From assembly GCA_012976225.1 (NCBI GenBank), contig JAAVVG010000003.1:1-64000 (forward strand): DNA of 64,000 nucleotides, in the 5' to 3' direction. How positions within the stretch are numbered: the stretch's first letter is position 1; every line of letters begins with the position of its first letter. Of this stretch, positions 1 to 64,000 are shown one piece after another. Under the pieces are notes generated by a model. That model saw only the letters and a list, made by a program, of their open reading frames with translations. It searched no databases and was not told the DNA's origin. This DNA comes from Golubevia sp. BC0850 (Eukaryota; Basidiomycota; Exobasidiomycetes; Golubeviales; Golubeviaceae). The translations under genes and the position numbers were made by a program.

Positions 1-380
1 TGCAACTGCTTGTGCCAGTCCTGCTGCTAGTGCATCTAGATGATTTAGATGATGTTGAGATAGGTTGGTAGGAGCATTTTGGAGTGTTCTGTAGCCGGCT
101 CCTGCAGTGGGGGTGTGAGTGGGGACAGAGTCTGAGTCACCATGTTGGTTTGCTTGCATTCCGTCTCTTTCTCCCTTTCTGCCTCTCTTGTTGTTTTTCC
201 TCTGGGACTAGACCACAGATTGAGACGAAGTTCTGCAGAAGGATTTTGGATGAGAGAGAATGAAATGCGTTGTCAATCGTTAGAAATTGCCTGATACAAT
301 GATCATGGGCACCAGAGCAAAGAGGAAGCTAGCTCGTACTTAACTCCGCGAATCGTCGCTCCAACACCATCACTTCTCAA
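1..380. other. no gene seen; upstream region of the PD-(D/E)XK gene
   Basis: I see no convincing coding region here. The stretch probably holds the promoter of the gene starting at 381. An earlier non-coding or coding exon of that gene cannot be excluded because the window starts here. Confidence 0.4.
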
Positions 381-1747
381 ATGAGCTCTCATTCTTCTTG
401 GAGCAAAGCAGCCAGCCGTACCTACAGACCAAAGAACTTGGAAAGAGCTGGAATCTACTTGGAAGAACATCTGCCATTCCAAGACTGGCCAGTGTCAATC
501 CTCAACTTTGCCAACTTCCTCAAGGCGGAACGCTTCACATCAGTCATATCTGCAGAGCAAGTGAGTTGATCCAATGCGGATGCATAGTAGACGTTTTCGA
601 CCATTGAACCAAACTGAGGTCCCTGTTCTGATCGGTTTCCACGCCAAAATTTGCCCCAAATCGTCTTTCAGATTCCCTGGTTCGACAGCTCGTTGCAACC
701 GATTCCCCAGCATTCAATCGCTCCTGTCTCAACCCTTCGAGTATGTGACGCACGAGCTTTCGTTGCATGTCAATCAATACCGGAATCCATTCAAAACCTG
801 CAATCTCGCACAGAGTCGAGGTGGATGCATGCTTCCGCCCTTCTGTTCGAGGTTTTGCTAAAGAACAGGTCAATTGCGAGCTCGTAAGTGTTGCATTTAG
901 CCAGGCTCTATCTTCTTCTTTCCCGCCGAATTCTCCTTGCTATACTAACCTCCAGCTGTGTCCCGCAACCAAACTCTGCTTCACAACAGGGAGGACGAGC
1001 TTTGGGACGCCCCGGTCGAGCTGCTTCAAGGAGAGGGATCTCCTCTTTCTATGCCCAAGCCAGACTATTCTTTTGGACTTGCGATTGATAAAAGCACTCC
1101 ATTTCCAACAGCTCTGATGGATCCTCGCTCCGCCCCTGTTCTTTCTGATGCATTCCTCACTCATCTTCAAGTTACCACTCGGCTCCAACCATGGTTGGCC
1201 ACAGGGATTGTTGACATGGTCTTCCCATGTATCATCCATGAGGCAAAATCAGATTCGAGCACTCTATTTTTTGCCGAGAATCAAGTCGCTGGAGCCGCAG
1301 CCAAAGCTTTGATTGTCCTTGAACAGCTCTGTTTGGCAGCTTCATCAGAGATTCGTCTCCCTGTCACTGCTTTTTGCAGTCAAGGTTACAACTGGGAAGT
1401 CTGGGTTTCTTTCAGAGGCTCAAACCAAAAAATTGTAAGTCATTTGGAAGGGAGGCTTCCAGAACGTCTCATCTTTTCATTTGATTTTCCTTGTTTTCAA
1501 TTTCTCTTTGGCTAATGACCCTTTCCCTTTCCCATCACTTTCTATCAAATCAACTATCTGGTGGAATTTGATTCTTTTTTCCCGCTTCAAGAGCCTGGTG
1601 TTGATCTGGACAGGCAGATTAACTGATAGGTGGAGCCTTTTTCAGCTCCAGGTAATCATTTTCAGACTCTCTGAGTGGATGACAGAGTACTATCGTCCTA
1701 CAATCTGCTCTCTCTTGGAAGCAGTCAGAAACACTACTTCTTTTTAA
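381..1747 (+). CDS. PD-(D/E)XK nuclease-like fungal protein
   Basis: Four exons give a continuous frame of 330 residues: 381-560, 672-883, 990-1434 and 1592-1747. All donors are GTGAGT or GTAAGT; the third acceptor is CAG and the last is AAG. Key visible motifs are TESRWMHASALLFEVLL, then PDYSFGLAID (the acidic position), then FPCIIHEAKSDSSTLFFAENQ, where E-A-K supplies the ExK of the PD-(D/E)XK core and AENQ begins the following helix, and WEVWVSFRG near the last strand. This pattern matches the large fungal family of PD-(D/E)XK nuclease-like proteins (PDDEXK_12/DUF7924 type), whose function is unknown. Whether it cuts nucleic acid cannot be told from sequence. The family call rests on remembered consensus. 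Confidence 0.6.
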
Positions 1748-2533
1748 TAAGTTTCAACAGATGATTTTGGAAATTGCGTTGACGCTGTGGCAGAAGCCTG
1801 AAAGCTTTCCCTTCAAGGCTTTTCCCTTTTAAATTTGGAAATTCAAGTTTCATCTTCTCCACTCTTAACATTCCTCTGAATTTATTTCGATACGATCAAA
1901 AATTCAAAATGCAAAGTTCAAAATTCAAGATATCTTTCCTTTTCTTGATTCCTTTTTCTCTGTTCCCAAATGTGAAAGAAATGCAGCAAACTCAACGTGT
2001 ATCTCATCCGAACTCGCGCTTCAGAACCATTTTTGGAAGAGGATGAAAAATTAAATTCCACTGTTCCCTCAATTCACTCCAAAAAAAAAGACATCCCTGA
2101 CCCTCGAATTGAGATTGAGAAATCGAGGTTGGTTCCCATCCGTGTCTCGCTTTGAGATGAATAAGATTTCGTCTTCACTAAAGTTCGACAATGGGCTTGC
2201 GGCGAAGAGTTGAAAGCCCGAGGAGGAATGAGCGGGAAAACAGGCTTGATCTGTTAAGATAATGGTTTAAGGTAGTAAGGTGGGTGTTTGACTGGTCGGT
2301 TGGTTTAATTCACTGATCCTCACGAGGGAGAACACCTCCCTCTGTTTCCGTCCTTTCTACCTCTCGGGACAGCTATCAGTACTCAATCTTTATCGCAAGT
2401 TTTCCCCCATCAAAAGTCTCTTCAACCTCTCGGAGCTTGTTTGTGTTGTCCCCTCTTCAAGCTCTTTGAGAATCTCCCAACCGAGTCGACATTCTCATCT
2501 AATCGAAATCTCGATCTCTATCAATCTGAATCC
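1748..2533. other. intergenic, AT-rich, no gene seen
   Basis: This stretch is rich in short A/T runs and repeated short words (attcaaa, aaattc). No ORF in it looks coding. It may contain the terminator of the upstream gene. Confidence 0.4.
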
Positions 2534-3198
2534 ATGCCACCGACATACCCTCCCACTGGCTTCATAGGCATCCTCATCAGAACGAACATCAGAAAGGCGA
2601 CTGTAGCAGTGCTACTCTCCCCAGACGTCGAATTCAACCTGATTACAGTGGATGTCAACAAGGGAACAGCCGATTCAGCTCAAGCAAAGTCACAGTCAGT
2701 TGTTGTGTTACGAAGAAAGATGGAACCGTCAAAGGTGGAAGAAGGAAGATCGTCTTCAACGCAGGTGGAGACGAAGTTGGAGATCTCATCAGATTTAGCC
2801 GTGTCTTGGAGCTCGGTGGGGCGGGCATGGTCTTGGGGAATGCTTGGAGAGCGGCCCATGAAGTGAGGGTGCTGACTGGAAAGGCAGGTGGAATGGGGAA
2901 GTGAGCGATGAACTTAACCTCACCAGGAAGCGCCATCAAAGGCCTTCCCCTCTTTCAGTAGTCTCTTCAAGTACCGTCAACTTCGAGGGAACCTCATTTG
3001 AACAAAGAACCTTCTTCAGTACCTCAAGCTGAATCTACAAACAAATCTCTCAAGATCATCATCGCCGACCTCAGAATCTGGACCAAAGAGATAACAATCA
3101 GATTACAAAGCATTGCCAAACCGCCTATCCTTTCAACTCCACGTTCAAACTCAAAGAAACCCAAGTATGTAGGAGAAGCCAGGAGAGGGTCAAGGTAG
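2534..3198 (+). pseudogene. unrecognised coding fragments, possibly a broken or multi-exon gene
   Basis: Three pieces read like protein but in different frames. From 2534 one frame gives MPPTYPPTGFIGILIRTN and runs on to about 2690. From about 2689 another frame gives VTKKDGTVKGGRRKIVF and then VLELGGAGMVLGN, ending near 2910. From about 2980 a third runs to the stop at 3198 (ITIRLQSIAKPPIL). I could not join them with consistent splice sites. The middle piece loosely resembles a PA-domain strand-helix unit of subtilases, but this is weak. It may be an unrecognised multi-exon gene or a decayed one. Confidence 0.25.
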
Positions 3199-3711
3199 CC
3201 GCAGGTTAAGTACCTGAGGACAACTGCGAATTACGTTCTTCTTGAGGTCGGAGCTATCTTTTTCTCCCGTTAGGAAGGGCTTATATACCAATGATAGAGA
3301 CCATCCTAACCCTTCAAAAGCCACCACGGTGCTCTTCTGCTCCATCAGCTCTTCCTGACGCTTGGATTCTAGGAATCAAGAACCAATTCTTAGATTGAAC
3401 TGTACTTCTAAGATCAAAGTTGCTCTTTGTAAATGGCAGAGTAGGCTGAGCATTCTTCCTTTCAAAAGCTTCCACCCTGCTCTCTCAGATCCGCCTGCTC
3501 TGTCTGCTCCCATAATGCCGCGATCACAGGGATCAAAAACCAACAAAACTTTCCAAAGGGACAAGCTAGTAAATATCAGTGAGTGATAGTCTATCATGAG
3601 AATGTCTATTGTTGCTAGAGGAAAAGATAAATGATACAAAGAGACACCCATCTCAGTGCCACAACTTAACTAATTACCACCCTTTTTCTCCAACTTCTTC
3701 CTCTCTGAACT
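3199..3711. other. no gene seen
   Basis: Short open frames occur on both strands but none shows a family motif or plausible splice partner. The right end is presumably the 3' region of the minus-strand gene ending at 3712. Confidence 0.4.
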
Positions 3712-5364
3712 TCAAATAAGTCCTTTTTTAAAAACCACTTTTTCGATTTCAGAAGCGCACATCTTGAAGTAAGCTCTTGGATCCTTCTCTCCTTTCCCTT
3801 CTTCTCCTTCCTCGCCACCCTCCCCCACTCCAATGGAAGCATTATCTGCCAGTTGTTGAACCGCTTTAACGTATTCCTTACAAGCTTCTCTAACAGCATT
3901 TAAATCTCTTTCTTCATCTTCATCCTCTTCTCCTTCCTCCTCATCTTCCAAGTCATTCATTAATTCATCAAATGCTTTTGAACCATACAAAGCCGCACAA
4001 ATTAAATCGTCTTGAGCATCTATAAGAGCAGAAGATGATTGAGATAGTAAATCTAGATCTAATCGAGGGAAAGTAGCAGTTGAAGTTGGAGTTGAAGCGG
4101 CAGTTGAAATACAAAGACTTCCAATTCTTTCATGCATTAACTTTCCTATCCTAATTAGAGAGCTTATAACCATGGCTCTGCCCCGTTGAGTTTCTGAAAG
4201 CTTATCCATTTCCATTTCCATTCCTGATTGGTCTTCATCATCTTCGAGTTCTAAAGATTTCAAAGCTTTACTAGCAGATCTTAACACTTGAGAGGTAGTT
4301 AAGTCATCATCTGAATCTTGAATCCTTAAAGAGTCTAATGATAGATCATCATCTTGAGGATCTGTTCCTTTAATGGAAGACTCAGAGTTCTTAATAGCTT
4401 GTCTCAATTCTCTCTCTCCATCCTCCATAACCTCTTCATCTCCCTTCCAACTCTTCCAAACCACCTCCTTGTTCTTAGACATGATTCGATTCTCGTCCTT
4501 CACAGCTTGACAGAAGTTATCTAAAGCCTTTGCCTTTTCCAAAGAGAGTTGTCTGGCCTCTTTAGCTGAGGTTGGTGCTTTCTTCGAGGAATTGGTAGAA
4601 GGTAGCGTCCCACCTGCCTTCTTCTGTCTAGCCCTTTGAGCTGCATCTACTGCATCTAAAGTCTTCTGATCCATGAAACTCTCAGCTAAAGATCCCATCT
4701 TCTCGAAAGCCTCTTCCACTATCATTCTCAACTGATTTGCCCATGAATTCCCTAATCCTCCCAACCTGACCGCCTCAGTTGGAATCTTACTGCTTTCTTT
4801 CTTGAGACCCAATTGCTCAGAAGTGTAAACTGTTCCTCCCATTGCTTCCACCTGTTTCCTCATCTTCTGCTCTTCTTCGCTTAAGAGCGTTGCAGACTCT
4901 TTCTCTGCTCGATAGATAGCTCTTGATTTCATAGCTGTAAGAACTAAGAATGCCAACTTTGGAGTGATATCAGAAAGTAAAGATTGAAGTTGACTTTCTG
5001 CTGCTTTGAGACTGGCTGAATCTAATTGACTGGTAGGGGAATGGGAATTAGAAGTGGAAGTGGTGGAATGATTGCCGTTGCTGTTCTTTGAAGTCGGTTT
5101 GAGAGCTAGAGTTAAAGCAGTTGTATGCTTCTGAATGAGGGAGAATAAACTTAAAGTATCATTTCTGATCTGATTTGCTAGTTGATTTCCAGGATATGAG
5201 GAAGAAGGAGTATCATGTTCTAGAATAGTGATTGGAATTTCTTCTCGAAGAGCTGATTGAGAAGAAGCGCAGATGAGACAAAGTCGTAGTAGAGTTGACT
5301 GAAGGGATTTACTAGTAGTACTAGCAGATTCTCCATTGCCATCTTGATTCGAATTAGGGGACAT
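3712..5364 (-). CDS. GCIP / cyclin-D1-binding-protein-1-like protein
   Basis: A single-exon frame of 550 residues. The N-terminal third (LFSLIQKHTTALTLALKP, then SLLSDITPKLAFLVLTAM) has the all-helical pattern of the GCIP domain of cyclin-D1-binding protein 1 and its fungal relatives. The middle has GGLGNSWANQLRMIVEEAFE, a further amphipathic helix. The C-terminal part is strongly acidic, including EDEEEGEEDEDEE, and ends in a predicted helix (CASEIEKVVFKKGLI). Animal GCIP proteins bind cyclin D and Grap2; the fungal role is unclear. No transmembrane segment is seen. The start at 5364 is the first ATG of the frame. The family call is by pattern only. Confidence 0.5.
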   Translation of the reverse strand: MSPNSNQDGNGESASTTSKSLQSTLLRLCLICASSQSALREEIPITILEHDTPSSSYPGNQLANQIRNDTLSLFSLIQKHTTALTLALKPTSKNSNGNHSTTSTSNSHSPTSQLDSASLKAAESQLQSLLSDITPKLAFLVLTAMKSRAIYRAEKESATLLSEEEQKMRKQVEAMGGTVYTSEQLGLKKESSKIPTEAVRLGGLGNSWANQLRMIVEEAFEKMGSLAESFMDQKTLDAVDAAQRARQKKAGGTLPSTNSSKKAPTSAKEARQLSLEKAKALDNFCQAVKDENRIMSKNKEVVWKSWKGDEEVMEDGERELRQAIKNSESSIKGTDPQDDDLSLDSLRIQDSDDDLTTSQVLRSASKALKSLELEDDEDQSGMEMEMDKLSETQRGRAMVISSLIRIGKLMHERIGSLCISTAASTPTSTATFPRLDLDLLSQSSSALIDAQDDLICAALYGSKAFDELMNDLEDEEEGEEDEDEERDLNAVREACKEYVKAVQQLADNASIGVGEGGEEGEEGKGEKDPRAYFKMCASEIEKVVFKKGLI

Positions 5365-5707
5365 TCTCGATTGGGAGAGAGGCAGGATGAGCGATGAGAT
5401 TGAGATGGGTGAGAAGAGAGAGAAACCAGACGAGTCTCAATTCAACTTTGAATAAAATCGCTGTTTCGAACCACCCCATCGAAAATCGTTCTTGAATCTT
5501 CCTTTCAAACTTTGATTCTTAATTGCTTACGTTTTCGCGATTCGTCTAACCTTTCTACAAAGACCAATTACCTTATTCGATGATAGTCGTTCTTGCCATA
5601 AATTTGGAATTGACAAATGAAAATTACAGAGATTAGATACTTTTACAAACGAGCCGAGTACATGCCAAAGAAACAGGAACGATCATCAGATGAAGCGTAT
5701 CGATCAT

Positions 5708-7151
5708 CTAGGCATATCTGGTTGAATCAGATTGAGAGGATCAGAGATTAGTCAGTGAAATTTCTCAACCAAGGAGCTTACAGACGAAGCTTCTCTTCTC
5801 GAACAAAATTCAGCAACTCACCTAGTAAAAGTTCCTCTAGTCATCCAGCTCTCGGATTGTTTTCCAGCTTTCTTCTTCCCAAATTCGTCTTCCCCATAAA
5901 GGTTTCTCAGCGCCTCACTCTTTTTCTTCTTCTCTTCAGTATTCTGTTTCGCTTCCAACGCCAACCTTTGAGCTGCAGTTTGAGGTGCCGCTTGTTGAGG
6001 CACTCTCTGAGCTTTAGGAACCGAGTTTGAAGGGTCTAATGAAGCTTCAGTAGCACTTCTCTTCTCCGCTTTTTTTTTCTTCCTCTCTTCCTTTGAGTCT
6101 GAAACTTCCTCTCCTGCAATCTCTGAAGAACCTTCATGTTTCGATTTCTTTGGTTTCTTCTTTAACTTCTCAGCCTCCCTTTCAGAATTCATCTTGGTTT
6201 TTAGCCATTCTAGTTCTTGAGCTGAAGGGTAAATTGGGATCAAATCACTTTGAAGTTGAAACATTGGGGGCATGGTTTCTTCTTCTCCTACCCTTTCCCT
6301 TTCCTTTTCGTTGTTCACCTTCGAAAGCGAAGCAGAATTGAAAAGAGCTGAACAAACTGGACATGGTGTCGTTTGTTCTGAGTCACTTTCTGGAGAAGCT
6401 GAAGCTGAAGCGGAAGAGGAAGCTTGATCTTTCTTGGAACTTTCAGCTACAGATCTTAAACCACTCTCTGACATAACGCAGCCACAAGTTCGTATGTAGA
6501 TGAAACGACCTGTGGATCCATTCATGACCTTTGAGGTTAGAGGACAGAGGAAAGGGGTTGTGTCTGAATCGTTGTTGTCTCCAGATGAGGAAGATTGAGT
6601 TGAGACAGTTAGGTTTAGAAGTTTGACGTCCTGTGTATTGGTAAGAGAAGAAGGACATATCTGGATTAGATCCTTCCTCGATTTAAAGCTGTACATGAAC
6701 GACTTAGAAATAGCTGGGCCTGGTTACCTCTTCGAGCTGAGCTTGGCTCTACTGCATCCTCCCACCGGTCTCCTTCTGATCTACTCAATCTTTCCATTTG
6801 TAAATCACTAAAGTACAAGTACATCTCTAGACTATGACTCACCTTCAAACCTCTCAAATGACCAGCGACTCCAATTTCCTTCTTGTCCTTTCCATCCCCA
6901 CTTGCACTCCCACTTGCACTTGCAGCGATTTCTGCCTTCTTCAAAAGGAATTCCACGACTTTCTCCTTCCTATAGAGGTTACCAAGAGCATCAGCGACAA
7001 CAGGTCTTTTGAGTGGTAATCTTGATAGAGCGCATTGAGCCCAAGTGTTTCTGGCTTGAAGTCTTGGATCGATGTCAAGAGAGGTCTTGCTGGTTTGCTT
7101 GGTTTGAACTAAATCTGAACGACGAGCTATAGTTCCTCCATCGTTACCCAT
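5708..7151 (-). CDS. RTF2: RTF2 homologue, replication termination factor 2
   Basis: Three exons: 6843-7151, 5822-6630 and a 10-nt last exon 5708-5717, giving 375 residues. The protein opens MGNDGGTIARRSDLV and continues WAQCALSRLPLKRPVVAD and LYRKEKVVEFLLKKAE, the hallmark start of RTF2, with one half of the split RING/U-box-like zinc fold. The second half is PFLCPLTSKVMNG, then IYIRTCGCVMSESGL, then TPCPVCSALF. The C-terminus is lysine-rich and ends ESWMTRGTFTRYA once the tiny last exon is joined. RTF2 acts at replication forks: in fission yeast it stabilises paused forks at RTS1 and affects splicing, and in animals it is removed from stalled forks. Without the last splice the protein would stop at TFTR. 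Confidence 0.93.
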
Positions 7152-7633
7152 CTTTGTGAGAAATTGCTTTGTTGTTTGGAATGGGTTTTGAGTGGGATGG
7201 GTTGGATCGGATTAAAGAGGTGGTGATTGGTTGGGAAGAGAAGTGACATGGTGATCTAGTGATGTGTGATAGTGAGCGTCTGATCTGAACCGAATCCAGT
7301 CTTCCAACAAGGCCAAGGCCAGATTCTAAAGAGTAGCTCGCAACTGAACCTGAATCGTCAGCCTTCTTTGTCTTTGCCCGTTTCCAACAAGCAAAAGGGT
7401 CTCAATACCAGTGAGACGAGAGAGATTGTATTGTAGCACTGCAGACCTTAAGAAGTTTCCTTTCACCCCCCTTATCTGCTTTCTATTTCAACTCGTTTCG
7501 AGAAGATGTAATTTTGGAGGAATTAGTACATAAGGTAGGCTCATCAGAGCTCATTACAAGGGAGCAGAGGGGGGAAGAATAGAAAAGCGAAACGAAAAGA
7601 CACCTTCTAAAACGGCATTCATGAGTTTTCCGA
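7152..7633. other. RTF2 promoter and CCT5 3' region
   Basis: This 482-bp stretch lies between two minus-strand genes. It must contain the CCT5 terminator on its right and the RTF2 promoter on its left. I see no coding region and no clear TATA box. Confidence 0.4.
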
Positions 7634-10417
7634 TTACTCTCCGTCGATGTTATGCTGCTCGATCTATTGGAGAAAAAAGGAGTAGGAAACGAGAAGGAGA
7701 AGAGTTTTGAAGTTGGGTCAGAATTAACATTGATGATATGTTAGTGTAAGAAGAAGAAGTCGACTCCAGGACTTCTCTCTCGAAATTTGCTCAGTACTCA
7801 CCACATCATCAATCTTAAGAACAGCTCTGACCAATTGAGTAGCGAGTAAAAGTTGTTGCCTCTTTGAGACCAAAGGATCAAAGACTCTGCAACGTTTCAT
7901 GTCGTTATCCTGAGAGAGGTTTATCGTGAGAATAGAATCGAATTGGGTCAACTCCAAACACCTCTATTCTGAGAGGAGAGCAAACCTGAATTGGAAGAGC
8001 TTCAGATTCCAAAAAAATGTTGTTCTTGAGGTACTGTACTCACCCCAGCTCCCATACAGTCAATTCCCAATTTAGGATCGTTCTCCTTGATCTGTCTGCT
8101 CTTGACTTCAGCCAAAGTTTCGATTGGAGAGTAACCAGAGTTCTCAGCCAAACCTAGAGGAATGGCATCCAAGGCAGAAGCGAAAGCTCTCATGGCGTAT
8201 TGTTCGATTGTTGGGATCTGAGAGAGGGAAGGAGATAGAAGAAGTGGGCATCATTTAAAAAAACAAGAACGTCGAACGCCTAGCTGATCCAAAGCTGTCC
8301 TTGAAGAAAGAAAAGGAGACACTCACCTCGTCAGCAGCTTTGCTAACAGCTACACTTGCGACGATCTCGGCAGCTCCTCCTCCATAGACTACTCGGTTAT
8401 CGACGACTAAGTTACGAACTACACAGATGGCATCATGAAGAGCCCTCTTAGCTTCGTCGATGATCTGTTTGAATGAAGGGAAAAAACAAAGAGATGAAGA
8501 AAAAAAAGAGTGTTATGAGAATCGCGAGTTCTGATTCAAGAAACTGACAATGTCACTTGAACAGATTCAACGATTCGAAGACTCACCATCTTATTGGACC
8601 CCTAGAGACCAAGAGGACAGCGAGAGAAGAAGGAGCAAAACGTTGGGTCGTTAGAGAGTGAAAGGTCAGCGTCTGTCAAGATAGGCCTGATCCTTCTCAA
8701 GAATTGAATCTCATCCCTCCAACCCATGTTTGCTTCCTTACTTTAGAGACTGTAGGAGATACTCACTCTGACAAAAACAGTTACAGCTCTAGTATTAGCA
8801 CACTCTTCAACGACCAACATTTTATCTCTAGTAGTACCAAATCCAACTTCTCTAACCAAACCAGCCTTACCCAATTTTTCCGGACTTAAATCCTCAAATC
8901 TAGGTACGATTCTACCGTTAGTAGCAATAGCGATCAATTCGATTTCAGGTCCCCCAACCCATCTAACGGCGGGTAGATCATGTTGTAACAATAAATGATT
9001 AGCTTCATCATCGAAACCCCATTGACAAATGACAAGATTAGCACCACAATCTTTAACGTATTTAATCATTTCAGCGAATTTCTCTTTCTCATAAACTTCC
9101 AATTTCTTGTATTCTTCGACAGAGGTGATGTCGAGCTTGTGTTTGGTTTTTGGTCTTGGAGGTTCGAAGGGACAGGTTAGGATTGCGATTTTCGCATCTT
9201 TAACTGTACGTGGCATTTGCGGATGCGAGAAATCTTTGTCTATAACCACCCCGTGAACTAATGAAGTGTCTTCTAAGGATCCTCCTACTTTCCCATCTAC
9301 TTTGATTAATTCGAAATCTACATCTCTACGTTCTAAATCTGCAACTGATAGAACTGAATCAACGGCGATACGAGCGAATTTGTCAGAAGCTTTCGAGACG
9401 CTGTAAAGTTTGAGGAGAGATGAGAAAAGAAAGGAGAGAAGGGGAATGGAGTGAGCTTGGCCTTGGAAGGGAGAGAAGGAATCTAGCAACAGGGAGCTGA
9501 GGAGGAGGATTAATCGCCTATCTTCACTTCCTTCCTCTCTTTCAAATTGATTACGAGTTCTCGAGCTCATCGATTCTTCATATAAGCTTCATTGCTCGTT
9601 CAACAAGTCCTTCGAAGCTCCCACCACCCTTCGAATCTCAATCCTTCTATCTCCTTCCATCTCTTCCAGCTCCATTTCTCTGCACCAACTTCTCTCTGCT
9701 CAGACCAATCAAAGTCTCAGTTTGAATTTGACTCACATCTTACTACCCAAACTAGTCTTTGCTACCTTCATCAATTCTTCAGTGTCATCTTTTGAGAATT
9801 CAATCTTATCTGCCACCTTCTCCAGAGAGTTGACAGCCACTGTACAAGCTCTTTCGAAACCATCTGCGATACGGATTGGATGAATTCCACGATCTAGAAG
9901 GGATTCCGAGTGTTCTAGAAGGGCACCGGCAAGGACTGGAAGAGGGGGGGGGAAAGATTGGAAGTTGGGTGTAAGAAAGTTAAAGGACTGTATGCCACCC
10001 AAACCCAGTCTCCTTCCTTCCTTTCGAGGCTATCTTGCAAGATGGTAACCAAATTTCAGCAAATTTCTAGACTCAGAACTCACCAACGACCCCTGTGGTA
10101 CCATCACCAATTTCATCATCCTGAGATTTACTCAACTGAACGAGTAGTTTAGCGACTTGATGTTCCAATTCCATGTTGTTCATGATAGTAGCACCATCAT
10201 TAGTGACTTGAATGTCGCCATCTGGTGAGATTAAAATTTTATCTAAACCTCTTGGACCTAAAGAAGTTTTGAGAATTGAAGAAACCGTCTTTGCAGCTGA
10301 AATGTGATTTTTGATGGCTTGAACTCCTTGAGCTCGTGTCTTCTTTCCTTGTTCTCGAACTACAATGAATGGTCGACCGTATTCATCTTGAGCGTAGGCT
10401 ACTTGCGGTTCTGACAT
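7634..10417 (-). CDS. CCT5: T-complex protein 1 subunit epsilon (CCT5)
   Basis: Eight exons: 10084-10417, 9737-9935, 8767-9400, 8587-8601 (15 nt), 8327-8464, 8044-8217, 7802-7909 and 7634-7663, giving 543 residues, close to the usual ~541. It begins with the epsilon-type [10 protein letters not shown] and has [25 protein letters not shown] and [19 protein letters not shown] (ATP-binding loop), then [37 protein letters not shown] and [14 protein letters not shown]. The 15-nt exon codes GSNKM and the last exon [12 protein letters not shown]5 is one of eight subunits of the cytosolic chaperonin that folds actin and tubulin. It shares a 165-bp upstream region with the divergent trehalase gene. 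Confidence 0.98.
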
Positions 10418-10582
10418 TCTGGGAGGGCAGAAGGATGAAGAATGGGAGACAAGGAGACGGTCTGAAAGAGGTTCCAGTGGTGGGAAGAATCTAGCGTTCG
10501 CGTATCATAGTCGCAGCTTCAGTTGGACGAGCTAGTCTAACTCTTTACAGCAATCATCTTTGTAGGATAGAATAGTACCAAG
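10418..10582. promoter_or_regulatory. shared divergent promoter of CCT5 and the neutral trehalase gene
   Basis: Only 165 bp separate the start codons of the two head-to-head genes, so both promoters must overlap here. I could not assign a specific factor site with confidence. Confidence 0.5.
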
Positions 10583-13500
10583 ATGACGAATCCATTCACT
10601 AAAAATCAAGATGAAGCAGAGAAGTTAGAAGCGTTTACTACTACCAATGCCACTACTTCTAACGTCAACTTCCCATCTCAACCTGCCACCTCACCATTAC
10701 CATCACCAACAAGTGCAACTATTCCAAGATCACCTTCAATCTCAAAGTTATTACGTAGAGCTAGTATGGCATCATCAGATAATGCTATAGATGAAGAAGA
10801 AGGTGAAGAACTAGAAGCTCTTCAACCACCTTCAACGTCTGCTTTCTTACAACTTCAAGCTTTATCAAGACAAGAAAGAGAATTGGCTCAAGCAAGCGGT
10901 TATAAACCTAAACTCATGCCAAGTGGTGGAAATCAAAGACATGTTTCAATCAGTAAGGCGGTCGAAGATCCAGATAGAGCTTATGCTGATCCTCAGAAGG
11001 AGACCAGCACTACTAGTGGAGCTATGAGGAACAGAGGCATCGTTAGAACTTATAGTATGGTAAGTATGGCTCAGATTAGATCATTGGTCTTGGAGCTGGG
11101 GTTGGGGTTGGAACAAGAGAGGCTCAGTTGAGGGAGGGGAATGCTGCTTGCTTGACTACAAGGTGGAGCGAGCGATAGCGATAAGAGCTCTTGGTGGCAA
11201 TCAATCTCCTTCTCTTCTTCAGGGATCAGCAACAAGGATCTCAATACTTCTCAATCAACTTCTACACAGATCGCTTTGAGGGAAGATGACCGGTCGTCTG
11301 CCTCTCTTAGCTCTAAGTCTCTTATCATCCTTTTCCCCCTTTCTGATTTCCATCACAACTCCAGGCTCAACAAAAGCGAAGACCAAACATGATCAACAAC
11401 GATACCATTATGAGACCTCGTAGATTAAGTCATGGTGAGTCCACCCTCTCATCGACCCTCCTCTCTCATCCTCTCTCCAACTACCAAAGCCAAGACTGAC
11501 CCAACCTTCTGTGCGTCTCCTTTCATCTTCACTCATTCCCCTTTTCAATTTCTTCTACTTCTACTTCTACTTCTTACTTCCGCTCTCTGTCTCCTCTTTT
11601 GGCCTCTCCTCTCCTCTTCCGACCCCCGTTCAGACGCAGTCCAAGACGCTCCACGACGTTTCCTAGTAGATGTAGAAGAAACCATGAGATTGGTCTTGGA
11701 ACAAGAGGATACGGACGGAAACTTTCAAATCTCAATCACTGATTCAGGTCCTAAAGTTTTGAGTCTTGGAACTGCAGCTAGCAATGGGTACAGAGGAGTT
11801 GACATTAGAGGAGTGAGTACTTTGAGTTCCTTTTCTATTTCTTCTCCTATCGAGACTTGAAATATCATAGCTCAGAGTAGGATTCAACAGTCTTGAGAGA
11901 GAGGAAAGTGATTGCCTTGAGATTTGGGATTGACGTCTTCTCTCTCCTCTCTCGTCCCTTCCCATCCCAGACCTACATGCTCTCCAACCTCCTTCAAGAA
12001 CTAGCCCTAGCTCGAGAACATGGTAGAAAACGTATAGTCTTAGATGAATCTCGTCTCACCGAAAACCCAGTCGATAGATTATCAAGAATGATTTCTCAAA
12101 CTTTCTGGCATAATTTGACTAGAAGAATCGATGGTGGTGGATTAGAGACGATTTTATCCGATCCAAAGAATCGTTCCAAATCTAGATCTCCAAGGATTTA
12201 CGTCCCTGCTAAAGAAACAAAGATGATTCAATATTATCAAGATGTTGCCAAGAAGAAACCTGAACTGGGTTTGATAGTTGAGATCCTTCCACCTCTTAAT
12301 GAGCTTACTTCTGAGTATACAAGAGATTTAAATGACAGACCTGGTTTGTTGGCGCTGGCAATGAGAGAGGAAGAAGTCGAGGTCGAAGTGGAAGAAGATG
12401 GAGAATTAGTTCAAGATGATGGAGCTAAGGGAAGTTCAGGTCAATCGGATACTGTCGCTGCTGACCCTTCAGATACTTTGAAAGCTGTTTCAAATCAAGA
12501 TGAAGTCACTGGATCTCGTGCTACTACACCTACAGGATCAAATCCAACTTCAAAACCAAAGAAAACTAAGAAGGAAAAACAACTTCGAGGAATCCCCTTC
12601 ATTGTTCCAGGAGCTAGATTCAATGAACTTTACAATTGGGATTCGTACTTCATTTCTTTAGGCTTGGTAGTTGATAATATGGTAGATATGGCAAAAGGAA
12701 CTGTGGATCATTTCATCTTCGAAATCGAGCATTACGGAAAGATTTTGAATGGTAATAGAACTTATTATTTGATGAGATCTCAACCTCCTTTCTTAACTGA
12801 TATGGCACTTCAAGTTTATTCTAGATTGGAAGCTAAAGATGAAAAAGAAGAATTGGAAAATAAGAATTGGTTAAAGGGTGCTATTAGAGCTGCTATTAAA
12901 GAATATCATACTGTCTGGATGAGCAAACCCAGAAGGGATGATAAAACTGGTTTGAGTAGATTTAGACCTGAAGGTTTAGGTGTTCCTCCTGAAACTGAAG
13001 CTAGTCATTTCACTCACGTTTTGAGACCTTATGCTGAGAAGTATGGAGTGAGCGTTAATGAGTGAGTTCTTTTCGAAGTTCAAGTAGCGAGAGCGAGTCT
13101 GAATTTCGATCTTCTGGTTCTAACTTTCCCTTTATCTTTGTTCAGATTCACCAACAAGTACAATCATGGCCAATACAACGAGCCGGAGCTGGATCTTTAC
13201 TTCATGCACGACCGAGCTGTCAGAGAAAGTGGACACGACACTTCTTACCGACTCGAGAAGAGATGCGCAGACATGGCTACTATCGACTTGAACGCTCTTC
13301 TGTACAAGGTGAGTCGCTTAAGCAACAGAAGACTCAGAAGGGGTCTTGGTCATCTATTCGATCTCGAAAGGAGCTTACCTCCTTCACCTTCCTTCGCTAC
13401 AGTACGAAGTCGACATTGCAACTGCTATCAGAGAGCTGTTCGACGACAACTTGAGTTTGACCGACGACTTCACGTTGTATGCTCCAATGGTAAGCTTTTC

Positions 13501-14690
13501 GATCTACCCTCCTGTCTTTGCTAGTCGAAGACCTTTTCTATTGAATCCTTCCCTAACGCAATCCTCTTTCTTCTCTTTTTCCTCTCGTTTTTTTCAGCCT
13601 CCTGCTCTCAAATCTCTAGAGCCAGATACTCCTTCTCATTCTTTGACTTGTCCTCAAACTTCTTCCGAGTGGTTCGCAAGAGCTGCTTACAGGAAAGAGC
13701 AAGTCGACAAGTACTGTTGGAACGAAGGTCATGGACTCTACTACGATTACGACACCAACAAGGAAGAGCAAAGTGTTTACGAAACCGTCACTGCTTTCTG
13801 GCCAATGTGGGCTGGAATGAGTAGCCCTGAACAGGCAGCTAGTTTGATGTGAGTTGGCCTTTCTGAAAGAATCTCTCGGGAACCAAAGTTTTGTCGGTGC
13901 TTCCTTCTGACTTCATCGTATCTCTCTGCTTCTTCTTCTTCTTCTGATATTCATGGCTTTCTCTCTACAGGAAGAATTCCCTTCGCAAATTTGAAGTTCA
14001 AGGAGGACTGATTCCAGGAACAGAAGACTCTCGTGGAAAGATTTCTTTAGATCGACCAAACAGACAATGGGATTATCCTTTTGCTTGGCCTCCTCATCAA
14101 ATGCTCGCCTGGGTTGGTCTTGAAAGATACGGTTATCTTGAAGATGCTAGAAGATTGGCTTATAGATGGTGTTACATGATGACGGTAGCTTTCGTAGACT
14201 TCAACGGAGTGGTACCTGAAAAGTGAGTTGTTGATCAGAGAATCGATCATCAGTCTTCTTTCCGAAAGATATCGCGTTCTTCTGACTTTTGATCCCATCG
14301 CGTTCTTTTCTAACAGGTTCGACGCAGTGAAACTTTCTCATATGGTAGAAGCTGAATATGGTAATCAAGGTGTCGACTTCAAATTCGTTCCTAGAGAAGG
14401 TTTTGGGTGAGTTCACCTCTCAAGTCTTCTTTCGGATCCCTCAGCTCATTTGACTCGTTGTTTAACTTGACTGGGGAAATTCTCCATTATTGTTTCAAAG
14501 CTCCTTTCAACTGACTTGTCATCCACTCTTTTTCTCTCACTCTCTTTCTCGTTCTCTCTCACACACATATTTTCACTCGCTCCTCAGTTGGATGAACGCT
14601 GCCTATCAAGTTGGTCTTACTTTCCTCACCACTCACATGCGTCGTGCTGTTGCCTCATGCCAGCATCCTGATGAGTTCTTCAGGGAATAA
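10583..14690 (+). CDS. NTH1: neutral trehalase
   Basis: Ten exons: 10583-11059, 11365-11434, 11634-11812, 11971-13061, 13146-13308, 13403-13489, 13598-13848, 13971-14222, 14317-14406 and 14588-14690; about 920 residues. It hydrolyses cytosolic trehalose to two glucose. The N-terminal regulatory region has basophilic kinase sites (RRAS, RTYS, RRLS) and the calcium-binding loop [14 protein letters not shown] typical of PKA/14-3-3-controlled fungal neutral trehalases. Catalytic-domain signatures are [16 protein letters not shown] and [13 protein letters not shown]; the usual PGGRF reads PGARF and the usual YGWAP reads FAWPP. An acidic and Ser/Thr-rich insert of roughly 65-80 residues, around 12355-12580, lies between RPGLLALAM and GIPFIVPG. 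It ends HPDEFFRE. Confidence 0.96.
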
Positions 14691-14959
14691 GAATGAAGGA
14701 AGGTGGTGTAAATGAAAGACTTTCAGTTCTCCATTCGCATCTGTTTTAGATATCTTTGCAATCGAATGAAATAAACGGAATTTGGCTGTCAGTCTTTGCT
14801 TTCAGTCTTTGATTGGGCTTGTCAAAGCTCTCTTGCCTACTCTAGATTTGGTTGCCCAAAGGAAGAACATTCTGTTTCAACCAAAAACAGTCACGGACAT
14901 AGATACAAATACATATCGCCTTCCACTCCCCTGCTGATCTCCCAATCCGCCCAATCCTT
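14691..14959. terminator. convergent 3' region of NTH1 and BCAS2
   Basis: The genes end tail to tail 269 bp apart. AT-rich words after the trehalase stop (for example gaatgaaataaacgg near 14763) are plausible poly(A) signals. No gene is seen. Confidence 0.35.
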
Positions 14960-16087
14960 TCAAGCCCTCTCCTCCTCATCCATCTCTCTCAATTTCCTCT
15001 TCAACCCCTCTCTCCTCTCCTCCAACATTTCCAACTTATGTCCCATCCCAAGGTTTTCAACCTGAATCTCCAAATTTTTAGAGACCAAACTTCCGAACTG
15101 TTTCTCCAGACTAGAAAGTTTCTGACCTGCTGCGATTTGAGCGTTTCGTCGATCTCGGTGAAGGTTTGAGGTGGTTGATTTCAAAGAAGTTACCGAGCTA
15201 GAAATGTTTGAGAGGGAGGATTGAAGGAGATAGTTTTGGAGAAGGTAGGAGTTGGCTGTGAGGGGGAGATAGGAGGAAGGAGGAGATTAGTGGGCGAAAG
15301 AGAGGGAGAGAGGGAGAGAGGGAGGGGTGACAAGGGGGAGGCGGAACTCACCTCCATATCGACGCATCAGTTCTAGGTTTGTGATCCTGAATTAAAGGAG
15401 AGGACAAAGGAAAGCAAAACGACCAGTATCACTGTCAATCAGAATTGAAATGGCTTCTCCATCTGATAGAGAAATCATCTCTTAGTCGACCTCTCTCCCC
15501 TTTCTTCCTTTCCAAGTTCTGGCCACCACAACGCTCAAGTACACCAAACCAATCACTCGATGAATTTCACACTCACCTTCCATCAGCCCAACCTAACTGA
15601 GCTTGAGCATTCTGAATGCTCTTATCCCAATCCTCCTCGCTTGCGTCTAATCCTCCATCGGGTGCTGCCAACTGATATCGACTGGTATCCAAAGCATTCA
15701 GCTTCTCACCTTTCGATGCTGATTCTAAGAGAGCTTTGAGGTTTGGAGCGTCCTGATAGACAAGGGGAGTAGGATTATGGATTGTTTTAACATCTGCTTC
15801 CTTCACTGAGCTATCAAATCCCCATCCCCTCCCTAATTGACCTTCATCTTTGTTGCTGAAAATCGTCTCCTAATTCTGGTGATCTGATAACTCACCTTGA
15901 ACAAATGAAATTCATCGACTACTCTACCATCTTTGACCATCTGTTCCAAAGTGTCCTTCAAACCTTCTTGTTTCTCCATTTTGACTTTCTCTGCGTTGAT
16001 CTCTGCTTCCACTCTTGATTTCAATGATTGATCTTCAATTTCTCTGTCGTAATAAGGGAGAGCAGAAGTTAAAGGCGTTGAAGACAT
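14960..16087 (-). CDS. BCAS2: pre-mRNA-splicing factor SPF27 (BCAS2/Cwf7)
   Basis: Modelled as four exons: 15896-16087, 15577-15800, 15352-15386 (35 nt) and 14960-15255, giving 248 residues. It starts near ALPYYDREIED as in the family. It continues SRYQLAAPDGG (family: KRYELPAPSS), RITNLELMRRYG (from the 35-nt exon; human RIENLELMSQHG), then RDRRNAQIAAGQKLSSLEKQ and FGSLVSKNLEI, and ends in a coiled coil. BCAS2/Cwf7 is a core subunit of the Prp19/NineTeen complex. The first intron is the weak point: an AAG acceptor at 15801 keeps the frame, while the better-looking TTTTCAG acceptor near 15856 does not. An in-frame ATG lies upstream at 16147, but family length favours 16087. Confidence 0.9.
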
Positions 16088-16179
16088 GATTTGGATGAAT
16101 CGGTTGAGAGCAGGTTCAGCAGGTTCCTCTCCCTTCCTTCCCAGCACCGAACCATATCGTCAAGTCTCTCTCGTTCAGC
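16088..16179. promoter_or_regulatory. 92-bp shared divergent promoter of BCAS2 and RNA14
   Basis: The start codons of the two head-to-head RNA-processing genes are only 92 bp apart, so the pair is likely co-expressed from one nucleosome-free region. If BCAS2 starts at the upstream ATG at 16147, the gap shrinks to 32 bp. Confidence 0.5.
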
Positions 16180-19100
16180 ATGGAGGATGAAAAGCCAGTT
16201 GTGACTGAATTGAAACAGAAAGAGGATGAATCAACTCAAGCTCAAGATGAGGATGTTCAAATGCAAGTACAAGTCAAATCAGAGACAGCAACAGAAGACA
16301 AGGTAGAGGAAGTGGAAGCAGAGGCAGAGGTAGAAGCATCATCGATGCACGTAGATCAAGAGACTCCTCAAGCTGAATCAAAAGGTGTGACTACATCTGA
16401 TGATATTCCAATTCAAACAAGCGATGCAGATTCTATCAGTTTAGATGCAGATTCATCTCCTTCAAAGCTTCTACTTCCAAACACTGAGCCTTCAGTTACT
16501 TCTTCCCCTACGCCAACTCCTACTCCAACTCCAACTCCTACCATCCCTCAAGCTTCCACCTCGTCGACAGCAACCCCAACTCCAGTTCTATCAAGAATCG
16601 ATTCCCTCAAGGCCAGAGTAGCCTTAGATCCAAGAGATTCAGAAGCATGGATGGCTTTACTAGACGATGCTCATGCAAGAGCCACTGGTTCTCAAGGGCT
16701 AGGTGCAGGTGAAGGTACTAGGAAAGGTGTAGGAATAGTTGGGAATAACAAACGCTCAAGTAGTGGTAATTATTTAGATGGGACCAATCCTGGAAGCGAT
16801 CCAAGTAGCCTGATGGTTGGTGATTTAAATGGAATGGAAGGTGATTTGACTGAAGCTAGAGGAGTTTATGAAGAGTTCTTTAAGGCCTTTCCTAATGCTG
16901 TGAGTAGTTCTAAAAGGCGCTGTTTTTATAGGAACAGAAAAGAGGGCAGGCAGAAGTGAGGCCGCTGAAGATCTCAAGAGACGTATAACTTGACCTTCCT
17001 CTTTCTATCCATCATGGTCCTCTTTCAAGAACTCTCTCTCCTAGTTCGCATTTCATCTGACCATTGAGAACCACTCTCCTCTCGTATTCCTTTCCCGCCC
17101 CAGGCCCGTCAATGGCAAAACTACGCCTCTCTAGAACTTTCCTCGTCCAATTTCTCTCTAGTAGAATCCATCTTCACTCGTTCTTTACGTTCGACTCCTT
17201 CTGTAGATCTTTGGAGATTTTACCTCGCCTATACGCGTCGTATCAATCCACTCCCACCTCCAGGTCCACCAGTCAAAGGTTCAAGCGGTGGAGATGGAAG
17301 AGGTGGAATCAAAGAGGAAGAAACTGAAAGAGAGAAGGTCAGGAAGATCTTGGAAGGAGCTTATGAATTCGCACTGAGGTTCATTGGGAATGAAAAGGAA
17401 AGCGGGGTGGTTTGGAGCGAATATATTGGATTGATTAAGGAGAGAGAGGTGAGTTTGCAGGAAGAATGAGGAGGAGCAGGTATCTTGGTCTGGAATTCTT
17501 TGCTAATCATCTTTTCTTGCATCTGTATCTCCTTCGAATTCTGGCCTTTTCGAAAGGCTCGTACTCCTTGGCAAGAAGGTCAGAAGATGGATGACTTGAG
17601 AAGAGCTTATCAAAGGGCTGTTGGCGTTCCTCTACTCAATGTGGAACAACTTTGGAGAGAATGGGATGGGTACGAAAATGGATTGAATAGAGTTACGGTG
17701 AGTTTGTTTAAGATTGAGGACAATCCTAGGCGGAGGAGGAGTAGTCAAAGTTCAAAATTCTTTTGTTTCAAAGTTAAAAGGTTGGAGCAATTCGAAAATT
17801 GTCTACAGATGCGAACTTTTCTGCTTCTTTCTCTGCCTTTTCTGAAATTGTGAGAAGTGAACAAGAGAATGAGATCGAATGCATTCTAGAAAGCAGCTGT
17901 TCAAGCAGAGCTTACTTTCTCTAGAGTGGACCTCTGGTATGAAAGAAGGAGATAATGAAGTTGGGAGTTTCACGATCAGGGTTCTCATTCCGTAGCTCAA
18001 AATATATCCCTGGTAAATTTGTTCTCTCTAAAAGAGATTGGAAGAAGGCTGGAGACAGAAGCGTCTCGCCAAAACTTTCTCCATCTTTCGTTCCTCTAAC
18101 TTTTCCTTTCCTGTGATCCCCATGTCTCCCCTTCTTCACTTAACCCCCCCCCCTCCAAATCCATTATCTAGGCCAAAAAGTTTCTAGCAGAACGTTCTCC
18201 GACTTATATGACAGCCAGAACAGCCTTAAGAGATTTGAAAGCCTTAACAGACGTTCTCTCGAGACCAATTCTTCCCAGAGTTCCTTCTTGGATCCCATCT
18301 CCTTTGAATGAAGGAGCCAATGCTTTGTCTGGAAACTTACTCAAAAGTACAATTCAGAGAGAGAGGGAACAAGTTGATGGATGGTTGAAATATTTGAAAT
18401 GGGAGATTGGGAATCCTTTGAGTATCGAAGAGGAAGGAACTATCAGAAATAGGTTGAATGGTGTGTTTAGGAAGGCTGTGATGCATATGAGGTTCTATCC
18501 GGAGATTTGGTGAGTGAAGGTCGATGAAAAGAGACCACTCAACAGAGGTTTTGGGCCGGAGAAGAAGCCGTTTAGACTCTGATCGATTTTCCTCTTCCGT
18601 CTTGACTGGTCCAGGTATACTGCTGCGGAGCACTTCATCTCAGTTCAAGGTCTCGATGAAGCCGCTTCTTGGCTCAAGCAAGGAATCGAAGCCTGTCCAG
18701 AGAGGTAAGTCTCAAGCCAGAAAGCTCAACGCTGGTCTACTTGTCAAAGTCAGACACCTTCTCATCTGACCTCTTCTGATCTCCTTTTTTTTGTAATTTT
18801 TCAGTTTCCTCCTTCATCTCGCCTTCACAGACCTCAAAGAATCTCAAAATCAACCTTCAGAATGTCCTCCAGTCTTCGAATCTCTCATCAAGACTGTTCA
18901 TGCTAGAGTAGATCGTCTTCAAGCATCTTTGGACGAGAAGCTCAAAGCGATTGATGTCGAAGCTCAAGCTTCTGCTGAAGCTACTAGGTCCAAGAAAGAA
19001 GACGAAGGAGCCGCTCAAGAAATACTGGGAGATGAGAGAGAGGCCTTGAGAAAGAAAGAGGAGAGTTGGAAGAAGATGAAAGAGGATCTGAGGAAAGAAA

Positions 19101-20453
19101 GAGAGCCTGAACTTGAAAGAGAGAAGGAAAAGGCGGCAGTGGTTTGGATCAAGTGGATGCAATTTGTTAGGAGGACAGAGGTGAGTTTGAGAAGCTGAGT
19201 CTGAATGGAGCTTGAGTGCTCCGTCAAGTGATTCAGCCGGTTCGTTCACTTACCCTTGTTCCAATTCTGATCGTTCTTTTCCTTTCGCAGGGCTCGAGGC
19301 CGACAAGAACTCTATTCGGAAAAGCCAGGAAGAGTCCTCATTGTTCTTGGCTCATTTACGAAGCTAGTGCGATGATGGAATACCATTGTTCCAAAGACAC
19401 TGTTGTAGCTACTAAGGTCTTTGAATTGGCTCTAAAGACTTTCCCTGAGAACGAAACGTTGGTTGTCAGGTATCTCGATTTCTTGATCTCGATCAACGAC
19501 GAAAAGAGTGAGTAAAGTGAAACGATTATGAACCCCTGATCTCTTTCTCGCTTGCAATTTCACTAATAGCAGTTGTTGTCTCCCCGTTAAATTCTTTCCA
19601 GATGCTCGAGCTGTCTTTGAAAGAACCGTCTCTGCGATTCCAAGTCAGAGAGCGAGACCAATTTGGGATCGTTGGGTGGAATACATCTCTAACTTTGGAG
19701 ATGGGGCTGCCATTCAAAGAATGGAAGGTAGATTAGCTGAAACTTATCCAGAAGGTGAGTTCTGTGGTTCTTAATCGTTGCGAGGAACAAGAGGTGGTAC
19801 GAGAAAACGTCACCCTTCCCTTCGTCACGTTTCTCATCCGCTCGCTTTCTCTTCCTCATTCTCATTTCCATCATCAGAAAATGCAATTCGACGTCTCACA
19901 GACAGACACACTTACATGGACCTTGATGTCATTGGACCTTCCGATCTAGGAATTGCCCCTTCAGATGATGAAGACGACGATGGGAAAGCTGGTTCTGCCA
20001 ATCAGAACGACAAGTCTAGAGCTGAATCTCCCGCCGGTGATGAAGGTCTTCCTGCTGCCAAGAAGGCTAGGTTTGGAGACAGGAAGGTTTCTCAAAGCCC
20101 TCCTCCCAAAGCAAGAGATAGTCCTGCACCTCTTCAAGCACCTGCACCACCTCCTCGTATTCCATCTCTTCCAGATGCCATTGTCTTCTTCATGAGGTGA
20201 GTTTTGGTTTCTTGTCGTTGTACTCCCAAGACAAGGTCTAACGTCTCTTTTCTCCTCCTACTTTTTCTCCATCTGCAGCGTCCTACCGCCTGCAAGTTCT
20301 TTCGATGGACCTGTGCTCAGACCAGATGACATCTTCGAATGTCTACACAACGCGAATCTACCTGCTATGCCTGGAGCTGGAGGAGGTGGAGGAGGAGGAG
20401 GAGGATTTGGGGACAGAGGTGGTCGAAGGAAACGCAGAGCGGGAAGGAGGTGA
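16180..20453 (+). CDS. RNA14: mRNA 3'-end-processing protein RNA14 (CstF-77)
   Basis: Ten exons: 16180-16899, 17104-17448, 17557-17697, 18172-18509, 18615-18704, 18805-19180, 19291-19507, 19602-19754, 19878-20196 and 20279-20453; 957 residues. After an acidic, Thr-Pro-rich N-terminus come HAT (half-TPR) repeats of the Suf domain: [108 protein letters not shown] and [14 protein letters not shown]. The conserved ending is [14 protein letters not shown] plus a Gly-rich, basic tail [11 protein letters not shown]14 scaffolds cleavage factor IA. Intron 3 (17698-18171, 474 nt) is much longer than the rest. Confidence 0.93.
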
Positions 20454-20605
20454 TGGAAAGTATCCTCTCTATTGTACTACTTCGAAATGCGCCAAAAATG
20501 CAGATTCCTTTGATCAGTCAGTCACTAGATGTACGGAACTCTTCGTGTTAGATAAGCATAAGGTATAGCATAACTCAGTGGAAGTGTTGAAGAGTCAAAT
20601 GAGAT

Positions 20606-21876
20606 CTAACTGGACGACTCCTGCTTGATGATAGAGGCAATCAACTTCGTGAAGTCCGACGTTTGAATTTGCTCTGCATGAGAGCCCTTTGGAAGAGGGA
20701 AAAGTTCAAGGGAAAAAGAGAATCAGCTAGAGGAGAGGTGAGACGGCGGACCAACTGTAATTTGAGAGTGGACTCACCCTCAAAGATACAAAATCCACCT
20801 TGACGAAAGGAGGCGTCCTTACCTTCGACTGCTCTTCTTCAGAAACACTTGCGATTCCATCCTTTGGGAACTCCACAGGTTGGGTCTCCTTTTCGCTAGA
20901 ACCTGTCAAAGTGACCAATCTCTTGATTCCGGCCAGACTTTGCCTAAAGGTCAAAAGCTCGTCGTCTCTTGAATGAAGAATATAGACGTGAGGGAGTCGA
21001 CCCTTCCCTAGCTTATGAGAGTAGTAGGCTGGCTTATTGGAACTTGAAGGAAGACTCCACGACTCGATCGATGAATCCGACAGAAGCTTCTGTGTTGAGA
21101 TGGAGAGAGGAGTTGGGAATTCGGATCCTGTTGGAGAGTTGAAAGCCTGAGAAACGAAGGAGGTGTAGCTCGGGTACTCTTCTAGGAGCGGCAATAGAGA
21201 GAATATTCCGTCCTTCAGATTTGAGAGAAAAGATGTAGAGTCAGACAATGGACGAAAAGTGCCCTTCAAGAGGCAACAAGAAACAACGACTTACGACTAA
21301 GATCCAGCTTCTTACAGACCTCCTGACTTCCTCGTCAAGTTCTGGCATCGAAGAGTCAGACCCATTTCCTCTCGTCGAAAGACAAGCTGCAGCTGTCATG
21401 AAAGCTCCAACAGAATGACCAAAGACATGGACGTTGTCCACGCTGTACTCGTTCTTCCTTCCTTGACGCTCTAGCACGAGGTATCGCAGAGCAGCAAAGA
21501 CATCTTGCAAATGAGCTGGGTGAAACACTTCTGGAGAATCCTTCCCATGAGGTTTGACAGAGATGCGATAGTCTACAACTGCAACTGCGATGGAAGAGTC
21601 CTTGGAAAGGCGCCGGGCAGTTTCTCGATGATCTTGACGTTGTTCGCTGACCCAAGCTCCTCTGTGAAAGGAAGAGAAAAGAGCAGGGAGATAAGAAACT
21701 GGCAGTGCAGCAAAGATTAGAAAGATGGAAAGAGATACGAACCCGTGAATGAAGATAGCCAACGGACGATTGGAAGAATCTCCCTTTGATGGAAGGAAAA
21801 GATCGACGCACTGCCTCTCGTTCTCAGTAGTTAGATATGGAATATCGAGTATCTCTGTTGAAGTTGCTGAACCCAT
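20606..21876 (-). CDS. kynurenine-formamidase-like alpha/beta hydrolase
   Basis: Four exons: 21743-21876, 21295-21661, 20778-21263 and 20606-20686; 355 residues. Joining exons 1 and 2 restores IFIHGGAWV, the oxyanion-hole HGG[A/Y]W motif. Further on are VAVVDYRIS, HPAHLQDVFAALRYL and the nucleophile elbow VFGHSVGAFMTAA (G-H-S-V-G). The acidic member is likely in ILHSRDDELL, and the catalytic His is in the small last exon, GSHAEQIQTSDF. The order and spacing match Bna7-type N-formylkynurenine formamidase of the kynurenine/NAD pathway. Other small carbohydrate-esterase-like hydrolases share the fold, so substrate is inferred. The first donor is GTTCGT, weaker than others here. It shares 132 bp of upstream DNA with the polo-box gene. 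Confidence 0.72.
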
Positions 21877-22008
21877 CTTGTGATTTGGGATAAGGTAGAG
21901 TGCGGGAAGGAAGATGGTCAAGAAACCAGAAGAATTTTTTTGTTCTCAACTTCCTTATTTTCCCCAAACGGCACTTTCGGGACGCATTCCGTTCATTTCA
22001 TCTCTTTG
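21877..22008. promoter_or_regulatory. 132-bp divergent promoter
   Basis: This is the only space between the start codons of the formamidase-like gene and the polo-box-like gene. No specific site is assigned. Confidence 0.4.
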
Positions 22009-23958
22009 ATGTTTCTCAGAAGTCATAGGCTCTCTAATCGGCCACCTCAACCATCCACTACTGAGGAGGAGAACCAGAGTTGGCCGCCAGCAAGAGCAGC
22101 TCCCTCAACGCTGAATCGAAGAAGATCGGAAAGAAGAGCTACTGGAGCCTACAACAGTCGAACTCTGGATCCAATCACATCCTATGGTGACTTTGAGAAC
22201 GATTCAGAAGGTCAAGAAGCAGAAGGATCATCTGGGAAAGTAGCTGGAGTAAGCCCTCCCAAACAAGCTGCTTCCTCTACCAACTGGAACGAGCCGAGGA
22301 CGGCAGGGACGACATCTGTCTTCAACTATCAGCCTCAGTATACAGTCAATGCTGGTTGGAGACCATCTCAAGAGGAGCAAGAAGAGAAAGAAGAACGTAC
22401 AGATCTCAAGACTGATCCTCGCAAGCAACCTCTTCGCAGACTTCTAGTTCAAACGAATGCAGTCTCTCCAACCCATCAACATCGAGGTTCAGAAATATCC
22501 ATATCGAGGTCTGTAGCTCAAGATGGATCTAGAGAGGTTCCAAGCCTGAACACACCATCAGTACGAAACTCTTCTTCTCTGACTTTACGTTCAGTGCTGG
22601 CTAATCAGAGGCCTGAATGGTTCGTCTCCAGTCTGGATAGTCCATTTTCGGAGGGAAAAACAAGAGTAGAAAGGTCTCCAGAGACGGGTAGAAGATCCGG
22701 ACAAGGAGTGGAGACTAGAAGCTCTGGCCCTAAACCGAAGAGAAGAGTTGTCTCGGCTCCCACTCGAAGTTTGCAAAGTCATACCACTTCAAACACCTCC
22801 AATCCTCAAGTTCAACCGACAAAGCTAGATTTCAGAGCTTCCCAACCTAGGCTCCTCTCAACTCTTTCAAGACATCAAGCCGCTGGGAGATCAGCCTCAG
22901 TGCCGAACGCCCAACCATCCTACGCCCCTCAGACTATTTCAAATGCAAAGCATGAACTAATAGTCTCAAGTTTTGCTATATCTCTAAGATCTCATCACCG
23001 GACTCGAAAGGGCGATTTGAGGATTCTCAAAGATGGCAGCGTCGTCTTTGGTCTATCTTCTACCAGCAGGCCGGACTCTTCTAAATCCATCGTTAGACTT
23101 TGGATTTCTCCTTCAGGTTTAAAGATTCGTAACATTTCAGCTCTGCCGTCAAGAGACCCGGATCCAGATTCAGATTTCTCATCTCCGTCGAAACTGTCCT
23201 CTATTCCACTACAATTCCTTCCTCAAGATCTGAAAGCAGCCTACCGACACTGCTCGAGGTGGTTGGATTCAATTCGTTCAAAGATTATCCTGGGAGTCTT
23301 TCAAGTTCCAAGTACAAGCACTGGTGAAATGTTGGTCTCGATGGAGGAAAAGTTCAACATTACTGTTATGGCAAATGGGAAAGAGCCAGATTTCGTGAGA
23401 TCAAGTCGAAGTGTTAACTCTGAATTCGATGGAAATTACCAGGAAGAGAGCAAGATTCAAGTTCTAAGAAGGAAGGGAATCGTGATCTTTGAGAAAAGAA
23501 CTATCAAATTGAACGGAGATGAAGGAAGCAAGAAAATTCTAGGAGATAGTGAATATTCTAGAAAGGTTCTTCCGTTGGTGGAAAGAGATTTCTCTCTTGC
23601 AAGCTCATCCTCCAACAGCAATCCTTCTTCTCTAAGTCTTTCTTCCTACGAGCTTAGCTGTCAATGCACGAGTCTCATTTTCAAGTCACTGGATGAGGTC
23701 GAAAGATCAGAGATCTTGAGTGCTTTAGGATGTGGGGTGATTGTCGACACTTTTTGGAAGGCTTGGGAGAGCGGGATTGGGAGGGGAATTGGAGTAGAGG
23801 CTGAGGAGCTGGATTATCAAGAAGGAGACAGTGTTGTTGAATTTGGAATTGAGGGGTTAGATGGTGAGATGGAGACTCCACCTGTCAGCAAAGAGAGGCA
23901 GAGAAGGCTGAAAAAATTGGAAAAGACATGGGCTCGAAGGAGCCTTGGAGCCGCTTAG
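22009..23958 (+). CDS. Plk4-type cryptic polo-box-like protein without a kinase domain
   Basis: A single exon of 649 residues from the first ATG of the frame. Residues 1 to about 300 are disordered, basic and Ser/Pro/Thr-rich, with no kinase signature (no glycine loop, HRD or DFG). From about residue 320 the sequence resembles the cryptic polo boxes of Plk4/SAK: ILKDGSVVFGL then IVRLWISPSGLKIRNIS (first box), LPQDLKAAYRHCSRWLDSIR (compare the Plk4 linker LPEKYWKKYQYAARFVQLVR), then a second beta-rich unit (EMLVSMEEKFNITVMANG, KIQVLRRKGIVIFEKRTIKL) and a helix YELSCQCTSLIFKSLDEVE (compare HRICLALESIISEEE). It ends in a basic coiled tail. The comparison is from memory, so the call is tentative. 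Function is unknown; a spindle-pole or scaffold role is speculation. Confidence 0.48.
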   Translation: MFLRSHRLSNRPPQPSTTEEENQSWPPARAAPSTLNRRRSERRATGAYNSRTLDPITSYGDFENDSEGQEAEGSSGKVAGVSPPKQAASSTNWNEPRTAGTTSVFNYQPQYTVNAGWRPSQEEQEEKEERTDLKTDPRKQPLRRLLVQTNAVSPTHQHRGSEISISRSVAQDGSREVPSLNTPSVRNSSSLTLRSVLANQRPEWFVSSLDSPFSEGKTRVERSPETGRRSGQGVETRSSGPKPKRRVVSAPTRSLQSHTTSNTSNPQVQPTKLDFRASQPRLLSTLSRHQAAGRSASVPNAQPSYAPQTISNAKHELIVSSFAISLRSHHRTRKGDLRILKDGSVVFGLSSTSRPDSSKSIVRLWISPSGLKIRNISALPSRDPDPDSDFSSPSKLSSIPLQFLPQDLKAAYRHCSRWLDSIRSKIILGVFQVPSTSTGEMLVSMEEKFNITVMANGKEPDFVRSSRSVNSEFDGNYQEESKIQVLRRKGIVIFEKRTIKLNGDEGSKKILGDSEYSRKVLPLVERDFSLASSSSNSNPSSLSLSSYELSCQCTSLIFKSLDEVERSEILSALGCGVIVDTFWKAWESGIGRGIGVEAEELDYQEGDSVVEFGIEGLDGEMETPPVSKERQRRLKKLEKTWARRSLGAA

Positions 23959-24098
23959 ACACAAGGCAGAGAAGATGAGAGGTGTAAATAACATTGAATG
24001 TTAGATGAATTAGTAATACAAGTCTGGTGATACAGTTCTTAGAGATCGAAGCCGAGTCTCGACCTGAAGTGGAAAGCGTGGTGGTTGTTGATCCTCAC
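23959..24098. terminator. convergent 3' region
   Basis: 140 bp between two tail-to-tail genes. AT-rich words such as gtgtaaataacattg after 23981 may be 3'-end signals. Confidence 0.3.
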
Positions 24099-27000
24099 TT
24101 AAAGGTTGATTTCTTGCCCGGCTTTCCTTTCAGGAGATAGTCCGTGATCTAGAACGTTTGATTCCGAGCTTGTGTCTAAAGCCGACTCCAATGAGATGCC
24201 GACCTGTTCCTCAAGACTTTCAAATTGTCCCAAATCGACGTCCTCCACGAGCCTTTCTTCAGATGGAGCGTCTTTGGTTCCGGCATCTTGAGAGGTGTCG
24301 ACAACCCTTAACTGGATTCCCTGATCATTGCCCCCTCTCTCGATCCATCCTTCTCTTCTGATTGCTTTCTTCTTGGCCTTGGCATCTTTCCTTAGTTTCC
24401 TCTCCCTATCTTCCCTCGCCTCCTTCTCAGCTTCCTCTAGATCCTTCCTTTTTCTTTCTTCCTCCTGGACTCTGTATCTTTCTCGTCTCGCTTCACCCTT
24501 TCCTTTGTAAGCGTGAATAACCCATTGGACCCAACTTCTGACTACAAGTCGTCCATTTGACGTCAGCCTATGATAAAGAAGTTCTAAATCTCTGAAAGTG
24601 AGGAAAGGTGGGGTTTCTAGGTTCAAGCTTGAAGTTGGAGATGGCTTCTCAAACTTTTGAAGAGCAGAGAGAGACGTTTCACTTGGAACCAAAGCTCCCA
24701 TGACCAGAGCTGGAGGAGGCTTGATCCTCTTTTCTCCTCTGTGACGATCAGTAGAAGTCGATTCGAGCTCAGTCGAGTCCACGTTCTTGGGTGGTGGATA
24801 CCTCTGAACAAACTTCTTCAGGGTCTCGAGAGCGTCTCTAATCCTGTCCAACTTGGTCAAAACTCTGATTCTAGCAGACCAGACCTCTCTAATTGTTTGA
24901 GAGTCTAAACCCCATTGTTTCCTAACTCTGGCATTCCACTTTTGTTCGTCAGCCAAGTTCTCCAAGAATCTGAAAGATTTGAAAGCTTCGAAACTGATGG
25001 TTTCAACTGATGATCTATTGACTGGATCTTTGATGGAAGCAGTCGAAGCTAGCTCTAGAGAGAGTAAATGAGTGTGACCAGTTCTAGGGACGTTGAATTG
25101 AGAAAATAAATCTTCAGAACTAGATGAAGATAGAATTGTTGATGTTAATGGAGTTGAGTTCCTCGACTCTTTTGGTAAAGAGAGATCTATACCGACGTTT
25201 GATGAGTGCCATTCTAATCTCTGAGAATGAGGCAAATGCTGAGAGTGGACTGACAGATAGGAATTGATGACTTGAGGAGTGATTCTGACATTTGACAAAG
25301 CTGCTTTGCCAAATCGATGCGTCGTTTCTGACTGAAGATCTGAAGCTGTTGGTTGATCAGCTACGATCTTGGCCATAAGACCTCGTACCTCTTTGATGAC
25401 TTCCGCAGAGGTTTGAGGAGTTGAGAAAGTGAAAGCAGCTACTGCATCATCAGCTGTCTCTGTATTTGAAGTTGAATCGACCTCCTGAGACGCGGTTTGA
25501 CTTGTTGCAAGAGCCTCTTGAACCAATCCTATACTTGACGTTGACTTGTTCTGTTCTAGAGAGGTCATGTCTTCGTTCTTGACTAGACCATCCGACTCCT
25601 CTCGGTCGTCCCGCATCTCTTCCTTCTCCTCAGTCCCTTTCTCCGCTTGCTCCTTCAACTTCATCTCACTTCTCTTCAACGGAGCTTTATAACTAGCGTA
25701 GCACTTGAAGATCCAAGATATCGTCTCCTCATCAGGTCTCTTGTCCGTCAGATCCAGCAAGCTTTCTTCATCCAAAAGACCTAATTCTATATTCATTTGA
25801 GCTTCTCCATCGTAAAGTGGCGAAGTTGCTCTGAGCATTTCAGCCAAAAGCCATCTCGCCCTATGAAGATCCTTTTCTCTGGCGCACCCTGCTATTAAAG
25901 CATTATAAGTGTTCCTATCCGGAGAAAATCGAAGATAAGTCGGTTCCTCTTCTTCATTTGAGAACTCTTCTTCTCCCCCATTTAATTTGGAAAGGTAATT
26001 TTGCTCCCTCTTGTAAATATCAGCACTGATTCTCTCTTCTTCTAGCATACACATTTCTCTAAACAATTTCCAAGCTTCTTCCAGATAATCTTTCCTCTTA
26101 GAACATGCTAAGATTAGAGCATTATAAATCTCGACATTAGATCTAACTCCATATCGTTCCTTCATCTCTCTGAAGAGGTCCAGGGCTCTTTCTGCATCTG
26201 GATGTCTTGGATTAGATCCTTGTTCTGCTGGAGGTAGATCTTCGACTTCGTTAGGTTGTGGAACTCCATTCGCACAAGCTCTCATCATGATTGAATAGAG
26301 AGGAGCGTCTGGAACCGAATGAGCCGACAATCTCATGTGATAGAAGAGGTTCCATGAAAGGGACTGGACTGACCGAGATGGGTTCTTGAGAAGAGAATTG
26401 ATTACTAGAGTGTAGGTTGCTATGCTTGCTGGAGTTGATGCATCTTCAAATGTAGTCAGGAGATTCAGAGCTGGAGTGAATTGATTGGATCGGATGTGAG
26501 ATTTGACTAGTGAGTGGACAGTGTGGCTTGAGGGAACAAGGCCAGCTGGAGGGAGGATGGAAGAAGTGCAAGGTTTAGCTGGGTACCGAAGAGAGAACAT
26601 GGGGACAAGCGATTGACCAGAAACATACTCACATTTCTCAAGGTAAGCAAGAGTTTCTTGACATCTCTCGACATCTCCTCTGTCGGCATAAGAATCCATG
26701 ACGTCGTCGAACAATTTGAGGTTAGGCTTGTAACCCGCTCTCTTCATCAGAGACAGAGTTCTGGCCAAATTGGCATCGTCTGCACTATGAGACTATGAGA
26801 GCATAGGGATGGAATGAGAGAGCGAGAGAGGAATGGAAAAGGGAAAGAGATGAGAAGAAGAGCGGCGAGTGAGAACCTCTTTCTTCTCCGATGCTCCTCT
26901 CCACTGGGCCTTCACCGGACCGGACTTCCTTCTTTCCGTTTAGTACTCACGAAAGAAACAGCTAGAGCAGTCCACTCTTGAGGAGTTGCGAATCCCATAG

Positions 27001-28189
27001 GCAGAGCTTCTCTCTCCTGTCCCTCCTCTTGAGTCCTCTCCACCGACACATCGCTGCCTCCCACTTTTCCAGCTTGAATCTCATTAGAGGAAATGATTCT
27101 TTCTAGCTCATTGAGTATGACTTGCGGATTTGAATCTGAAGGTTGATCCAGGAAAGAAGAGATTGGACCTGCATTTGGATCATCAGCCAAATCAAGCTGG
27201 TTCTCATTCCTTCCTTCCAACTCCATCCTTTCTAGATCTTTCTGCATAGCTTTGGGCACCTTTGGATTCTTTGAGTCTGTTTCTTTCTCTCCCAATCTCT
27301 CCATCTCCTGCTGGAAACTCTCACTTTGAACCACATCTTCTTTGTTCCTTATCAGTTCTTTCAGCCTTTGACTGATGCCCACTCTCTGCTGCTCTATTTC
27401 AGAAGCAATTCTCCCTTCTTCTGAAGTTCCGATTGAAGTTGAATCTGAGATAGATCGAAGGCGGTCTGAGAAGGTTTGAAGTCGAAGAGCTAGAAGTCGA
27501 GGTCTTGAGAGATGTTGGGAGGAAGAGGAGTAGGTTGGAGTAGAAGTGAAAAGTGTTTCTAAACTTGAAGAAGTAGAGCTTGATGGTGGAGGCAGATCTC
27601 TATCGAAATTGGATAACCCGTCTTCTGCAAAAGTGTTCTCAATCTGGCTTGCAGCAGAAAGTACCACCTCTTTCTTTTCCAACTTCTCGACCCCACTACC
27701 TCTGTCTAACATACCCCTAGCAATCGTATTCGCATTCTCTATCCTCCTCTTGAAAGCTTGATTGGCCATTCTCTTCTCTTCAGGAGTTGCTGCGTCAGGC
27801 AGCATTAGAGCTGCATGGATCTCATCCAAAGAAGCTTCATCTAGAGGTGGAAGATCTTTCTCTAAGTCGTCTGATTTAGTTCGTTTGTCTAGAATTGAAA
27901 GACGTTGTTCTAATAGGGAAAGCTCGGATCGTAAACTTCTTTCTTCTACTTTCCAATTTGGAAGACGTTTCTTGGATTTGGATTTTGTCGCTCGAGGGTT
28001 TCGGAAGGACGGCTTGTAGGAGGAAGGGCTGACGGTAGTTGAGAAGGAAGAGATTTGATTGATAGTCGAAGTTAGGATGAGACTAGGAGAGCACTTTGAG
28101 TTGGAAGTTGAGTAAGATGAGAGGTTCAGGTTGGAGGAGGACAGAATTCCTCTGGCTCTTCTACCAGCACCACTTCCAGCTCGAATCAT
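24099..28189 (-). CDS. large mitochondrial pentatricopeptide-repeat protein
   Basis: Three exons: 26951-28189, 26633-26792 and 24099-26545; 1,281 residues. The N-terminus (MIRAGSGAGRRARGILSS) is Arg/Ser-rich and lacks acidic residues, as in mitochondrial targeting peptides. PPR units appear from exon 2: LARTLSLMKRAGYKPNLKLF, YADRGDVERCQETLAYLEKS followed by GLVPSSHTVHSLVKSHIRSN, FREMKERYGVRSNVEIYNAL, LACSKRKDYLEEAWKLFREM, and DRNTYNALIAGCAREKDLH. The C-terminal region has a long charged coiled stretch (RYRVQEEERKRKDLEEAEK). Removing the second intron (26546-26632) restores a proper PPR helix pair that the unspliced frame breaks. PPR proteins bind mitochondrial RNA; the target here is unknown. 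Confidence 0.78.
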
Positions 28190-28464
28190 CTGGAAAAGGT
28201 TTGATTAGATTCACTTGAGCTGTTCGGAGTCTCGGCTTGAATCAGAATAGAGATTCAAGGAGAGTGGTGGTCAAGATTCGAGAGAGAAAGCCTGCCTGCA
28301 AAATCAAAAATCGCAAAGGCACGCCGAGGCTTCATCACTCGAGCAAATTTGCCACCACTGATTTTCACTAATCAAACTCCTCAGGACCACTGATCACAAA
28401 AGAGATAGCATTTCTGTATTCTACATCAAAACAAAGGTCGATAGGAAGGGAGAAGACAACGCTT
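28190..28464. other. intergenic between two minus-strand genes
   Basis: 275 bp holding the promoter of the PPR gene and the 3' end of the secreted-protein gene. Nothing else is seen. Confidence 0.35.
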
Positions 28465-29061
28465 TCAGACAAACTCGTAGGTCATGCCCTTAAGTAACCC
28501 AAATTGCTCATAGTTGTCGTCCAATTGTCTTATGGCGCCAACAGATAGATCGGAGTGATCCATGGCGCACGGTGGACACTCGTCACTTGCAACGGCTACC
28601 ACAGACTTCCCGTTCACTTGTACTGGAGAGGAATGGGGAGGGCCCAAGAGGAAAGTGGTGGGTTTGTCAACAAGGTGCCTGGCCTCCGTGAGAAAGTGAG
28701 AGTTCTTGAATATGGTTGATTTAGTACCTACCTTTAACTTTCTGTCCGCAGTGCTCTCCGTTGTTGTAGAGCTTGGTTGGGAGAGCCACCACCAAATCGT
28801 CATCACTGTGGGTTTTTTCACATGCACCAGCGTTCCCCCCTTGATACTGTCGTTGGATTCCAGAAAAAGAAAATGTCTTGTCAGTATTTCAGAGGGCGAG
28901 ATGCGAAGTGGACGGCGAACGCTTGTCTGACTTACAAAGAAGGTGACGCGAGGTCCGATGTATCGAGCAGAGAGTGTTTGGTTAGTTGGAGCCGCTTTAG
29001 CACTTAAAGAAAGAAGAGCAGAGCTGACTATAGCGACCGAAAGCTTAGAAAATGAAAGCAT
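28465..29061 (-). CDS. small secreted double-psi beta-barrel (RlpA/barwin-like) protein
   Basis: Three exons: 28936-29061, 28732-28846 and 28465-28622; 132 residues. A signal peptide is clear (MLSFSKLSVAIVSSALLSL, then SAKA and APTN). The mature part reads ARYIGPRVTFFYQGGNAGAC, then HSDDDLVVALPTKLYNNG, then EHCGQKVKV, then VNGKSVVAVASDECPPCAMD and HSDLSVGAIRQL. This is the pattern of fungal RlpA-like DPBB proteins: paired cysteines in GAC and HCG, the C-x-x-C before the DLS motif, and a terminal hydrophobic strand (GMTYEFV). Relatives include expansin-like, barwin-like and protease-inhibitor-like secreted proteins, some acting on cell walls. No carbohydrate-binding domain is attached. The unspliced frame reads a false Trp-rich segment. 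Confidence 0.78.
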   Translation of the reverse strand: MLSFSKLSVAIVSSALLSLSAKAAPTNQTLSARYIGPRVTFFVSQTSVRRPLRISPSEILTRHFLFLESNDSIKGGTLVHVKKPTVMTIWWWLSQPSSTTTESTADRKLKVGTKSTIFKNSHFLTEARHLVDKPTTFLLGPPHSSPVQVNGKSVVAVASDECPPCAMDHSDLSVGAIRQLDDNYEQFGLLKGMTYEFV

Positions 29062-30644
29062 CTTGACTGACGAAAGGGACTTTGACTTTTTCAGGGATGA
29101 GAAGAGAATCTAGAATGTCGTTCCAGACGAAAAGCGTTCCTGCGCTTGAAAGTTTGAGAAAGGTGAGAGAAAAAGGCAAAATGTAGTCGCAAGACTAGAG
29201 AAGGAAATTGAGAGAGGAAGACAATAAAAGTGAGGGGAGGACGTCTTATATGCGGTTTCGAGAGACTCAGTATAATGGGCGTCAATTCAGCCTACAAGGA
29301 GTTGGCGTAGGTTCAACGAGGTCGTGCTGGGTGAGAAGTCGCACTGAGCGATTCGCTAAGGCTTTTTTTTCTCTCGAGTTCAATGAGGTCTTCTCATGAT
29401 GATTTGAGAGATTGGTGGTGGAGAGTCAACAATCTCAGTGAGTAACCATCGAGACTAGCCCCCTCCCTTTCTTCGTATTCAACAGCCTATGTTTTGGTGA
29501 ATATAATGGGTCTTACACTGTAGAATCAGAACAAGATTCATTTCTATGATCAAGTCAGTGTTGATCTGTCCCAGAATACCTCCCATAAACCAAAGACCTG
29601 TTGCCAACAGAAAGGTCTAAAACTTGAGCCAAATATTGGTTAGCCTTCCTACTTTTATCCTTCCTTTTCATGATTATGAGTGAAAAGAAGCACAAGGCTT
29701 ATACTGTCAACTCTTTCTCCTTTGCTCTCAGTCGGCGACGCTTCAAAAGGGGAGATCTGCGACCGCTGAGTGGGTCTCCCACTTTCCTCGATGAAGATCT
29801 TCCGCAGCCTTCCAAGGAAAGGCTGGGTAGAGCTTGACCTCTTTTACCAAAGTCTCATCTGATGGGATGAAGGAGCGGGAGGTTGAAGATCGAGATAGAG
29901 ATGGAAAAGCAATTTGGTGGCGGAGGCAGAAGCAGGAGAGAAGCCTGATTTCCGAAGATGTAATGTGATATGAACAGAGAAAAGAAGTTCATAGATTCTT
30001 GAGAGATATCGATTCTGCTCTGGTCGAACCTTGAGATCAACTTGAGATAAAGTCTAAAAAGTGAGAAGGCCGTCTCCTCTCAAACTCATTTGTCTTTGGT
30101 TCAAGCTCGATTCATGTTCCAAATTGTATCCTCTACCATCAACTTCAACAAACGATTCTTTCCTTGATTCACTTTCCTTTTTGTGTTTTCGTCTAGCATC
30201 TAGATCACCATTCCATCTATGGTAAAGCTCCAATTTGTTCGATTTCTCTCCCTTCTCATCACCACCCTCGGTCTTCTCCTTCAAAGAATTCATGTTGAAT
30301 ATTGAATGACCATTCTCTCTCACTTCACGACCTAACGATGGTCAAGATTATATACAATGCGGGGCCGGTATCCTTAAACCGAGGTTCTCACTTTAGCAAT
30401 GTTATCATTTTATGAGACAAGAGATACCGCGACACAAGCTTTGGTAGACAGAGTTCTCGAGACTTTTGGAAGTATGGGACGTTTGAGTTTAGTCCATTAC
30501 TTCTAATCGAGACTTCTGATTCGAATGTCGCCTAGACCTAAAAAGAATCGGATCGATCGAGTTGGCCTCGTGTGCGAAGATCTGGCTTTGCTCTTCTCCT
30601 TCTTCTCCCAGACACGTAGACACTCCTCATCGATAATCTCAATC
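29062..30644. other. 1.6-kb stretch without a confident gene
   Basis: This gap is long for such a compact region. A minus-strand frame at 30054-30323 (89 residues, rich in Lys, Glu and Ser, no motif) is the only candidate and I do not call it. I see no transposon ends, tRNA or other RNA gene. The right end is upstream of the decayed F-box gene. Confidence 0.4.
29240..29256 (-). promoter_or_regulatory. possible TATA box of the secreted-protein gene
   Basis: On the minus strand the sequence reads CATATAAGACG about 185-190 nt upstream of the start codon at 29061. A TATA-type promoter would suit a regulated secreted-protein gene. This is motif recognition only. Confidence 0.28.
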
Positions 30645-32313
30645 ATGTCTACCAATCCAACCATCAACGACCTCAAAGAGTTCGAATCCGTCAAAGCCAA
30701 ATGCGACTTGGTAAGTGGAAGATCTGTTTCAATCGGGGATCAACTCCTTCCCTCCATCCGCATTGGGATGCATTGGATGGGCAATAGTTCCAGAAGCTTA
30801 GTTCTCATGACCTCCATCTTTGGATGAATTCCACTGAACTTGACTACTATTTCACTTCTCATTCTTCTTCACTTTGACCAGGCTCTCAAGCACGCTGAGG
30901 GTATCGAATCCATTCCCTTCCTTCTGGCTCGTTCGACCGCTCAAACTTCCCTGAACGAGATGGATGCTGCCCTTCTAGAGGTTCAAAAAGCTATTTCGAT
31001 CGATCCAGATAAGAATCCAAAAGTGAGTCTTTCATTCTCTTGGATTCTGACTAACCCTTGGGTTTGCCACTTTCCCCACACTCTCCTTGCTGACCACGCC
31101 CTTCTTCCTTCTTCTGATTCTATATCTCTTCCTTGTTCCTTAGTGTGACATCGCTCTTGGTCAGGTCTATCAAGCAATGACTGCCAAAGCTGTCCCAGAT
31201 GGAAAGGAGAAGTGCATTGGAAATGGGGATTCATTCCTTCTCAATCACCTCAACTCTTTGGAATCAGCAGCTGGAAAGGCCTTGAACCTGTCAAGAATCG
31301 ATCCTGGTAGAGATCCATCCTGCTTTCCAAAAGAGATCTTTCAAGAGATCCTCAACCTCTCCACCTCAAGCACCAAGATTCATTGCTCGAGAGTCAGCAA
31401 GGGATGGGAAAGCGAGCTTCAAGCCGAACCAAATGCTTTGGAGAGAACTCAAGATGATCGAAAGCAAGGAAGAGAAGCAAAAGTCCTGGTATTTGCCTCG
31501 TAGATTCACTTCTACCAAATTTGGTCTATCCACTGTCGAAACTTTCGCAAAGAACTCGATTGACGCTCTTCGTTCCGTTCAATTGGACTTTGAATTTTGG
31601 GAAGGTAGCAACTCCACGAATTCTTGGAAACTTTGGGAAACTCGGCAGACTCTCTCAAGAATTTGAGCTTCACCGGTCACATCGACAGCGCCAACGTCAC
31701 TTCTGACGCTATCTCATTGGCTAGAAAGTGCAAGAGTTTGGATAGTTTCGAATGCTGCGTCGAAGAATCTTTCTACCAACCAGATAGTCCACCAGGTGAT
31801 GGATCTGCTTGGGAGATCGACACTCAAGCCGGTGCTCAATTCTACGAGATGATTCCGTTCGACTATCTCAAATCCAACTCTTTCCCTTCCACCATCAAGC
31901 TAGCTAGCTCCAACCTGTCAGAGTTGCATCTCGAGAAGATGGATTTCTTTCAAGCAAGCCAGGTATGTAGAGATTAACATGACCAAGCTTCACGAAGGTA
32001 ATCAAGCTGCCGACCTCCCATTAAATCAAGCTGCAGTCGTCGAGTTGATGAAGATCAGTAAAGAGACCTTAAGATCTATACATATCTTCCAAAATTCTTT
32101 TCTCACTCGTAAATGGGGAAAGCTTTCAAAGACCTCTCTAATCCACCTTCCAAAGTTGAGAATCCTGCAGATCAAAACGACTGCATCTCGTCAATCATTC
32201 TACAGTGATGCCGAAAACCCAGCAAGAGTTCTGTTACTATTGTTGCTCCAAAGTTGAGACCCGACAAGTTTGAGGTTACCGATGGAAGTTTTGTTTTTAA
32301 AGAAAAGGTTTGA
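30645..32313 (+). pseudogene. decayed TPR / F-box / LRR gene (Dia2/Pof3-like layout)
   Basis: Exons 30645-30710, 30882-31022 and one from 31144 splice cleanly and encode a TPR-like helix array: KAKCDLALKHAEGIESIPF, LLARSTAQTSLNEMDAAL, AISIDPDKNPKCDIALGQVY. An F-box follows (CFPKEIFQEILNL, IHCSRVSKGWESELQ). TPR plus F-box plus leucine-rich repeats is the order in Dia2 and Pof3 SCF substrate receptors. After the F-box the reading frame shifts: MLWRELKMIES onward lies in frame +2 from about 31433, the next part (LGNSADSLKNLSFTGHIDSA) returns to frame +1 near 31620, a further shift occurs near 31960 before MTKLHEGNQAADLPL, and another near 32235 before TIVAPKLRPDKFEV. Neighbouring genes show no such damage, so decay is likelier than sequencing error. 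Confidence 0.65.
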
Positions 32314-32831
32314 GGGGATGAGGGAAGCCAAATTGAAGAGTCGACAAAGAAGAAACGCAAATGTGAAATGAAAGTGAGAAGAAGAAACGCTCTGCTGTAA
32401 TTCCCGATAATTGGCAAATCCAAACGATATCTGTTCGAATATCGACTGATTGTTTTGCAAAACGTCTGAATCAGCGAGTCAGCGAAGTGGGTACACCACT
32501 TTCTCGGAGAAAGAGGTCCAAACAACACCAAACTAGCGCCCCTCCAGACATTTTCGACCATCCTAGTGAAATTGAGACATCGACTGAAACTGAGTGTAAT
32601 AGAACAAGAAGAGGAGATGGCGGGTCGGAAGGTTAGCCTTTCCACTTAAGGTTCGCAGGCCCCAAATTGACTGTCTCTTCTCTTCGCTCGCGGAGCAAAT
32701 CTTCTTCCTTTCCCATCCAACCCTTCCACCTCCTCCCTCCCTCATCCTCATCCCTCCTTTCTTTGAGTTGATTATCTTCATTCAATAGTGTTGAATTGAG
32801 TCGATAGCGTCAGAAGTTCTGGATCTGAAGG
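32314..32831. other. no gene seen
   Basis: No frame on either strand here has a recognisable motif. The right part is upstream of a possible small gene. Confidence 0.35.
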
Positions 32832-33061
32832 GATGGCTGAACCACTTGATCTAACGAAAGGTGAGTCTTTTTTTCTTCAGCAATTCGCACAAAGTGAAGA
32901 GATGCGCTTCATCCCATCGCAAGTCATACCAGCCGACGGAAGATAGCAGAGGAAATGCACAAGGAGACTTTGGGAGAGACGGAGAGAAACTGAATCGTGA
33001 AGAAGGAACGAAGGACGAAGGACCAGGTAGAAGAGAGAAAAGAAAAAGAGGAAAAGCTTAA
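32832..33061 (+). CDS. possible small charged protein, two exons
   Basis: A good ATG context opens MAEPLDLTK and is followed at once by a GTGAGT donor at 32860. Using the AAG acceptor near 32946 gives a tail (DSRGNAQGDFGRDGEKLNRE) very rich in Lys, Arg and Glu that ends at 33061. The protein would have under 50 residues and matches no family I know. Other acceptors would give other short products. It may equally be the first exon of a gene I have not resolved. Confidence 0.25.
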
Positions 33062-33569
33062 GATGAAAACTTTTTTCCCGATGCATGAGATCTTTATAGA
33101 GGAATGATTGCTCAAAATAATATCTAATTTGCCTAGCTGAGGCTTTTCCTACAACTCTTTCTCCTCTGAATGTGTGTAATGGGAAGGGAGTATTGGTCCA
33201 CTTGATGAGCAAGGATGCAAGAAAATGCTAACACTCTCTTCCATTTCCCCTCTGCTTCCCTGTTTTTCCGCTTATCAAGTCACAGGCTCACAGATTTCGT
33301 AGTCTTTGGCTAGTTGATTGTCTTTGTCTCTTGGTCCTACCTTGTCCCTCGTCCGTCTGCTCTCCTCTTGTATATATTATCTAATGTACTAGTATACGTT
33401 TCCCCTTCCAATTAGATTCGTTTCGTTATTTTCGCTTCCGAGTCACGGATTGCAAACAGGACTTGAACGAAGGTGCTGCTGACAAGCCTGAAAGACATAC
33501 ATATCGTAGATACAATCACTCCTAATGCCATCTAGCACTCCCAGTATCAATCTCTATTGCTCCACGGGC
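33062..33569. other. no gene seen; 3' region of MTR10
   Basis: About 500 bp without a supported gene. AT-rich words near 33370 (tgtatatattatctaatg) could be 3'-end signals for either neighbour. Confidence 0.35.
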
Positions 33570-36500
33570 TCATCTATCCAGCGCACCATCATCCAATCTA
33601 GCTCTCTCTCTAGCTTTCCTACTCGCTTGGTAGAGTTTCGTCACCGCCGTCTTGATCTCATCTCTGTTTGCGCCTTGAATTCCTTTCTCGATGTTTCCCA
33701 AAAAGGTAACCTTGTCGTTGCTCGCTACACTTGAGACCGGTAGGCTTAGGACAGCGGTATTTAACCAGGCAGAAATCTGCTGAGAAGGTAGAGCTAGACA
33801 GAGACATCGCAAAGCGATGATGACTTGAGGCAGACTGTCTGAAGAGAAGTGAGTGACCAGACCGTTGAGGAGAAGAGATATCAAGTCGAGTCCAGATGAG
33901 TTGAGGACTTGGAGAATGGCGTTGGAGTAGAGCTGTTTTTCTTGAGGACTGACTTCTCCAGCTCCGTTCGAGAGATCTGCAGATTGAAGAGACGAATGCC
34001 CAACGACCTCCCGGATCACCTCCAGTGAGATATCGTTGACTCCAGGCTGGTAGAGTGTAAGTCCCGTTAGAGCGCATCGGAAAGCGTGAGGAAGAACTGG
34101 GGAGAGGAAGAAAAGAGCTGGGACTCGGCTGGCCACCGCCGCGCAGGTGTGAAGGTAGTCGTCGAGAACTGCAAAGCGAGAGAGGTAGGAAAGTCAGCAC
34201 ATACTCATCAGAGCGATCAAGTACAATATAGGTAGAAGACTCACCATCTGAAAGCTCTTGAGGACTAGTGCTCTCCATCATACCAAGGACTTTCGAACTG
34301 GTTCTCTGGAAAGCGCTGCTCATTCCAGCCATCAGCTGTTCATCTTGAAGGTTACCAAAACCATCTAGAACTTTCCCGACGATCCAGATGTAGCCAGGAA
34401 ATCCGGTGTTCTCAAAGGAAGAGACCAATCGCTCCAGTAGAGTGGGTAGAGTAGGGATTGCAAGGTTTCCGAAGAAGCTCAAGGATCTTCGAAGGAGAGC
34501 ACAAGTCCTCTCCGAAACGAAGAAAGTCGCATGATGTTGAGCTAGAATGGAATCCAGAATGGCGTAAGCTTCTTGACACGTTTGGGAGCAAGTCGGTGGA
34601 AGACCTTCCGAGAATTGAGAGCCAACTACGTGCAGGAATTTCTCCAGTTGCTCCATCCTATCGGCAGCAGTTCGGAGCTCCTTCTTGGTGACTGAGGCTG
34701 CTGGCATAGAGGCGATAGCATGAAGGCGTTCCAAGATTGGCTGAGTGAATCGCATCAAAGGTTCGATAGCGTCCGAAACAGCCATTCCAGCAACTACGTG
34801 TCCCACAGCTTCAGAGACCGACATGAGCTCATCTGGTTCCAGCTTGTCTCCTACCGTGGCGAAGAAGTCATAGAGTTGAGGTAGGTAGGGAACGAGATGC
34901 TGCGGAGTAGAGATCGGAAAGGAAGGAGAGTTGGATGGAGCGTCAGCATTCTTTGTACATTTGAGTGTCAAAAAGTTCCCACCCAAGACTCACCCTTCTA
35001 CAATCTTGACAAAGAAAGTTCATAGCTTGAGCGGCTGCCGCTGCTACCTGGGTATCAGCGCTGCTCAGACCTGCAGAGATGAAGCTCAATTGAGGAGAAA
35101 TTCGATCCGGATGCAGATCGATCCATTCCGTATATCTTGACACTACCAAGAGACCAGCGTAAGTGAGTTTAGGATGATTCGGTAGAGTTGGGATTAGATC
35201 GATGATTTGAGGAAGGATTTCATCATCTCTTGGATCGGCTTCTGCTCCCATTGCTCTCATCGAGAAGAGAGGAGCCTCTACGTCTTGCCACTTGAAGTCT
35301 CCAGGCTGAGAACCACTGATTGAATTCCGCATAAGCTGAAGAGATCGACTGAGACAGACCTTGGAGCCCAAGACATGACAGCAATCCTTCAGCGTGTCAC
35401 CCATGACATGTCTGAATTCCCTGAATTCGTCTCTAGCTTGAGCACTCATCTCTTCTCCATCGGTTGGGAATCGTAGATGCTTGATGATGACATCCAACAA
35501 TCCTTCATAAAGATTTAAGAAAGGAATCAACTTCTCATCGTCTCTTGACTTGGCTAAACCTGAAGCTAGAAGATACCAGAATCTGAAAGTGATTTGAACG
35601 ATGTCTAGATCCTGATAAGCAGAGCATTGAGCTATCGATTGGACTAGAGGAAAGAATTCATCTTGATGCTTGAGGATTAAATGATGGTATGATTCTCCAG
35701 CTTGAACGAAGACTCTACAAAGTCCTCTCACCTTGTCTTCATCATCTTGCTCGATTGCGGAGGCTAGTTGAGCTCTGAAAGGTAGAAGAAGAGGGACGAT
35801 TTGCTGAATAGCTTCCATGTTGTCTTCGACCTCTTGAGTTTCGTGAATCAGATCACAGAGAACATCGACAGCGACGTCGAAGAGAGGTTCGGAAGCTAGA
35901 GCTTGGAATGTGAAGTTGAAGAGGGGAGTGGCCACCAATTGAGAAGCAGTAATTTCACCAGACTTCAACCAGCTTCCTAGACATCCGAAGATTGCATTCT
36001 GGATCTGAGTGGTCAATCCTTAAGGTAGTTAGAGAACGGAAAGAAGATGGAGAGTCAGATTTTGCTTGACAGATGGAATCCTTTAGACAAGAACTGACCT
36101 TCGGCTTGAATGTACATCGAGAGCACCTTGAGAACCTCTTCAGCACTTTCAGATAGTAGAACTGACATCCGAGCGTTGTATGCGTCATTCTAGAGGGTGT
36201 GGAGAAGAGAAATCAGATGTGGTCAGGCCAAGGTAGGTAGGTAGCTCAACGCCTCCGATCTCGCAAAATCTCTAGAACGCATTGCTCTCATAGCCATTTT
36301 TATAGCTCTCGATTCTTTCCTTACTCCTTCTCCTCCTTGTTCCCCTCTCGTACCCCCAATCTTCTACCCACCTCGATAGGAATTCTGTGATTAGTGTTAA
36401 CCTCCTCAGGAAGCACCGTCAGCAGTTCCAGCAGCACTCCCACCTTTGAAGGATCTCTTCCAAAGTTCTCTATCATTTCCGGAATGACTATTGGCCACTG

Positions 36501-37095
36501 TTCGTTCGTCATCTGTAGAGCCAATCCAGAGAGAGCTAAGGAAAGCTGCGTCTGGATGATTCTTGGACCAGAAGCATAGGCTGAAAGAGCTGTGAGAAGT
36601 GTCGATCTCAAGGAGTGATAGGCTGTAGGAGGAAGTTGATGGAGATCATAAGTTACCTGGGGAAGAGTGAATTGGAATTTGGTCAGAACGGTTGTAGATT
36701 GAATCTCAAAAGGGAAGGTCTCTTCTCTGCCTCACTTTTGATCTGAAAGTCTGAGAAGCGAAGACTCTTGGTTCTAAGGGAAGCTCTTGAGATAGAAGTA
36801 GCTCATTGGCTATTTCCCAGGCTTCAGGCTGAAGGGAGAGAAGAGGAAGAAGAGAAGAAGAAAAAGTAAGGTACGCTGAAAGGAGAGCAGGATGAATTCT
36901 GCTGCTGCTGCTGGTAGTAGTGGTATGGAAGTTGAAGTGAAAACTGACAGTCTTTTGAAATTCTTGAAGCCATTGATTAGCTTGATTCCTAGCTTGAGTT
37001 TCGGTTGTCTTGTATAGCGAGTCCAAGGCTTGAAGTACAGAAGATAGGTTTGGAGGAGATGATGAGAATGAAGCTGAAGTTGGAGTAGAACTCAT
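33570..37095 (-). CDS. MTR10: nuclear import receptor MTR10 / transportin-3
   Basis: Seven exons: 36949-37095, 36736-36828, 36372-36656, 36099-36189, 34994-36018, 34245-34899 and 33570-34168; 964 residues, as expected for Mtr10 (about 970). The protein starts with the exportin-1/importin-beta-like segment: VLQALDSLYKTTETQARNQA, NQWLQEFQKT, PEAWEIANELLLSQELPLEP, RVFASQTFRSKVTYDLHQLP. Later HEAT helices include NDAYNARMSVLLSESAEEVL, TQIQNAIFGCLGSWLK, HLVPYLPQLYDFF, DELMSVSEAVGHVVAGM and GYIWIVGKVLDGFG. This karyopherin imports SR-rich mRNA-binding proteins (Npl3 in yeast, SR splicing factors in animals). Two donors use GTCAGT instead of GTGAGT. Confidence 0.95.
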
Positions 37096-38061
37096 TCTTC
37101 TCGCAGCTAATAGCCTGAAGGTGATCTATTTGGCTTGAGATTTGAGGTCAGAGATGAGATTAGACAGACTTAATTCTTGATGCGTTGCTGTAGAAGCTGC
37201 AATTGGGAAGAAATTCAAGTCACTCTCGTCCCTTGCCTCGATTGCCTCTCTTCCACCCAATCCGATTCGACTCTTCACTATCATAACCTTTTCTAAACAG
37301 GTCAGAATCACTGTAAAATTCGGAATGAAACTCCAGCAAAGATTTCTCGGACGCCTGTCTTTTGCTCTAAAGGTCTTCAGCTCACAGCCTCCTGCCTCTC
37401 GCGCTCTACTCCCTTGCTGGACTGCATACCGCAGGGCCGAGGGGAAATAAGTTGCTGAGTTCACCAGTATGTACAAGACAAGAAGTGAAGAGGTTTCTCT
37501 GACCTCCAAAATTGTCACAGAACTGCTCTCTTGAATAACGGTGGGACGCACTGCCACAGATCTTGGAAGTTGGAACGGTCTTTCTCTCCCTCTGGTACAT
37601 TTTGTAGATAAATATCTAGTCTTGCTCCAAATGTTTAACTATCAAAAATCAAGACAAATCCCTTTCTGACTGATCTGTTCAGTACACCGTGCGATCCCAG
37701 GTGAGATTCTATACTCAGCTGTCCCTGGTCGCAAGCTCCAACACTGTTCTGCAATCCTCCCCTTTCCCTCTCCACCTCCTCATTGATTTTTCTTCTTTCT
37801 TATCCCTCTCATTCTCCCCAATTCTGTTTCATTTCAATAAAAACAGAAGTCTCACCTCAACCTGTCATCACTCAAGCAAGAATCAATCCAATCCAATCCA
37901 ATCCAATCCTATCCAACGAATCCATTTCATTTCCAACCGTATAGCCATCTCTACCTTATCTCAATCTATACTACCAACTCTTTCACCTATACTAAAGTCT
38001 TCTCAAATCTTCAATCAACCATTCGCTTAGATCCACACCTCTTTCAAATCTCCTCAATACC
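37096..38061. promoter_or_regulatory. divergent upstream region of MTR10 and RAS
   Basis: A 966-bp head-to-head gap. The half next to RAS is strongly pyrimidine-rich on the + strand, as in many fungal promoters and 5' leaders, and carries a short tandem repeat. No convincing gene is seen in it. Confidence 0.4.
37883..37909. repeat. short tandem repeat (CAATC)n in the RAS leader region
   Basis: About five tandem copies of the pentamer CAATC, the last imperfect, lie roughly 150 bp upstream of the RAS start codon. The unit is not a multiple of three, which is tolerated only because the stretch is non-coding. Confidence 0.8.
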
Positions 38062-40190
38062 ATGTCAGTCCATGGGAAAATGATGATCTACAAACTGGTG
38101 GTTCTGGGAGATGGTGGTGTGGGAAAGACAGCTCTAACCATTCAGGTGAGTCTTTTTATCTGTCAATTCTTCTCTTTGCTTCCTTTGCTTCGTGCTCATT
38201 ACTTCAGTCAGGGGTGCAAGTGATTGGATCCGGAAACGGTGATCCCATCCTATCACGTCCCTTTGCAGAGGCTCATCACACAGCTATCAGACCTCTGTTG
38301 GTCTCTTTCAAGATCATCAGAGAATCCAATTCGATCACGTTCTTTCACTCCAATCGGGTTCTGGGAGAGAGGAAAGGGACTCAAGGAAGGGTCCATTGAG
38401 TCCGAGTGCTTCCCATTTTGACTGTTGGCTTCGAGGATCAATCTCTTTCTCATGCTGCAGAGCAGAAGCCTAGATGGGAGGAAAAGAGTTTTAAAGATCC
38501 AAGACTATCCAGATCAAGTCTCGTGCTGGTCATTGAGAACTGCAGCAGAGGTTGCTGTGATGTGAACTCTTCTTGATAGAGGAGGAGCGTAGACCGCACT
38601 TCACCCCCCTCAGTCAGGGGAGCCATGACAACCTCTTGTCTCGGCTCCAAACCTCTCTCTTGGGCAGTGGCTTTAGCCTTCAGATTCGCGTCAATGGGAT
38701 TAGGGGCGGAGGAGCGCTGCAGATCTTGGGGCTGTCTGCAGGGCTTCAATGGAATGAGGATAGGTTAAAGGTGCTGCGAAGAATAAACCGCTCTCTTTCT
38801 CATACGACCTACGATGAGGCAAACGAGGCAAACAATCCAGAGTGATGTTTTGCTATAGTCTCAAACCTTCACCATGAAGCAAGGCACTCTTGTGGTCTAC
38901 AGAAGTCTTTCAGAAAACACCTAGCTCACCAGCTGACTTTCGGTTCCTCCTCATCGTCTCTACACCCTCTTCTGAAACCTCCCAACCCTGTTTTTGAAAC
39001 GTCTCCTTACTTCCTCTTCTTTAGCTCTGTTTGAATCATTTCGTTGGTGAGTAATCGTCGGAGGTGACAGAGGATTTAGCCCAGGTGGGAGATAGAGTAG
39101 CAGAAAGGGGTTGGATCTGAGAAGCTGCGGGGCAAGTGAGACGGCCCTGGAATCGGGTTGAGAAGGTATGAGGCCCAATATCGTTGGTTCAGTTTAGCAA
39201 TGGAAACAACGGACAGAGAGGGCTCTCGGGGTTGCAATTGAGGAACTTTAAAGATCGGCCGGCTCAACCCCACACCGCTTGAGCTGAGATCTGGAGGCCT
39301 GAATAGACTCAAGTTTGACCTGAATAGAAGTTGGAGATCCAAAGCTCTTTGATTCTGCGACACGAAGAGTGACTGCTGAAGATTTCTCAACTTTCGCTCC
39401 TCGCCCATCGCCTTTCAATCAAACAGAAACCTATGATCCAACCATTGAAGATTCGTATCGTAAGCAAACGGTCATAGATGATCAGCCTTGTATGCTAGAG
39501 GTGCTGGATACTGCTGGGCAAGGTGAGTGCAAAGGAACAGAACGCAAACGATTCGGAGGGGTCTTCATCTTATCAATCCTCACTTCTCCCTCTTCCATCC
39601 TCTTTTACTCGATCCTCTCATCTAATCTTCTCAGAGGAATACACTGCCCTTCGAGATCAGTGGATCAGGGAAGGAGAAGGGTTCCTTCTGGTCTACTCCA
39701 TCGCAGCGAGAGCAACCTTTGAGAGAGTTGAACGCTTCCGATCACAGATTTCGTGAGTAGCCTTCCTATTTTTAAAAGTTTAGGAATCTGCAAGAAGGGC
39801 TGGAAAGACCTTGGGGGCGTGACCCTGATCGAACTCGTTATCGATGAGTTGACCAAATTCTAATCACTTGTTTCTCTTCCGATTCCATCTCCACCGGGAT
39901 TCTTCATCTATCTCATACTCAATAGGAGAGTGAAAGACCAAGAACCTCATACAGTGCCTATCATGCTAGTTGGAAACAAATGTGACAAAGTCAACGAACG
40001 AGAAGTCTCAAGGGACGAAGGACAGGCTCTAGCAAACAGATTGGGGTGCAAGTTCGTCGAATCAAGTGCAAAGACTTGTGTCAACGTCGAGAAGGCCTAC
40101 TACACTGTCGTTAGAATGATCAGGGAACAGAGGGAAGGACCGACTGGTGGAGCGACGAAAAAGAAGAAGAGCAAATGCTTGATCTTCTAA
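38062..40190 (+). CDS. RAS: Ras small GTPase
   Basis: Five exons: 38062-38145, 39025-39046 (22 nt), 39427-39522, 39635-39752 and 39926-40190; 194 residues. All G boxes are present: P-loop GDGGVGKT, effector loop [19 protein letters not shown] and ESSAK. The microexon supplies LCLNHFV and joins E-T-Y-D to the P-loop exon; without it Ras would lose switch-I context. The position equal to human Ras Ala11 is Asp, and Ser17 is Thr, as in basidiomycete Ras2-type proteins. A lysine run (KKKKSK) precedes the C-terminal CLIF CAAX box, and the terminal Phe suggests geranylgeranylation. Introns 1 (879 nt) and 2 (380 nt) are far longer than typical here. Confidence 0.97.
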
Positions 40191-40917
40191 GATCGGAACG
40201 GGGAAGGTTTCAAGTGAAGTCCTGATCTCTAATTTCAGGTGGGAAATCGGGCCTACGAAGTGCAGATCTCAAGAACAGGAGTGGAATGATTCAGAGAGAA
40301 AGATTCTGGCATTCTCGTCAATCTCAAGTTTCCCTGATTCGACTTTCTGAAAGACACTCTCACACAACAACTCAAGGTCAAGGCGTCCTCTTTCTCTCAA
40401 TTGCCCACCCGCATCCTCAGTCAAAATTCCTCTCTCTCTTTCTCTCTCTCCATCTCTCTTATATATATCGCTCCCTTCTCTTTTAGAATTCCGTTTTGTT
40501 TTCCAAGTTCCGATACCCTACTTTACGATTTCTTTCCTTTCTTAATCCTTTTGTTTCCCTTTCCAAAATTTGCTTCGCTTTTTTCGCATCCACTCCATCA
40601 CCCTCTTCTCACAAAACTCCAACAAAAGTCTCAATGAAAAAGCTCTTGAATCCATACTGCCATTCTTCTTTCCTCCTACCTTCTTTACCTTTCTTTTAGG
40701 CCTCTTTTCTCCGTTTGAAAACTTCCACACATGAAGCGCAAATACTTTTTCTCTCGTCGCCACACCTTCTCTTTGTGATTCGAATGCTTTGGAACGATCA
40801 GATTGACTTGTTGGAGTAGCGATCGATACGGAGGAACTCTAAAATCAAATTAACAGGGGGATGAGATGGAACTACAGTATTCAGTAACAAAATTCGATTA
40901 ATTCTCTCTCGACTTCT
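40191..40917. terminator. convergent 3' region of RAS and ADE2
   Basis: A 727-bp tail-to-tail gap, long for this window, with pyrimidine-rich runs and a short TA run near 40460. No gene is supported. Confidence 0.35.
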
Positions 40918-43424
40918 TCACTTCTTTCCATAGTCCCAGCCTTCCTTTCCTAGCTTCTCAATCTTTCCCTCGACCTCTCTCTGCATTTCTTCCATATAGA
41001 TCTGCATCCTGGATAGATAATCTGGATCGGAAGATCCTAGAATCCTCACTGCCAAGAGAGCAGCGTTCGTGGAGTTGTTGATTGCTACTGTAGCGGTGGG
41101 GATACCTCTCTGATTGACAGACAAGTCACAAAGGGGAAGATACAGCAAGGAGAAGAACGAGAGAGAAGGGGGTCAGTCACCTACCAGAGACAGAGAACTT
41201 GTACTAGAACCAAAAAACTCACAGGCATCTGCACAATACTGTGCAGGGAATCGACACCATCCAAAGTGCTTCCTTTGACTGGTACTCCGATCACTGGCAA
41301 GGCGGTTTGAGCAGCGACCATTCCAGGAAGATGAGCGGCACCACCTGCTCCTGCGATGATGCACTTCAATCCTCTGCTCGGAGCACTTCGCGAGTATTCT
41401 CTCATCCTGTCCGGCGTCCTGTGTGCGGAAACGATGGAGAGCTCGAATGGAACGTTGAACTTCTTCAGGATATGAGCTGCTGGCAGCATCACTGGCAGAT
41501 CAGAGTCTGATCCCATGATGATTCCGACCAGAGGAGCTGGATGAGAGAAGTCTAGAGGGGAGTAGGGCGTCGATGGTGGAAGAGTTGCTGAGGTTGAAGA
41601 GGTGTTTGAAGTTGAGGTGGCAGATGAGGAGGAAGACAAGATTCCTTCCAAGGTTAAGGACTTGTCCAACTTCTTGCTCGGTGACGCTGAGGCTTTGGTG
41701 GCGGATTCGAGAGCCTCCAAGACTAGATCCAGCCGTTCCTTGACTACCGAGTCGTTCTGCCCAACGATCGTGACGTGTCCCATCTTCCTACCTTTCCTAC
41801 ATCCAGTCTTTCCGTAGAGATGGACAGTAGAACCGGGCACCTCTAGACTCTTGACAGCTGGTGCGAAGGTCTTCTCCAGAGCTTTGGGATCCGTGTCCAG
41901 GTCCGCTAGACCTAGAATATTGACCATGGCAGCAGAACCGACCTTGAGAGCAGTAGATCCTAGAGGATAACCCAAGATAGCTCTGAGGTGATTCTCGTAC
42001 TGAGAAGTCTCGCAGGCTTCGATGGTGTAGTGTCCAGAGTTGTGAGGCCTTGGTGCGATCTCGTTGATCAACAGCTCTCCGTTCTTCATCGAGAACATCT
42101 CGACTCCAAAGACCCCTGCTCCTTCGAAGGTAGATACAGCTCTTTGGGCGATTTCCCTAGCTCTGGCTTCGACTGTTGGATCCGAAGACCTGAGAGGAGC
42201 GTAGACCGTGTGGCAGATGTTGTCTCTGTGAACTGTCTCTACCGCTGGATAGGCTTTGACTTCTCCGGATGAAGACCTGACGACCATGACGGCGATCTCT
42301 CTTTCGAATTCTGCCCACTTCTCGCAGTAGAGACCTCTGGTTCCATCTCCCAAAGCTTTGATAGCTTCTCTGATTTTGTCCTCCTCGGCAGAGCGTAGTA
42401 CGAAGTTCCCCTTTCCGTCGTAGGCCTGAGTCCTGGACTTCAACATGAGAGGTAGTCCAAATTTCTTGATGGATTCTAGAGCTCCTTTGAATTGATCCTC
42501 TTTAGCTTCGGTTGGATCGGAAGGCGAGCTCTCGTCCTTACCAACGCATTCGTATTCTGCCACTGGAAGACCCTTAGAGACCAGGTGAACCTTCTGGTTG
42601 TACTTGTCCTGAATGAGCTTGATTGTAGAAGGGCGAGGATGGACTTCTTTGATCATCTCTTCCTTCAAAACTTGATCCAAGACGTTGGCATCTACGTGTT
42701 CGATCTCGATTGTTAAGATGTCTACCTTGGAGGCTAGTTCTCTGATGTGGGGAGCTGAAGAGAATGGACCATCGATATGCTCGGATCCGCAAGGCAAAGA
42801 GGAGGCGGAAGGTTGAAAGTTGACTTGCTTCGCTGGAGAGTTGATTCCTGAATCCAAGAGGAGGACCTTGACGTTGAGCCTAGAGGCTGCCTCTACGAAC
42901 ATTCGACCTAATTGGCCGGCACCTGAGGGAAAGAGTGGGGGCGAAGTTGAAGATCAAGACTCGAATACCGGGTCAGAGAAGTAGACAGCTAGAGCATGGT
43001 CCAGGACAGATAGAGGAAGAAGGGAAAAGCTTCCTCTCCTCTTCTACCTCTGAACTCGGTGGCTCCTCTTAGGAAGATGAGAAACAAGGAGGAATCATCT
43101 TCCGCCTTGATTCGACTAGCAGCCAGGTCCGGGAGAGCTGGAATGGAGGCTAGCAGTTCCACTTTGACAGCTCTGGCACCACCACTCCCAACGCTTCTAC
43201 CTCCCCGTCGCAATACAGCGGCGTCCTGCGCTAAGCATATGTGGACTAACATCTCAGCACCTGATTCCATGCGCTGTGTGTTCTCCTTAACCCTCTTCAA
43301 GCTGGGTGATTGCAATCAGTGCCACCACCAGTTCCTCTCACTTTTCTTCCTCCAGCCTCCCTCTCTCTTTCTGCTTCCGAGTCGATTCTAACTCACCGAG
43401 AACTCCGACCACTCTGTTATCCAT
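40918..43424 (-). CDS. ADE2: phosphoribosylaminoimidazole carboxylase
   Basis: Three exons: 43397-43424 (28 nt), 41223-42922 and 40918-41109; 639 residues. It begins [20 protein letters not shown], the nucleotide-binding start of the PurK-like ATP-grasp domain. Further ATP-grasp marks are [25 protein letters not shown] and [20 protein letters not shown]. After a Ser/Thr linker the PurE-like domain starts at [16 protein letters not shown] and has [10 protein letters not shown] and [15 protein letters not shown]. The enzyme converts AIR to CAIR in purine synthesis; loss gives red adenine auxotrophs in yeasts. The first intron (42923-43396) is 474 nt long and follows only nine full codons. Confidence 0.98.
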
Positions 43425-43816
43425 CTTTGCAAATCGAATCTACGAGGTTGAAGGTTGGAGATTGAGGATTGAGGATTTTTGATGTTGAGTTTGTTCTCGA
43501 GACAGTTGCACTAAGAAGAAAATCTCCCATAGGGCAATAGAAATCCACATAGGGGCCTCATACAACAAACTCAAACTGTTTTTCACGTCCATCAAAATTG
43601 GTGATAAATATACTCAACTCAGATCAAAGAAGCACAGTATCTAAGACAGAGGAAGATGGTTATAGATAGAGAAAGTAGTCGGGAGAAGGTTCATTATGAT
43701 GGTGAAGAAACCGAAACGATGATGTGAACAGGGAACCCAAGATGACCAGAGAAGAAAAAAACCTTTGAGAGACCAGGAAACCAGGGGAGACGAAAAAGGC
43801 CAAAGAAATAGCAAAC
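43425..43816. other. ADE2 promoter and 3' region of the transporter gene
   Basis: 392 bp between two minus-strand genes, holding the ADE2 promoter. I did not identify a Bas1-type site with confidence. Confidence 0.35.
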
Positions 43817-44883
43817 CTAATCGCTTTTTGCTAGGGGCCCGACTGGAAGAGTGAAGAGAGAGGTTTCACCAGCGAGAAGTCCAGCTGCTCCAGTGTACAA
43901 GGCGATAGCGCTAGTGAATAATCCCATAGCTGTAACGTAGAGAGTGGTGAGAGAAGGAATTGAGGTCAGACAAAATGCTAGCAGACTCATCGTGGCGACG
44001 CTCTCAAATCGTTACCTACCTCCACCTGCAGTCTTGACGGCTGGACTCTGAGTCAAGAAGGCTGAAAATAACAATCCGAAAGTCAATGAAAGACAAGTGA
44101 AGAGTGAAGCTAGGCAGATGGAAGATCTAAGAGAAGCGAGTAGGATCTGGAAAAGAGAGATTTTCGAGTCGGTACCATGGAAAGCACAGGCATGGCGCCG
44201 TATCCTATAAACTCACAATGACGGTGAAGATGAACCAAGCACTCAAGTAAAATCCTAGGTAGTTCGCCATCTCCTCAGGTTCGACCGCCAGAGCGGGGAA
44301 AGCGGCGGGAAGTAGTAAAGTCAAAGCGAAGGACCACCAGAATCTGAAAGTGAGAAGGAAAGAAGAGAAGGCAAACGTGAGAAAGGTGATCTTCCCTTAT
44401 CGGTTTGATCGGACCAAAATCTACTCACGCTCCATAAGCTGAGAAAGCTGTTGCTCCAAAGGTGTTACCAGCAGCAAATTCCCACATTCCAGCCATGAAT
44501 TGAGTAGTACCTCCAAATGCTAAGGCGAGTCCGATGATAGGAGCATCTGAAGTGACTCCACGAGCTCCCACGTTGATCAAAGAGAGAACATAACTGGTAC
44601 AAGCGAAAGATAAAAGTCCTAGTGGGGCTGGGTTTGCGATCGAGCGAAAGTAGGTTGGAAGAGCCGGTTGGCTGTTGTCGACTTGATGTCCAACCGCTGA
44701 GATGAGATTGAAAAGAAAGGAGCAAAGTCAGCTTACAACATTAAAGAGATTTTGTTGACACCGTCTCGTTGTTGCCCCACTAATCATAGACTCCTACTCA
44801 CGAACGACATGGTGAGCGATCTTCTCATCGGTCTGTTGAGACTCGGAGGCAGACATGTGAAGGTAAGGTAGTTCGTTGCTCAT
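43817..44883 (-). CDS. GPR1/FUN34/YaaH-family acetate (or ammonium) transporter
   Basis: Five exons: 44802-44883, 44429-44696, 44217-44343, 44020-44146 and 43817-43929; 238 residues. The family signature NPAPLGLLSFACTSYVL is present, followed by six hydrophobic segments: ARGVTSDAPIIGLALAFG, QFMAGMWEFAAGNTFGATAF, WWSFALTLLLPAAF, LGFYLSAWFIFTVI, LTFGLLFSAFL and GLFTSAIALYTGAAGLLAG. The N-terminal ~45 residues are cytosolic. Relatives (Ato2/Ady2, bacterial SatP) carry acetate, succinate or ammonium-linked fluxes at the plasma membrane and are usually repressed by glucose. The exact substrate cannot be read from sequence. Confidence 0.92.
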
Positions 44884-45623
44884 CTTGAAGTTTAAAGTTT
44901 GAAAAGATGGAAAATTTTAGAGAATGTGAGAGTGAGGAGTGGATGTTAAAGTTAGAGAGAGAGAAGAAGATGGGGGATAGGAGAATGAAGCTGTCAAAGG
45001 ATCACCTTTTAAAGCCCAAGTTTCCAAAATCAAATCGAAGTAAGGAGTCGGATGTTTTGAAACCGTTTCCGAAAGAAAGGAGGTGCTTACGGAACTGAGA
45101 ATTCTGTCCCAAAGCGGGAAGCCCCTTGCTTCTCAATTACGCCTCCCCCTCTTCCTTCCACAGTCCCGTGTTTGGATGACTAACACTCAAACACCGGATC
45201 GAGATAACTGCAACCTGTACAGGTATCGAGGTAGCTAGAGGCGATTAAGCCTCAAATTCTCATCTACTTGCGGCCAGGACCCCAGCCTAGAAACTGAGTA
45301 GAAAGTGCTTGGGCCAAGACAGCATACAGAATCCAACGCAGCAAACACGAAGTAGGGATTGAGATTGAAACAAATCTTCAAGCAAAAGGATGAAATCGCT
45401 GGAAACAATAAAAGAGTTACAATATGGAGATGCAAAGAGAGACAGAGACGCAGAGAGTGAGAGAGAGCAAAAATGGGAATGGATGCGGAGAGGCAGCGAA
45501 ACAAGAATGGATGTACAATAATTGACATTGGTTCGTGATGATTCATGTTAGCTTCATTAGAGAATTAGACAAGAAAATAAAAGAAAGGGCTCGGAAGTGT
45601 TGTTGAGATTCGACCAGCGAAAT
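44884..45623. other. transporter promoter and 3' region of the VPS9 gene
   Basis: 740 bp between two minus-strand genes. No frame looks coding, and purine-rich runs dominate. It must hold the transporter promoter. Confidence 0.35.
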
Positions 45624-48600
45624 TCAGGAAAACTTGGGATCTCTGATAACCGGACTAGACTCAACAGAGCCTGAAGGAGTCGGGATTGGAGTCGATTCTG
45701 CTGAGGCTTCTAACTTTTGAAGTTTAGGAGGAGCTAGACTTGAATTTGAGAGTAGTCGTAGTCTAGACGGGTGACCGATCTGCTTCGAATTGGATCTTCG
45801 ATGAGAAGTTGCACCAGAACTTGAGTTGCTATGAGAGAGTGATCGATGATTCGTCGGAGGAGATTGAGATCTTGATTGATGAAAGCTGACGGAAGCTGGA
45901 AAAGAAGTGGAGTTGGGGGTCGGATTTGAGGAGAAACTTGAATGTCCATTGTCGCTTCTAGAAGCATTCGCATCCTCGTTCCCACTTTGATACCCGCTTC
46001 CTAAGCTACTGAACCCAGATACTGAACCAGAGTTTGAGGTGGATCTTGGCAGGTGTAGCATTGTAGTTGAAGAGCTGTGCTCATCGAGCGAAACCACTGA
46101 ACCAGGTCTAGATGAATCAGAGCCAGAGGTTGGATACTTGCTCGAGTTTCCCAGGAAAGAGTAGAACCAGCCAGAACTTGAATTTGGAGAACTCAAATTC
46201 GGGGATCCAGAAGGGGGCGTGTTACTCGGAAGGGGCTGGTTGATCTGAGGTTTGTTGGAGAGCGATTCAGGTGGAGAAGTTCTTGACGTATCCTGGCTGG
46301 TGCAGGAAGATGGAGATCTAGCTAAACCAGAATCGTAAGCGAGACCCAGGACTGAACTCGAGGAGGAGCTGTTGGGGAGAATGACTTGAGGCGTAGCTGA
46401 AGTCGGAGATCCTTCGTTGGAAAAGATGGACATGCTTGAGAACATGTTGAGAGCAGTCCATGAGTCCAAACTCTTTCTCCTCGGATGAACGTTCGGTCTT
46501 GATCTAGGAGTGATAGTACCAAGTCGATCGGAGGAATTCGAGTAGTTGGAATCGTTCGAACTCTGATTGGTAGGAGAAACGGGCGGAGACCTGTCGCTCA
46601 AAGCTCGAGACATGGATTGAGTCCAAGAATGATTGGATCCGGAGCTAGAATTTGAATTCGAGTTTGAGCCGACAATTCGACTCTTTGGAGCGGCATGTGT
46701 GTTGAGGCTTCTATTTGAGATCTCGCTTCCCGATCTCTCCAAAGCTGCAGCTCTCTCACCAAAAGACATGGAGGATGTAACTGGTCTTCTATGCCGCATG
46801 ATGATCTGTGGTCTGATTTGAAGTTCGGATGAAGAAGAGGAAGGACTTGAAGGATTGCTTGTGAGGGAAGTAGCTCTTGAATGTGAGTCCGAGAATTGGA
46901 TTGATTGACTCCCACCACTGCCACTAGAATGATCCAGTCTATTTGATCGAAGACTCGATTCTCGAGAAGATGAGAAAGTTGGAGATGGATGAGATTCTCC
47001 TTGACATAGAGGAGAAGAGTTCTCTTGTTCCCTTTGATCGATCTGAACTCCTGATTTCGATGAGTCTCCTGTAATTTTGGAAGTGGGCGATACCTCATCG
47101 ATGCTAATCGAAGCTATTCCTTCTCCAACGCTTCCTAAGATTGAACCAGGTCTGGGATGGGTTGATCTAGCGCTCACTCTTCTGGTGGCATGAGATGCTG
47201 GAGTACCTGGAAGTTTGAAGGTGTTCGGGTTGCTCCCTTGATGTCCTTCATCAGTTCCAGCGTGGGTAGGTGTGAAGTAGCTGTTGACACCTCCGAGGCT
47301 TTCTCCACTTTTGTTGAAGGCGACGTTCGAGAGAGGCAGGGAGATCCTTCTTTCTCTAGAGGCCGCATCTATAGCATAAGAACTAGATCTTGAGGTCGAA
47401 GGTCTCTGAGAGGAGGGCACCAGTAGATCTGTTTGGGAGGTCCAGTTTCCGTCGATAAAGAGAGCCGATTGGGGAGACAGCGACCTGACGTGAGAAGGGT
47501 TGTTGCCTGATCTGACTCTATTGATGCTCGAAGTTGAGGTTTGAGACAAGGCTTGACTCGTTGGGTTTGAATGAGAGTGAGGCGATTCTTGACCACTTCG
47601 TTGAGATCCTGAGCGGGATAGGTGAGACCCGGCAGAGGTGGTTCTCGTCATTTGACCCGAAACCTGACGAGAGGTAGCTGCAGAGGCCAATTGAGCAGCC
47701 AAAGGATCCGTTCGAAGCCACTCGACGACTAGATCGAACGTAGTTAAGGCCCATCTGAGCACCACGATAAATGCAAGAGAAAAAGGTCAGAACCAGAAAA
47801 AGTACGACATCGATGTTTTCGACGTCTTCAAATTTCTGCTCACCTCTTCTCATTCTCGACCTCTTCACTTCCAAAAGCCTTGATGTAAGCCAACTTGCTG
47901 ACCAAATCAGAACAACCCGATTGAATGATCAAATAAGCCAACGTCGGAATTAAATCATCAGTCGATAATTTCAGATCCGTCCTAACTTCCTTCTTCCCAT
48001 CAACAGAAGAAGCAGAAGAGAAGTTGCGATTCAAGTTCGTTTGCTGAAAAGCTGAACAAGAGGAGGATCTACTATTTGAAAAGGTTTCCGAAGAATCAAG
48101 TCTAAGTGAAGGGGCTTTCTCTGTGAAAGCGTTTCCGATCTCGGTGAGAACGTTTCCAAAGGTTTCAATAGTTTCTTGAGGAGTGTGAATATCTTTAGAG
48201 ATCATGAATTGATGTCTCTCATCGGAAAGAGAACAACTAGAAACCAATTCCAGAATCTCTTTTTCGAATCCAAAAGGATCGCTTAAGAACCTAGTGAGTT
48301 CAAGTTGAATCTCATTCTCTTCTTCGATTGAGCCAGTTTCAACTCCTAAACCTCTAACCATTCTAACAGCCATTCTCAGCCTCTTTTCGCCATCGTCTTG
48401 AACTTTGAACCCTTCCAAATTCTCACAATTCGAGATTGCTGAATTCCTCCTTGATGAATCGACTCCAAGGTATTCTGAATGGGGAGTCCTGTCAACGAAA
48501 CTACATCTAGAGGTAGGTCTGTTATTGTTGGAAGTTGGTCTTGAGAAGTGATCAGTTCCAAAATCTTGGATGGATTCCTCTCCTGCTAAATTCAAATTCT

Positions 48601-51026
48601 TCTCTTTCCAGACTTTCTCAATTCCTAATTCCTTCATCCCAATCCCACCATTTCTATAATTTCTCAAAATCAGATTCAAATTCTCGTCTCCATCTCTCAC
48701 TGATTTCTTAATGGGAGAATAGAATTTGGAGAACATCAACCCAGAGGCTAAATTCTTTACGATAGGTTTGAGGTTTGATTTCAAATTGAAAAGACTCGTC
48801 GGATTGATTTGAGAAACTGGCTCCCAATTTGAAGGTGTTTGACTGTTTTCCAGAAGACTTTTCACTTGAGCGTCGATCCAATCAAAGCAAGGTCTGTAAA
48901 TCTTTTCTTCGACTTTCCTTGAGGAATATTCTTCGAATCCAGTGACATAGACGAAAGATCTCATTGAATCTACGCAGATCATTAGATATCCGAGAAGACT
49001 TCGAACCAAAGTTTCCACAGATTTGACGTCAGACGAAGACATTTGAACCGAAGAACTTGAAGTGTTGGGTGGTAGGAGTAGAGATGGAGAGAATGAAAGA
49101 AGCTTCGATAGGTCCAGCAGTAGTCTCGGAAAATGAACAGCTGTTGAATCGTTGAGAAAATAAGGAAATGAGTCACCATTGATGGCGAGTCTGAAAGGAA
49201 GAGCAGCAAGCGTCAAAGAAAACCCACTCACCTATCTGAACTACCTCTTTTTTTCCATCCCCACCATCTCTCAAAGAGCCCTTCATCCTAGTCAAAAGAG
49301 GAGAAGAATTCCTCCTATTCTTCCCCCCTTTCCCAGGAAACGCTCCTGAGACTGGAAGTCCAAAGCCTGAACCTAAATCTTCTCTCCCTCTGGCCTGTAG
49401 ATTCACAGCCATGTTCGACGCCTCAGATGGTTGTGATTCAGAACCAGAAGTGACAATTTGATGTTCATCCGAGAGAGCTTTACTAGGGAAAGCAATAGAA
49501 TGGCTAGGAGAAGGAGGACCGGAGGGATTAAAACCTAATCGACTCCCTTCTGACGTATTCGAAATTTTAGAATTTGAGGTTGGAAAGCCAAGTGGAACTC
49601 CATCGATTCTATCTGATGTTGAAGGTTTCATTCCCTCGATTTCATCTTCATCTTCATCATTAATTTGACTTTCTCTCCATTCCCTTTCTAAATCTTCCAA
49701 GTCAAGTGGTAAAACCAATCCATCAACATTGATGACTCTAACCCTTCTTCTTTTCGCTGAATTTCTATTCTTCTCAATCTCAAGCTTTCGAGCTTTCTCC
49801 AACTCCCTTTCCTTTTGTTCTAAAGCTTGAGTCTTTTCCTTTCTCTCCTTTTCCCTAACATAAGACGCTCTAGATAAAACTTCGAATCCTGCGATAGTTA
49901 ACCTTCGAGCTAGTTGTGGAGGGACATCTGTTTGAGTTCTTTGATTGGAAGAAGATGGTTTTGAGGTAGAATGGTGGTCGAAAGTAGAAGTGGGAGTTGG
50001 GTTTGGATTCGGATAAACAGTGATTTCTCCCGTCACTTTTAAAGTTTTATGTAAAGTCTTTCTTATTGACTTTTCAGATCCTTGAAGGTTCCCCTCGTTA
50101 TTAGAAGACCAACCAATATTCAACCTAACTTCTTCAACTTGATTCGAAAGTGACAATTCGATCTTTAAACCTAGATCCTCCCAATTCTTGGCCTCTTGTT
50201 CTTTCTTCTTTCCAGAAATCTTTGAATGATCTGAATGACCAACCTCTCTAGTGAATCGAGTATGAGACCTAACATCTTGGTCTAAAGCCTCAGTAACCAA
50301 TTTCCTCTGCTCCTCATCTTCATCAACCTTTCCCTTTCCTTGATTAGGCTTCACCTTCTCATTCCCAACTCCTTTCCAAACTCCCTCAACTTGATCTTCC
50401 GTGAGACAATGTGCACCCAACCATTCTAAATTTCCCTCCCATTGCCTGCCGAGCGTCTTGAGACTGTTCAAATTAGGTAGAAGTACCAGACTTGAAGCTT
50501 CCCATGCTTTCGAAAGTTTAGGATCCGAAGTCAAAAGATTGTATATCGGATTCAAATCTGGATCATCATCTTCGTCTTCATCTTCTTGTTGAGATGAGGA
50601 GGTAGAAACTGAAGATTGAGATGGAGAAAGAGGTACTTGTCCTTGTGATCCTGAGCTCTGCTCTGATTGAAATACCGGAGCTTTAAATTCATTGTAACTG
50701 TTTGAATTCAAGAAACCGTTTGAACCAAGTGTTGAAGCTCTTCTTCTAGAGTTAGAATGGGATGATGATCCATCAGCAAGTGATGAATCGGTCAGAGGTC
50801 CATAATAACTGTTCTTCTTACTCCTCTTGGAGTTGGATCTTGAAGTCGAAGCTGCCGAATTGAGTGAAGAAGTTGTTAGAATCGGGTGTTGAAAGGATTG
50901 AGATCTTGAATGAGAGAAACTCGATGATGATGACTGGCCAGAAGGTGAAGGAGATTGAGAGGGTGAGTTTGGATGTTTGGATTTCTTCTTTGTTAAGAAT
51001 AAGAACTTTTGAAAGGCTGATGCCAT
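45624..51026 (-). CDS. large VPS9-domain protein, Rab5-GEF-like
   Basis: Three exons: 49232-51026, 47844-49140 and 45624-47754; 1,740 residues. The VPS9 core spans the exon 2/exon 3 junction: TDDLIPTLAYLIIQSGCSDL, VSKLAYIKAFGSEEVENEKR, WALTTFDLVVEWL, and it is preceded by helical segments (LKPIVKNLASGLMF, FGNVLTEIGNAF) as in Vps9/Rabex. VPS9 domains exchange nucleotide on Rab5-type GTPases at early endosomes. More than half of the protein is Ser/Asn-rich and disordered, with no further domain that I recognise. The exon 1/2 intron must end at the CAG near 49141: a nearer CAG at about 49196 gives the wrong frame. Confidence 0.8.
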
Positions 51027-51498
51027 TTTATGGGGATGGGGAAAGGATTATGGAGAAGATAAGAAAGAGGATGGAGGGGAAAAGATAGAGGGTTGCTATT
51101 CACAGTTAATCGAGGATTGATGATGAACGGAAGAGAAGAGGATGACTTTCCCTTTGCTTCCCCTCAAAAGGATGAGAAAAGGTGGAAGGAAGGGAAAGGA
51201 AAGAAAATGAGCAGAAAAGAAGGAAAGAGAAAGGAGATGGGAGATGGGAGATGGGGTCCTGAAGGTCCCTTTGTGAGTGAGTGTTCGGCATCCTCTAGCC
51301 GTATCGACCTCAATCCCACTCCTCACATTTACAATGATTCTGATTTCTTCTTAACCATTCTTTCAACCTTTACAATTGTTTCAGTTTTCACCATCTTCTT
51401 CACTTCCAAGACTCTTCACGTGCTCAAGTTGACCTCTTCACACTTCGAGACGCGTCGGTCTGTTGTTCTACAAGAACCCACCATCAGCTTGAAAAAGG
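51027..51498. promoter_or_regulatory. divergent upstream region (VPS9 gene / CENP-L candidate)
   Basis: 472 bp between two start codons in head-to-head order. Both strands carry open but compositionally biased frames that I take as non-coding. Confidence 0.35.
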
Positions 51499-52925
51499 AT
51501 GAGCCAAACGAAACAGAAACCTTCCAAGAACAAGAAAAGAGTTGATCAAGATCAAGATGAGAATTGGGCAACAATTCAAAGTGAGATACTTTTCCTGATG
51601 CTTGCTTGAGGCTTGATGCTGATACTACCTACTACCCTCATCTCCTTCATCTCCCCATACCCTTCACTCAGGAACTCTTCTATCTCGAACTTTACATCTT
51701 CACTCATTATCTCCAATAAACGTTCCTCTTCTATCGTCCTCATCCTCATCCTCAGCTTCAACTTCAACGCCTCTCCTATCTTCTCCACTCTTCACCTCTC
51801 TCTCATCTCAACTTCTATCCTACCTAAATCTACGTCTATCAGATCCAACAGATCCAACTTCTCTGATTTCAAATGATCCAACTTCAACTTCTGATCTTCA
51901 AGATGATCTCACCACGCGGAATGCTAACAACAAAAGAAGAAGGATAGAGATGAACAAAGTGGGTAAAGTTAGGATGGCAAAGTTGGAGTTAGAACTGGAT
52001 GATGATGATGATGATGATGGTCGGCAAGAAGAGGAAGATCAAAAACTTTGGTGTGTAGAGATCGAAATGGGAAAACCAGCAGAGGAAAATGGAGAGAACG
52101 CTTCAAAGAAGTCAAAGGGTTCTGATGGTGAATCTACTACTACCACTTCAACTTCAGCCTCATCTGAACCTCAAATCTCGAATTTCTGTCACTTAATCTT
52201 TTGTCCTGATCTATCAAAGAAGCATCAAAATAGGAGCAAAGATAAGAAGAAGAGAAGCAAAGGTGATAGGTCCTTAAACTTCCCATTACTCTTGACCAAA
52301 CATTCAACTTCCACCGATCCAATCACCTCTAGATTCATCTTGAATTTCGCCCTAGAATGGTTCACTACTAGATTTGATTGTAGGATCTCTTCTTCCTCAA
52401 GCTCTTCATCAACTACTGAGGTTACAAGCGGAATGGAGGCCAATTTAGAAGCTAGATTCAAAGGGTTTGAATTGGAGGAATTGGCAGAGGAGATTGTTGA
52501 GGAAGGGTTGGGATTGGGTTTGAGTCCAAAGGAGAGTAGAATTGAAGATAAGATTCATGACAAAGGTCAGAAACCTATTGAAATGGCTTGGTTATTACCT
52601 TCTCAAGTTGGATCAGCTAGTTCAAAACAAAGTGGAATTCAAATGACGAAGTCGAATGGTCCTAGCCCTAAATTATCTCAATTAACTTTAACTGTTCCTT
52701 GGAAGGTTTGTTTTGAGATGTTGAAAGGAGATGGAGAGAATAGAAGAGGAGATTCAAGTGATGGTGAGTTCTCTTTGCTGTCCTTTCATTGAGGTTCGAT
52801 TCGGTTTGGTCGATATGGAGGAAGACCTTCTGAATAATTCGGATTGGCTTCAAAATTTCAATTGCACCGTTGCTGAGCCATCTGCGGTCGTCACCGAAGG
52901 TCTACGCGGAGAGAAAAGAGAGTAG
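51499..52925 (+). CDS. CENP-L / Fta1-like inner kinetochore protein (candidate)
   Basis: Three exons: 51499-51580, 51672-52763 and 52825-52925; 424 residues. Exon 1 ends ENWATIQ and exon 2 opens TLLSRTLHLHSLSPINVPLL, like the N-terminal WT..RLSPL segment of CENP-L/Fta1. A Ser-rich stretch, an acidic run (DDDDDDDG) and a basic stretch follow. The C-terminal half has SRFILNFALEWFTTRFDCRI, then KPIEMAWLLPSQ and LSQLTLTVPWKVCFEML, matching the order of helix and beta motifs of the CENP-L fold. CENP-L pairs with CENP-N on centromeric nucleosomes in the CCAN. The match is from remembered patterns, and the last exon boundary (GAAG acceptor) is weak. Confidence 0.5.
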
Positions 52926-53239
52926 TTTTCCAAAAGAACGAAGGTTCTCTCTCAAAAGCGTTCTTCCCTCTCCAAGACTTTTCTCCATGCTACATGCTTG
53001 ATCCTCAAACAACTTCTGAAAACCGAAAAAGGAAAGTTGAATTCAAGCATTTACTCTTCAAGTTTTACTGATATCACTCTTCTGCTCCCCCCCTCCCTTT
53101 TTTCTCTCTATTTACAGACCCTCGTCCTCTCCTCCCCCTACTCTCACACTACCTCTCCCTTCACACTTCTCTCCCACTACATCTCTTCACCTTAACAAGA
53201 GTCGGTGTTCTAGGAATCAATCTAGGAGGTGGAAGGATC
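52926..53239. other. pyrimidine-rich intergenic stretch
   Basis: C/T runs on the + strand near 53090-53190 and no gene. It may be the 3' region of the CENP-L candidate. Confidence 0.35.
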
Positions 53240-54133
53240 AAAATCGAAAAGTTGATCTCTTCTGAAAGAGATGGTGAAGATGAGGATCAAGTTGAAGAGA
53301 GGGAGAGAAGGACTGAAACAAGAAATAGAAAAAGAGTCTGGATTGTTCTGAGGGGGTTGAGTGGAGTTGCTTAGAGAGGAATGTCGGGAGGAGGATAACG
53401 ATTTCGGATGGGTCACGTCTTCGCAACTCTTTCTTTGCGAGCAGTTTGTTCTCATGTTATGTGATGTAGTTTTATGGTTGACAGAATTCGGAATATACCA
53501 CCACCACCTGCGTTTTGACGACTCGCAAAACTTTGGACAGGAGACGTTGGGTCTGAATAATCTCCACACTTAACAACGGAAAAGATAGCTTCCACGGCTC
53601 CAAAACAAAAGGATCTGAGCTTAAGATGTTGAGCGTTTTGAAGGCTGAGAAATTCGAACTGTTTGATTCTGAGGGAAAGACTCTGAGGAGACGAAGGTGC
53701 TTCAAGGCCGAGTAAGAATTGGTGAGACTGGAGAGAAGATCTGTGAAGAGCTTTCCAATGGACTGTTTTCCGGGAAGCGTGGTTGCACCTCCGATTCCAT
53801 TAAATTCAAAGAGTCGAACGAATCAGTGACCTGAAGAATCGATACATTGCGGTCGAAGATTTCTTATCATCCCCATCACTCCATCTTTCCATTTTAACCA
53901 TCCTTGAAGGTGGAAAAAGCATCATCCCAGAAAAGTTTTGGCTTTAAACCTTTCGAGCAGGGTGCTTTACTTCTGAAAACTCTTCGAAAGCTTCCGAATA
54001 CTCCAATAGGTTGCCTCTCTCCTTTCCATTCTTTCCCAATCTCTCGTTTCTCTGCCCAGCTCCTGATGAATGAGGCGAGTAGAGGAATGAAGTAATCTGG
54101 TAGTGTACCGAAGCTAGCAGGACCCTTCTTCAA
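53240..54133 (-). pseudogene. remnant of an LRR-type (possibly F-box family) gene
   Basis: On the minus strand several pieces read like leucine-rich protein in shifting frames: GTLPDYFIPLLASFIRSW near 54100, GKLFTDLLSSLTNSYSALKH near 53720, then LRLLRVFPSESNSSNFSAF and FKTLNILSSDPF down to about 53550. The style resembles the LRR part of the decayed F-box genes at 30.6 and 54.5 kb. I could not join the pieces with good splice sites, and a stop precedes the first leucine-rich run. It may be a decayed F-box/LRR gene or a gene with unresolved introns. Confidence 0.32.
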
Positions 54134-54483
54134 GTTTTTGATGCTTACTAATTCAAAGCTGGGAAGGAGAGAGAGAGAGACGAAACCAGCATAGACTCAT
54201 GATTTGTGATGTCAACAAAGTGCAAGTACTATATGCATTCACTACTCACTTCTGCTTCTTCGAAGGCAGGGGAGTGGTCGATCTGAAGTTGAAGACTCAA
54301 AAGATTGATGGTTCTGAAAGAAAAAAAAGGGGGTCCGAGTTTTCTTTCCTGGCTGTAGCTGAAGGGAATGCGCAATCTCATCCGCTTATTTAAAAGAGGG
54401 AAAGAAATCTTTCATCCTCCTTCTTCTTCTCCCTTTCATTCCATTTCATCGAATCATCGATTTCAAGTTCAAGGTATTCCAAC
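54134..54483. promoter_or_regulatory. upstream region of the second F-box locus
   Basis: 350 bp. A run of TTCTTCTTCTC and similar pyrimidine words just before the ATG at 54484 looks like a normal fungal 5' leader, which suggests the downstream locus was once expressed. Confidence 0.35.
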
Positions 54484-55630
54484 ATGACACCATCCGTCGA
54501 AACTCCATCATCTGCCAAAGCAGCATCACTCAATTCAACCTCGAACGAAGCTTCGTTCCCAACACTTCTCTCAACTCAACCCTTGACTTCAAACTCCAAT
54601 CAACCGGATTCGCCTCTAACAATCAATGACTGGGTCAGGATTCTCAATCAACTTGATCTTCTTCAACTTAGATCGATTCGTGGTGTATGCCGCCTCTTCC
54701 AAAAGCCAAGACATCAGAAGAGAGAAAGATAAGATGCAATCTAACAAACCTCCCATCAGAAGTCTGGGTTTATGATATCATGGATAGACTCAACAAATCA
54801 CAGTTGAAGAAGGCAGAAAGTCTATGTCAATTGTTTAGAAATCACGTCTGCCAGAATCAGGGCTGATTTCGGAGATTTGTTCTTCACGTTCCACTTCTGG
54901 CATCTTCAACATCGAATTGAACCCCGCTTTCACCACCAAAGGAAAGTCAAGATACACTGTCTACAGACGCTCTAATAATTCAGTCGTTTCAGGTCTGACC
55001 GGGTAACTCATGGGAAGGATTCCACAGGTGCCTTTCACTTCGAGGAAAGTAAGAAAGGCTTAAGATTGAAGACCCATCCTATTGGCTCTGAAACAGCATC
55101 TAGACCCGCAGTCAGTTGGTTCAGGTTCACTTTCGAGAAAGATGGGGCTTCCATAAAGGAAGCTCAGAGGGGGCAATTACCGTTTACGACATCATGTCAC
55201 ATTGGAGAGCTTTAAAAAGAGGCAAAAGGATGGCTTCCTGGTATGCGCTTGAGAAGAAATACACCGATTACAGGTTGAAAGAGAAAGTGCCTTCTAGAAC
55301 AACCGTATTTATCCCAGAGGCTGGGATGGTGGGGAAATTGATCAAGATCGACTCTTCCATTGGCTTAGAGATCTCTAACTGCAACCCCGAATGGTGCGTA
55401 GCGACAGGTAAGAAGGAGCTAGCGAGGGGAAAATTCTTCCTGATCTCCTTCCGCCGATTCACTGATATCCAATTATTCTCTCAAATTCTGTCCCTATTCA
55501 GCATCCAAGACACGACATCAATCCAGACGATCTGAGGTGCGACAACGAAGATCTAGGTTGCAGCGATCCAGAATGCGAGAATTGCACCGACTACGACGAT
55601 TACATTAAGACGGAGTTTTCGACAACATGA
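54484..55630 (+). pseudogene. decayed F-box gene with two F-box-like segments
   Basis: The first frame starts cleanly (MTPSVETPSSAKAAS) and contains an F-box-like helix set, TINDWVRILNQLDLLQLRSI and RGVCRLFQ. A second F-box-like segment follows in another frame from about 54705: LTNLPSEVWVYDIMDRLNK, then AESLCQLFRNHV. After that, protein-like pieces alternate among frames: SGIFNIELNPAFTTKGKSRY, then VTHGKDSTGAFHFEESKK, then the frame at 55116-55535 (RTTVFIPEAGMVGKLIKIDS). A last acidic, cysteine-bearing piece (INPDDLRCDNEDLGCSDPEC) ends at 55630. A stop at about 54865 and several frame changes argue for decay. An alternative is many tiny introns. Confidence 0.52.
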
Positions 55631-55815
55631 GCTGTAGTTTGATTCGGACCCTTTCTAAATACAGTTGAATATTAATCAACCGATCACAGATCACAGAGAT
55701 TGTTCCTGCCAATACACAAAGTCCAACTGAAAAGCAAACCTTGATCTGATCACGAAATGTTTGTGCAAAGTTCTATTTTTTCCTAACTTGATATGAACTA
55801 CACAATCACTACTTG

Positions 55816-58800
55816 CTACCTTTCCTGACTCCTTCTCTTTTTATTCTTCGGTGGTTCCACCTTTTGCTTTTCCTTTTTCCCTCCTTTCTGTCCTTTCTTC
55901 TCTCCACCTCTCTCTCCCGCCGGTACGATCCCACCGCTCTCCCAAGTCTCTTTCAACCAAGTTTTACAGTCCTCGATTTCCGTTGCCAGATCGGTTTCAG
56001 AAGAGGGAATTGTAGGTCTAGAGAATTGCCAGACGACGATGGCTTCTAAAATTCTCGTCGTCAATGGTCCAGGGTGGAATCCTAAAGTTTTAGTGATTTG
56101 ATGACCCTGTTTGGAAATGAAAAAAGAGAACATGAAATCAGATGTCTTCAAAGAGAGATAGTGAGAGAGAGAGTGTGAGTATGATTTGTTGGCTCCTCTG
56201 AGATACTCACATCCAATCTTCCTTTCTCTTCAGCCCTTTCAACCAATCGATTCTCTTGAACGTAGTTCCAGAATTGATTATATATTCTGACTACTTCTTC
56301 CGCCTTTCCTTGATCCATCTCTGGGATTTCGACATTTGAAGTTTGAGATCGATCCTGATCTTCAGTTGGAATCCAAAGGTTGACCAGGTCATGGATCAAG
56401 GAGAAAAGGATACCGATTGGAAGGAATTCCGAAGTGATACCAGGTCGAAGAAGGGGTTGTCGGAGTAGCATACCTGAGGGAATTGTGAAAAAGAAAAGAA
56501 AGAGAAGGAAAAAATCACCGTTAAGGTGGGATTCGGAAGAACAGAAAAACAACGAGCAACTTACCAACGGCGGCTTTCCTGACAACACCATCTCCCCAAA
56601 TCCCATCTCTCAAACTTTCCTTCTGAGGTGCGTGATCAAATTGGTCTAATGTGGGAGAAGAGAACAGGTCTATCGATTGATGAAGTGCTGAAACCGGATC
56701 TTTCGAAGCTCGATTTGCGAGCTGACGTTTCGATAAAAGGGGAACTACTACGAGTCAGCAGGAGCGCAAAAGAGAGGAATTCACCTCAAACTTGTGTGAA
56801 TCAAGAGCAAAGAATAACTGGGTGGAAGAAAGAAGACTCACTTTCAAACCATTCAAAACAATCTCCTCTGAAACCTTCTTCCATTTTTCAAGTCCATTTC
56901 CCTTTTTCTCAATGATCTCCAAATCCTTAACAGGAACCAAACTTGCAGCCAAAAAGAGTTTCCTTCTGATGTCAGCTTCCTTAAGAGGTATCAAAAGGGC
57001 TTGGGGAATTTTTTCAAGTAAAGAAATCGGGATTGGAGAAGTTGGAAGGGTTGATAGATTGGAGTTTGATGAATGTTGATCTAGATCAATTTGATCAGGT
57101 TGAGAGATAGACTTCCAACAAACATCTAAGATTCTAGCGAAAAATAATGCTACGATTTCGTTTTTTGGAGATGAGGGTTGATGGGTTTCGATCAGTTGAC
57201 CTGATTCGTTGATGGATTTTGAGGGCTTCATAAGTTTTCCTAAGGAAGGAGTTGAACCGAAGACTAATGAGAAAAGTTGAAGTTTGGAGAGTAGATGGAG
57301 AGAGAGTAGAGGATTTGGACCTGGTAGGAATCGAAGAAGCGAGAGATTAAAAATTAGTCGCGAAAAGAGACCTCTCACAAACCTGCCCGAAACTTTTTTC
57401 CCTTCTCTTTTTGGGCAAAATTTTGAGGGAAGAATTTCCAAGGGTTGATTACTCACCAGCTAACATTTTTTCAACCTCAATCCCAAACCTTTCCCTACTA
57501 ACTTTATTTGCCAAAGCCTCTTGAATTTTTTCCTTACCCTCTCCTTTTACCGTCAAAACGTCTACGATCTCTTTATCGAGTTCCCATCCCAATCGACTTG
57601 CAAATCTGACGCATCTTAAAACTCTAAGAGGATCTTCCAAAAAAGTTGTCATTGGTGAAAGGGGAGTTCTAATATGTCGAGTTTCAAGATCTGAAAGACC
57701 TTTTCCTGTCCAATCTTCTACTTTTCTGGTATGAACATTGTACAATAGAGCATTGATTGTTAGATCTCTTCGTTCTGCATCTTCTGAAGGGGTGCCGAAT
57801 GACTGGATGAAGGGAGAGGAGAGAGATGAGTGTCGATAGAGAAAAGAAGCCAGAGAATGAATGGAAAACCAAATGGAAGCGACAAACCTACCATCACAGG
57901 AATTCTACTTCCATCTTGATAAATCTCCTTTCTCAGATTGACAAAATCCAAACTCAAACCGAAAAGTGTTGCAGTGGCTGTTTCTAGAGATTTGGATTGC
58001 TCTGGGTTGGCTTCGATTTTACCAATTTTGGACATTGTGTTACCGACTTTGGTCTCCCCTTTCACCTCAGTCGAACTCTCTTGAATCTCAGAAGTAGAAT
58101 TTGAAGCTGTTGAAGAGGATTGAAACATAGGATCCGAAGCTAAATCACTTGACGTGAAATATGAAGATGAAAGATAAGATTGAAGGGATAAGGCGAAGGA
58201 ATGCCCCGTCATTGTTGAAAGTGAGATATCTATGTCATCTGATTCTGAAGACAGTAACTGAGAAGAAGGGAACAGAGGGGATGAGTGAGAAGGTGGGGTT
58301 GTTCTCAAGCAGCCTCTTCTGAAACTAGAAGATCATCAAATCCATCTCTCCTGGGCTTCGATTACACCGTTTCTGTCATTCACACATATTGAATTCCATC
58401 TGAACTACTTCTTTCATGCTTTGAGACTCCGTTTTGAAGACATGTTTCTGTCATGACTCACCTTATCTCTAACCCAACCTCCAGCCAACCTGGCTTGACA
58501 AACTAAACTCTCTTTAGTAGGTTCTCCACCTTTTTCATCTGGACAACCGAGTTCCAACCAATGACAGGTATCTTGTAATAGTTGACATAGAACCCTTTCG
58601 GTTGGGTTGAGTTGAATGGTTGGAATCCGATTGGAAGAAGAGGTTGTTGTCATTGAAACTTTTGAGAACGAGATTGGAAGAAAGATTGAAGATGATCCGA
58701 CAGATCTGCGAGAAGAAGTTGGTCTGAGAGTAGATGACGATCTTATGGAGGTAGACAGGTTGAGTCTAGAGTGGCGAGAAGAAAGTAAAGAGAGAGTGCA

Positions 58801-58875
58801 AGTGGAAGTGGAAGTGGAAGTGGAAGAATTGAAACTTCGAAAGCTGATTAGAGACAAGGTTCGATTTGAGATCAT
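55816..58875 (-). CDS. CCA1: CCA tRNA nucleotidyltransferase
   Basis: Seven exons: 58462-58875, 57892-58257, 57457-57802, 56785-57320, 56565-56721, 56211-56473 and 55816-56106; 790 residues. It adds CCA to tRNA 3' ends in nucleus, cytosol and mitochondria. Motif A is GGWVRDKLLSSESDDIDI (metal-binding D-x-D, with exon 1 ending at RDK), followed by GTPSEDAERRDLTINALLYN and LEDPLRVLRCVRFASRLGW (the nucleotide-selecting region). The C-terminus is lysine-rich. An Arg/Ser/Thr-rich N-terminus (MISNRTLSLISFRSF) before an internal Met at about residue 75 (MTTTSSSNRIPTI) fits the known dual-start use for mitochondrial and nuclear/cytosolic forms. An extra Ser/Thr insert follows motif A, making it longer than yeast Cca1 (546). 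Confidence 0.95.
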
Positions 58876-59153
58876 ACACTTGAACAGCTGTTATTGATTG
58901 ATTCTCCTTACTAGATTCTGTATTTGATTTGAATCAGCAGCTTTGAATTGAATCCATTGAAATGGTGTTCAGGTCGAGAGAATAACACTTTTAGGCTGGA
59001 AGATCCTTCTTCTCCCACATCAGCTCAACCACAACCCATCAGCTCTTTTTGCTTTTGCTCTCCATTAGCTTTGCTTTCTTCTTCCTTTTTACTCTTTTCT
59101 CTGTAAATCAGGAAATAGAAGACGGAAGGGAGGGAGGAGCTAAGCAGGAGAGA
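58876..59153. promoter_or_regulatory. divergent upstream region of CCA1 and the 1,062-residue gene
   Basis: 278 bp between the first start codon of CCA1 and the start of the next gene, both likely encoding mitochondrial proteins. No factor site is assigned. Confidence 0.35.
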
Positions 59154-62100
59154 ATGAACCCAGTAGCAGCAAGAAAGTTAACAGCTGCTTGCAATCCTCC
59201 AGTCTTAAGCTTTCTATGTCCAATCCTATTCAATACCAATTCCAAAAGAATAACTAAAAGCAGACGAGTGAAGCTATTAAGTACTTCAACTTCAACTAGA
59301 GTTACCTCGGATCCTCAACCTTCATCTTCTTCTTGTTCAGATTCAACCACTACCGCTTCCTCCCGACAGAGACAGGTTTGGGATAGACCGAGGCAAACTC
59401 AAACATCAAGATCTCAATTCATTAGCCTCAAGGGAAAAGAGAGAGAAGTACAGGTTCAGACAGAACCTCCGAATCACCAACCTACTCCTTCCACTTCTTC
59501 CTCTTCTTCGAATCATCCTCAACGATTCAGCAACAATCATAGTGCTGCTTCCACTTCCACCACTTCATCAAATTCAAACCCAGAGCCTGAAGATCTTTCA
59601 ATTCGGATAGGTGGATCAGGTCAAGGGGAAGAGCAAATCTCAGCTCCTCGGAGTCAATCACACAGATGGAAGGAATCAGATTCAATCAGTACGTCTTCTT
59701 TCGATCCAGATCTCAATTCTAGTGATTCTTGGCGAAGTCCTAGCTTTCAATATGACTCTCTATCAGAATTGAAAGCCAAACAGAAGGAAAGAAGCTTGTC
59801 TGAAACAGAAGTGATAGAAGTAGATCAATCTCTTCTGCCCAAAATCTTCAAAACAACCTTCACGAAACTCCAAACCTATCATTCTCAACTCTCAATTCCT
59901 CAACTCTATTTCTTGACTGCTTTGAAGCTCAAACTCGATCCTAAGTTTACCAAGTTATCTCCAAGTCCAGATAGAAATGAGAGGAACTCGAAAACCACTT
60001 CTGATTTATGGAGGTTTTTCAATCAGTCTTTAACTGACGATGATGCTTTTATTACTTTAAGAACTGAATTCAAAGAATTCGAACATGGCGATGAGGATCA
60101 ATCTTTGGGTTTACCTGTGGAGATTTCAGTCGAAGCTTGGGAAATGGTTTTGAAATCAAGTTATCATTCTAGAGATCTAAGAAATTTAAAATTGTTTAGT
60201 AAAAAAGCTGAGAGATGGGAGAAGAAAAGATTTCAATTCCAAAGGAATCAAGAAAGATTTAGGTTGAGAAATCTAACTCGGAATTTACAGCTCTCCATAG
60301 CTTCAAAAGAAGGAAATTTAGAATTTTTGAAGGGAGAAAGTTTTAGAATGGAAGTCGAAAGTCGGTCTTCAATTCCTGTTCCAAGTCCAAGTTCAAGAAT
60401 GAAAGAAGCTGGTTCTGGGATTGGGATCTTTGACTCTGAAGTTGCTTTTCAATGGAATGCAATCTTGGGGATTAGAGAAAGAGATTGGGCTTCAAGTTTC
60501 AATTTCGGAAAAAAAGTTGAAGATCGGAAATCTAAAGAAAGACAGAGTTTGAGAGAAATCCAACTTGATGAAGAAGAGAGAATGAGAGAAGAAGGAGAAG
60601 TCGAGATGGAGATAGATCTTTGGGGTAGAGAAAAGGAGAAGCCTTCGATTTTGGGAAAACCTTTACCTTTACCTTCAACTACTAGGTTTCCGAAATTAAG
60701 TAGAAGTAGAGAAAGTCTGGAGGTTCAGTTGAGGACTTCAAGAGGTCAGGCTTTGAGAATCAAACCCAAGAAGGGAGATCTAGAAGAAGGTTTAGAGAAC
60801 TTGTCAAAGAGAGATAGGGAACGATTGAATGGGATTAGAAATGAAAAAGAGAAGAGTAAAGAAGGAATTTATGATCCTCATTCGAAAATTAGAGAAGGAG
60901 AGAAAGGAGATTTGGAATTTGTTGGGAAAATGTTTGGGAGTTGGTTGAACGAGAGAGGAAGGATTGTTTCTGTGAAATCAAATCACGAAGTCAAAAGAGC
61001 TTTAGAATCCAATCAAGATGTTCTTCAATCTAAAGTTCTTAAGTCAAAAGCAAGTTCAAGTTCAAACCTTGTTCCAGAATCTCAATTTCCAATTTCTAGG
61101 AGATCAACCAATTCATCTTTACCTCCCTCTTGGCTTTTACTTTCAATTCTCAAAAATCATGTCAAAAAAGGTGAAGCGAAAGAGGCTGAAGATTTAGTTT
61201 TCAATTATTTGAAGGCTTTGACCACAGACTTTGATCATTCTCAACCTCGAGAAGAAGTTCTGGAAAATAGATCAACAAATCATCCCGTTACTAAACCTGA
61301 TCTTCCAATTTCTGGAGATATTCTTCTGAACTTAGTCTTAAGAGCTAGGATTTGGGAAGAAGAAGCTGGAGTATCAGGATCGGAAGAAGGAGAAATCGGA
61401 TCTAGAAATGGAAATTTAGGGTTCGAGAAATGTTTAGAGACTTTCGAGAAGCTGGGAGGTGAGAGAGGAGGCAGGTTCAAAAGAGAAGTCGACAGTCGGA
61501 TTAGAGAGTGGAAAACTCAGGATTCAGTTCAAGTTCAGGATCAAGAAGAATTTCAAGATCAAATTCCAGTTCCATCCAATTCAAGCTCAAGTGTCTCACT
61601 CCAACCAACTGAGAACTCTATTCTCATCTTGTTGAACTCTTTAAATCGAAGATATAGAAGAGTTAGAATTGGGTTGGATTTGATCTCTTCTTTTGAGAAG
61701 GTATGGCCTGGAAGGTTTTCGAGTTGCAGCTCAAATTCAAGCCTCTTGGAAGATCAATCAAATCTCTCAGTTCTAAATTCTCCGCTCCTAGGAAATGGTA
61801 AAATCTTTCGAATCCTCTTGAGATGGGTTCTAACCTCTCTAGAAAAGGATTCGCGAAAAGACAAATTCATCCAAGAGATCTTGAAACTTTCGAAAGCTTG
61901 GAGAAGAGGTAGAGAAATGGAATTAGGTCTCAATCTTACATTAAATCCAACTTCGAATCTTAAGCACACTTCTTCGATTCTGCAACCTCAATTGCAAAGA
62001 AAAGAATTCTTCGGTCCGATGAAAGAATCAAGAGCAGATAACTTCAGATGGGAAACCTTTGGAATGGAGAAATGGGCTGGAAGGGAAAGGAAATTGTGGA

Positions 62101-62342
62101 TTGGAATTGAGAAGAAATTGATCGAGAGAGAAGTTGAGAAGGAGAGAAAAGAGAAAGAGAGGAAGAGAATCAAGTTTTTTGGAGAGCAAGAAGCAATGAA
62201 GAGGAGAGGGAAGTCGGTGAAAGTTGAACAGATGAGAGAGGAAAGGGAGGAGAGGGAGCCGATGTGGGAAAGGGAACAGGATGTTCACGAGATGAGGAAG
62301 AATGAAATTGAAAATTTGGGAATGGAATTCGGAAGGGGCTAA
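59154..62342 (+). CDS. probable mitochondrial helical-repeat (PPR-like) protein
   Basis: A single exon of 1,062 residues from the first ATG of the frame; the open frame reaches further upstream but without ATG. The N-terminus (MNPVAARKLTAACNPP, later KRITKSRRVKLLSTSTSTR) is basic and hydroxylated, as in mitochondrial presequences. After a disordered Ser-rich part come amphipathic helix pairs spaced like PPR or related repeats: LPKIFKTTFTKLQTYHSQL, SVEAWEMVLKSSYHSRDLRN, PPSWLLLSILKNHVKKGEAK, EAEDLVFNYLKALT, DILLNLVLRARIWEEE, ILILLNSLNRRYRRVRIGLD. The last 60 residues are a highly charged coil. No enzyme motif is visible. Expected role is mitochondrial RNA metabolism or translation, by inference only. 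Confidence 0.7.
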   Translation: MNPVAARKLTAACNPPVLSFLCPILFNTNSKRITKSRRVKLLSTSTSTRVTSDPQPSSSSCSDSTTTASSRQRQVWDRPRQTQTSRSQFISLKGKEREVQVQTEPPNHQPTPSTSSSSSNHPQRFSNNHSAASTSTTSSNSNPEPEDLSIRIGGSGQGEEQISAPRSQSHRWKESDSISTSSFDPDLNSSDSWRSPSFQYDSLSELKAKQKERSLSETEVIEVDQSLLPKIFKTTFTKLQTYHSQLSIPQLYFLTALKLKLDPKFTKLSPSPDRNERNSKTTSDLWRFFNQSLTDDDAFITLRTEFKEFEHGDEDQSLGLPVEISVEAWEMVLKSSYHSRDLRNLKLFSKKAERWEKKRFQFQRNQERFRLRNLTRNLQLSIASKEGNLEFLKGESFRMEVESRSSIPVPSPSSRMKEAGSGIGIFDSEVAFQWNAILGIRERDWASSFNFGKKVEDRKSKERQSLREIQLDEEERMREEGEVEMEIDLWGREKEKPSILGKPLPLPSTTRFPKLSRSRESLEVQLRTSRGQALRIKPKKGDLEEGLENLSKRDRERLNGIRNEKEKSKEGIYDPHSKIREGEKGDLEFVGKMFGSWLNERGRIVSVKSNHEVKRALESNQDVLQSKVLKSKASSSSNLVPESQFPISRRSTNSSLPPSWLLLSILKNHVKKGEAKEAEDLVFNYLKALTTDFDHSQPREEVLENRSTNHPVTKPDLPISGDILLNLVLRARIWEEEAGVSGSEEGEIGSRNGNLGFEKCLETFEKLGGERGGRFKREVDSRIREWKTQDSVQVQDQEEFQDQIPVPSNSSSSVSLQPTENSILILLNSLNRRYRRVRIGLDLISSFEKVWPGRFSSCSSNSSLLEDQSNLSVLNSPLLGNGKIFRILLRWVLTSLEKDSRKDKFIQEILKLSKAWRRGREMELGLNLTLNPTSNLKHTSSILQPQLQRKEFFGPMKESRADNFRWETFGMEKWAGRERKLWIGIEKKLIEREVEKERKEKERKRIKFFGEQEAMKRRGKSVKVEQMREEREEREPMWEREQDVHEMRKNEIENLGMEFGRG

Positions 62343-62857
62343 TGGGAATGCAAAATGGAGTTCGGGTGGGGGATGGGGAAGATCTCAAGAAGAGAAATTA
62401 ATTTGAATCATCAGTCTAATCAATTTCCATCAGGATTTTTTTTATTTCTTCTTTTTCTTTATCTGTTTGGAGTGATAGTCTCCGGTTTTCACGAGATGGA
62501 GATCTTGCTCGGGAAAACACCGTCATCCCCTTTGCTTCTTCGGAAAGGATCCGTTCTTTCTTTCCAAACCTCCTGAAGACTTGAACTTACACTTATACCC
62601 TCCAGTATTCAGTCAGACTCATTCAACTCAAACCCGAATCTTCAAGAACCAGCATCATCTGTTGAGTTACCAAGCTACAGATCTTCTCCTGTGGACCCTA
62701 GAATCTGGACACTCCCCTCCGCCTCTTCTTAACGACCTCTGACGACCATCATTCCATTCACTCATCAATATCTTAATATCAAATCTTCTCACTCACAATC
62801 TTCAATTCACGTACGGCCTTGAGAGATCTCAATCTCAATCTCAACAGCAAGAAACCA
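62343..62857. promoter_or_regulatory. upstream region of the lipase-like gene
   Basis: 515 bp. The right half is rich in TCATTCAACTCA-like words typical of a fungal 5' leader. No gene is seen. Confidence 0.35.
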
Positions 62858-64000
62858 ATGTCCAAATCAGCTGGAACTGATGATAAGAACAAATCCTCTG
62901 CTACGTCTACTTTGACAAGCGTCCCAGCAAGAGGTAGCTCTATCAAGTCATCTGCTATCGCTACAGATTCAAGTTCAAAAACAGCGGACCTCAATTCACC
63001 ACCTCCAACCTCTGATGATTCGACCACCACTACCACAGCCTCTAATCAGCAACAGATGATTCTATCTCAGCCTCTTCAGGAGAGCGAACAAGGTCTAGGT
63101 CTTAGTTTGCAAGTGAGATCGAATGGGGAAGGAAACCAGCAGAAGGAAGGTAGCTCAGGAATGGTTGGCAAGGTGGGAGCCATGGGAGTGAACACAAGCT
63201 CTGCTTTGGTCAAGTTCGCAACTGGTTCTAGTGAGTTCTGTCGCGGTCTATTTTGATATGTGATTATTTGATGGGTCTAGAATGGAGATCCAATGGGAGA
63301 AAACAGGCCGAGAGAATAGAGAATCACGATGATGACCCAGGAGACTTCCTCCCTTCAATTCTATCCCCTCCCACCCTCCCACCAGCTCTTCTACCGCCTC
63401 AGCTAGCGGAGATGGTGACTCAACTTGCTTGGTTAGCAAGGGTTTCACTCAAGACTACTTCTTTCTTCATAGAGTTAATCCTAGAGACAGCCAAGTACTC
63501 CACTGGATTCTCACTTGGAATCACTCGCAGAGCGCTTATCTCCGCTGTTGGAACTGCTAGAGCAATGCATGCCATTGCTGGAGGAGAGAATTGGGACGCT
63601 CAGAGTGCGGGAAAGGCTATCGAAGGAGCTGGTGGAACTAGAGGACTGGGGAGAGCCACGAAGTGAGTGTGGTCGGGACGTAAGAATAGAAGTCAGACAA
63701 TCAGTTCTCATCTCACCCTTTCCTCTCTATCACAGTCAAGCATTTCTCAACATCCTAGACAAATACACGGCAGTCGGAATCTATGTTATCCATCACACTT
63801 TTACGATGGCGGAGCTCTTCGCCATGTCTGGATTCTATCTAACTTCCTCTTCAATCAAAGCTGGAATCAGTGCGGCAGATGAATCGGTCAGAATGATAGA
63901 TGGAATCTTTGGTTCCAATGAGACTTCAAGAGCACTTTCAGGTTTCATCGGTTTGGTCAAGAGAGAACTTCATCCGGATTCAAATCCGGCGACCGGAGGA
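62858..64000 (+). CDS. N-terminal part of a probable class-3 (diacylglycerol-type) lipase, cut by the window end
   Basis: Exons 62858-63230, 63341-63662 and one from 63736 that runs off the window. The first exon is disordered (Ser/Thr-rich). Exon 2 has PPQLAEMVTQLAWLARVSLK, TTSFFIELILETAKYSTGFS and LGITRRALISAVGTARAMH. Exon 3 has LDKYTAVGIYVIHHTFTMAE, SIKAGISAADESVRMIDGIF and SNETSRALSGFIGLVKREL. I recognise this helical N-terminal region from fungal proteins annotated as Lipase_3/sn1-diacylglycerol-lipase-like, where the GxSxG hydrolase domain comes afterwards. That catalytic part lies beyond the window, so the call is unproven. Confidence 0.45.

Follow-up and report, generated by a model that had tools for sequence, protein, structure and literature searches.

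A kinase-less basidiomycete protein with a probable Plk4 PB1-type polo box

Golubevia sp. BC0850 encodes a 649-aa protein, here called P0001, that very probably carries a divergent polo box closest to the PB1 of Plk4, as judged from sequence comparison and modelling. This box, unit 1, spans residues 310-434 (22936..23310, +) of an intron-free gene at 22009..23958 (+) in the window, the whole 64,000-nucleotide stretch of DNA that we analysed. We consider it probable that the gene product is a non-catalytic Plk4-type polo-box protein, a kinase-less docking scaffold that originated from a kinase-losing Plk4 or from a copy of the module. If this is true, part of Plk4 has outlived both its kinase and centrioles, and P0001 may show the fate of part of the Plk4 machinery in a cell that is probably without centrioles. 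The protein would then also provide a direct handle on the role of the polo box apart from the kinase, and it could represent a component common to spindle pole bodies and centrosomes.

The organism likely has spindle pole bodies and lacks centrioles. In the portions of the published work available to us, yeasts are described as having lost Plk4 and chytrids as having it (PMC6070874), and centriole-biogenesis proteins as absent from the surveyed fungal genomes except those of chytrids (PMC6559791). The titles and abstract openings of the literature searched describe no kinase-less Plk4-like fungal protein.

The gene, its neighbours and its relative

The P0001 frame begins with the ATG at 22009, ends with the stop at 23956-23958 and comprises 649 codons with no internal stop (695 codons from stop to stop). 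The divergent neighbour, an alpha/beta hydrolase by Pfam, has its first coding part at 21241..21876 (-) and its likely ATG at 21876, which leaves a gap of 132 bp (21877-22008), exactly the distance given in an earlier, sequence-only reading of this DNA. Downstream, a minus-strand frame with a Pfam PPR match ends at 24099. Together these two neighbours leave no room for a kinase on either side of the gene, and the whole protein has no Pfam kinase match. We therefore rejected a fused kinase, in agreement with the sequence-only reading, which had held that no kinase domain precedes the polo-box part.

A search of ~5.8 billion proteins (source tags including nr and UniRef), seeded with exact 5-residue words, returned only P0002 and P0003 as relatives among the matches listed. 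P0002 is nearly identical to P0001 and is the same gene from another source. P0003 (654 aa) is 43% identical to P0001 over 639 columns, and 53% over residues 305-590; P0001 and P0003 are two proteins of one build, and the P0001 frame is thus no chance frame. The sequence-only reading had proposed a search for orthologues with and without a fused kinase; being word-seeded, the present one may have missed distant orthologues. No relatives were found in viral and GTDB contigs, no paralogue was found in the fungus's own genome (the second row of that search stands at E 0.045), and a PDB sequence search with P0001 or with the P0001 and P0003 pair gave no match.

Likeness of unit 1 to Plk4 PB1

Unit 1 consists of five predicted strands followed by a helix, the strand and helix order of PB1 in the Plk4/SAK cryptic polo box (PB1-PB2; PF18190/PF18409; 4g7n, 4nk7, 4n9j, 6n46). 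The motifs on which the sequence-only reading based its comparison with Plk4 are all present, namely DGSVVFGL (residues 342-349), WISPSGLKI (365-373) and the linker helix LPQDLKAAYRHCSRWLDSIR (404-423). The closing helix of the box, LPQDLKAAYRHCSRWLDSIRSK (residues 404-425; 23218..23283, +), lies within the best-conserved 25-residue block (80%) and includes Cys415, which is kept in P0003. Unit 1 forms a basic segment in P0001 (pI 10.5) and a mildly basic one in P0003 (pI 8.8).

The only Pfam match of the whole of P0001 is Plk4_PB1, with E 0.17; the value is 0.051 for residues 301-594 and 0.0076 for residues 314-433, the latter covering profile positions 14-106 of 107. All of these scores lie under the Plk4_PB1 cut-off of 26.4 bits, and Plk4_PB1 has no Pfam match in P0003. 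Unrelated families reached E 0.06-0.19 on crops of P0001 (Arc1p_N_like, DUF7903), and P0003 gave chance-type matches to Neur_chan_memb (E 0.056) and MRP-L47 (E 0.17). Because its matches are sub-threshold, P0003 is unmatched and unrelated families also score at E 0.05-0.2, Pfam alone is insufficient for the PB1 assignment.

Local alignment to fly and human Plk4 PB1 gave scores of 89 and 72 for P0001 and of 84 and 70 for P0003. None of 20,000 shuffles reached the fly score of either protein, while the human score was reached by 5 shuffles of P0001 and 22 of P0003; further shuffle tests of the PB1 alignment reached up to 111/20,000, for an overall p of <5e-5 to 5.6e-3. Elsewhere the best PB1 scores were at most 47 (the Ser-rich N-terminal pieces) and at most 44 (the part after unit 1), and none of 407 other pieces of the genome scored as high against Plk4 PB1.

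The alignments of P0001 with PB1 keep a single register from strand through helix and have IL, IS..G..I and LP......Y....R.....SK in common. The best local alignments of P0003 are less regular: with human PB1 the helix is in register and the strands before it are not, and with fly PB1 the helix is out of register. In a four-way alignment with P0001 and with human and fly PB1, guided by P0001, P0003 is in register and so are these shared motifs. An hhalign profile comparison with PLK4 aligned the same helix (41 columns, probability 11.5%), and none of 400 column shuffles reached its score. Against a profile of six CPB sequences P0001 scored 2.9 bits and P0003 1.9 bits, values reached by 20 and 17 of 4,000 of their own shuffles, respectively. 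In a protein search for diverse Plk4, the best 120 of 559 matches were mammals wherever the organism was named.

An AlphaFold model of unit 1 built without PLK sequences has a pLDDT of 52. The sequence-only reading had proposed an HHpred or Foldseek check against Plk4. Foldseek with the unit 1 model found human Plk4 as its first match, with an E of only 0.73, while with a model of both units in tandem it placed no polo box in the best 50, which were unrelated folds (best E 0.066). In VIA-align of the unit 1 model, 22 of the top 23 rows were polo boxes, with Z <8, "middling" by the tool's own scale. The alignments with eight Plk4 CPB entries cover 84-107 residues at 13-21% identity, and a ninth entry, 4n7v, aligns via its PB2 at 6%. 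A comparison with a viral structure library gave nothing useful. On the combined evidence unit 1 has the characteristics of a cryptic polo box PB1; taken singly, none of the tests exceeds a curated threshold, and the Pfam and register results for P0003 point the other way. The resemblance of the first beta unit and its helix to Plk4 PB1, claimed in the sequence-only reading, is thus borne out by sub-threshold Pfam matches, shuffles, profile comparison and the fold of the PLK-free model.

Unit 1 could instead come from a duplicated Plk1/Cdc5 polo-box domain that diverged from the phosphopeptide-binding form and in doing so grew similar to Plk4 PB1, which we regard as unlikely. The unit 1 model does have the general polo-box fold by VIA, and five Plk1 PBD entries align with it, over 83-84 residues at 12-13% identity, to be set against the longer and closer alignments with Plk4 CPB given above. 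The fungus's own Plk1 boxes, however, score near background against unit 1 (763-1140/20,000 shuffles, p 0.04-0.06, with the boxes cut, and PB2 also joined, by eye), whereas Plk4 PB1 scores far above it, and Pfam yields Plk4_PB1 rather than POLO_box (PF00659), which has no match in P0001. The Plk1 polo-box domain has a histidine involved in phosphopeptide binding. P0001 has no histidine after residue 414, in neither unit 2 nor the tail, and so has no counterpart of it.

Chance resemblance, in which a fast-evolving Ser-rich fungal protein would happen to have an unrelated beta-plus-helix domain, is also unlikely. Every single score is weak, the models are of low confidence, and P0003 has no match to the Pfam profile and is partly out of register in its alignments, all of which would fit such a coincidence. 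Against it, the Pfam, pairwise, profile and fold comparisons converge on the same residues of P0001, both proteins beat their own shuffles, and none of the 407 other genome pieces scores as high.

Unit 2 and the regions outside the boxes

Unit 2 (residues 426-593; 23284..23787, +) is a possible second, very divergent polo box, with strands to residue 522 and then helices. Its borders and elements are taken from DSSP of the tandem AlphaFold model, which has a low confidence (pLDDT 41). The sequence-only reading had seen a second beta unit with a closing helix, corresponding to PB2. The strands-then-helix order and the alignment of the tandem model along both boxes of a Plk4 CPB structure in VIA agree with this, and P0001 would then have a second beta-plus-helix unit after PB1, as Plk4 does. 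The sequence tests do not: no score of unit 2 against PB2 rose above shuffles (p 0.29-0.52) and Plk4_PB2 has no Pfam match in P0001, so that element order and tandem alignment are what speaks for the second box. Polo boxes fill 16 of 50 VIA rows with the tandem model, and nine unrelated rows stand above the first of these. The earlier claim of a conserved Cys pattern in the closing helix of this unit holds for C575, which is kept in P0003, and fails for C551 and C553, which are not.

Compared with Plk4/SAK, P0001 has no kinase, its PB2 is unrecognisable by sequence and PB3 was not seen. The residues after 522 are predicted to form helices and no strands, and in the pLDDT 41 model 56 residues follow unit 2, compared with 78-88 residues in PB3 chains.

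The N-terminal part (residues 1-304; 22009..22920, +) is basic and Ser-rich and, from its composition and uneven conservation, probably disordered. Islands kept in P0003 are LDPITSYG (residue 53), PLRRLLVQTNA (141), LRSVLA (193), WFVSSL (204) and RRVVSAP (245). The C-terminal tail (residues 594-649, 56 residues; 23788..23955, +) has the motif TPPVSK.R.RRL..LEK.WA..SLG conserved with P0003, and overall it is acidic in P0001, with a pI of 4.7, and basic in P0003, with a pI of 10.1.

Proposed function, origin and genomic setting

In the part of PMC4530586 available to us, Plk4 PB1 and PB2 are described as homodimerising and as using basic residues to bind acidic regions in Cep152 and Cep192, independently of phosphorylation. 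By analogy, the box region of P0001 would serve for docking and dimerising without a need for phosphorylation. No longer tied to a kinase, P0001 would act as a scaffold or adaptor whose box region docks on a structural protein; the spindle pole body is the most plausible site of that protein, the kinetochore a less plausible one. Further partners would be recruited by short motifs in the tail and in the N-terminal part. Both sites are guesses made from the polo-box family. When fly Plk4 was expressed in fission yeast, it did not reach the spindle pole body, which, as far as the available portion of that paper goes, argues mildly against an old shared dock (PMC6559791).

The module could have originated from a Plk4 stripped of its kinase at centriole loss, or as a copy of such a module. 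Only tentatively do we suggest that this fungal lineage, on losing centrioles and the Plk4 kinase, retained the targeting module of Plk4 in free-standing form and re-used it as a structural scaffold at the spindle pole body (or the kinetochore), so that a part of the switch for centriole duplication would operate with neither kinase nor centriole. Among Plks, mammalian PLK5 of the Plk1-3 branch is likewise a relative without a functional kinase; in P0001 no kinase domain was found.

A precedent for a divergent polo-box protein without a kinase is KKT20 of kinetoplastid kinetochores, which, in the portion of PMC4821238 available to us, shares with P0001 the lack of a kinase, a divergent polo box and an organism with a genuine Plk besides. 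P0001 differs from KKT20 in being closer in sequence to Plk4 PB1. That P0001 belongs to a separate lineage of free-standing divergent polo boxes and serves the kinetochore or spindle as a structural component, like KKT20, is unlikely, since P0001 lacks the Cys-rich region of KKT2/KKT3/KKT20 (it has four cysteines in all, 415, 551, 553 and 575) and has no sequence match beyond the fungal pair among the matches listed in word-seeded searches.

The genome comprises 25.8 Mb in 64 contigs. POLO_box matches occur at two adjoining places, C2:714238 and C2:714731 (the second under the cut-off), and the exons before them encode a Plk1/Cdc5-type kinase, the one such gene found. From 90 match rows to the human PLK4 kinase domain we examined 20 loci, with the remaining 70 weaker rows left out; the Plk1/Cdc5-type locus had the top summed score (206 bits) and the 19 others reached at most 157. 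No Plk4-like kinase stood out among these 20 loci, the 19 non-Plk1 loci being judged by eye and a short-exon Plk4 being able to escape, so that in this respect too P0001 is set apart from Plk4/SAK. PLK4 outscored the incomplete own Plk1 query in 16 of the 19, and that comparison alone therefore does not sort the kinases. Two loci were rejected as Plk4: C63:85443, the best single-exon match to the human PLK4 kinase, resembles what we take to be a GIN4/HSL1-type kinase, and C62:567666 another, presumably CAMK-type, kinase. A. nidulans AN8190 was dropped as a possible Plk4; the literature, in the portion available, lists it as CRK7/CTK1-type.

Plk4_PB1, Plk4_PB2, SAS-6_N, Radial_spoke and the fly CPB gave no match when searched against the genome; no positive control accompanied these searches, and even P0001 escaped the one with Plk4_PB1. 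Chitin_synth_2 matched 17 stretches (best 621 bits), by which the genome is very probably that of a fungus; the family is not exclusive, having also been matched in 4 of 14 control genomes. No 5.8S rRNA was found. Within the window, a 1115-aa frame (58995-62342, +), a 720-aa frame (45624-47786, -) and a 624-aa frame (49173-51047, -) have no Pfam match at 1e-3. A pericentrin-type PACT domain, a possible spindle-pole-body marker, lies on contig C1 at 144942-145172 (E 1.4e-19). A 389-aa frame in the window (51623-52792, +) matches the inner-kinetochore protein CENP-L above the Pfam cut-off (E 6.4e-6).
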